A stretch of 35,174 nucleotides of DNA from Richelia sp. SL_2_1 (GTDB lineage: Bacteria; Cyanobacteriota; Cyanobacteriia; Cyanobacteriales; Nostocaceae). Location of the stretch: assembly GCA_012033205.1 (NCBI GenBank), contig JAAUSO010000063.1, positions 1 through 35,174 on the forward strand. Reading direction: 5' to 3'. Of the stretch, positions 1-35,174 are shown piece by piece. The position numbers were made by a program, and so were the translations under genes. The number at the start of each line of letters is the position of its first letter. The first letter of the stretch is position 1. Below the pieces are notes generated by a model, which was given only the letters and a program-made list of their open reading frames with translations, made no database searches and was not told the DNA's origin.

Positions 1-2304
1 ATTTACTTCAGTAATATTACTTTCTTCGATAGTATTATCATTTACCGATACTTCGGTAACATCTGTAGTCAAAGATGCAGATTGCTCGGTTTGGGGTTCT
101 GCCCACAAATCCGTTGGTGAAGTTTCTTGATCTACTTCTGCTTCTGCTTCTACATTCTTATTATCGTTCTCGGATGTTTCTTGATTATTCCACAACCCCG
201 AACTGACTGCGGCAATTCCTCCTAATGCTGCTGCTCCACCAGCTACAACACCTGTTGGAAAAGATGTGGATTGCTCGGTTTCCGGATTTCCCCACAAATC
301 CCCAGGTGAAATTTCTTGCTCATCTTCCGTAATATTACTATTATCAAGAGTCTCATCATTTACCGATATTTCTGTTACACCTGACGGTTGTTCAGTTTCC
401 GGTGTCTGCCAAACATCTGGTAATTGAGAATAGCCGGTTTTTGGCTCAACTTCTGCTGCTTCATCTCCCACAACAGCCGAATTATCAGCAGGTAATGTTT
501 CGTCTACGGCTGATTCTGAAACATCCTTACCAGTTAGTTTCGATTTAATTCTAGCCGCACCAGCCGCAGCCGCACCACCAAGAGCAAAATTACCCAACCA
601 GTTACTTGTGGAACTACTCGGTAATTCTTCTTGGGGAACAACATTATTCTCAACATTATTATGATCAACTTCAGCGGTATTATCTGCTTCTGTCGGCGGT
701 ATTTCCTCGTCAATTGGGGTAGAAATTCGCGGTAATGAATGATAAGAACTATTAACCACAGCAGCTGGTGCTTCTAAATCTAATCCAGTATCGGGAATAT
801 CGGGTTGCTGAAAATCCGGTGTATCCAAAGACAATTCGGAAGCAGATTCAACGGACGATGTATCTTGCTGATTTCTCGAAGCTGCTGCGGCTCCTAATCC
901 AGCGATTCCCAATGCTCCTAACCCCAATCCTGCTGTATTTATTCCCGATGCACCGGGTTCAACAGGTGTAGTCGCAACAGGTTCCCCTACAGCATTGCTT
1001 GCACTTGTAGTCTGGGGAGTGAAGGGAGGAGGAGAATCATCTGGTAATACACCCCTAGTAACAGTATCATCTTCCTGAGACCTGCGTCTTCCCAACAACC
1101 ACCACAGCACCAATGCACCGAGAACTGCCGCAGGAAATAAAATCCACCACCAAGGTATTGTTTTTCCTTCAGCAACTTCAGTAGAAACACCAGCACTCTC
1201 TCCGGGTACAAATGCTTGGTTGTCATTATTAACGCTACTGGAAGTTGATGTATTGGTTGCGGTTTCTACACCTTCGGTTGCTGTACTGTTGTTATCGGTG
1301 GTGTTATCAGTAGTCGCTTGAGTATTTCCCGGAGTTGTGACTGCACCGGGAGTAGTTGTAGCTGTGGTATTTGCATCACCGGAAATGGCTTGAGCAACAG
1401 TTTGAGCAACCGAGAAGGCTTCTTCTTCTCTAGCTGCTTGTAAAGCTTCCTGCCCTGGTGTTGCTGTTGCAAAACCAACAAAGTTTTTCACTGCTTCCGG
1501 GGGATTTCTCCGGAAAACGTAAACCAGCGGCTGGGAGTAGGGATATCTGGCATCATCTGGTAAGGTTTTGTGCATACTTAAAATACGCACATTATCTAGT
1601 TTCGATACTTGATTGGCTAACACAAAACTGATACCATCATTACCCAACTCTTTGACAACTTCGGCTGGATCATCACTAACTAATTGAATCGCATTAGAAC
1701 CAGTTTTAAATGAATTGCCCTGGAAAAGTGGATAGTTGCGAAAAGCTTGGCGAGTATCGCTCATATCGGGACGATCAACAACCCGAATTTTACCTGAAGG
1801 TGCGCCAAGTTCTGACCAGTCGGTGATTTCTCCGCGATAAATTCTGGTAAACTGTTGATTGGTTAAATCGCCTTTAAAAGGATTATTCTTACCAACAACG
1901 ATCGCAATTTTCTCTCTTCGTAAACGTTGCTGTTCTAAACCTTGTTGTTCTTCTTCGGGGGTTAAACCGCGTCCAATCGCGGCAATATCTATCTTACCTT
2001 CTTGTAAAGCTTTGAGTGCATCATCAGTTCCATTACTAGCAAGTTGAACGTTGGTACCGGCATACTCTTTTTCAAAACGTTGTTTTAATGCTTGATTCGC
2101 TCTTGTCATGCTAGTAGAACCATCTACCCGAATTGTGGTTCCTTGAGGTACCGCAGTTGGTAGCCCAAAAGATGGAGTTTCGGTTGTTGATTGTGCCACT
2201 ACATAGTCCGATTTGAGAAAATTAATCATTACTGGTGTTGATGTCAACGCTAGTAATAAAGCCAAACGAACTATTGGATTTTTGTTTTTTTGTTTATGCC
2301 ACAT
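1..2304 (-). CDS. PstS-like substrate-binding protein with membrane anchor and repetitive tail (3' end off window)
   Basis: Reading is open from an ATG at 2304 to the left edge (768 codons), so the C-terminus is missing. Residues 1-38 look like a signal peptide ending near VVAQ. Residues about 45-310 resemble the phosphate-type periplasmic binding domain (PBP_like_2): IDIAAIGRGLTPEE, a stretch on iron/phosphate-type SBP pattern IYRGEITDWSELG, and RVVDRPDMSDTR. A Thr/Asn/Gln-rich linker follows, then one strong membrane helix at 385-405 (begins WWWILFPAAV, ends before GRRR). Beyond it lies an acidic, low-complexity tail with three Ala/Gly-rich stretches (about 455-475, 567-584, 681-704) and repeated units of the form D(L/V)W..PETEQ. 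The topology implied is an external binding domain with an internal acidic tail. No permease or ATPase gene is visible next to it, so a sensory or scaffold role is as likely as transport. No clear Shine-Dalgarno precedes the ATG. Confidence 0.75.
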   Translation of the reverse strand, partial: MWHKQKNKNPIVRLALLLALTSTPVMINFLKSDYVVAQSTTETPSFGLPTAVPQGTTIRVDGSTSMTRANQALKQRFEKEYAGTNVQLASNGTDDALKALQEGKIDIAAIGRGLTPEEEQQGLEQQRLRREKIAIVVGKNNPFKGDLTNQQFTRIYRGEITDWSELGAPSGKIRVVDRPDMSDTRQAFRNYPLFQGNSFKTGSNAIQLVSDDPAEVVKELGNDGISFVLANQVSKLDNVRILSMHKTLPDDARYPYSQPLVYVFRRNPPEAVKNFVGFATATPGQEALQAAREEEAFSVAQTVAQAISGDANTTATTTPGAVTTPGNTQATTDNTTDNNSTATEGVETATNTSTSSSVNNDNQAFVPGESAGVSTEVAEGKTIPWWWILFPAAVLGALVLWWLLGRRRSQEDDTVTRGVLPDDSPPPFTPQTTSASNAVGEPVATTPVEPGASGINTAGLGLGALGIAGLGAAAASRNQQDTSSVESASELSLDTPDFQQPDIPDTGLDLEAPAAVVNSSYHSLPRISTPIDEEIPPTEADNTAEVDHNNVENNVVPQEELPSSSTSNWLGNFALGGAAAAGAARIKSKLTGKDVSESAVDETLPADNSAVVGDEAAEVEPKTGYSQLPDVWQTPETEQPSGVTEISVNDETLDNSNITEDEQEISPGDLWGNPETEQSTSFPTGVVAGGAAALGGIAAVSSGLWNNQETSENDNKNVEAEAEVDQETSPTDLWAEPQTEQSASLTTDVTEVSVNDNTIEESNITEVN

Positions 2305-2892
2305 ATGCCCAATTTGTATAGTAGAGAAAACAACTTACCAGCCAGCAGTCAAAAGCATGAGATTTATTCGCAGATTTTTCCGATTTCTGTGCAGAAAACG
2401 CCCCGCTACACATCCTGTGTTATGTTGTTCTTAAGCACTTAATTTAGAGATATTTATTTTAATAGAGATTGATTGAATCAACTCTACCGTGCTAAGAGAT
2501 AATAATGAACTCGTGCTTATCTTTTCTTAAAGTATCTACAATTACCTCTATTGCATAAATATTATTTTAGTTATTTTAAAATATTTTAAATATTTCAAAT
2601 ATTTCAAATATCTTTGAATTTTGCATACAGAAGTATTTAAGTACTCAATTTAGAGATGATTCCTGAATAATAAAACCTCAATTAAGATTATATATTTTGA
2701 ATTTTGGCAATTGTTACCATAATCAATTTTTATACTCCAATGATCAAAACCATTTACTTAAAGTTAAGTTACCTCAAACAAACAAATAATACTAGTGTCT
2801 GAACTACAGTGACGATTAATTGGGTAATGGGTAATGGGTAATGGGTTTAATTTTTATTTTGTTCCCTCTTCCCTATTCCCTCTTCCCTCTCA
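2305..2892. other. Intergenic region, AT-rich
   Basis: Nearly 600 bases between two minus-strand genes, strongly AT-rich with short ATATTT/AAATATTTCAAAT repeats near 2570-2615. It should hold the promoter of the binding-protein gene at its left end. I see no convincing gene. The right end is the tandem repeat described separately. Confidence 0.6.
2821..2890. repeat. Heptamer tandem repeats (STRR type)
   Basis: Three units of GGGTAAT, then TTCCCTC/TTCCCTA units, ending two bases before the stop codon of the kinase gene that follows on the minus strand. This is the short tandemly repeated repetitive sequence class known from filamentous cyanobacteria. Confidence 0.8.
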
Positions 2893-5817
2893 TTAACTTT
2901 TAACTTTCAACTTAACAATAAAACTTGCACCCTTACCAGGTTCACTGTTGGCTGTAATAGTTCCTTGATGTCGCTCAACTATTTTGCGACAGATAGCTAA
3001 ACCGATACCCGTACCTTGGTATTCTGTGCGTCCGTGGAGTCGTTGAAAGACGTTAAATATCTTGCCTAAGTATTTTTCGTCAAAACCAATACCGTTATCT
3101 TCTACGACGATTTCACAGTAATCAGAGCTAAGCTGTTGATTTGTAAAGATTCTGCTATAAATTTTTACTAATGGTGGCTCTGTTTTTAAGTGGAATTTCA
3201 GAGCATTTCCGATTAAGTTTTGTAGCAATTGACGCATCTGGAGTGGATCGGCTTCGATGGTAGGTAGTTCACCGATTTCGATCCGCGCTTTAGTTTGCGC
3301 GATAACTATTTCTAAGTCGGATAATACTTCATGAGTTACCTGTGCCAGATTTACCTGTACAAAAGGTTGTGCTTTGGTGGTTAGTCGCGAAAGGGTGAGT
3401 AAATCTTCAATCAAAGCCTGCATTCTTTGGGCTGCATTTTCCATTCGTTGCAGATAGTCGTATCCCTTATCTGTTAAGGCATTTTCGCAGGTGGCTTTGA
3501 GGCGATCGCCAAATGCGATAATTTTACGCAATGGTTCTTGTAAGTCGTGGGATGCAATAAAAGCAAATTGTTGTAATTCTTCGTTGGAGCGAGTCAATTC
3601 TTCTCGTTGACGGGTTTCTTGTTCTAACATTTTAGCTTGGGAAGCAGCTATACCCATTTGGTCGGCTAATTGTTTTAATAGTTCGCTTTCCCATTCATTC
3701 CATTCACGAGGACTACCACATTGATGAGCAATTAGCAATCCCCAAAGTTGGTTTTGCCTGATAATCGGAACTACCAAGTTAGCTTTTACACTAAATCTTT
3801 TGAGTAATTCTACATGACAAGGTTGGATATCGGCTTGCTCGATATCAGTAATGGCGCTAATCCTTCCTTGGCGGTATTTTTCGATATATTCTTTGCCAAA
3901 ACAAGGATCATTAATCTTCTGTCCATAAACTACGGGTAAACCCGGAACTACTGCTTCTTTAACGACTACTATGGAACCATCACTAAATATTCGCAGAATT
4001 AATACACGATCGGCATGAAGTAATTTCTGTACTTCCGTAACGCTGGTTTGGAGAATTTGATCGATTTGTAGGGAAGTGCGAATCTTGAGAGTGACATCAG
4101 CGAATAATTGCGATCGCAAGTTTTGCCGTATCAGTTCTTCTTGTACGCGCTTACGTTCAGTAACATCCGTATGAGAACCCGCCATCCGTACTACATTGCC
4201 ATCTGCGTCCCATAATGCTTTACCCCGATCTAAAATCCATTTATAAGTTCCATCTTTACAGCGAACGCGATGCTCAGTAATATAAAAGGGTATTTTATTG
4301 TCAAAATGGTTTTGAATCGTTTGCATGACTCGATCAATATCTTCAGGATGCACCCGACTTGACCATTCATCTAAATTATTTTTGATCTCTTGATCGGCAT
4401 AACCGAGCATTTCTTTCCAGCGAGTCGAGAAAAAAACTTGATCAGTTTTGACATTCCAATCCCAAATGCCATCATTAGTACCTTTGACTGCTAATTGCCA
4501 ACGCTGTTCGCTTTCTCTGAGGGCATTTTCCATCCGTTGACGTTCGATGGCTGTAGCTAAAACATTCGCGATTGCTTGTAAAAAAAATGTATCGTCTGTG
4601 CTAAATGTACGCTGTTTTGTGGTATGCGCTGCCAAAATCCCAAAAGGGCTTTCTTTACCGTGAATAATTACCGATAATCCGCTAACTACATTGTGTTCTA
4701 ACAATAATTGTGGTCCTTGAAAGCGGGTTTCATTGATTAAATCTTCCACAATTACAGCTTCTGGCGAATTAATAGTATAACCAGCTTGAGAATTTTCGGC
4801 AGCATTTATGATCTCTGTTCCCACAACTCCAGAATGCCAACCCACACCAAAGCGCAACAGTAACTCATTACCCCCTGGCAATAATTCCAAGATTTTGGAA
4901 TATTCTACATCAAGACATTGGGCAATGCACTTAACAGCTTGCTGCATCAACGTATCTAAATCCATTCGGGCTAGTGCTGCTTGAGAAAGTTCAGCAACCA
5001 ATGCTTGTTGACTAGCATGAACTTCCAAAGCTTCCTGTGCTGTTTTACTAGCAGTAATATCCATATCAATTCCCGACATTCGCACAGCTTTTCCAGAGGA
5101 ATTACGAAAAATTAAACCTTGAGAACCCAACCAGCGAATAGTACCGTCGGGTAAAACTATACGATATTCAATATTGTATTCTCCTCCTTCTTCAATCGCA
5201 CTGTGCAGCGCTCGATCGAGTAAATCTCTGTCTTGAGGATGAACAAAACTCAGAAAATTTTCGTAGGTTTGATTTACATTTAAACTTGCTTGCTCAAATA
5301 ATGTTCTAATAATATCCGACCAAATTATCTTATTAGTAACAATATCCCAATCCCAAACGCCCATATGAGCAGCCGACAATGCAATTCTTAATTGTGCTTC
5401 GTGCCACCTTGCTTGTTCCGTTTGCTGCCGCAATTTTTTCATTGTGTGATGAGCTTCTAATAAACGATGCACCCGTTGACGTAATACCAACCACTGAATC
5501 GGTTTAGTAATATAATCGGTAGCACCAGCATTAAAAGCTTTTTCTACGGAACTTTCTTCATAAAGAGCAGTAATAATTAATATCGGGATATCTTCCCCCC
5601 CAGGAAGTTGACGCAAACGCTCACAACATTTAAAACCATCCATCTGTGGCATTAAAGCATCGAGCAAAACCATATCTGGTTGTAATTGAGTATAGACTGT
5701 CAAAGCCTCTTCCCCATTAATTGCTTCAGCTACCGAATATCCCGCCGATTTCAGCAATTCCCGCAACTGCATCCGCGTTAAACGATCATCATCTACAACT
5801 AGGATTAGATTTGTCAT
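2893..5817 (-). CDS. Histidine kinase REC-PAS-GAF-PAS-GAF(cyanobacteriochrome-like)-HisKA-HATPase
   Basis: A 974-residue cytosolic sensor kinase with no membrane segment. Domains: receiver 1-122 (acidic pocket D9-D11, phosphoacceptor D53, K105); PAS_3-type 145-262; GAF 272-428; PAS_3-type 435-560; GAF 570-725; HisKA with phospho-His H757 in SHDLQEPL; HATPase with N871, DNGIGF (907-912) and GTGIGL (935-940). The second GAF has the features of a cyanobacteriochrome: DPCF at 637-640 and Cys-His at 667-668, followed by LVVPI and LWGLLIAHQC. The two cysteines are 28 residues apart, the spacing remembered for DXCF photoreceptors such as TePixJ. The first GAF lacks both. The kinase core is complete, so activity is expected. 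An N-terminal receiver suggests that it is also an acceptor from another kinase, perhaps the hybrid kinase just upstream. Bilin binding is an inference from motif and spacing. Confidence 0.93.
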   Translation of the reverse strand: MTNLILVVDDDRLTRMQLRELLKSAGYSVAEAINGEEALTVYTQLQPDMVLLDALMPQMDGFKCCERLRQLPGGEDIPILIITALYEESSVEKAFNAGATDYITKPIQWLVLRQRVHRLLEAHHTMKKLRQQTEQARWHEAQLRIALSAAHMGVWDWDIVTNKIIWSDIIRTLFEQASLNVNQTYENFLSFVHPQDRDLLDRALHSAIEEGGEYNIEYRIVLPDGTIRWLGSQGLIFRNSSGKAVRMSGIDMDITASKTAQEALEVHASQQALVAELSQAALARMDLDTLMQQAVKCIAQCLDVEYSKILELLPGGNELLLRFGVGWHSGVVGTEIINAAENSQAGYTINSPEAVIVEDLINETRFQGPQLLLEHNVVSGLSVIIHGKESPFGILAAHTTKQRTFSTDDTFFLQAIANVLATAIERQRMENALRESEQRWQLAVKGTNDGIWDWNVKTDQVFFSTRWKEMLGYADQEIKNNLDEWSSRVHPEDIDRVMQTIQNHFDNKIPFYITEHRVRCKDGTYKWILDRGKALWDADGNVVRMAGSHTDVTERKRVQEELIRQNLRSQLFADVTLKIRTSLQIDQILQTSVTEVQKLLHADRVLILRIFSDGSIVVVKEAVVPGLPVVYGQKINDPCFGKEYIEKYRQGRISAITDIEQADIQPCHVELLKRFSVKANLVVPIIRQNQLWGLLIAHQCGSPREWNEWESELLKQLADQMGIAASQAKMLEQETRQREELTRSNEELQQFAFIASHDLQEPLRKIIAFGDRLKATCENALTDKGYDYLQRMENAAQRMQALIEDLLTLSRLTTKAQPFVQVNLAQVTHEVLSDLEIVIAQTKARIEIGELPTIEADPLQMRQLLQNLIGNALKFHLKTEPPLVKIYSRIFTNQQLSSDYCEIVVEDNGIGFDEKYLGKIFNVFQRLHGRTEYQGTGIGLAICRKIVERHQGTITANSEPGKGASFIVKLKVKS

Positions 5818-5920
5818 GACAGTGGACAGTGGACAGTGGACAGTTGACAGTTGACAGTGGACAGTTGACCTTTAACCTTTAACCTTTAACCTTTAACCTA
5901 TAACCTATAACCTATAACCT
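5818..5920. repeat. Heptamer tandem repeats between two kinase genes
   Basis: Units of GGACAGT/TTGACAG run into units of CTTTAAC and then CTATAAC, filling the whole gap between the start codon of one kinase gene and the stop codon of the next. Two repeat families are joined without other sequence. Confidence 0.85.
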
Positions 5921-7027
5921 TTATTTTAAAACCGAATGCAAAGTCGTTAATAACTCCCGTGCAGTATATGGTTTGGGTAAAAAAGCTGTATATTTAGAAG
6001 CTTTTTCATTCATATTTTGTTCATTGGTTGGTAGCCCGCTGACAGCAATCATGCGTAAACTAGGATTCATTCGATGTAATGTCTTGATGGTAGTTGTACC
6101 ATCCATATTAGGCATCATCATATCAACTATTGCTGCACGAATTTGATTTTTATGCTGAGCATAAAGTGCCACTGCTTCAATTCCATCATTAGCAGTCATT
6201 GCTTGATAATTGTGCTGTTCTAAAGAAGTTGAAGTAATATCTCTAATTGACGGTTCGTCATCAACAACTAAAATTAATTCTCCATTTCCTACAGGTGTTG
6301 TCAAACATTCAGTTATTTGGATTGCATTGCTTTGGGCTATTGGTAAGTAAGCTTCAAATTTCGTTCCTTTACCTACAGCACTAGATACATTAATAAATCC
6401 GTTATGACCTTTAATAATCCCGATGACGGTGGATAAACCTAATCCTGTACCTTTACCAAATTCTTTGGTTGTGAAAAAAGGCTCAAAAATTCTATCCAAG
6501 AATTCTGGAGTAATACCAATGCCCGTATCGGCAACGCTAATAACTACATAAGAACCAACTTTAGCATCAAGGTGCATTTTGGCATAGTTATCATCAATTA
6601 TAATATTTTCGGCACAAATAGTTAACTTGCCGCCGTCTGGCATTGCATCACGAGCATTTAGACACAAATTCATTAATACTTGATGTAATTGGGTATTATC
6701 GCCGGATATATGCCATAAATCTTCTTGAATAGACTGATTAAATACAATCGATTTGGGAAAAGTTTGTTCGACAATCTGCTTCATTTCCCGAATTAATTCT
6801 TTCACCTGAATGATAGTGCGATCGCCCTCGATTCCTCTGGCAAATGACAACACTTGTTTTACTAGATTAGCACCGCGTTTGGCGTTGTTTTCGACGATTT
6901 CCAACATGGAAATTTCTTTGTCGTTACGACTTTTATTTCTGAGCAACTGTACTGACATTAAAATCGGTGAAAGTACGTTGTTCAAATCGTGAGCAATCCC
7001 ACTGGCTAAAGTACCAATACTTTCCAT
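5921..7027 (-). CDS. Hybrid kinase C-terminal half: HisKA-HATPase-REC (in -1 frame to the sensor half)
   Basis: The open frame holds HisKA with H13 in GIAHDLNN, HATPase with N124, VADTGIGI (D167) and GKGTGLGL, and a receiver domain from about 250 (D256, D257, phosphoacceptor D302, K352). The first ATG lies inside the first helix of the dimerisation domain. The same frame continues upstream of it with KELEKQFLRAQR, the usual start of that helix, so this half is not a natural stand-alone protein. It is the continuation of the sensor ORF 7054-8727, with a -1 frame change at the A7 tract. A Shine-Dalgarno sequence before ATG 7027 is lacking. The joined product would be about 930 residues: GAF-PAS-PAS-PAS-HisKA-HATPase-REC. 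Confidence 0.9.
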   Translation of the reverse strand: MESIGTLASGIAHDLNNVLSPILMSVQLLRNKSRNDKEISMLEIVENNAKRGANLVKQVLSFARGIEGDRTIIQVKELIREMKQIVEQTFPKSIVFNQSIQEDLWHISGDNTQLHQVLMNLCLNARDAMPDGGKLTICAENIIIDDNYAKMHLDAKVGSYVVISVADTGIGITPEFLDRIFEPFFTTKEFGKGTGLGLSTVIGIIKGHNGFINVSSAVGKGTKFEAYLPIAQSNAIQITECLTTPVGNGELILVVDDEPSIRDITSTSLEQHNYQAMTANDGIEAVALYAQHKNQIRAAIVDMMMPNMDGTTTIKTLHRMNPSLRMIAVSGLPTNEQNMNEKASKYTAFLPKPYTARELLTTLHSVLK

Positions 7028-7053
7028 GCGTTGAGCGCGTAAAAACTGCTTTT

Positions 7054-8727
7054 CTAATTCTTTTTTTGGGTAATATCTGTATCAACAGTTAAGATAGATT
7101 TGGGTCGTTGACGCTCATCTCTAACTAAAGTCCAACGACTTTCTACAATAATTTCCTTACCTGATTTACCGATTTTTTTTAATTCACCTTGCCACGAATC
7201 ATGTATTAATACTTCATGATAAATATCTTGACACTTAGATGAGAAAACTTCCGGTTTTAAAAGTTCATAAGCATTTTGATTTATAGCTTCCTCTTCTGTC
7301 CAACCATAAACTTTCTCTGCACTTTTATTCCACAGTAAAATTTTGTGAGATAAATCTCGCATGATAATAGCGTCTGTTGCAATATCTAACAATGCTGCTT
7401 GCTCGCGTATTTGATGCTCTGTATGCTTACGGCTAGTAACATTTTCAAACATATATAGCCGCGCAAAATCTTGGTTATCCTGATTGTGAATTACTCTGGA
7501 AAAACGACGAATAGTTAGACCATCAGGTAATAAAATTTCATCTTCACAAATACATTTTTCAATCAAATCTGGTTGGCAAATTTTCACAAATCCTGGAAAT
7601 TGAGATGTTAATTCGCAGCATTCTGCCACAATATCTTTGTGTTTTAGTTCGCCACTTTCTACTCGTTCTTTTAAATACTCGATACTCCAGATTTCATAAA
7701 AACTTTGATTTGCATATAAAATCTTCCCAGTTCGTTTTTCTACTACATAAAACCCCAGGGGTGAAACGCTGGTTATCGAACGTAAAAGTGTTTCGTTCCA
7801 ACGTAATTTTTCTTCTGCTTCCTTACGTTGGGTAATATCATCAACTAAATAAGCAAATCTCTGATGTTCCGCAGAATTTGCAATGAGAGATACTTTCGCT
7901 TTTAGCCATTTCCTACCATCATTTGTATCGTAAGGATACTCAAAAGTTATAGAAGATTGAGTGCGTTCTGTTTGATGATAAAAATCAATCCATTGCTCGA
8001 TCAACTGCCGTGAAATTCCCATCTCGCTGACAAAACAGTTTTGCATTTCTTCTGGAGTCAAACCCAAAAATTTCGCAGCCGCATTATTACCAGAAAGATG
8101 CAAAATATTATCGTCCCGCACTTCAACAATTCCCATCATCATCGGTGCGCTATCAAAAAAACTTTTGATGATACTTTCGCTTTCATCTAATGCTATTTTT
8201 GCTTGCTCGTATTCTTGTTTGATATCTATTAATTTATTTAAAGTTGTTTGTATTTCTAACTGCTTGATTACCAAACGACTAATCGCTTCTAAAGATTTTA
8301 TTTGTTCGCAATTAATCGAACGTGATACCATATCGATCGCGCATAAAGTTCCTACTACCTGCCCTTGAGGTGTTACTAAGGGTATACCAGCATAAAACCT
8401 GACATATGGTTCCGAAATAACCACAGGATTAGTGGCAAACCGCTCGTCAGCTAAAGTATCGGGAATAATTAAACTCTCACCCAAAGTCACACACAAAGAA
8501 CAAAACCCAATATTTCTGGGCATTTCTGATGCGCTCAACCCCACCGTTGCTTTGAACCATTGACGATTAGCATCAACGAAATTAATCAAAGCAATCGGTG
8601 TTCCTGCCACTTGCTTGGTTAACAAAACCAAATCATCAAAAGCTTGTTCCGGTGAAGTATCAAGAACTTTATACTCATATAAAGCTTTTAACCGTAATGC
8701 TTCATTTTGAAAAACCTTCTTATCCAT
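7054..8727 (-). CDS. Hybrid kinase N-terminal half: GAF-PAS-PAS-PAS sensor (stops just before HisKA)
   Basis: A 557-residue soluble sensor piece. Residues about 20-165 are a GAF domain of the kind with IGFCSLCV and FYAGIPLVTPQGQVVGTLCAID. PAS domains follow at about 190-305, 310-435 and 440-555, each ending in the usual D(I/V)T linker (VDDITQRKEAEE, ENVTSRKHTE, DTDITQKK). Translation ends at TAG two codons after the A7 tract, exactly where a kinase domain would begin. The kinase and receiver follow in the -1 frame in ORF 5921-7027. Ligands of the sensor domains cannot be told; no bilin-binding cysteine motif was seen in this GAF. The gene is divergent from moaE. Confidence 0.88.
   Translation of the reverse strand: MDKKVFQNEALRLKALYEYKVLDTSPEQAFDDLVLLTKQVAGTPIALINFVDANRQWFKATVGLSASEMPRNIGFCSLCVTLGESLIIPDTLADERFATNPVVISEPYVRFYAGIPLVTPQGQVVGTLCAIDMVSRSINCEQIKSLEAISRLVIKQLEIQTTLNKLIDIKQEYEQAKIALDESESIIKSFFDSAPMMMGIVEVRDDNILHLSGNNAAAKFLGLTPEEMQNCFVSEMGISRQLIEQWIDFYHQTERTQSSITFEYPYDTNDGRKWLKAKVSLIANSAEHQRFAYLVDDITQRKEAEEKLRWNETLLRSITSVSPLGFYVVEKRTGKILYANQSFYEIWSIEYLKERVESGELKHKDIVAECCELTSQFPGFVKICQPDLIEKCICEDEILLPDGLTIRRFSRVIHNQDNQDFARLYMFENVTSRKHTEHQIREQAALLDIATDAIIMRDLSHKILLWNKSAEKVYGWTEEEAINQNAYELLKPEVFSSKCQDIYHEVLIHDSWQGELKKIGKSGKEIIVESRWTLVRDERQRPKSILTVDTDITQKKN
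7060..7067 (-). other. A7G tract: -1 frame junction (slippery heptamer A_AAA_AAG)
   Basis: On the minus strand the sensor frame reads CAA AAA AAG AAT TAG. The heptamer A_AAA_AAG lies in phase for -1 slippage (the dnaX-type site), and a -1 shift here leads directly into KELEKQFLRAQR of the kinase half. A missing eighth A, in the genome or in the read data, would have the same effect. No strong stimulatory hairpin is obvious downstream. Confidence 0.6.
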
Positions 8728-9330
8728 TAAATCTTTCCTACTATTGCTGAATTTTCTTTAGTTTGAGAAAAGCAAACTGCGATACAAGTTCATTAATAGA
8801 GAAAAATTATCAGAGGTGGTTTCGGAAGGCTACTTGCGAAAAACTGATTTGCTAACATCATACACAACTATATCCTCAGTTTGATTAAAGCTATGTGAGC
8901 TTATTCCTAATAAAAACAATTAATCATCTGAAGCTTCAACCAGGATAATTAATTTTCCGGGAAACAACTTCTGTAAAAGCCATTTATCTAAATTATCTAA
9001 ATTATTTACGACAGCAATATCGACAATTTAGTTACACAAACCATAGTAATATGCCTTAAGGTAGATATTATAATTCTGTTCATACTTCAGTATATTTACA
9101 CAAAAAATCTGTAAAATGCGTGTATTTCGGTATTTTATTCGATAAAATAAAAATAAATTAAAAATAAATTAAGAATAAATTAAAAATCAAATAAAAATAA
9201 ATTAAATTTAATTAAAAATCAAATAAAAATAAATTATTTAGTTATCGCTAGATTATTTATGTTTTTACTTTCTGGCTCTTGATTTACCGAAATCAAGGAC
9301 AATATACTTAAATGTTATTTAAAAAACCTA
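8728..9330. other. Divergent intergenic region with AT-rich simple repeats
   Basis: Lies between the sensor gene (minus) and moaE (plus), so it should carry both promoters. Positions 9131-9149 form an AT palindrome (TATTTTAT TCG ATAAAATA). From about 9145 to 9237 there is a purine-rich stretch of AAATAAATTAAAAAT-type units. I see no gene in it. Confidence 0.55.
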
Positions 9331-9819
9331 ATGAACTCCCTTGTTTCAACTACCTTTACTGGTACAGTTAAACCCAGCCCGGAAGATAACTTTGCGATTA
9401 CCTTTGCACCCCTCTCACTCTCAGAAGTTTATAACTTAGCAGACCATCCAGCCAACGGTGCAATTGTGGTAATGAGTGGAACAGTACGCAACCAAACCGA
9501 CGGAATACCAGTTATTTCTTTAGAATATCAAGCTTACGAACCAATGGCTTTGCGGGTATTTTATCAAATTGCGGCAGATATTCGCCAAAAATGGACGGAT
9601 ACAAATCGTGTAATCATTCATCACCGCACCGGACATTTACAAATCGGTGAAATCAGTGTTTTAGTAGCAGTTGGTTGTCCCCATCGTTCAGAAGCTTTCG
9701 CTGCTTGTGGTTACGCCATTAATACTCTCAAACATAATGCTCCCATCTGGAAAAAAGAACACAATCGCGATGGTTCTAGTAATTGGGTGAGTATTGGTGC
9801 TTGTGAACTAGAAAAATAA
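9331..9819 (+). CDS. moaE: Molybdopterin synthase catalytic (large) subunit MoaE
   Basis: MoaE with the MoaD thiocarboxylate converts cyclic pyranopterin monophosphate (precursor Z) to molybdopterin. The 162-residue protein shows the family's marks: GTVRNQTDG (R53), LEYQAYEPMA, HHRTGHLQIGE, VAVGCPHRSEAF (H118, R119) and LKHNAPIWKKE, with K134 and K141 matching the two catalytic lysines. About 25 N-terminal residues precede the conserved core, slightly longer than bacterial MoaE of around 150. No other molybdenum cofactor genes are nearby, so it stands alone here. Confidence 0.93.
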   Translation: MNSLVSTTFTGTVKPSPEDNFAITFAPLSLSEVYNLADHPANGAIVVMSGTVRNQTDGIPVISLEYQAYEPMALRVFYQIAADIRQKWTDTNRVIIHHRTGHLQIGEISVLVAVGCPHRSEAFAACGYAINTLKHNAPIWKKEHNRDGSSNWVSIGACELEK

Positions 9820-9934
9820 AGGTTATAGGTTAAAGGTTAAAGGTTATAGGTTATAGGTTATAGGTTATAGGTTATAGGTTAAAGGCTAAAGGTTAAAGAT
9901 TATAGGTTCCACTGTCCCAGGTCAACTGTCAACT
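9820..9934. repeat. Heptamer tandem repeats after moaE
   Basis: Units of GGTTATA and GGTTAAA begin on the base after the moaE stop codon, followed by ACTGTCCCAGGTCAACTGTC. The same closing motif recurs after the ComFB gene near 16150. Confidence 0.85.
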
Positions 9935-10070
9935 AAATATAAATTACTATTTCATAGCATTTCTTAATCAAAATCATTATTTTTATTTAGGTTTGTAACA
10001 GGAGTTTTACTTCTAAAGATTTATTCCTTTAGACTTATTTTTAATCGAAAAGTTTTTGTCTAAACGTGCC

Positions 10071-10391
10071 ATGCATTCAGTAAATTTTATCTGTCACGAA
10101 TTTTTTGTAATGCTTTCGTTTGTTGCTTGCATTATAGGTTTAGTCTTGTTGTGGGATAGCAGTCAACTTGATAGCGAAATCCAGTTAAGCGAAACAATTT
10201 TGTTTAGAATGAGCTTTTCCTACTGGTTAGTTTACTGTGTTGCTTTTGGTATCGAAAAAATAGTTTTACCTGAATGGGAAGTTTTGTTAATGAGTTTGAA
10301 AATGACTACAGCTTTGTCATACTTTCTGACTTTTTCCTGCATTCTCTGCTTGCCATTACATAAATTTGCAGTTCGACAAATACAGGATTAG
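10071..10391 (+). CDS. Small hypothetical membrane protein
   Basis: About 106 residues with three hydrophobic stretches that could be membrane helices: MLSFVACIIGLVLLW near the N-terminus, FSYWLVYCVAFGIEKIVL in the middle, and SYFLTFSCILCLPL near the end. The frame is open from TTG at 10056, but the ATG at 10071 is the more likely start. No family was recognised. It could be a chance frame, but its amino-acid makeup is that of a real membrane protein, and a tandem repeat block begins directly at its stop codon, as happens after other genes here. Confidence 0.5.
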   Translation: MHSVNFICHEFFVMLSFVACIIGLVLLWDSSQLDSEIQLSETILFRMSFSYWLVYCVAFGIEKIVLPEWEVLLMSLKMTTALSYFLTFSCILCLPLHKFAVRQIQD

Positions 10392-10465
10392 ACAGTTGAC
10401 AGTGGACAGTGGATAAACAACCATCAACCATCAACTATCAACCATCAACTACCAACTATCAACTA
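10391..10465. repeat. Heptamer tandem repeats
   Basis: Units of TTGACAG/TGGACAG followed by AACCATC/AACTATC units. The block fills the gap between the small membrane protein and the convergent DUF2103 gene. Confidence 0.8.
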
Positions 10466-10792
10466 TTTATTCATTGCAACTGCGATCGCAACTTGTAATT
10501 CATCTTGTTCCAAGGTAGTCAGGATAAACACTTCTTGCACAGTTTTTCCTTGACGAGCGATGACTTTAAACCCACCTCGAATTGGAACAGACACCCGTAA
10601 TTGCATATGAGGGGAATGACCTCTAACGCGGCTGATTTCTCCGGGTGTTATGGTTTGAATACTATCTTGGTTGCAGAGACGTTCGAGAATCGGTATCAGA
10701 CCATCAATATGAGTGGAATGATTCCAAACGAGTCTGCCGTTTTTCTCACGGTTAGAAATTGCTTTAATAGATTTCGAGGTGGGTTTAGCCAT
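10463..10792 (-). CDS. DUF2103 family protein
   Basis: A 109-residue soluble protein resembling DUF2103, described as predicted metal-binding. It starts with a basic segment, then has NGRLVWNHSTHIDGLIPILERL and a Gly/Arg-rich beta region with GHSPHMQLRVSVPIRGGFKV. The histidines in NHSTH and GHSPH are candidates for metal ligands. It follows clpS on the same strand with only 5 bases between stop and start, so the two are surely co-transcribed. Its biochemical role is unknown. Confidence 0.75.
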   Translation of the reverse strand: MAKPTSKSIKAISNREKNGRLVWNHSTHIDGLIPILERLCNQDSIQTITPGEISRVRGHSPHMQLRVSVPIRGGFKVIARQGKTVQEVFILTTLEQDELQVAIAVAMNK

Positions 10793-10797
10793 TGTTT

Positions 10798-11091
10798 TTA
10801 CGCAGCCTCAAGAGGTGCCATTGTCAAACCAGCCCGACGTAATTGCTGGTGATATAATTCTGCTGGTTCTTGAGGTCCTACCCAGACAACGGCTTGTCCT
10901 TCATAATGGATTTGATTGGTCAATTCCCAAGCGCGATCGCCAGTCATTCCTGGAATATATTTTGTCAAACAATCGGCAACGTGTACAAAAGTATTAAAGT
11001 CATCATTGAGAACAATAACTTTGTAGTTGGGATAAGGTTTGCGCTTAACCTCACTAACCCGATCGGGAGCTATAGTTGGTGCATTTGCCAT
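10798..11091 (-). CDS. clpS: ATP-dependent Clp protease adaptor ClpS
   Basis: ClpS binds N-degron substrates and hands them to ClpC/ClpAP. The core is clear: YKVIVLNDDFNTFVHVADCL with the Asn-Asp-Asp pocket, then a helix and the IHYEGQAVVWVG strand holding the pocket histidine, then AELYHQQLRRAGL at the end. The frame extends up to ATG 11148, but the start at 11091 (MANAPTIAPDRV) gives the usual length of about 97 residues and matches remembered cyanobacterial N-termini. First gene of a two-gene unit with DUF2103. Confidence 0.93.
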   Translation of the reverse strand: MANAPTIAPDRVSEVKRKPYPNYKVIVLNDDFNTFVHVADCLTKYIPGMTGDRAWELTNQIHYEGQAVVWVGPQEPAELYHQQLRRAGLTMAPLEAA

Positions 11092-11282
11092 CCCATAAAG
11101 ATTGGCAGATATTTTAGTAGCCATAAAAACTTTACTACAAATTTTCATAAAAATACATCACAAGTAACTAGTTTAGTGCATTCTTAGCAGTCTATGATTA
11201 TTACTCCTTTGCCGACAAAAAATTACCGATCAAAAAACTATTATAGATGCGCCCAAATAATCAGCAAAGAAATAGAGAAATA

Positions 11283-11351
11283 GATTGTAGGGTGTGTGAC
11301 GCTATGAGATAATTTCAACGGTTCTATAAGACTTGTAGCGTCACGCACCAT
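11283..11351. repeat. 69-bp hairpin repeat, copy A
   Basis: An inverted repeat with arms GGTGTGTGACGCTA and TAGCGTCACGCACC-like ends around a variable centre. A second copy of the same 69-base length lies at 17521-17589. The arms differ between copies by paired, compensating changes (GACGCT/AGCGTC here, GACACT/AGTGTC there). Confidence 0.75.
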
Positions 11352-11363
11352 AAACCTGCTTAA

Positions 11364-12419
11364 TTATTTCCAATCATTCCAGTTTTCGTTAAAAATTGAA
11401 GTATCGGGAAAAGCAGTTGGATTGTTATTTTGTTTTAACAAGCGTTGTAATTGAATTAACTGCGGTTCAATTCGAGGTAATTCATCGACTAATTCGTAAG
11501 GTGCAATATTATTTTTCAACGCAAAAGCCGCTGTAGTTCCCGCAGATGCACCAGCAGACCATTCAAAGGAATGTACGCGATAAGCAGCAGCTGCAATGTG
11601 ACTTGTCGCGATACTCTTACCAGCAACTAATAAGTTATCAATTTTCTGGGGAATCATGGCTCGAAGTGCAATTTGAAACGGATAAGCTTGTCCGGCACCG
11701 CGTCTTTCACCTTCACGTTCAGTATTTCCTGGTGCTTCCGGAGGACTTTTTGTCATGCAGGGATGAAAATCGATGGCGTAATGTCCAATACCCACTGCAT
11801 CAGGGAAAATAGTAGAACGAGTCCGTCGTGCTACATCTTCTGGGGGTTTTTGACCGCTAAGCACTGATATTGCTTCTAAACCAGCTAAAGAAGCTTTCAG
11901 TTTACGATACATTCTTGTAGGTAAAGTCTTGCGATAAAACTCGTCATTATAATCGCGGCGAGAAATATCAATTTCTTCGATAGAAAAGCCTCTAGGATGT
12001 GCGTAGCCAGGACGACCGATAATCCGCCTTCCTTCACGCATATACGGATATTTAGATAACCCGTGTGCCGTTCCCATCGGGGAATCTAAACCTTTAAGAT
12101 AGCGATGATTTGGATAAAGTTGCTTCACACCTTCGCCAAGTTGAGAATCCGTAGTTCCCGCAACCAACCAGTAAAAATAACCTATTGATATTTCCTCGCC
12201 TTTACGTAAAGCATCTGTTCGCAGTCCTCCCATCCAACCACCAGGTTGCAATTGTCCTGTAGCTTCAAGTTGCCCACGAGTATAAATTAGATTATCTTGC
12301 GAAGTTCCTGGACGGTAATCATTACCCCAAGTCCAGTTTTGCATGGAAATGTCTCCAGGTGTGGGAGCGCTAAAATTGATACCGCCGAATTTCATGTCTT
12401 CCCCTTTTGAGGACTCCAA
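11364..12419 (-). CDS. FAD-dependent oxidoreductase, C-terminal half (frame-split)
   Basis: About 350 residues continuing the Rossmann-type protein encoded just upstream, in the -1 frame. The open frame begins with a TTG that is probably not a real start. The C-terminal part has the closing segment of the FAD_oxidored family: NLLVAGKSIATSHIAAAAYR and SAGASAGTTAAFAL, which binds the FAD pyrophosphate and ribityl chain. The middle has many aromatic and charged residues typical of the substrate domain. Joined with 12392-13378 the protein would be near 670 residues, a normal length for this family. A one-base gain in the AAAAGGGG run near 12400 restores a single frame. Confidence 0.82.
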   Translation of the reverse strand: MESSKGEDMKFGGINFSAPTPGDISMQNWTWGNDYRPGTSQDNLIYTRGQLEATGQLQPGGWMGGLRTDALRKGEEISIGYFYWLVAGTTDSQLGEGVKQLYPNHRYLKGLDSPMGTAHGLSKYPYMREGRRIIGRPGYAHPRGFSIEEIDISRRDYNDEFYRKTLPTRMYRKLKASLAGLEAISVLSGQKPPEDVARRTRSTIFPDAVGIGHYAIDFHPCMTKSPPEAPGNTEREGERRGAGQAYPFQIALRAMIPQKIDNLLVAGKSIATSHIAAAAYRVHSFEWSAGASAGTTAAFALKNNIAPYELVDELPRIEPQLIQLQRLLKQNNNPTAFPDTSIFNENWNDWK

Positions 12420-13378
12420 ATCCGACGATAAGTAAAGACTAAGGGAAAGCTAGCTAAACGTTTTAATTCATAACTATAGTAAGGGGAATATTGAGGATAA
12501 AACGTCGGCATTTCGTTTTGCTGAGGCTCTTTTGTAGCCTCCATTGCAAAGGTGTAAGTAAAACCTTGAGTACAATAAGGGTCATTTGTTGCACTAGAAG
12601 AAGAAGGCTCTAGATAAGAACGTTCATCAATGCCAAGACGATGAGGAACATCCGCAAGTCCGATAATTTCTCCAGTTTCGCTAGCATCTATCACATACCA
12701 GTTGGGAGCATCGCCTTTTTTTGCTTGTTTGGGAACAAAGCGAATAATAGATTTATTTAAACGCGAAGAATTTTCATAAGTATAGGCATCTTCGATAGTT
12801 TGAGACAAGGTAAAAGTATTTAATGGAGGCTGCCCATTGGCACTTTGATGTTGAATACCATAAGCACCATCAATTATTTTTCCACTGCTAGTAGTTTCGA
12901 GTTCCTTAATAACAGTATTAGGAAACCATTGCAGCTTACCTCTACCTTTTCTTTGAGCATCTTTGAGCATCGAAACCAACACTTTATGTCCGTCACCAGG
13001 AAGGAAACAAGAATCGCTTACCCAACAGTCACCGGGGTTAAGTTCACCGTAAGTTTTGTTGATGCGTTCTCGTAATTCTAAATAGCCGCGAGAATAGAAT
13101 AACTTTTGTCGTTGGGTTGGACGTTCATCAAGTGCAGATGTTCCTTGAGAAGAAATTTGTCCTCCCATCCAGTCAGTTATTTCTGTTAAACAAACCTCTT
13201 TTCCTGCAAGTAAACCTTCATAAGCGGTGGCAATCCCGGATAATCCACCACCCACTACTAAGATGTCACATTTTACAGTTTTATCTGGGTTTCTTGGTGG
13301 TGCCGCAATCACAGATAACGGGGTAAAAAATGAAAGAAAAATCGAGCAAACATTAAGTAGAGACAGCTGGCGTTTCAT
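12392..13378 (-). CDS. FAD-dependent oxidoreductase, N-terminal half with signal peptide (frame-split)
   Basis: The frame is open from ATG 13426, but ATG 13378 gives a clean signal peptide: basic MKRQ, a hydrophobic core, and a cleavage region VIAAPPR. The FAD-binding fold follows directly: CDILVVGGGLSGIATAYEGLLAGKEVCLTE, with GGGLSG as the dinucleotide loop and E at the end of the second strand. Later segments (MGGQISSQGTSALDE, ASETGEIIGLADVPHRLG) fit the FAD_oxidored family, secreted or periplasmic flavoproteins of mostly unknown substrate. The frame ends at TGA after WSPQKGKT, while the -1 frame continues as EDMKFGGINF. The heptamer A_AAG_GGG lies in phase at the junction, but a missing G is the simpler explanation. 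Confidence 0.82.
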   Translation of the reverse strand: MKRQLSLLNVCSIFLSFFTPLSVIAAPPRNPDKTVKCDILVVGGGLSGIATAYEGLLAGKEVCLTEITDWMGGQISSQGTSALDERPTQRQKLFYSRGYLELRERINKTYGELNPGDCWVSDSCFLPGDGHKVLVSMLKDAQRKGRGKLQWFPNTVIKELETTSSGKIIDGAYGIQHQSANGQPPLNTFTLSQTIEDAYTYENSSRLNKSIIRFVPKQAKKGDAPNWYVIDASETGEIIGLADVPHRLGIDERSYLEPSSSSATNDPYCTQGFTYTFAMEATKEPQQNEMPTFYPQYSPYYSYELKRLASFPLVFTYRRIWSPQKGKT

Positions 13379-13636
13379 TATTAACAAATTCCATCCAATT
13401 TCTATAACAGTCTTAGACGCTACCATTGCGGAAATGTTTACCGCAAGCGTTTAAAGAAGAAAATAAAGTATCTTGAAATACAATCAAGCTACGTTTATTT
13501 TCGTAATAATATATAATGCACCATAACGTGTCTTCTGAATTGGGGATGTTTTGAAGAAAACATTTTTTCTTGTATTTCTTATCTCCTAAAAAATACCTGG
13601 AGGGTTATGTTTGATGAAAAGAAAAATTGCGAGTCA

Positions 13637-13685
13637 TAAAAACCCGACTTCTTACCCCACAATAATCACAGAAGTCGGGTTTTTA
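13637..13685. repeat. 16-bp perfect inverted repeat, REP-like
   Basis: Arms TAAAAACCCGACTTCT and AGAAGTCGGGTTTTTA pair without mismatch around a 17-base loop beginning TACCCCAC. It is not placed at a gene end, which argues for a dispersed palindromic repeat and against a gene terminator. Confidence 0.75.
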
Positions 13686-13719
13686 AGATAAATATCAATC
13701 ACATACTTATAACAGCAAT

Positions 13720-13742
13720 AAAAACTCGACTTCTTACCCCAC
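13720..13742. repeat. Truncated second copy of the palindrome
   Basis: Repeats the left arm and loop start of the neighbouring palindrome (one base changed, ACTCGACTTCTTACCCCAC) but has no right arm. This is evidence of local duplication and decay. Confidence 0.65.
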
Positions 13743-13933
13743 GCAAAAGAGATAGATGTATTTTTATATATTCAAAGAATCAGTTTTTTACTGTCTATAA
13801 TTAGAATAGATACAAGAAAATTCAAGAATATTTTACTATTTTATAGTTTTGTTCTCAAGGAACATATTTTTATTTGACGAAGGTATATTATAGTTATTAA
13901 TTTCTTCTCCCAGCTGAAAATTCCTAATTTATT

Positions 13934-13962
13934 ATGCTTGGTTTATTTTATAAGCCAAGCAT
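13934..13962. terminator. Terminator-like hairpin, no gene assigned
   Basis: A 13-bp stem (ATGCTTGGTTTAT with ATAAGCCAAGCAT, one G-T pair) with a 3-base loop and a T-rich tract after it on the plus strand. No plus-strand gene precedes it, so it may end an unannotated small RNA or be a chance repeat. Confidence 0.4.
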
Positions 13963-14506
13963 TTATTTATATTTATACTCTTAACAAAGATTACCCAACT
14001 GTAACGATTTAAGAAAGACGATTATATGATATTTTATCTCTTCATTAATTGTAGATATCTCCTATGGAAATAGAGATATCAAAATTATTATCGCTGTTCG
14101 TGCTTTACCCAATATTTAATAATTTATTCAACACATTGAAAAGATGAATACGCGAATATCATATTTTCAATAATTCTGAAATAGTTTTTATTTATATCAT
14201 CAAATCATTAAATAAATATGATAAATTTTCTTGATTTTTTAATTTAAAAAACAACTTATTTTCATGTTCTTTTATCAATCAATTCAAAAAAACCATGTTT
14301 TTGAGTATCCGTGCTGATTTGTTTATCATTTTGACAGGGTTAATAATTAAGAATATAAGATGCTTGACAACTTGAGAAATAAAATATAAATGTATTCAAG
14401 TCAGCGAATACAACATTAAAACAAATAAATGTTGTAAATAGGAAACACTATATATAATCAACGAGTCTATTTTTCTTGCTAGGTAATAAACAATGTTTAT
14501 AGATAT

Positions 14507-15439
14507 ATGAATAACCAAGTCAGCGTCGCTAATTCTGGAAAAAGATTGTTATCTTCAATTTTTGAAAGTATTAACGCTAATTTTGCATTAAAGATGGCTC
14601 TAGGTGTTGCTAGTGCTGTTCCTCTAGCTTTTACTTCCATAGCAGAAGCCGCACAAGTACAAATAGTACCATCGTCACCCAAATTAGGCGAAACAATATC
14701 AGTCTTAGTAACTCCTGACAACCCCGAAAATAGTCAGAATTTACAAGTTACTAGTGACGGAGAAACTTATCCAGTATTTGAAGTTGCACCAAACCAGTAT
14801 CGTGCTTTTATTCCCACTACTCCATTACAAAAATCTGGAAGAAGAGTAATTCGAGTCTCTGGTGATGGAACAACCCGAAACTTAGCTGTATGGGTAAATA
14901 ATCGTAAATTCCCTGTCCAAAGAATTAGTTTACCCCCTGGCAAAGCTGGTGTAAAAGCGACACAATACGAACTCGATCGAGCAAAAGCTTTTAAAGCGAT
15001 TCTCACACCAGAAAAATATTGGAACGGTGCTTTCACCAGACCCAATAATTCACGTGTTAGTACAATATATGGTGTACGTCGCTACTATAATGGTAAATTT
15101 GCAAATGACTACTACCACCGTGGACTTGATTACGCAGGTGGTACTGGCTCACCTGTAGTCGCACCAGCAGCTGGTCGAGTGACTTTAGTCGGTACAGTAT
15201 CCCAAGGTTTCCGAGTTCACGGCAATACAGTTGGCATTGATCACGGACAAGGTGTTACCAGCATTTTTCTGCATTTAAATAATATTAATGTCAAAGAAGG
15301 TGACATGGTTAAACAAGGTCAACTGATTGGCGGCATCGGTTCTACTGGAGCTTCAACAGGTCCCCATTTACACTGGGGTTTATACGTGAACGGACAATCT
15401 ATTGACCCATCAACATGGTTATCTGGTGAAATTAAATAA
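14507..15439 (+). CDS. M23 family (LytM-type) peptidoglycan endopeptidase, secreted
   Basis: Cuts peptide cross-links in peptidoglycan. The 310-residue protein has a positively charged N-terminus, a hydrophobic helix at 28-45 and a likely cleavage at AEA-AQ near 49. A beta-rich domain at 50-140 follows, resembling the immunoglobulin-like part often found before M23 domains. The peptidase domain occupies 180-305: H204 and D208 in HRGLDYAGG, H256 in FLHL, and H287/H289 in GPHLHWG form the zinc site and catalytic set, all present. It should be active outside the plasma membrane, in cell separation or wall turnover. It stands alone behind a 1-kb spacer. Confidence 0.93.
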   Translation: MNNQVSVANSGKRLLSSIFESINANFALKMALGVASAVPLAFTSIAEAAQVQIVPSSPKLGETISVLVTPDNPENSQNLQVTSDGETYPVFEVAPNQYRAFIPTTPLQKSGRRVIRVSGDGTTRNLAVWVNNRKFPVQRISLPPGKAGVKATQYELDRAKAFKAILTPEKYWNGAFTRPNNSRVSTIYGVRRYYNGKFANDYYHRGLDYAGGTGSPVVAPAAGRVTLVGTVSQGFRVHGNTVGIDHGQGVTSIFLHLNNINVKEGDMVKQGQLIGGIGSTGASTGPHLHWGLYVNGQSIDPSTWLSGEIK

Positions 15440-15544
15440 TCATGATGTTATTTGTTACTTTTGTCAGTAAAATGTGTATTGTTTGTGAGTAAAATAACAA
15501 ATTGAATTGGTACCGTCCTACCTTGCTTGGTGGCTGATAATAAA

Positions 15545-16093
15545 ATGAGCGTTATGAGTATCGAAAAAATTGTAGAGCAGGCTCTCCAGGATGGTTATCT
15601 AACACCAGCAATGGAAGCTGAAGTTGGGCGCATTTGTGACAATGCCTCTGAACTGTCTATCGAAGAGTATATGGCACTTGATAGATTAATGGGAGCATTA
15701 TTAACTGGTGAGGTAGTGGCGGTACCTCGAAAACAATTCATTAATGTTATGGAAGAGTTGGTGTTGACAGAGGCAATTGCGCGAGTAGCTGAAATTGAAG
15801 CCACTAGCGAAAGCTCCCTTGATGTCGGAGATATAGCCGCTTATGCTCTTAACCGTCTTCCACCTTTGTACGCGACTACTGAAGAAGGTGCTACTTACCA
15901 ACGTCAAAGAGCCAAAGCCGAACTTCAAGAATTTATTTCCCAACAAGTAGGAGAAGCCATTTCTCGTTATCTTGACAGACCTAATTTCTTCCCCGAACGT
16001 CAAGCTATTGGTAAAAACTCTGGTAACGAAGTTTTGCGTCAAGTTAGCACTTTACTTCAAGCTTACGCACCGAATTTTGAACAAAAAAGTTAA
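15545..16093 (+). CDS. Late competence ComFB family protein
   Basis: About 182 residues, soluble. The core YALNRLPPLYATTEEGATYQ followed by an amphipathic helix with QVGEAI is the ComFB signature (PF10719), here with an N-terminal extension rich in acidic helices. Several in-frame starts exist: TTG 15527, GTG 15530, ATG 15545 and ATG 15554. One of the two ATGs is favoured; no good Shine-Dalgarno decides between them. In cyanobacteria ComFB-like proteins have been linked with cyclic-nucleotide signalling and natural competence; that link is family knowledge and not visible here. Confidence 0.85.
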   Translation: MSVMSIEKIVEQALQDGYLTPAMEAEVGRICDNASELSIEEYMALDRLMGALLTGEVVAVPRKQFINVMEELVLTEAIARVAEIEATSESSLDVGDIAAYALNRLPPLYATTEEGATYQRQRAKAELQEFISQQVGEAISRYLDRPNFFPERQAIGKNSGNEVLRQVSTLLQAYAPNFEQKS

Positions 16094-16170
16094 AGGTTAA
16101 AGGTTAAAGGTCAAAGGTTTAAGGTGATTATTGCTAATAAACAACTGTCAACTGTCCCAGGTCAACTGTC
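16090..16170. repeat. Heptamer tandem repeats after the ComFB gene
   Basis: GGTTAAA units start at the ComFB stop codon. After a short spacer, CAACTGTCAACTGTCCCAGGTCAACTGTC runs to the convergent transpeptidase gene, matching the motif after moaE. Confidence 0.8.
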
Positions 16171-16852
16171 ATTTACGCACCTCCACTGGTACTCCCAAGT
16201 CGATTTGTTCATAAAGTAAACGAACATCGGAATTACGCATTCTTAAACACCCGTGAGATACCGGGCTTCCTACGAGATCCGATTCCGGTGTTCCGTGAAA
16301 ACCAATTTCGTTGTGTCCATCCGACCAAAACCCAATCCAACGTTCTCCCAAAGGACTGTTTGGACCTGCTGCAAAAACTTTACCAGTAATTGGGTGCTTC
16401 CATGCGGGATAATGCTGCATATGCAACACCTCAAAAGTCCCTGTAGGAGTTTCCCAACCTTTTTTCCCCACACCAATAGGATAACTAGCGATAACCGTAT
16501 TTTGACGATATACATAAGCTCGGCGATCGCCTAAATCTACTACTACTTTTTTCTCAAAAGATACATTATTATTCAGAGATTTTGCTTGGGATTGCTGTGG
16601 AGATGCGGCTTGTATTTTTAATGACAATTTAGATTTAGGTAAAGATTTTTCTGTTACATCTTTCCCCTGGGATACAAAATCTCTAATTTGTCGTGCGAAA
16701 AAATCAAATGGTTCGTTAGTACTAATTCTACTCGAATCTTTAACAGTTTTGGGCATCGAAGTACTAATTCGCCAATGTAGAGTTAGAGATAAAACTGCCG
16801 TACCGAAGCACAGTAACATCACTATACGGGCTAAAGAATCATTTCGTACCAT
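16169..16852 (-). CDS. L,D-transpeptidase (YkuD domain), membrane-anchored
   Basis: Forms 3-3 cross-links in peptidoglycan or attaches other acceptors to it. The 227-residue protein begins with an N-terminal membrane helix (about 9-26), then a Ser/Lys-rich linker to about 95. The YkuD domain spans 100-227 and begins KKVVVDLGDRRAYVYRQ. The catalytic signature is complete: H186 in GFHGTPE, then SPVSHGCLRMRNSD with H200, C202 and R204. The expected location is the periplasm, anchored in the plasma membrane. It is convergent with the ComFB gene and the two are separated only by tandem repeats. Confidence 0.94.
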   Translation of the reverse strand: MVRNDSLARIVMLLCFGTAVLSLTLHWRISTSMPKTVKDSSRISTNEPFDFFARQIRDFVSQGKDVTEKSLPKSKLSLKIQAASPQQSQAKSLNNNVSFEKKVVVDLGDRRAYVYRQNTVIASYPIGVGKKGWETPTGTFEVLHMQHYPAWKHPITGKVFAAGPNSPLGERWIGFWSDGHNEIGFHGTPESDLVGSPVSHGCLRMRNSDVRLLYEQIDLGVPVEVRK

Positions 16853-17105
16853 GTTTTGCTTCCCTAAAGCCTCCTATACACAGCTTATATTCCTTTTAAC
16901 TAATCATAGTCGGTGTAAGTCTCATCAAACATTTACAAACTCTTATAAGTTTATTTACTAATTTAACGTGTATGTGCGGGCAAACTAAAGCTATACCGAT
17001 TTATGTCATTACTTGTAGAACAAAAAAATTTCAGGCAATAGATAAATATCCGGAACTATTGGGGTGTAGTTACCAATCATTAACTTAGAGAGTGGGAGAT
17101 AAATT

Positions 17106-17258
17106 ATGTTAGAAAAATTATTGCTCGCAATCACCATTACATTTTCATTGAATATGTTCATGCAAATTCAACTGCCGTTAGGAAACGATTCTGAGGATAT
17201 TTATCCTCCTCAAGTAGATACAACCCCTCAAATTCTGGTAAGAATGCTACAGAAATAA
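17106..17258 (+). CDS. Small putative membrane or secreted peptide (50 aa)
   Basis: ATG to TAA, 50 residues, with GGGAG eight bases before the start. The N-terminus (MLEKLLLAITITFSLNMFMQ) is a convincing hydrophobic segment, followed by an acidic, proline-containing tail (GNDSEDIYPPQVDTTPQ). That layout fits a signal peptide or single membrane helix. No family is recognised and the frame is short, so it remains a candidate only. Confidence 0.42.
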   Translation: MLEKLLLAITITFSLNMFMQIQLPLGNDSEDIYPPQVDTTPQILVRMLQK

Positions 17259-17498
17259 ATATTCCTGATTTCTTGAGAAATAAGAATATATCTAGTTTTG
17301 TAGTTTATTAAACAAAAATCAAAATCAGACTTGCTTCTCAACATTCATAAAAATACTTGAAGAATAAAACAAACTAAATAGTACTATTGTTCGCAATTAA
17401 ATTAAGTCTAATTTAATTACAATCAATTGAATTTTGTACTTATTTCTTTTACTACCGGGATAATATTATATGAAAGAAAATCATTTACATAAATTCAT

Positions 17499-17646
17499 AA
17501 ATTATGATCGGTCGCATTAAGATTGTAGGGTATGTGACACTTTGAACAATCTTGAACGTAAAAATCAGGTTTGTAGTGTCACGCACCATTCGTATCCACC
17601 AGACAATTGCGGCTATTCCTAACAAATTATGATCAGTCCTATTAAG
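17499..17646. repeat. Pair of 23-base direct repeats around a hairpin element
   Basis: AAATTATGATCGGTCGCATTAAG-like copies lie at 17499-17521 and 17624-17646 and match at 20 of 23 positions. The left one touches the 69-bp hairpin at 17521, so the hairpin appears to sit within an older duplication. Confidence 0.6.
17521..17589. repeat. 69-bp hairpin repeat, copy B
   Basis: Same length and ends as copy A at 11283-11351, with the stem kept by paired changes (GTGACACT with AGTGTCAC) and an unrelated loop. Confidence 0.75.
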
Positions 17647-17864
17647 TGTGAGTTTCCAACAAAATGATATAGATATTATCATCCTACAACAAGGCAATTA
17701 TTGTATTGGCACTCCCAAAGCAGTTTTGCTTATATGAAGCAATATTTGTCAGAAAGTTATTCATATCTAGAACAACAACCCTTTTCTTGACATATTATTA
17801 ACCGTAATTTTACGTAAAATTAGCTTTAAGAATTGTTCCAGTTGAAAATCCGTCACTTTGGAGA

Positions 17865-17892
17865 GGAACTAACTGCATCATTGAGGGTCTAA
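17865..17892 (+). promoter_or_regulatory. ECF (sigma-E type) promoter before the sigma gene
   Basis: GGAACTA, then 16 bases, then TCTAA: the arrangement of the ECF/sigma-E consensus (GGAACTT-N16-TCTRA). It ends 33 bases before the probable start codon at 17926. Its position suggests that the sigma factor drives its own gene. Confidence 0.55.
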
Positions 17893-17925
17893 TAGATAGG
17901 GATGATTTAAAGCCAGTATAGATAT

Positions 17926-17988
17926 ATGAGTCAATCGATTGCTGCATCCTGGTCTACGCTCGATGCCAGGTTTCCGGAACACCAGTAG
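17926..17988 (+). pseudogene. N-terminal piece of the SigG-type sigma gene, out of frame
   Basis: ATG at 17926 opens a 20-codon frame (MSQSIAASWSTLDARFPEHQ, then TAG). This is the N-terminus expected for the sigma factor downstream, whose frame is -1 relative to it. One extra C in CACCAG near 17982 would give EH-PVEVDKLSNHDLILRC and one continuous protein. Confidence 0.6.
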
Positions 17989-18020
17989 AAGTAGATAAAC
18001 TTTCAAACCACGATCTGATT

Positions 18021-18581
18021 TTGCGATGTCAGACTGGTGTACGCCCCGAACGTACTGCTTTTGCAGAACTAATGCGTCGCTATCAATCGCAAGTTGATCG
18101 AGTTTTATATCATTTAGCTCCTGACTGGTCGGATCGAGCCGATTTAGCTCAGGAAGTTTGGATTAGAGTTTTTCGGAATGTTGCTCGATTGCAAGATCCA
18201 AGTAAATTCCGGGGCTGGTTGAGCCGTATTGCGACTAACTTGTTTTATGACGAGTTACGCAAACGCAAGCGAGTTGTTAGTCCTTTATCACTCGATGCTC
18301 CTCGTACTTTGGACGATGGGGAAATGGATTGGGAAATTGCTGGTGATACTCCCGGGCCAGAGGAAGAACTGACAACAAGAGAATTTTACGAGCAACTGCG
18401 CTTGGCGATCGCCGATTTACCAGAAGTATTTCGGACTACTATTGTGTTGCGAGAAATTGAAGGTTTAGCATACGAAGAAATTGCCGAAATTACTGGTGTT
18501 TCTTTAGGAACGGTGAAGTCAAGGATTGCCAGAGCAAGAACTAGACTGCAAAGCCAATTACAAACTTATGTAGAAAGCTAA
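18021..18581 (+). CDS. sigG: ECF-type RNA polymerase sigma factor, SigG-like (N-terminus frame-shifted)
   Basis: Group 3/ECF sigma factor. Region 2 includes FAELMRRYQSQVDRVLYHL and the core-binding helix ADLAQEVWIRVFRNVARL. Region 2.3-2.4 follows with FRGWLSRIATNLFYDELRKRKR. An acidic linker joins it to region 4, with LAYEEIAEITGVSLGTVKSRIARARTRL as the -35-binding helix-turn-helix. The frame is open upstream without a good start codon (VEVDKLSNHDLILRC), and TTG 18021 is only its first usable codon. The real start is most likely ATG 17926 after repair of one base, giving about 218 residues. The anti-sigma gene follows 0.36 kb downstream. The SigG name comes from remembered cyanobacterial sequences. 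Confidence 0.85.
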   Translation: MRCQTGVRPERTAFAELMRRYQSQVDRVLYHLAPDWSDRADLAQEVWIRVFRNVARLQDPSKFRGWLSRIATNLFYDELRKRKRVVSPLSLDAPRTLDDGEMDWEIAGDTPGPEEELTTREFYEQLRLAIADLPEVFRTTIVLREIEGLAYEEIAEITGVSLGTVKSRIARARTRLQSQLQTYVES

Positions 18582-18937
18582 GTTGTAATATTCCTTCTCA
18601 CATTTAAACTAAAATCCTTCGATTAATTTTCAACCAATATTAAATTAAGAGTAAGCGCGATTCTACGGGAACAGAATTCATAGTTCGGAATTCATAATTC
18701 ATAATCGGAATTTAAAGTGTAGATTTACATACACAAAAATTATTGAGACCTAAATCAATATTTTGGGCAATGATTTGAACCCGTAATTTTAAATATTCCT
18801 CCTGAACTGCTTGACTCCTTAACATTTGATTAATTGTTAAAAAATATATCGTGCGTCTGCGGTTGGAAGAAAATTCTCGTAAATTCTCAAGCTTGCCCGC
18901 TGTGTATATCCGTGTATTAATTGGTAATAATGTTAAG
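18582..18937. other. Intergenic region between sigma and anti-sigma genes
   Basis: No terminator was found, so read-through into the anti-sigma gene is possible. Several GAATTCATA/CATAATTC copies cluster at 18670-18715. The frame of the next gene is open into this region, but no typical protein sequence is seen there. Confidence 0.5.
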
Positions 18938-19516
18938 ATGAATACAGAATATCACTTTGACGATTCCAGTTTGCAAAATCAGCAACAGGAATTGGAGCAT
19001 GGGAACGAACCCAATACCAATAATAAATTAACGGGTGCTAAGAATATGTTGAAGCGCGATCGCTTCGAGTTGTTGAGTGCTTACCTTGATGGTGAGGTAA
19101 CAGCTGCCGAACGTAGACAAGTTGAAGAGTGGTTGGAAAATGACCCCTCAGTTAAAAATTTGCACGCACGGCTTTTATCACTGCGGCAAGGCTTGCGGAA
19201 TCTTCCAATACCGCAGTCAGAAAAATCAATAGAAGAAACAGTTGATAGCGTAATGGCGCGTTTACGCCGTCGAACCAAAAGAGTTTGGATGTTCGGAGGT
19301 GCTGCCGTTGCTGCCTGCCTTATCGGTTCGTTATCTAGTTTAATTCCTAATGCTGAAGTGGGGACGTTCAAGATAGCTGGGAAAGCTTTAAAGCAAGTAG
19401 AACAAACTTCTTCAACAGAAATCGCGTCCTTACCGATGGTTGCTTTAAACGAACCACTTATACAAATACCTAAAGCAACCCAAAATCTATCCCAAGAATA
19501 TGACAAATACAATTAA
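18938..19516 (+). CDS. Probable anti-sigma factor for the SigG-type sigma
   Basis: About 192 residues from ATG 18938; the frame is open from 18851 but the earlier part looks non-coding. The cytosolic part has FELLSAYLDGEVTAAERRQVEEWLENDP, the helical pattern of anti-sigma domains of the zinc-finger (ZAS/zf-HC2) type but without the His-Cys-Cys metal ligands. A single membrane helix follows at about 117-138 (VWMFGGAAVAACLIGSL), then a short external tail. The layout (inside sigma-binding domain, one helix, outside sensor) and the position after the sigma gene support the role. It resembles the protein downstream of sigG in other cyanobacteria. Confidence 0.8.
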   Translation: MNTEYHFDDSSLQNQQQELEHGNEPNTNNKLTGAKNMLKRDRFELLSAYLDGEVTAAERRQVEEWLENDPSVKNLHARLLSLRQGLRNLPIPQSEKSIEETVDSVMARLRRRTKRVWMFGGAAVAACLIGSLSSLIPNAEVGTFKIAGKALKQVEQTSSTEIASLPMVALNEPLIQIPKATQNLSQEYDKYN

Positions 19517-19535
19517 TTAAATTAGGTATTAAGCG

Positions 19536-19970
19536 TCAACTGATACTTTTCCCTTCAGCACTCCACCATCCATCAATTTGGGGAGTGCCTTTTAATTGGC
19601 AAATTTGCTCAAAACTCATGAAATAAAGCCAAGCTAAACCAAGAGAATTATTTTCTAAATCAAATACTTCCACTTGTTTACGATTGTATAAATTTTCTGA
19701 CATCGGTTTTTGAGGATAATAATCTTCAAGTTGATCAAGACTATTTAAAACTTCATTGTTAGCGAACGTAAGTAAATATCCGTAAACTAAATTATTTCCT
19801 TGCGTCATAGCTGGATATCCTTGAGGAAGCGCATATAGTTCACCACGAACGTAAGCTTTTGTTGCGTCGATTATTTTCTGAGAACAATAAAATTCATAAT
19901 ATGCTTCACCTGGTTTGAGTGTGCCATAGACAAATACCTGTAGCAAGTGAGAATTTTTTTGTTTATACAC
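19536..19970 (-). CDS. Gamma-glutamylcyclotransferase-like (AIG2/GGCT) family protein
   Basis: A 144-residue soluble protein with the GGCT fold signature VFVYGTLKPGEAYYEFY near the start, then LYALPQGYPAMTQGNNLVYGYLL and a helix with NSLDQLEDYYP. The acidic pair in that helix is where the family's catalytic glutamate lies. Family members act on gamma-glutamyl peptides or related amines, but many cyanobacterial ones are untested. It is convergent with the anti-sigma gene, 20 bases apart. Confidence 0.8.
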   Translation of the reverse strand: MYKQKNSHLLQVFVYGTLKPGEAYYEFYCSQKIIDATKAYVRGELYALPQGYPAMTQGNNLVYGYLLTFANNEVLNSLDQLEDYYPQKPMSENLYNRKQVEVFDLENNSLGLAWLYFMSFEQICQLKGTPQIDGWWSAEGKSIS

Positions 19971-19975
19971 AAGGA

Positions 19976-20057
19976 GTTAGTTGACAGTTGACTGTTGACA
20001 GTTATTATTTATTTCCCCCCATCTCCTTGTCTGCCCATCTCCCCATCCTCCCATCCC
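19976..20057. repeat. Tandem repeats upstream of leuS
   Basis: TTGACAG/TTGACTG units, then a pyrimidine-rich stretch of CCCATCTCC and CCCATCCTCC units. Together they fill most of the spacer between the GGCT gene and leuS. Confidence 0.75.
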
Positions 20058-20125
20058 TTTGCACCTACCTTCGCCAACAGCATCTACAATAGTTATTCAG
20101 ATAGGATTGTCGCATAGGAGTATGG

Positions 20126-22705
20126 ATGGTGGATACCCGATACAACCCAGCAGAAATTGAGCAAAAGTGGCAAAATAAATGGTTAGAAACTGGCTTAGAT
20201 AAAACCCCCACAGATATTAATAAGCCAAAATTCTATACGCTGTCCATGTTTCCCTACCCGTCGGGTAGCCTACACATGGGTCACGTCCGTAATTACACTA
20301 TTACTGATGTAATCGCCCGTCTCAAGCGAATGCAAGGGTTCGTGGTACTTCATCCTATGGGGTGGGATGCTTTTGGTTTACCAGCAGAAAATGCGGCGAT
20401 AAACCGGGGAGTTCCTCCGTCAAAATGGACGTATCAAAATATTGACCAAATGCGGGAACAGTTAAAATCTCTCGGTTTATCTATTGATTGGGATTGTGAA
20501 GTTGCTACTTGTTCCCCAGATTATTATAAGTGGACGCAGTGGATATTTTTGCAGTTTTTCCAAGCAGGTTTAGCTTATCAGAAAGAAGCAGCAGTAAATT
20601 GGGACCCCATAGACCAAACTGTATTAGCGAACGAGCAGGTTGATAATGAAGGTCGTTCGTGGCGCAGTGGTGCCATAGTTGAACGTAAATTATTACGGCA
20701 GTGGTTCCTCAAAATTACGGATTATGCTGAAGAATTGTTAAAGGATTTGGATAAGTTACCGGGATGGCCTGAGCGGGTGAAAACAATGCAGGCTAACTGG
20801 ATTGGTAAATCCACGGGGGCATATTTGGAGTTCCCCATTGTGGGCATGGATGAAAAAATTGGTGTGTATACAACGCGACCTGATACGGTATATGGCGTGA
20901 GCTATGTAGTATTAGCACCGGAACATCCTTTAACTAAGCAAGTTACTACAGAAGCACGTCAAACAGAGGTGGAAGCTTTTGTTAAAGAAGTTAGTAACCA
21001 AAGCGAATTGGAACGTACTGCTGAAGATAAGCCCAAACGGGGAATTCCTACGGGTGGTAAGGTAATCAATCCGTTTACGGGAGAAGAGGTTCCAATTTGG
21101 ATTGCCGATTATGTGCTTTACGAATATGGTACCGGGGCTGTAATGGGTGTTCCGGCTCATGATGCACGAGATTTTAAGTTTGCTAAGCAACAGGATTTAC
21201 CAATCAAAGTTGTTGTTGCTCGTGCAGATGCTGCTGATGCGGTACTAATTCCGAATGAAGCTTATACAGAACCGGGAATTGTGGTTAATTCCGACATTTT
21301 TAACGGGATGTCTTCTGATGATGCGAAAGTTGCGATTGTGGAATATGCTGAAAAACAAGGTTTTGGTAAAGCACGGGTACAGTACCGTTTGCGAGATTGG
21401 TTGATTTCCCGTCAGCGATACTGGGGCGCACCGATTCCGATTATTCACTGTCCCGATTGTGGTGCGGTACCAGTGCCGGATACAGATTTACCCGTAAAGT
21501 TACCCGAAAATGTGGAACTTTCTGGGCGTGGTGGTTCACCTTTAGCACAATTGGAAAGCTGGGTAAATGTACCTTGTCCAAATTGCGGAACACCTGGGAA
21601 GCGGGAAACTGATACGATGGATACTTTTATTGATTCGTCGTGGTACTTCTTGCGGTTTACCGATGCTAAGAATGATCAGCAGGTATTTGATTCGGCTCAG
21701 GTAAACGACTGGATGCCGGTAAATCAGTATGTCGGCGGTATCGAACACGCAATTTTACATTTGTTGTATTCCCGCTTTTTTACGAAGGTATTGCGGGATA
21801 GAGGTTTACTCAATTTTGACGAACCTTTCCAACATTTGTTAACTCAAGGTATGGTACAGGGTTTGACTTATATGAATCCCAACAAGGGTGGCAAAGATAA
21901 GTGGATTCCTTCTAATTTAGTAGATTCTGCTGACCCCCGCGATCCGGAAACGGGAGAACCTTTGCAAAAACTTTACGCTACCATGTCTAAGTCTAAGGGT
22001 AATGGTGTCGCTCCGGAAGATGTGATTGCTAAATACGGTGTTGATACGGCACGGATGTTCGTTTTATTCAAGGCACCACCGGAAAAAGATTTGGAATGGG
22101 ATGAAGCTGATGTAGAAGGACAATTCCGTTTTCTTAACCGAGTTTGGCGTTTAATAACTGATTTTGTTAATAATCCCCAATCATCTAAGAAATTCAAAAA
22201 TCAAGAGCCAAAATCCAAAATTGAGAAGGATTTACGCAGAGCGATTCATACTGCAATCAAAGAAATCAGCGAAGATGTAGACGGTGAATATCAATTTAAT
22301 ACAGCTATCTCTGAATTGATGAAGTTGAGTAACGCTTTGGCTGATGCGAGCTGTAAAGACTCACCAATCTATGGCGAAGGGATTCAAACTTTAATTTTGA
22401 TGTTAGCACCCTTCGCGCCTCACATCACCGATGAATTATGGCATTTGTTGGGTAATGATAGTTCCGTACATACCGCTAGCTGGTTAAAACACGATTCAGA
22501 AGCTTTGATTGCTGATGAAATAACTTTGGTAATTCAAGTTAATGGTAAAAAACGTGGTGATTTACAAGTTCCAGCGCAATTGGATAAAGCTGAGTTAGAA
22601 AAGTACGCTCGCGAATCAGATGTTGCTCAACGTCATATCGAAAACAAAACCATTAAAAAAGTAATTGTCGTACCTAATAAGTTGGTAAACTTCGTTATCG
22701 GTTAA
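20126..22705 (+). CDS. leuS: Leucyl-tRNA synthetase
   Basis: Charges tRNA-Leu. The 859 residues match full-length bacterial LeuRS. The class I HIGH motif is HMGH at 50-53, within [11 protein letters not shown]. The editing domain (CP1) carries TTRPDTVYG and the conserved HDARD segment. A cysteine-bearing insert with [11 protein letters not shown] and PCPNCG looks like a zinc site. KMSKS is present as MSKSKGN at 620. The anticodon-binding and C-terminal domains end in [12 protein letters not shown]. Start: AGGAG at 20116-20120 lies five bases before ATG 20126; an ATG at 20122 is in another frame. A good terminator follows, so the gene is probably a single unit. Confidence 0.98.
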
Positions 22706-22741
22706 ATTCTATCCTACTTGTGTAGGTTGATTAATTGACAC

Positions 22742-22768
22742 AACCGGGGGCTTTTACCCCGGTTTTTT
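22742..22768 (+). terminator. Rho-independent terminator of leuS
   Basis: Stem AACCGGGG/CCCCGGTT with a 7-base loop and a run of six T, 36 bases after the leuS stop codon. Confidence 0.88.
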
Positions 22769-22858
22769 ATTTGGCTTGATTTTTGAAAGTCCTATGATTA
22801 ATCCGTCACATGGAAAAGCGCCTGACAGTTTTTTCCACCAAGCGCCTTCATTGTATAA

Positions 22859-22970
22859 AGTTATACCAATTCACTTCTCTGATGCAACATTTGAACTCGG
22901 CACTATCCCTTTAGAGCTAGGGATTTACGAGAATAAGCTTGTGACAAACATATTGTGAAGTGGTATCACT
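22859..22970. mobile_element. Short MITE-like element
   Basis: Ends AGTTATACCAATTCAC and GTGAAGTGGTATCACT are inverted repeats matching at 14 of 16 positions. The interior has an ATCCCT/AGGGAT hairpin and no coding capacity. Ends with TATACCAATTC are common in non-autonomous elements of filamentous cyanobacteria. Confidence 0.55.
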
Positions 22971-23152
22971 CCTTGCACAAATATAGGATATCTTTTAAAA
23001 CCATTATCAGGGAATTGACTGAGTGACAGTTTGTTAACTGCCATAGTAAAAAACTGCTCAGCATTATCAACAGTAATTTATCACGCGGGATAAGAGTTTA
23101 CAAAGCGTTCTCAAGGTAGAATCACTACGAAGATGGTATTGGTTGTGTCTAA

Positions 23153-23222
23153 GGAGTTAGGAGTTAGGAGTTAGGAGTTAGGAGTTAGGAGTTAGGAGTT
23201 AGGAGTTAGGAGTTTGGAGTTA
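23153..23222. repeat. Ten GGAGTTA heptamers in tandem
   Basis: Eight perfect units, one variant (GGAGTTT) and one further perfect unit. Confidence 0.9.
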
Positions 23223-23227
23223 GTTTT

Positions 23228-23256
23228 GTAGAGACGTAGCAATGCTACGTCTGTAC
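23228..23256. repeat. 29-base palindrome
   Basis: GTAGAGACGTAGCA and TGCTACGTCTGTAC pair with one mismatch around a single central base. This is a dispersed palindrome type, not a terminator, as no T tract follows. Confidence 0.65.
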
Positions 23257-23379
23257 GGGAGTTTGGAGTTGTGAAGAAAGAAATTTATAAGTGTTTACTA
23301 ATTAAGTGATGCCTGATTCCTAATGCCTAATGCCTATTCCAATCCAAAATCTAAAATTGAAAATCTAAAATCTAAAATC

Positions 23380-24261
23380 ATGAAGAATCAAATTAAAAAA
23401 GCTCTGATTCCAGCGGCTGGTTTTGGTACTCGATTATTTCCAGCTACCAAAGTTGTCAAAAAAGAACTTTTTCCGGTAATTGATAGAGACGGTAGAGCGA
23501 AACCCGTAATTCAGTTAATTGTGGAAGAAGCTGTGAGTGGTGGAATCGAAGAGATTGGAATTGTGACGCAACCGAATGATAAGGAAGTTTTTGAAAGTTA
23601 CTTTAAAAAGCCACCAGAATCTAAACTTTTTAACAAGCTTTCCCAGCAAAATCAGGAATATTGTCGATATATTCAGGATTTAGGTGATAGAATTACGATT
23701 TTGACACAGGATGAGCAAGAAGGTTACGGACACGCGGTTTTTTGTGCCAAGGAATGGGTAGATAATCAACCTTTTTTGTTGATGTTAGGAGATCATATTT
23801 ACTCTTCTGATAATGATAAATCTTGTACGCTTCAGGTTTTGCAGGTTTATGAGCAAGTTAATCAAAGTGTTATTGGATTGAATGTTTTACCAGCGTCGAT
23901 GATTCATAAAGCTGGATGTGTGATGGGAGTTTGGCAAGAGAAAGATTCAATCATGCAAGTGACACAAGTTTATGAAAAACCGACTGTTGAGTATGCTCGG
24001 CAAAATTTGCGGGTGGAAGGTATGAGCGAAGATGAGTTTTTCTGTATATTTGGTTTGTATGCTTTAACTCCGAAGATTTTTGAGTTTTTAGAGGAACATA
24101 TTAATAGTAATTTTCGGGAAAGAGGGGAGTTTCAGTTAACTTCTTGTTTGGAAAAGTTGCGGGATACTGAGGGAATGACGGGTTTAGTTGTTGATGGGAA
24201 GACTTTTGATATTGGGATGCCTAATGTTTATCAGCAGACTATGATGGATTTTGGGAAATGA
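23380..24261 (+). CDS. UTP--glucose-1-phosphate uridylyltransferase (GalU type)
   Basis: Makes UDP-glucose from UTP and glucose-1-phosphate for polysaccharide and glycolipid synthesis. About 293 residues from ATG 23380. The frame is open from 23323, but those codons come from AATCTAAAAT repeats. Nucleotide-binding signature IPAAGFGTRLFPATKVVKKELFPV, then KPVIQLIVEEAVSGGIEEIGIVTQ, the substrate loop EQEGYGHAVFCA, LLMLGDHIY for metal binding, VYEKP, and FDIGMP near the end. It is slightly divergent from the Escherichia coli type in having an insertion (DRDGRA) after FPVI. Close relatives act on other sugar-1-phosphates, so exact substrate is less sure than the family. Confidence 0.88.
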   Translation: MKNQIKKALIPAAGFGTRLFPATKVVKKELFPVIDRDGRAKPVIQLIVEEAVSGGIEEIGIVTQPNDKEVFESYFKKPPESKLFNKLSQQNQEYCRYIQDLGDRITILTQDEQEGYGHAVFCAKEWVDNQPFLLMLGDHIYSSDNDKSCTLQVLQVYEQVNQSVIGLNVLPASMIHKAGCVMGVWQEKDSIMQVTQVYEKPTVEYARQNLRVEGMSEDEFFCIFGLYALTPKIFEFLEEHINSNFRERGEFQLTSCLEKLRDTEGMTGLVVDGKTFDIGMPNVYQQTMMDFGK

Positions 24262-24308
24262 GAATAAATTTGGTTAAACTAAAAAATCGGATAAATCTCT
24301 ATATCCGC

Positions 24309-24357
24309 CGGGGAATGCAATTCCCCGTCTAATAGCTCAAGTCGTCTAAAGACGACT
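24309..24357. repeat. Twin-hairpin repeat between convergent genes
   Basis: Two perfect hairpins: CGGGGAAT-GCA-ATTCCCCG (24309-24327) and AGTCGTCT-AA-AGACGACT (24340-24357). It lies between the convergent pyrophosphorylase and DapF-like genes and could help to stop transcription from both sides, though no T tract is present. Confidence 0.65.
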
Positions 24358-24390
24358 ACATAAAATATAATCGCCTGAAAATAAGGAAGA

Positions 24391-25239
24391 TTAAGTTACA
24401 TTTGTATTAAAGATTTCTGGAGATATTATTCCTTCCGCTACTTTGGTAACTGAACCTGTCATTTGAATTGAATAATTTTCACCAATTTCGATTAAAATCA
24501 TACCTCCCGGCATATGTACGGTAACTGATGAATCGCATAAATTAAGACGACGTGCAACCGCTGCTGCTGCACTGCTACTACTTCCCGACGCTAAAGTATA
24601 ACCTGCACCTCTTTCCCAAATTTCTAATTGAATGTTTTCTCTATCAAGTACTTTCATAAATTGTACGTTAATACGATTTGGGAAAAACTTATGGGTTTCT
24701 ATTAAATAACCATATTGCTTTGCTAACTCTGGTGTAATTTCAGTTAAAGGGATTACACAATGAGGATTTCCGATAGTCGCAGCGCAAAATTTGAAGGTTT
24801 TATTTTCAACTGTAATATTTTCAGAAATTACTTCTCTACGTTCTCCCGTTACGGGTATTTCATCGCTCCAAAAGCTGACTTTTCCCATTTCTACACTAAC
24901 TGTTTTACCATTATCTAAAACTGCTGAATTAACTAATCCTCCTAATGTCTCAATACTAAACGCTTCTTCTTTTACTAATTCCATATCCCACAAGTAACGG
25001 GAGAAAATTCTCAATCCATTTCCACTTTTCTCTGCTTCGCTACCGTCAGGATTGAAAATTCGCAATAAAAATTGTCCCTTATCGGATTTTAAAGGTCCGA
25101 AAAGTATACCGTCAGAGCCAATACCAAAATTTCGATGACAAATTTTTTTGATTTGTTCGGAAGTTAAAGTTGTATGAACATCTTCTGAATTAATAACTAT
25201 ATAATCGTTGCCTATGGCGTGATATTTAAAATATTTCAT
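24391..25239 (-). CDS. DapF family protein with both catalytic cysteines replaced by serine
   Basis: 282 residues with the full diaminopimelate epimerase fold: KYHAIGNDYIVIN at the start, GSDGILFG, FNPDGSEAEKSGNGLRIFSRY, ATIGNPHCVI, WERGAGYTLASGSSSSAAAAVAR and a closing PGGMILIEI strand. In true DapF the two thiols that abstract and donate the proton lie in the motifs SEAxxCGNG and TxACGTG. Here both are serine: S72 (codon AGT) and S218 (TCG), at positions corresponding to C73 and C217 of E. coli. Substrate-binding Asn and Glu-Arg residues are kept. A normal two-thiol epimerase reaction is therefore unlikely; possibilities are an altered lyase or epimerase, a binding protein, or a slow enzyme. 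It follows an LD-carboxypeptidase gene by 26 bases on the same strand, which ties it to peptidoglycan peptides. Confidence 0.9.
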   Translation of the reverse strand: MKYFKYHAIGNDYIVINSEDVHTTLTSEQIKKICHRNFGIGSDGILFGPLKSDKGQFLLRIFNPDGSEAEKSGNGLRIFSRYLWDMELVKEEAFSIETLGGLVNSAVLDNGKTVSVEMGKVSFWSDEIPVTGERREVISENITVENKTFKFCAATIGNPHCVIPLTEITPELAKQYGYLIETHKFFPNRINVQFMKVLDRENIQLEIWERGAGYTLASGSSSSAAAAVARRLNLCDSSVTVHMPGGMILIEIGENYSIQMTGSVTKVAEGIISPEIFNTNVT

Positions 25240-25265
25240 GTAAGTATGTAAGTATTTTCTTGAGA

Positions 25266-26282
25266 TTACTTAACAGCAGTTTCTAACATTTTTATTATCC
25301 CAGTATTTGCATCAATTTCTACTTGTATACCGATGGGAAGTGTAAATTTATCTTTAATATGACCAATCATTGAACCATACCATGCAGGAATGTTTAAAGG
25401 TCGAATATGTTCTTGTAATACTTGTATTAAAGTTAATGAAGGTTCATCTCCAGTGCTACATCTGGTACATTGTCCAAATACAAAACCGGCTAATTGATTG
25501 AGGATTCTGGCGTTTTTTAATTGAACTAACATTCTATCTACGCGGTAAACATCTTCGCCAATATCTTCTACAAATAAAATATTACCTTTCCATGTAGGTA
25601 AATAAGATGAACCCAACATTGAATTTATTACTGATAAATTACCGCCAATAAATTTACCTTTGGCTTTACCTGGTGTAATTATTTGGCGACGAAGTTGAGT
25701 AATTAAAGTATTATTCATTGTGACTAGTTCGCCATCGAATAAAATACTTTTTACATAATTAAAAGTAAAATTATTCCAAGTAGAAGTAGCTACTGCTCCA
25801 TGAAAAGTGACAAGTCCAGTCTGAGCAGTGATTGCTAATAATAAAGATGTAATATCGCTATATCCCATAATAATTTTAGGATTGGCGCGAATCAAATTAT
25901 AGTTAAGTAATGGTAAAATCCGATTGCCACCCCATCCACCACGCATAGCAATTATGGCTTTCACTGATTTATCAGCAAACATAGCATTAACATCACCAGC
26001 GCGATCGCGATCAATTCCTGCTAAGTAACCATAATTGTCTAAAATATGACTACCGAGCTTAATTTTTAAACCTAGTGCGCTAAATGTTTGTCTTGCTTGT
26101 TCAACGTCTTCGGAATCAATTATACCAGCAGGACTAATTAATCCTATTGTATCGCCTAATCTGAGACGCGGTGGCTTGATAATAGTATTGGCAGTCTGAG
26201 CTTGAACGGTAAATGATGGTATTTGGCTGGAAATAGCGGCTATTCCCATTGTTGTAATGAATTTTCGGCGATTGATATTCAT
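25266..26282 (-). CDS. Tat-exported LD-carboxypeptidase (peptidase S66)
   Basis: 338 residues. N-terminus MNINRRKFITTMGIAAIS is a twin-arginine signal with RRKF, cleaved near VQA, so the enzyme should be folded before export to the periplasm. The S66 core is complete: SPAG near 50-53, MRGGWGGNRILP, the nucleophile S142 in MGYSDIT, E239 in FVEDIGEDVYRVDR, and H308 in MIGHIKDKFTLPIG. The family removes the terminal D-amino acid from meso-diaminopimelate in muropeptides, or cleaves microcin C-like substrates (MccF). It is the first gene of a two-gene unit with the DapF-like protein. Most LD-carboxypeptidases of Gram-negatives are cytoplasmic, so export is notable. Confidence 0.92.
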   Translation of the reverse strand: MNINRRKFITTMGIAAISSQIPSFTVQAQTANTIIKPPRLRLGDTIGLISPAGIIDSEDVEQARQTFSALGLKIKLGSHILDNYGYLAGIDRDRAGDVNAMFADKSVKAIIAMRGGWGGNRILPLLNYNLIRANPKIIMGYSDITSLLLAITAQTGLVTFHGAVATSTWNNFTFNYVKSILFDGELVTMNNTLITQLRRQIITPGKAKGKFIGGNLSVINSMLGSSYLPTWKGNILFVEDIGEDVYRVDRMLVQLKNARILNQLAGFVFGQCTRCSTGDEPSLTLIQVLQEHIRPLNIPAWYGSMIGHIKDKFTLPIGIQVEIDANTGIIKMLETAVK

Positions 26283-26782
26283 GATGGGAATATACTATCA
26301 TTAACCCCCAAATTTCAAGCTTTACTTTAAATATGCACAATGAATTTGCAGACTCTACTACCCGTTTAAATTTTAAAATCTAAAATCTAAAATTCGATGA
26401 TAATGATATGGGGAGATATTTAGAGGAAGAATTTAAATAATCGCGATCGCAATCAAAAAAAGCACAAATGTTCGGGTTAGGAGTCATTTTTCCCAGTTGA
26501 TAATTTGGAAAACCCCATGGTAAAATTATTTACCCATATCCAATGCAAAAACGTTGAAGGCACAAGGTAAAAGTAGAAATTCTTCCCATTACTTTTACCT
26601 TTTGCCTTTTACTTTATAAAAGGTCAAAGGTTAGAGGTTAAAGGTCAAAGGTCAAAAGTCAAAGGTTCAAATACATAACCACTGTCAACTGTCAACTGTT
26701 TCCATCGGGGTACTTAAACCGCTACAGTACAAATGGAAAATTTGAAGAAATTTAATTAAATTTAAAATTATCAGGGATGATT
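26283..26782. other. Divergent intergenic region
   Basis: Must carry promoters for the carboxypeptidase operon (minus) and the Lin0512 gene (plus). Contains a HIP1 site near 26443 and the repeats at 26559-26699. No gene seen. Confidence 0.55.
26559..26699. repeat. Inverted repeat followed by heptamer tandem repeats
   Basis: Arms GGCACAAGGTAAAAGTA (26559-26575) and TACTTTTACCTTTTGCC (26590-26606) pair with one mismatch. GGTCAAA/GGTTAAA units then run to about 26669, and ACTGTCA units close the block. Confidence 0.7.
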
Positions 26783-27148
26783 ATGGTACGCAAGCGATTT
26801 ATCGTTGAAATGGGAATGGGTATAGATCAGCACGGACAGGAACCAACTGTTGCTGCTGCGAGAGCTGTCAGAAATGCGATCGCGAATAATGCTTTAATTG
26901 GAGTGTTTGAAGTTGCTGGTTTGAATGACCCAGATGAGATGATTGTAGAAGTGCAGATTGCTGTACCTTATCCCGAACAGGTGAAGCAAGAAGAGGTTTT
27001 AGCTGTATTGCCTTTTGGTCGTAAAAGTCTTACCGTTCAATCTGGGGGAATGATGGTTCAAGGAAGAGCAATTGAGGTTTTACAGGATAAAAATGACGAA
27101 ATGTTGATTGCTGTAGCTGCGGTTACAGTTTTGATTGATCAAGATTAG
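26783..27148 (+). CDS. Lin0512 family protein
   Basis: About 121 residues, soluble, of a family without known function. Family marks: KRFIVEMGMGIDQHGQEPTVAAARAVRNAI, then VEVQIAVPYPEQVKQEEVLAVLPFG, and AVAAVTVLID at the end. ATG 26777 and ATG 26783 are both in frame; AGGG at 26773-26776 lies six bases before 26783, so that start is preferred. The toxin-antitoxin pair follows 48 bases later but is probably independent. Confidence 0.85.
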   Translation: MVRKRFIVEMGMGIDQHGQEPTVAAARAVRNAIANNALIGVFEVAGLNDPDEMIVEVQIAVPYPEQVKQEEVLAVLPFGRKSLTVQSGGMMVQGRAIEVLQDKNDEMLIAVAAVTVLIDQD

Positions 27149-27196
27149 TTTTGTAACACCGTTAAAATTAACCGAGTTCCACAAGTAATTAAAATT

Positions 27197-27424
27197 ATGA
27201 TCACCCTTGACGAAGTATTGAAAACAGCTTTACAGCTACCCTACGAGCAACAAGAAATGCTGATTAAGATTTTGCAAAATCGTTACCATCAAAACCGTCG
27301 AGAAGAAATTGCTGCGGACGCTCAAAAAAGTTTGGCTGATTTCCATGCAGGTAATTTTCAACCTCAACTAGCTGAGAATGTAATCGCACAATTGCGAGAA
27401 TCTTTGGATGATACGGAAGCATGA
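27197..27424 (+). CDS. Putative antitoxin of a type II toxin-antitoxin pair
   Basis: 75 residues, helical and charged. The N-terminus MITLDEVLKTALQLPYEQQEMLIKIL resembles the prevent-host-death-like or addiction-module antitoxins common in cyanobacteria, with LPxEQQ at the end of the first helix. A Gln/Glu-rich C-terminus would cover the toxin. Its stop codon overlaps the toxin start in ATGA, as expected for coupled translation. The DNA-binding part is not clear. Confidence 0.75.
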   Translation: MITLDEVLKTALQLPYEQQEMLIKILQNRYHQNRREEIAADAQKSLADFHAGNFQPQLAENVIAQLRESLDDTEA

Positions 27425-27705
27425 TAAGGCTGGTTCTAACTCCTAAGTTTAAAAGAGCATTCGGTAAATTTGTCAAGCGTAACGCCAACCTTCAAGAACG
27501 TATTGAAAACACTTTGTTATTGATGGAAGCAGACATATTTGCTGCAAACCTGGGTACACATAAATTGAGTGGTAAACTTGATGGTCTTCAATCCTGCTCC
27601 TGTGGATACGACTGTCGTATTGTTTTCTCAATGGAGCAGGATGAGGACACAAATACTGAAGTTATTGTGTTACTAGATATTGGGACTCATGATGAGGTTT
27701 ATTAA
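27421..27705 (+). CDS. RelE/ParE-family toxin (YafQ/RelE-like)
   Basis: 94 residues with the RelE-type pattern: LVLTPKFKRAFGKFVKRN at the start, a long helix, LGTHKLSGKLDGLQSCSCGYDCRIVF and the closing IVLLDIGTHDEVY. Family members cut mRNA on the ribosome or inhibit gyrase (ParE). The H-D-x-V-Y ending favours the YafQ/RelE mRNA-cutting branch. It overlaps the antitoxin gene by four bases. It looks intact, so the antitoxin is probably active as well. Confidence 0.85.
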   Translation: MIRLVLTPKFKRAFGKFVKRNANLQERIENTLLLMEADIFAANLGTHKLSGKLDGLQSCSCGYDCRIVFSMEQDEDTNTEVIVLLDIGTHDEVY

Positions 27706-27778
27706 AATTCTGATGTTGCTGCCATTTTATTAAAGAGATTTTTATTGGTTTTTCAACAACAGACTTCACAACCAATTA

Positions 27779-29326
27779 TCAAGAAAACTTATGCAAAAAT
27801 CCCAAAAGCTTCTTGGTTCCATCTGTCAATTTAGTCCGTTTATATGCATCCGCAGCTTTTTTAATTCCTTCTGCTTGAGTCGGATAAGGATGAATTACAC
27901 TGCTTAATTTATTCATGCCAATTCCATTAACAATTGCGGTTGTGACTTCGGAAATCGTTTCACCAGCATGGGGAGATACTATTGTTGCACCAAGGATTTT
28001 ATCGGTACCTTCTTTGAGGTGAACTTTAACAAAACCTGCGGTTTCTCCGTCGGTAATGGCTCTATCGACATCTTCGTAGTCTATTTTAATAGTATTTACG
28101 GACAAACCTTTTTCTTGTGCTTCGCTTTCGTACATCCCTACATGAGCAATTTCTGGGTCGGTAAATGTTACCCAAGGTACAACTAAATCGCTGAGTTTTT
28201 TACGTCCCAAACCAAAGGGAGTAAATAAAGCATTTTGAATGACAATCCGCGCTGTTGCATCTGCCATATGGGTGAATTTTTGACTTAAACAGATGTCACC
28301 TGCGGCAAAAATTTTCGGATTTGTAGTTTGTAAATGGTCATTTACTTTTACACCTTTACTGTCGTATTCCACACCAACAGTTTCTAAATTCAAACCTTCC
28401 ACATTCGGGGTTCTTCCCGCACCTACTAAAATTTCATCTACGATAATAAAATCTTGTTTACCGTTGCTAGTATAGTGAATTTTTTTGCCCTCAGATGTAC
28501 TTTCCACACGCTGTATTTGGGAACTTAAAACTAAATCGATTTGTTCATGTTGAAATACTTTTTGAACGATGGATGCAGCGTCACTATCTTCTTTATTTAA
28601 AATATGCGAACCGCGATGTAAAATTGTGACTTCGCTACCAAAACGGTTGAAAGCTTGAGCTAATTCACAACCGATGGGGCCACCACCAATTATTGCTAAA
28701 CGTCGTGGTAATTGAGTCAGGGAAAATACGGTTTCATTAGTTAAATATCCGGCTTCTTTCATCCCAGGAATATCGGGATGTGTGGCTCTCGCTCCGGTAG
28801 CAATTACAGCTTTTTTAAACCTAAGAGTTTTACCCGCAACTTCAATAGTATTACTGCTGGTAAAACTTGCCGCACCCAAAAATATATCCATTCCAAATTC
28901 ATTTGTAAAACGATCAACCGCATCAACATGGCTGATTTGCGCTCTTAATCGTCGCATCCGTTCCATAACTGCGGGAAAATCCACTTCTACTTCTTGGGGA
29001 ACATGAATTCCGTACTCTTTAGCATTCCAAATTTCACCCACCACACGAGCAGAACGAATCAAGCATTTAGAAGGTACACAACCCACATTAGTACAATCTC
29101 CTCCCATGAGATGCTTTTCAATCAATGCAACTTTTAAACCCACACCCAAACCAGCAGCACCAGCAGAAGTTACTAAACCAGCAGCACCAGCGCCAATCGC
29201 AATCAAATCATAACAATCGGCTGGTTCAGGATTTTTCCAATCATTAGGATGTAAGTTCGCAATCAATTTTTGATTGTACTCATCCATGGGGGGAACAATT
29301 ACTCTTTCAAAGGCTGAATTTGACAT
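27779..29326 (-). CDS. MerA-like FAD/NAD(P) disulfide oxidoreductase
   Basis: 515 residues of the pyridine nucleotide-disulfide oxidoreductase family. FAD loop IGAGAAGLVTS, redox-active disulfide C78/C83 in GGDCTNVGCVPSK, NAD(P) loop IIGGGPIGCELAQ, second FAD segment IFAAGDI, and the dimer-interface HPYPTQAEG with the catalytic His-Glu pattern. An N-terminal metal-binding domain and the C-terminal vicinal cysteines of true mercuric reductase are both absent, so mercury reduction is unlikely; an unknown disulfide or quinone substrate is more plausible. The extended N-terminus (about 38 residues) is usual for cyanobacterial versions. The genes upstream on the same strand encode VTT membrane proteins, an arrangement often seen with this subfamily. 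Confidence 0.9.
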   Translation of the reverse strand: MSNSAFERVIVPPMDEYNQKLIANLHPNDWKNPEPADCYDLIAIGAGAAGLVTSAGAAGLGVGLKVALIEKHLMGGDCTNVGCVPSKCLIRSARVVGEIWNAKEYGIHVPQEVEVDFPAVMERMRRLRAQISHVDAVDRFTNEFGMDIFLGAASFTSSNTIEVAGKTLRFKKAVIATGARATHPDIPGMKEAGYLTNETVFSLTQLPRRLAIIGGGPIGCELAQAFNRFGSEVTILHRGSHILNKEDSDAASIVQKVFQHEQIDLVLSSQIQRVESTSEGKKIHYTSNGKQDFIIVDEILVGAGRTPNVEGLNLETVGVEYDSKGVKVNDHLQTTNPKIFAAGDICLSQKFTHMADATARIVIQNALFTPFGLGRKKLSDLVVPWVTFTDPEIAHVGMYESEAQEKGLSVNTIKIDYEDVDRAITDGETAGFVKVHLKEGTDKILGATIVSPHAGETISEVTTAIVNGIGMNKLSSVIHPYPTQAEGIKKAADAYKRTKLTDGTKKLLGFLHKFS

Positions 29327-29331
29327 AATTA

Positions 29332-29436
29332 TTAGTTAGTTGATAGTAGTTAGTTGATGGTTGTTGGTTGATGGTTGTTAGTAACTCTTAACTCCTTACT
29401 TTTAACTCCTAACTCTTAACTCCTAACTCCTAACTG
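29332..29436. repeat. Heptamer tandem repeats
   Basis: TTGATAG/TTGATGG units followed by AACTCCT/AACTCTT units fill the gap between the reductase gene and the VTT gene upstream of it. Confidence 0.8.
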
Positions 29437-29437
29437 T

Positions 29438-30175
29438 TTACTGTTCATCGATATTTGTTGATTCATTTAAAGCTTTTCTCGCAACTTTGGTTACGTAAAG
29501 AGTTACAGCAACTGTAGCAATGAAACCAATAATCCGAATTGTCCAAACAACGGTAGGATTACTTGGTTGTTCTCCGGTTCCAATTGTGGCAATATTACCA
29601 GCTAAAGAACCCAAATATACATACATAATTGTTCCGGGAAGAATGCCGATAGTTCCTAATATATAATCTTTTAAAGAAACTCCGGTAACACCATAGGCAT
29701 AGTTTAATAAATTAAATGGAAACACCGGAGAAAGTCTAGTTAATAAAACAATTTTTAAACCTTCTCTACCTACGGCGTTATCAACTGCGGCAAACTTTTT
29801 GTTTCCAGAAATTTTCTTTGCAACCCAATTTCGAGCTAAATAACGTCCTACTAAAAAAGCTGCTATGGCTCCAATTGTGGCACCAATAAAAACGTATACG
29901 GAACCCAAAAAGACATCAAAAACTACCCCCGCACCTAAAGTTAAAATAGAACCTGGTAGAAAAGCAACAGTAGCGACAATGTAAAGGATAATGAAAGCAA
30001 TTCCACCTACAGCACCTTGATTATTAATCCATTCCAAAGCATTTTTGAGCCATTCTTGAGGATTAAAGCCTGATGTATTTGTACTTTCTTGAGCTAAAGC
30101 TGGATGTACATTTAACAGAATTATTAAGCTAAATGTAATCACAGTAAATAGACTAAATCTGTAAAGTTTATTCAT
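29438..30175 (-). CDS. TVP38/TMEM64 family (VTT domain) membrane protein, copy 1
   Basis: 245 residues. The N-terminus is a signal peptide or signal anchor ending near ALAQ. The VTT domain (SNARE-associated/DedA-related) spans about 60-215: YIVATVAFLPGSILTLGAGVVF, FLVGRYLARNWVAKKI, LLTRLSPVFPFNLLNYAYGVTGV and DYILGTIGILPGTIMYVYLGSL, with several helices and the re-entrant loops typical of the fold. Relatives act in lipid scrambling or undecaprenyl-phosphate/small-solute transport; the substrate here is unknown. A close paralogue lies directly upstream, so this is a tandem duplication. Confidence 0.88.
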   Translation of the reverse strand: MNKLYRFSLFTVITFSLIILLNVHPALAQESTNTSGFNPQEWLKNALEWINNQGAVGGIAFIILYIVATVAFLPGSILTLGAGVVFDVFLGSVYVFIGATIGAIAAFLVGRYLARNWVAKKISGNKKFAAVDNAVGREGLKIVLLTRLSPVFPFNLLNYAYGVTGVSLKDYILGTIGILPGTIMYVYLGSLAGNIATIGTGEQPSNPTVVWTIRIIGFIATVAVTLYVTKVARKALNESTNIDEQ

Positions 30176-30183
30176 GTTTTTCG

Positions 30184-30312
30184 TTAGTTGACAGTTGACA
30201 GTTGATAGTTGTTAGTTGACCTCTAACCTTTAACCTTTAACCTTTAACCTTTAACCTCTAACCTTTAACCTTTAACCTTTAACCTCTAACCTTTAACCTC
30301 TAACCTTTAACC
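30184..30312. repeat. Heptamer tandem repeats between the VTT paralogues
   Basis: TTGACAG units change to long runs of CTTTAAC/CTCTAAC that end on the base before the stop codon of the upstream paralogue. Confidence 0.9.
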
Positions 30313-30885
30313 TCAAATACTCGTACTTTCTTTTAAAGCTTTTTTAGCAACTTTAGCAATATAAATAGTTACAAAAATTGTCGCGATTAATCCAATTCCT
30401 TGTAATAACATCTGAGCAAATTGTGCTTCTGGACTTTTTGGAATTGATGAATTTGTTATTGCAATATTACCGATTAACGAACCCATGTAAACATACATTA
30501 TAGTTCCGGGAATCATACCAATGGAACCTAAAATATAATCTTTTAAAGATACCTGAGTAACTCCAAAAGCATAGTTTAATAAATTGAAGGGAAAAATTGG
30601 TGATAAACGAGTTAAAAATACAATTTTAAATCCATTTTTGGCAACTGCTTTATCTATAGCTTGAAATTTAGGATTTTTACCTATTTGTTGACATACCCAA
30701 TCACGAGATATATAACGTCCCACTAAAAAGGCAAATGTTGCACCGATAATTGCAGCAATCAATACATATAAAGAACCCCAATATAACCCAAACAAACAAC
30801 CTCCTTTTAACGTTAATAAAGAACCTGGAATAAATAATAATGTGGCAACATTGTAAATAATTATAAATGCGATCGACCCCACCAA
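30313..30885 (-). CDS. TVP38/TMEM64 (VTT) membrane protein, copy 2, main part (frame-shifted)
   Basis: 190 residues covering the whole VTT core and parallel to copy 1 throughout: YNVATLLFIPGSLLTLKGG, FLVGRYISRDWVCQQI, LTRLSPIFPFNLLNYAFGVTQV and GTIMYVYMGSL. The apparent TTG start lies inside the protein. The missing N-terminal helix is encoded at 30861-31019 in the +1 frame relative to this one, and one extra G in GGTTGGTGGGG near 30890 would join them (SLGWVGSIAF). The repaired protein would be about 235 residues, close to copy 1. Whether the gene is broken or the sequence is wrong cannot be told. Confidence 0.82.
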   Translation of the reverse strand: MVGSIAFIIIYNVATLLFIPGSLLTLKGGCLFGLYWGSLYVLIAAIIGATFAFLVGRYISRDWVCQQIGKNPKFQAIDKAVAKNGFKIVFLTRLSPIFPFNLLNYAFGVTQVSLKDYILGSIGMIPGTIMYVYMGSLIGNIAITNSSIPKSPEAQFAQMLLQGIGLIATIFVTIYIAKVAKKALKESTSI

Positions 30886-31019
30886 CCAAGACTATCTACC
30901 CATAATAAAGATTTAGTTAAAAGTCCCTGTAAATTAAAATATTTAGCTGAAATAATCAGAATGGCAATTAAGCAAGCTATCAATATCGGTTTAAGAAAGC
31001 GTTTATACTGGTGTTTCAT
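30861..31019 (-). pseudogene. N-terminal piece of VTT copy 2, out of frame
   Basis: ATG at 31019 opens a 52-residue frame: basic MKHQYKRFLKP, a membrane helix ILIACLIAILII, then LLWVDSLGWWG, before running out of frame to TAA. The order membrane helix, short linker, VTT core is as in copy 1. Confidence 0.65.
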
Positions 31020-31025
31020 AGTTTA

Positions 31026-31108
31026 TTAAAGGTCAAAGGTTAAAGGTTAAAGGTTAAAGGTTAAAGGTTAAAGGTTAAAGGTTAAAGGTTAACTGTCAAC
31101 TAACTCCT
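31026..31108. repeat. Heptamer tandem repeats (GGTTAAA)
   Basis: About nine GGTTAAA units closed by AACTGTCAACTAACTCC, between VTT copy 2 and the glycosyltransferase gene. Confidence 0.9.
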
Positions 31109-31136
31109 AAATTAAATCACTAAGATGAGAACCAGC

Positions 31137-31901
31137 TTAATGCTTAATTAATTTTTCCCCACGATACCAACTACGAATTATTTGGGGTGAAACTCCTAGA
31201 AAATAAGCAATAATTACAATTTGATTGATTAATGTTGTTTGCCAAACTCCTTTTTTCAACCAACGACGCGGTGAAGTAATAACTGGTACTGGAATCAAAG
31301 TAATTTTACCCAATCTTTTTAAATGGCGTACCAGTTCAAAGTCTTCCATAATGGGTAATTCTGGAAAACCACCAATATCATTAAATATTTTCTTCGTTAT
31401 AAAAATACCTTGGTCTCCATAAGGCATTTGTAACCATTTGGAACGACATTTTACGCCCCATTCCACCAATCGTAAACCTGTTTGTGGTGCATTTATTCGT
31501 AAAGAAAAAGCTCCTGCTACAATTTTTGCTTGTTGTAATCCGATACGAATCATCGCATCAAAATTAGCAGGTAAAAGAGTATCAGCATGAAGAAATAATA
31601 AAATATCTCCAGTTGCATTTATCGCACCCGCATTCATTTGACAAGCACGATTTTGATAACCTGTAATAACTTTCACACCCAACGATTCTACGATATCGAC
31701 TGTATTATCCTGAGAACCACCATCCACTACAATAACTTCTATATTCGTACTTTTTTGAGTACTAGCTAAAGTAGCTTTAATATTTTTCGATTCGTTAAGA
31801 GTAGGAATAATAATTGAAATTTTCGCTGTTGCAATACTTTGATTGATGTTTTCTGAAACTAGGATTTTTGCTTTTTCAAGTGTATTTTTTTTATAAGTCA
31901 T
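31137..31901 (-). CDS. Family 2 glycosyltransferase, TIGR04283-like
   Basis: About 254 residues from ATG 31901. The frame is open to 32051, but the first 50 codons derive from a repeat element (31956-32018), so the later ATG is chosen. GT-A core: ISIIIPTLNESKNIKATL, EVIVVDGGSQDNTVDI, a substrate loop with RACQMNAGA, and the metal-binding LLFLHADTLLP. The acceptor part has YGDQGIFITKKIFNDIGGFPE and IMEDFELVRHLKRLG, followed by a C-terminal hydrophobic segment. These are the marks of the transferase-2, rSAM/selenodomain-associated group (TIGR04283), whose substrate is unknown. It shares strand and neighbourhood with the VTT and MerA-like genes. Confidence 0.85.
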   Translation of the reverse strand: MTYKKNTLEKAKILVSENINQSIATAKISIIIPTLNESKNIKATLASTQKSTNIEVIVVDGGSQDNTVDIVESLGVKVITGYQNRACQMNAGAINATGDILLFLHADTLLPANFDAMIRIGLQQAKIVAGAFSLRINAPQTGLRLVEWGVKCRSKWLQMPYGDQGIFITKKIFNDIGGFPELPIMEDFELVRHLKRLGKITLIPVPVITSPRRWLKKGVWQTTLINQIVIIAYFLGVSPQIIRSWYRGEKLIKH

Positions 31902-31955
31902 ATGAACAATATTAATCAATAAACGAGAGCATCCCTGCGGGTGTAAATTTGTTTT

Positions 31956-32018
31956 TTTGTAGTGCAGGCTTCTAGCCCGCTTTTTATACATTAGGGAGCA
32001 AGATGCTCCCACTACAAA
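31956..32018. repeat. 63-bp element with terminal inverted repeats and two inner hairpins
   Basis: Ends TTTGTAGTG and CACTACAAA are exact inverted repeats. Inside are GCAGGC-TTCTA-GCCCGC and GGGAGC-AAGAT-GCTCCC. Outside it, GAGCATCC (31926-31933) and GGATGCTC (32039-32046) form another inverted pair. It lies between the glycosyltransferase start and its upstream neighbour and may affect its leader. Confidence 0.7.
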
Positions 32019-32096
32019 TTCTATTTTTGCCTTCATTAGGATGCTCCTCAATAAGCTGTCAATATAAGCCTATACTTAGATAATGTCAAAAAATCT

Positions 32097-32558
32097 TTAC
32101 TTGCTTATTTTTAACCAAAATGCTGCGGTTATTCCCCAAACAAAGTTAAAAATTATTACAAATATTGGTGTCAGACTTCCTAATTCAATACCAAAAATTC
32201 CTTTTTTAGCTTGTAAAGGAAATACCATCAATAATTGAACCAGAGTTGGTATCAAACTTAATAAAATACCTTTTAAAACATATTTGTTTCGGTAAAAAGG
32301 TATTAGAAATAAGAATCCCCAAATTCCACCCCAAACAATTCGAGGATATAGCCAAAATGCAGTTAAAGTTGGCGCGATTTGGACATTAAATAATGATGTT
32401 ATTCCGACAAAACCAAATAGCCAAACTGTAATTGAGTTTAAAAGTCCACCAAGACATCCAGATGCAAAAACAAGGCTGATATTCCTAGTAAAACTAGCAA
32501 TATCTTGCTTTTGTTCTGGAGATGAGATTGTATTACTTTTCATTGTTTTGTTATACAT
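32097..32558 (-). CDS. Hypothetical membrane protein with about four helices
   Basis: 153 residues (147 if it starts at the ATG six codons in). Hydrophobic segments: ISLVFASGCLGGLLNSITVWLFGF, IVWGGIWGFLFLIPF, LLSLIPTLVQLLMVF and IFVIIFNFVWGITAAFWL. A short hydrophilic N-terminus precedes them. No family recognised. It shares strand with the glycosyltransferase cluster but is separated from it by the repeat element region. Confidence 0.75.
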   Translation of the reverse strand: MYNKTMKSNTISSPEQKQDIASFTRNISLVFASGCLGGLLNSITVWLFGFVGITSLFNVQIAPTLTAFWLYPRIVWGGIWGFLFLIPFYRNKYVLKGILLSLIPTLVQLLMVFPLQAKKGIFGIELGSLTPIFVIIFNFVWGITAAFWLKISK

Positions 32559-32736
32559 ATTGAAAAATAACCCAGCAAATTCATTATGAATTATAAAGAT
32601 TAAAAAATTATGAGTGCAATATTAAAAATCTATGAGTTAGTAAAAGCTGTTTTATAAATTAAACTAAATTAATTTTCATTTTTATATAAAAACTCTGCCT
32701 TTTATAGGTTAAAGAAACAAGAACAAATTCAAAGCA

Positions 32737-33252
32737 TTAACCTTTCTCTTGCCAAGCTTCTACCCTTTCTTTACAAGGTGGTAGGGGACATTTATCAATA
32801 TCACAAAAACGACAAATATATTCTTCTACTACTTCTGTACTACTATATTGCTCTGCCATTTTGGACAGTAAACTTAGTAGTTGTTGTTGTTCTTGTGTTG
32901 TTAATGGCTTAAGTAAATTTGATACCGCTTCTACCTTAGCTTGCTGAATTTGTTCAACCATCGCTTTTCCTGCTACCGTTAACTGTAGATGAATAAAACG
33001 ACGGTCATTTCCTTGATGACGCTCCACCAAATTTTGATTTACTAAACGCTCTACCAACCTTGCTGCACCCGATTGAGAAAGCTGTAAATACTGTGCCAAT
33101 AAATCGACTGTAATTGACGGATAGCGTTCAATAATCACCAGTGCAGATGGAAATGAAGCAGTATTTCCCGTGGTTTCCTCAGCCGCATTCTGGATACTGT
33201 CAGAAATTGCGATCGCACTTGCTCCGATTAAATTAATCAATTGTGAATTCAT
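32737..33252 (-). CDS. MarR family regulator with four-cysteine C-terminal tail
   Basis: 171 residues. Winged helix: SALVIIERYPSITVDLLAQYLQLSQSGAARLVERLV, then the wing VERHQGNDRRFIHLQLT, with the DRR signature of MarR wings. The last 30 residues carry CRFCDIDKCPLPPC (C147, C150, C155, C160), a C-x2-C-x4-C-x4-C set that could bind zinc or an iron-sulfur cluster, or act as a thiol switch. It is divergent from the desaturase gene with only 55 bases between start codons, so it probably controls that gene and itself. Confidence 0.88.
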   Translation of the reverse strand: MNSQLINLIGASAIAISDSIQNAAEETTGNTASFPSALVIIERYPSITVDLLAQYLQLSQSGAARLVERLVNQNLVERHQGNDRRFIHLQLTVAGKAMVEQIQQAKVEAVSNLLKPLTTQEQQQLLSLLSKMAEQYSSTEVVEEYICRFCDIDKCPLPPCKERVEAWQEKG

Positions 33253-33307
33253 TACTCATTTATTATATGATTGACTCATGCATTTATTTTAAATACAGCA
33301 TTAAATA
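33253..33307. promoter_or_regulatory. Shared promoter/operator region of marR-like and crtI-like genes
   Basis: 55 bases between divergent starts, AT-rich, with ATGA-TTGAC-TCAT (33267-33279), a short inverted repeat near the middle that could be a MarR half-site pair. The match is short and only suggestive. Confidence 0.35.
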
Positions 33308-34801
33308 ATGAGCAAAAGTATTATTGTTGTAGGTGCCGGACCAGGAGGATTAGCTACAGCTTTACGGCTGCAAGCTCAGGGTTATCACGTAGAATTATTT
33401 GAATCTACAAGTCGCGTTGGTGGTAGGATGCGGGGTTTTGAGGACGGTGACTATGCTTTTGATACTGGACCAACTATTTTGCAACTGCCCCACCTTTACG
33501 ACGATTTATTTGCCAGTGCAGGACTTAAGCGAGAGGAATATATACCCTTTACTCGTCTTGAGCCATATACAAAATTACGCTTTTGGGATGATACTACACT
33601 AGAACTGACCACTGACCAAGAAAAATTAAAACAGCAATTAGCCGCTTTCCGTAGTGACTTGCCCCAAGCCTTCGACCGTTGGTACACTGAGGAAAAGCAG
33701 AAATATGATGCGGGCTATGAACCTTATCTGAGTCAACCCGCACGTTCTATTTTGGGATATATGCGACTCGACGAACTGGGTACGGGTTTGAGATTTCGAC
33801 CTTGGGAAACCCTCTATCAGCACTTTTGGAATGCTTTTAGAGACGAGCGATTGGTGTATGCTCTCTCCTACCCAGCAAAATATTTAGGGATGCACCCCAC
33901 TTTAAGCGCGAGCGTATTCAGCCTAATTCCTTATATTGAAATGGCATTCGGTGTCTGGCATCCTCAAGGAGGATTTCGCGCTTTGGCTCAAGCTATAGCC
34001 CAGGGATTCCAAGATAAGGGTGGTAAAATTCATCTGAATACACCAGTGAAACAAGTATGGTTGGAAAATCGTCAAGTTCAAGGAGTAGAACTGAGTAATG
34101 GCGATCGCATTAAAGCGGATACTGTGGTGGTAAACGCCGACTTTGCTCAAGCGGTACAAACTTTGATTCCTCAAACAGCAAGAGGAAAATACACAAAAAA
34201 TTTCTTTGCAAATAAACAGTTTTCCTGCTCCACATTCATGTTGTATTTGGGTATTGATAAACGTTACGATGATTTACCCCATCATCAACTTTATTTATCA
34301 GAACATATTAGCAAGCGCGATCGCCCTTTTATCGATGACTCAGCTTTAGATGAAATCAACCCACCATTTTACGTATGTAATCCGACTCCGGTAGATTCTA
34401 GTAACGCACCATCCGGACATTCGACGCTGTATGTTTTGGTACCCATTCCCCACACCGGATATGGTGTTGATTGGCAGGAAAAAGCTAGAAAGTATCGAGA
34501 TTTAATTATTAAAAGGTTGCCGTTATTGGGCTTTGATGGAGTAGAAGAACATATTGTCAGCGAGACTTGCTACACTGCTGATACCTGGCAAAATGATTAC
34601 TCAATATATCTAGGTGCAGTCTTTAACCTTAGTCACAATTGGTTACAACTTGGTCCATTTCGTCCCCCAATTCGTTCGGAATACATAGATCGACTTTATT
34701 GGGTTGGTGGAGCGGTGCATCCGGGTAGCGGGTTAATGACGATTTTGGAATCAGCGAAGAATACGGCTCAGTTTGTTGAAGAGGATTTGGTGAAGAAATA
34801 G
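33308..34801 (+). CDS. CrtI-type phytoene desaturase family protein
   Basis: 497 residues with the CrtI/CrtN oxidase pattern. FAD loop VVGAGPGGLATALRLQAQG with E at the end of the second strand, SRVGGRM, FDTGPTILQLPHLYDDLF, GVWHPQGGFRALAQAIA and the C-terminal FAD segment LYWVGGAVHPGSGLMTILESAK. In the family it introduces double bonds into carotenoid or related polyenes, or isomerises/oxidises them. Most cyanobacteria use CrtP/CrtQ/CrtH for the main pathway, so this CrtI-type enzyme likely has another, unknown substrate or a special carotenoid. No other carotenoid gene is nearby. It is divergent from a MarR regulator. Confidence 0.88.
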   Translation: MSKSIIVVGAGPGGLATALRLQAQGYHVELFESTSRVGGRMRGFEDGDYAFDTGPTILQLPHLYDDLFASAGLKREEYIPFTRLEPYTKLRFWDDTTLELTTDQEKLKQQLAAFRSDLPQAFDRWYTEEKQKYDAGYEPYLSQPARSILGYMRLDELGTGLRFRPWETLYQHFWNAFRDERLVYALSYPAKYLGMHPTLSASVFSLIPYIEMAFGVWHPQGGFRALAQAIAQGFQDKGGKIHLNTPVKQVWLENRQVQGVELSNGDRIKADTVVVNADFAQAVQTLIPQTARGKYTKNFFANKQFSCSTFMLYLGIDKRYDDLPHHQLYLSEHISKRDRPFIDDSALDEINPPFYVCNPTPVDSSNAPSGHSTLYVLVPIPHTGYGVDWQEKARKYRDLIIKRLPLLGFDGVEEHIVSETCYTADTWQNDYSIYLGAVFNLSHNWLQLGPFRPPIRSEYIDRLYWVGGAVHPGSGLMTILESAKNTAQFVEEDLVKK

Positions 34802-34809
34802 TTGTTTTA

Positions 34810-34850
34810 ACGCAAAGGGGCGCGGAGGTAAGCGCAGAGGTGACGCAAAG
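34810..34850. repeat. ACGCAAAGG/GCGCAGAGG repeat
   Basis: Direct repeats of the ACGCAAAGGGGCGCGGAGG type, common in spacers of filamentous cyanobacteria. It lies between the desaturase stop and the Uma2 fragment. Confidence 0.65.
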
Positions 34851-34936
34851 TTTTGCTATAAGTAAAAAATAAAAACTATCGCTATTTCAAACCCTTCACT
34901 TAAAATATAGGCTCAATCTAAAATCCTGTTAGCGAA

Positions 34937-35075
34937 TGACTCAAACACCTTCAAAGCAAAAACTATTAACCATTGAGGAGTTTCTGGAGCAAAAACCGGA
35001 TGGTAATCGCTACGAGTTACATAATGGAATAATCATTGAGATGGCGCAACCTTCAGGTAAACATGAAAATTTGAC
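34937..35075 (+). pseudogene. Uma2 family protein, 5' fragment cut by an insertion element
   Basis: ATG ACT CAA... reads MTQTPSKQKLLTIEEFLEQK, then PDGNRYELHNGIIIEMAQPSGKHENLT: the N-terminus of Uma2 (DUF820) proteins, small PD-(D/E)XK-like nuclease-fold proteins that are very abundant in cyanobacteria. The match ends at TTGAC (35071-35075), after which the sequence changes to a transposon-like end and a stop codon is met shortly. The rest may lie beyond the element, outside the window. Confidence 0.7.
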
Positions 35076-35174
35076 ATACTCCCCGACCGTCGCGGACGGG
35101 GATTCTTGACACATCAATTCAACTTGCTACCGAGGTAGTCTTACGGTCGATCCGTGTCCGTTATAGCGTGCATG
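35076..35174. mobile_element. End of an IS200/IS605-type (TnpB) element, continues off the right edge
   Basis: Starts with ATACTCCCCG and forms a hairpin at 35080-35102 (CCCCG/CGGGG outer stem, CCG/CGG inner stem, one A-A mismatch), then GATTCTTGACACATCAATTC. Such a subterminal hairpin without inverted terminal repeats or target duplication, and a TTGAC pentamer at the junction, is the IS200/IS605 pattern. On the minus strand a frame enters from the right edge and stops at TAG near 35127, which may be the end of tnpB. The orientation implied is tnpB on the minus strand with its guide-RNA end at the Uma2 junction. Confidence 0.6.

Follow-up and report, generated by a model that had tools for sequence, protein, structure and literature searches.

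The DapF (diaminopimelate epimerase) homologue encoded in a 35,174 nt contig of Richelia sp. SL_2_1 (the window, meaning the whole stretch of DNA that was analysed) has serine at both of the positions held by the catalytic cysteines of the known enzyme, and it belongs to a branch of DapF which, on the evidence of the sequences compared here, is old, widespread, a single clade and under selection. We consider it likely that the members of this Ser/Ser clade are genuine LL-diaminopimelate (LL-DAP) epimerases without catalytic thiols, present as an extra copy in most of the Nostocales that carry them, and the window protein is itself most likely a second DAP epimerase. That the clade, which extends over several phyla, epimerises LL-DAP to meso-DAP via a serine/serine pair and with no thiol, probably assisted by a lysine, is the mechanism that we favour, somewhat cautiously.

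By the accepted view, both the chemistry of DapF and its covalent inhibitors rely on a thiol/thiolate pair. A Ser/Ser DapF puts this two-thiol rule to a direct test and, if the proposal is true, the rule that cofactor-independent epimerases need a thiolate base would break, and Ser/Ser DapFs would be insensitive to thiol reagents and to oxidation. No natural Ser/Ser DapF was described in the titles or abstracts of the matches listed from the open-licence PMC literature, preprints excluded.

The Ser/Ser DapF homologue of the window

The gene is on the minus strand at positions 24391–25239 and is an intact open reading frame of 282 aa, recognised as a DapF homologue by Pfam, TIGR00652, AlphaFold2 and Foldseek. 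As had been claimed in an earlier note made from the DNA letters, the reading frame, the alignment and the codons all put serine at both catalytic positions: Ser72 (AGT, read 25026–25024), in the motif SEAEKSGNG, and Ser218 (TCG, read 24588–24586), in the motif TLASGSSSS, align with Cys72 and Cys218 of the Cys/Cys DapFs. Lys71 (AAA, 25027–25029, minus strand) is specific to the clade.

The only Pfam match of the protein is to PF01678 (DAP_epimerase; E value 6.8e-60), and it is thus not a PLP-type DapF2, which is an alanine-racemase homologue. The NCBIfam model for DapF, TIGR00652, gives 249.4 bits against a cut-off of 114.65, which means that this equivalog model accepts proteins that lack the catalytic cysteines. 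The AlphaFold2 model (pLDDT 92.8, pTM 0.86) has DapF 8qzy as its best Foldseek match, the top matches are solved DapFs, and the structures of the C73S and C217S mutants of Haemophilus influenzae DapF are among the best. Both fold and family model place the protein in the DapF family, and the fold is common to the Cys/Cys DapFs (EC 5.1.1.7) of Anabaena (9mro), H. influenzae (1gqz) and Escherichia coli (4ijz), with Foldseek TM values of 0.85–0.92. The window protein resembles these enzymes in passing the TIGR00652 cut-off, in the residues of the distal DAP site and, in its relatives, in the operon slot of the gene, but it shares 34–35 % identity with them and has serine for both catalytic cysteines. 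As it lacks both catalytic cysteines, it is classed here not as a two-thiol DapF but within a variant branch of this family of homologues.

Sequencing error, which the earlier note had already discounted as the source of the double replacement, and decay are ruled out by the finding of 69 distinct Ser/Ser sequences and by the dN/dS values of the window gene, which are 0.108, 0.105 and 0.121 (about 0.11) against its three closest relatives. The possibility, raised in the same note, that true cysteines at other positions could serve is ruled out by the pattern of variation of the four cysteines of the window protein, among which no relocated catalytic residue was found: C34 is common to 89 of the 108 Cys/Cys rows of the alignment, C152 and C235 are variable, and C161 is serine in one member. 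There is no Rfam match within the window, and no dap gene adjoins the Ser/Ser dapF there.

Extent and phylogeny of the Ser/Ser clade

A scan of genome contigs recovered 44 loci, which come from Nostocales and other cyanobacteria, Verrucomicrobia, Thermodesulfobacteriota, a deltaproteobacterium labelled Myxococcota, Bacillota, Calditrichota and unclassified bacteria, and every close homologue that covers both motifs has serine at both positions. With duplicates and rows of <230 aligned residues dropped, and 14 later-fetched loci not included, the alignment has 69 distinct Ser/Ser and 108 distinct Cys/Cys rows, together with two mixed ones: L218 is Cys/Ser, and L231, which belongs to a CarB fusion, is Ser/Cys. 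Trees were built on thinned sets. In a quick tree of 92 rows a single branch (SH-aLRT 100) separates 47 Ser/Ser from 45 Cys/Cys rows, and in a tree of 87 rows with the motif columns removed 51 Ser/Ser rows and one Cys/Ser hybrid form one clade (support 100/99). Convergence of the motifs is hence unlikely to be what shapes the tree, though a meeting of long branches was flagged there. Ser72 is encoded by AGY in 67/67 cases; for Ser218, 51 sequences use TCN and 16 use AGY.

A second dapF, for which the earlier note had suggested looking, is present elsewhere in the genome of the window (G000, contig C191), and its product is Cys/Cys, with the motifs MCGNG and LACGTGACA; in this genome DapL is also matched once and the LysA family twice, whereas Ddh gave no match. 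Close Ser/Ser homologues sharing 52–88 % identity, one of them a fragment, were found in 13 of 60 relatives. Twelve of these 13 carriers have a second copy of approximately 35 % identity, which is Cys/Cys in 12/12, and the thirteenth, a Paraprochloron genome (G051, 98 % complete), has the Ser/Ser type only. In an even sample of 146 cyanobacterial genomes (completeness floor 90), for which ten loci (L197–L206) were read and other matches were typed by score only, three genomes, G000, G176 and G222, proved to carry the Ser/Ser type, and it is the only DapF found in G222 (99 % complete). The main Nostocales group branches amid verrucomicrobial genes, the gene of G222 branches beside another verrucomicrobial gene, and those of G012 and Paraprochloron branch near the Bacillota. 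These scattered positions suggest several transfers, and the Ser/Ser DapF of the Nostocales looks to have been gained horizontally, mostly as an extra isozyme beside a Cys/Cys DapF. A role as a redox-proof spare for oxygenic phototrophs is weakened by the presence of the clade in Thermodesulfobacteriota and Clostridia.

Among 22 genomes with divergent or non-cyanobacterial members, the Ser/Ser gene is the only TIGR00652 match in 14. In the verrucomicrobial order that includes G071 (77 genomes, completeness floor 85), exactly one DapF gene is present in 74 genomes, of the Ser/Ser type in 18 and of the Cys/Cys type in 56 (in one of these the gene is broken over two frames), three have none, and two DapF genes were found in 0/77. 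The class of G070 (12 genomes) is similar, with four Ser/Ser, five Cys/Cys, three with neither and none with both. The Ser/Ser type is rare in the order of G076 (47 genomes), where the 25 loci read comprised three Ser/Ser (G076, G301 and G338), one Cys/Ser, one Ser/Cys and 20 Cys/Cys, and where G301 has the Ser/Ser type only. Both types do occur in one genome outside the cyanobacteria, for example in G069, G072, G076 and G338.

Some unusual forms were also recorded. The Cys72/Ser218 hybrid at L264:3705–4481 (G317), with MCGNG and TLASGTSS, occupies a long branch inside the Ser/Ser clade and has lysA (452 bits) approximately 1.3 kb upstream. L217, from G338, which also carries a Cys/Cys DapF, is a Ser/Ser member on a long branch with isoleucine for Lys71 (EISGNG) and GTGSC in the second motif. 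CarB (carbamoyl-phosphate synthase large chain) is fused to DapF in a single 1337-aa ORF with serine and cysteine, respectively, at the two catalytic positions (L263:1817–5827, G315), the start of a CarB-DapF fusion runs to the contig end at L266 (G075), and CarB-DapF-like ORFs of 1350 and 1355 aa are found in G305 and G327. In a Syntrophaceae locus (L039) carB (2596–5793) is directly upstream of a Ser/Ser dapF (5983–6825), and this is the gene pair that is fused in L263. Finally, L265:2692–4302 (minus strand, G317) encodes a fusion of a cysteine-synthase-like PLP domain (PF00291) with a DapF-like domain whose first motif is degenerate and whose second reads TVASGTS; this fusion is perhaps lanthionine-related.

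Genomic context and the DAP/lysine pathway

In the verrucomicrobial order of G071, both types of dapF head the same dapF-dapA-dapB cluster. Examination by tblastn found dapA adjoining dapF on the same strand at 10 of 27 Ser/Ser and 12 of 18 Cys/Cys loci (the Cys/Cys flanks covering 18 of 56 genomes), with dapB following in 9/27 and 10/18, respectively, and the identities of dapA (TIGR00674) and dapB (TIGR00036) were confirmed in several loci. At the remaining 17 of the 27 Ser/Ser loci dapA is not beside dapF, and in some of these the genes upstream resemble pyrD or aldo-keto-reductase genes. In the class of G070, dapL is directly downstream of the Ser/Ser dapF in 4/4 genomes and is followed in three of the four by a lysA-family gene (249–258 bits, below the curated cut-off of 298). 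At two loci of this class lysC-dapB-dapA (L268) or dapB-dapA (L269, by tblastn) are just upstream in the opposite direction, and dapB is upstream of the Ser/Ser dapF in Calditrichota (L045).

DapL produces LL-DAP and LysA consumes meso-DAP. In the 30 genomes in which only a Ser/Ser DapF was found, mostly draft MAGs of uncertain completeness, in which a missing gene may be an assembly gap, and not independent of one another where they come from one order, there is no Ddh, DapL is present in 23 (22 above the cut-off) and a LysA-family protein in 28 (26 above the cut-off); at the thresholds used, DapL was unmatched in seven and LysA in two. Three genomes were left out of this set: G073 has a fragment of a Cys-type DapF at a contig end, G075 has the beginning of a CarB-DapF fusion, and in G077 a single gene is divided between two frames. 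Among nine Cys/Cys-only verrucomicrobial genomes, Ddh was above the cut-off in none, and DapL was found in six and LysA in eight. With DapL as source and LysA as user of the two DAP isomers an epimerase is expected, and the sole DapF homologue in the Ser/Ser-only genomes is of the Ser/Ser type. The relatives of the window gene thus have a place in the DAP/lysine pathway. E. coli tolerates mutation of dapF, so that the enzyme is not necessarily essential.

Hence, Ser/Ser genes take the normal place of DapF where no Cys-type copy was found, and serine may do a job thought to need cysteine. The earlier note had read the double replacement as a selected change of function, and had named the absence of any other dapF in a genome as evidence against this. 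That absence is seen in many genomes other than that of the window. The Ser/Ser state is ancient and selected, as proposed, but a changed function for the clade in general is probably not the case, given that the Ser/Ser gene is the only DapF elsewhere, in the same operon slot and together with DapL and LysA-family genes but no Ddh. A changed function is possible in the genome of the window, because a Cys/Cys enzyme is present there.

Active site, proposed mechanism and alternatives

N63, N191, E209 and R210 are the same in every row of both types (69 Ser/Ser, 108 Cys/Cys), and N158 does not vary among the Ser/Ser proteins, so that all five are retained in 69/69 Ser/Ser rows. Together with the AlphaFold2 and Foldseek results, this bears out the earlier view that the fold and most substrate-binding residues are kept. 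We take N191 to have a role at the distal DAP site. The other four are taken to be the counterparts of Asn66, Asn164, Glu215 and Arg216, which hold the distal amino acid of DAP in the Anabaena DapF, as described in the excerpted text of PMC12039745.

The reacting end differs. Changes in the Ser/Ser clade are M71 to K, C72 to S, C78 to I, R206 to E, E/I214 to Y and C218 to S, with T220 to S (mostly), G221 to S (68/69) and V/A222 to S in addition, and K71, E206, Y214, S221 and S222 are among the specific residues that set the clade apart from the Cys/Cys DapFs. Position 71 is lysine in 68 of 69 Ser/Ser rows (isoleucine in L217) and methionine in 105 of 108 Cys/Cys rows. In the mechanism that we propose, LL-DAP would be converted to meso-DAP by proton transfer across the DapF cleft between Ser72 and Ser218, which would flank the alpha carbon, one on each face, and so replace the thiol/thiolate pair. 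The alpha proton has a pKa of about 29. Lys71, the serine run S220–S222 and the N-termini of two helices could make the serines competent, and Lys71 might either ease alkoxide formation or itself be the base on one face. A lysine (K73) is needed in PrpF methylaconitate isomerase, a DapF-like relative whose Cys variants retain some in vivo activity, and a lysine can therefore be a required residue in the superfamily, though at another position: according to PMC5690661, K73 matches the glutamate position of PhzF and not the residue preceding the DapF cysteine, and the reaction differs.

Experience with related enzymes, by analogy, counts against a serine mechanism. Cys-to-Ser mutants of PddB have <0.1 % activity (PMC8225329), those of HisR are greatly reduced in activity (PMC11602996), and a review argues why cysteine is preferred and includes a Cys-to-Thr change that made one relative a dehydratase (PMC8142540). 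These single mutants have no compensating changes, whereas the Ser/Ser clade has many. A Cys/Cys DapF is also present in most cyanobacterial carriers, and this counts against a DapF role there. Naturally altered catalytic cysteines are known from the Cys/Thr cofactor-independent racemases and trans-3-hydroxyproline dehydratase, the latter sharing its broad fold with the window protein in Foldseek, but in these one residue of the two is changed, to threonine, and they are described in extracts of PMC8142540 as one-way racemases or a dehydratase. The histidine racemases HisR and CntK, the 2,4-diaminobutyrate racemase PddB and O-ureidoserine racemase are cofactor-independent enzymes of the DapF fold with other substrates; unlike the Ser/Ser DapFs, HisR, CntK and PddB are described with catalytic cysteines in PMC11602996 and PMC8225329.

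It is unlikely that the clade instead uses a different substrate whose distal end resembles that of DAP (lanthionine, cystathionine or another diamino acid) or catalyses an elimination and not an epimerisation. The distal-site residues would bind any DAP-like end, the Anabaena DapF accepts lanthionine as well as DAP (PMC12039745, in the portion cited above), the Cys-to-Thr dehydratase provides a precedent, and the DAP step is already served by a Cys/Cys copy in 13/13 same-genome pairs (12 relatives and G000), but 30 genomes have no DapF match other than the Ser/Ser gene, which lies in dap/lys operons, and the threonine case alters just one of the two residues.

Quite unlikely, too, is a dead DAP-binding protein serving as sensor or regulator, with an unknown enzyme making meso-DAP where a Cys/Cys DapF is absent. 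The nearly inactive Cys-to-Ser mutants of relatives would fit this reading, and replacements for DapF can exist: DapF2, a predicted PLP-dependent DAP epimerase of the alanine-racemase family and not homologous to DapF, was likewise proposed from gene context, in Staphylococcus, Gemella and Peptostreptococcus (PMC9026213, from the excerpt available). Against it are the dapF operon slot, a dN/dS of approximately 0.1, the clade-specific changes around the active site and the finding of at most one alanine-racemase match in 30 of 31 Ser/Ser-only genomes (one in 23, none in seven and two in one), although the model could miss a distant PLP epimerase and the seven genomes with no match show how incomplete such drafts can be. 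Epimerisation by the Ser/Ser protein itself thus remains the reading that we prefer.

The earlier note had also linked the gene to its neighbour, an S66 LD-carboxypeptidase-family gene (25266–26282, minus strand; PF02016, PF17676) located 26 bases upstream of the dapF homologue. The protein begins MNINRRKFITTMGIAAIS, which we take to resemble a Tat signal. Among loci L001–L076, an S66 match beside the Ser/Ser gene is confined to four relatives of the same genus (L004=L048, L005=L049, L006=L051 and L050), a fifth (L041=L058) being cut at the contig end. Hence, while the clade that the note had envisaged exists, an S66 partnership is ruled out as its general context; the S66 gene is probably not part of the Ser/Ser DapF mechanism and the neighbourhood looks incidental. 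That the protein modifies or senses muropeptides together with the carboxypeptidase is very improbable. In favour, the two genes are on one strand and the pair is kept in the four same-genus relatives, but no S66 match adjoins the Ser/Ser gene in Nostoc, verrucomicrobial or other loci examined, and a Tat-like start on the S66 protein with none on the DapF homologue may mean different compartments.

Elsewhere in the window, the region at 26595–26700, upstream of the S66 gene, has short and imperfect repeats of tttgacc type that resemble heptamers and are presumably of the kind found between genes in heterocystous cyanobacteria, and a pair of small ORFs of 75 and 94 aa that overlap at 27197–27705 on the plus strand is toxin-antitoxin-like by eye. 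A pyridine-nucleotide disulphide oxidoreductase gene (27779–29326) lies beside a tandem pair of similar DedA/VTT-type membrane protein genes on the minus strand, at 29438–30175 (PF09335) and 30313–30885 (recognised by eye).
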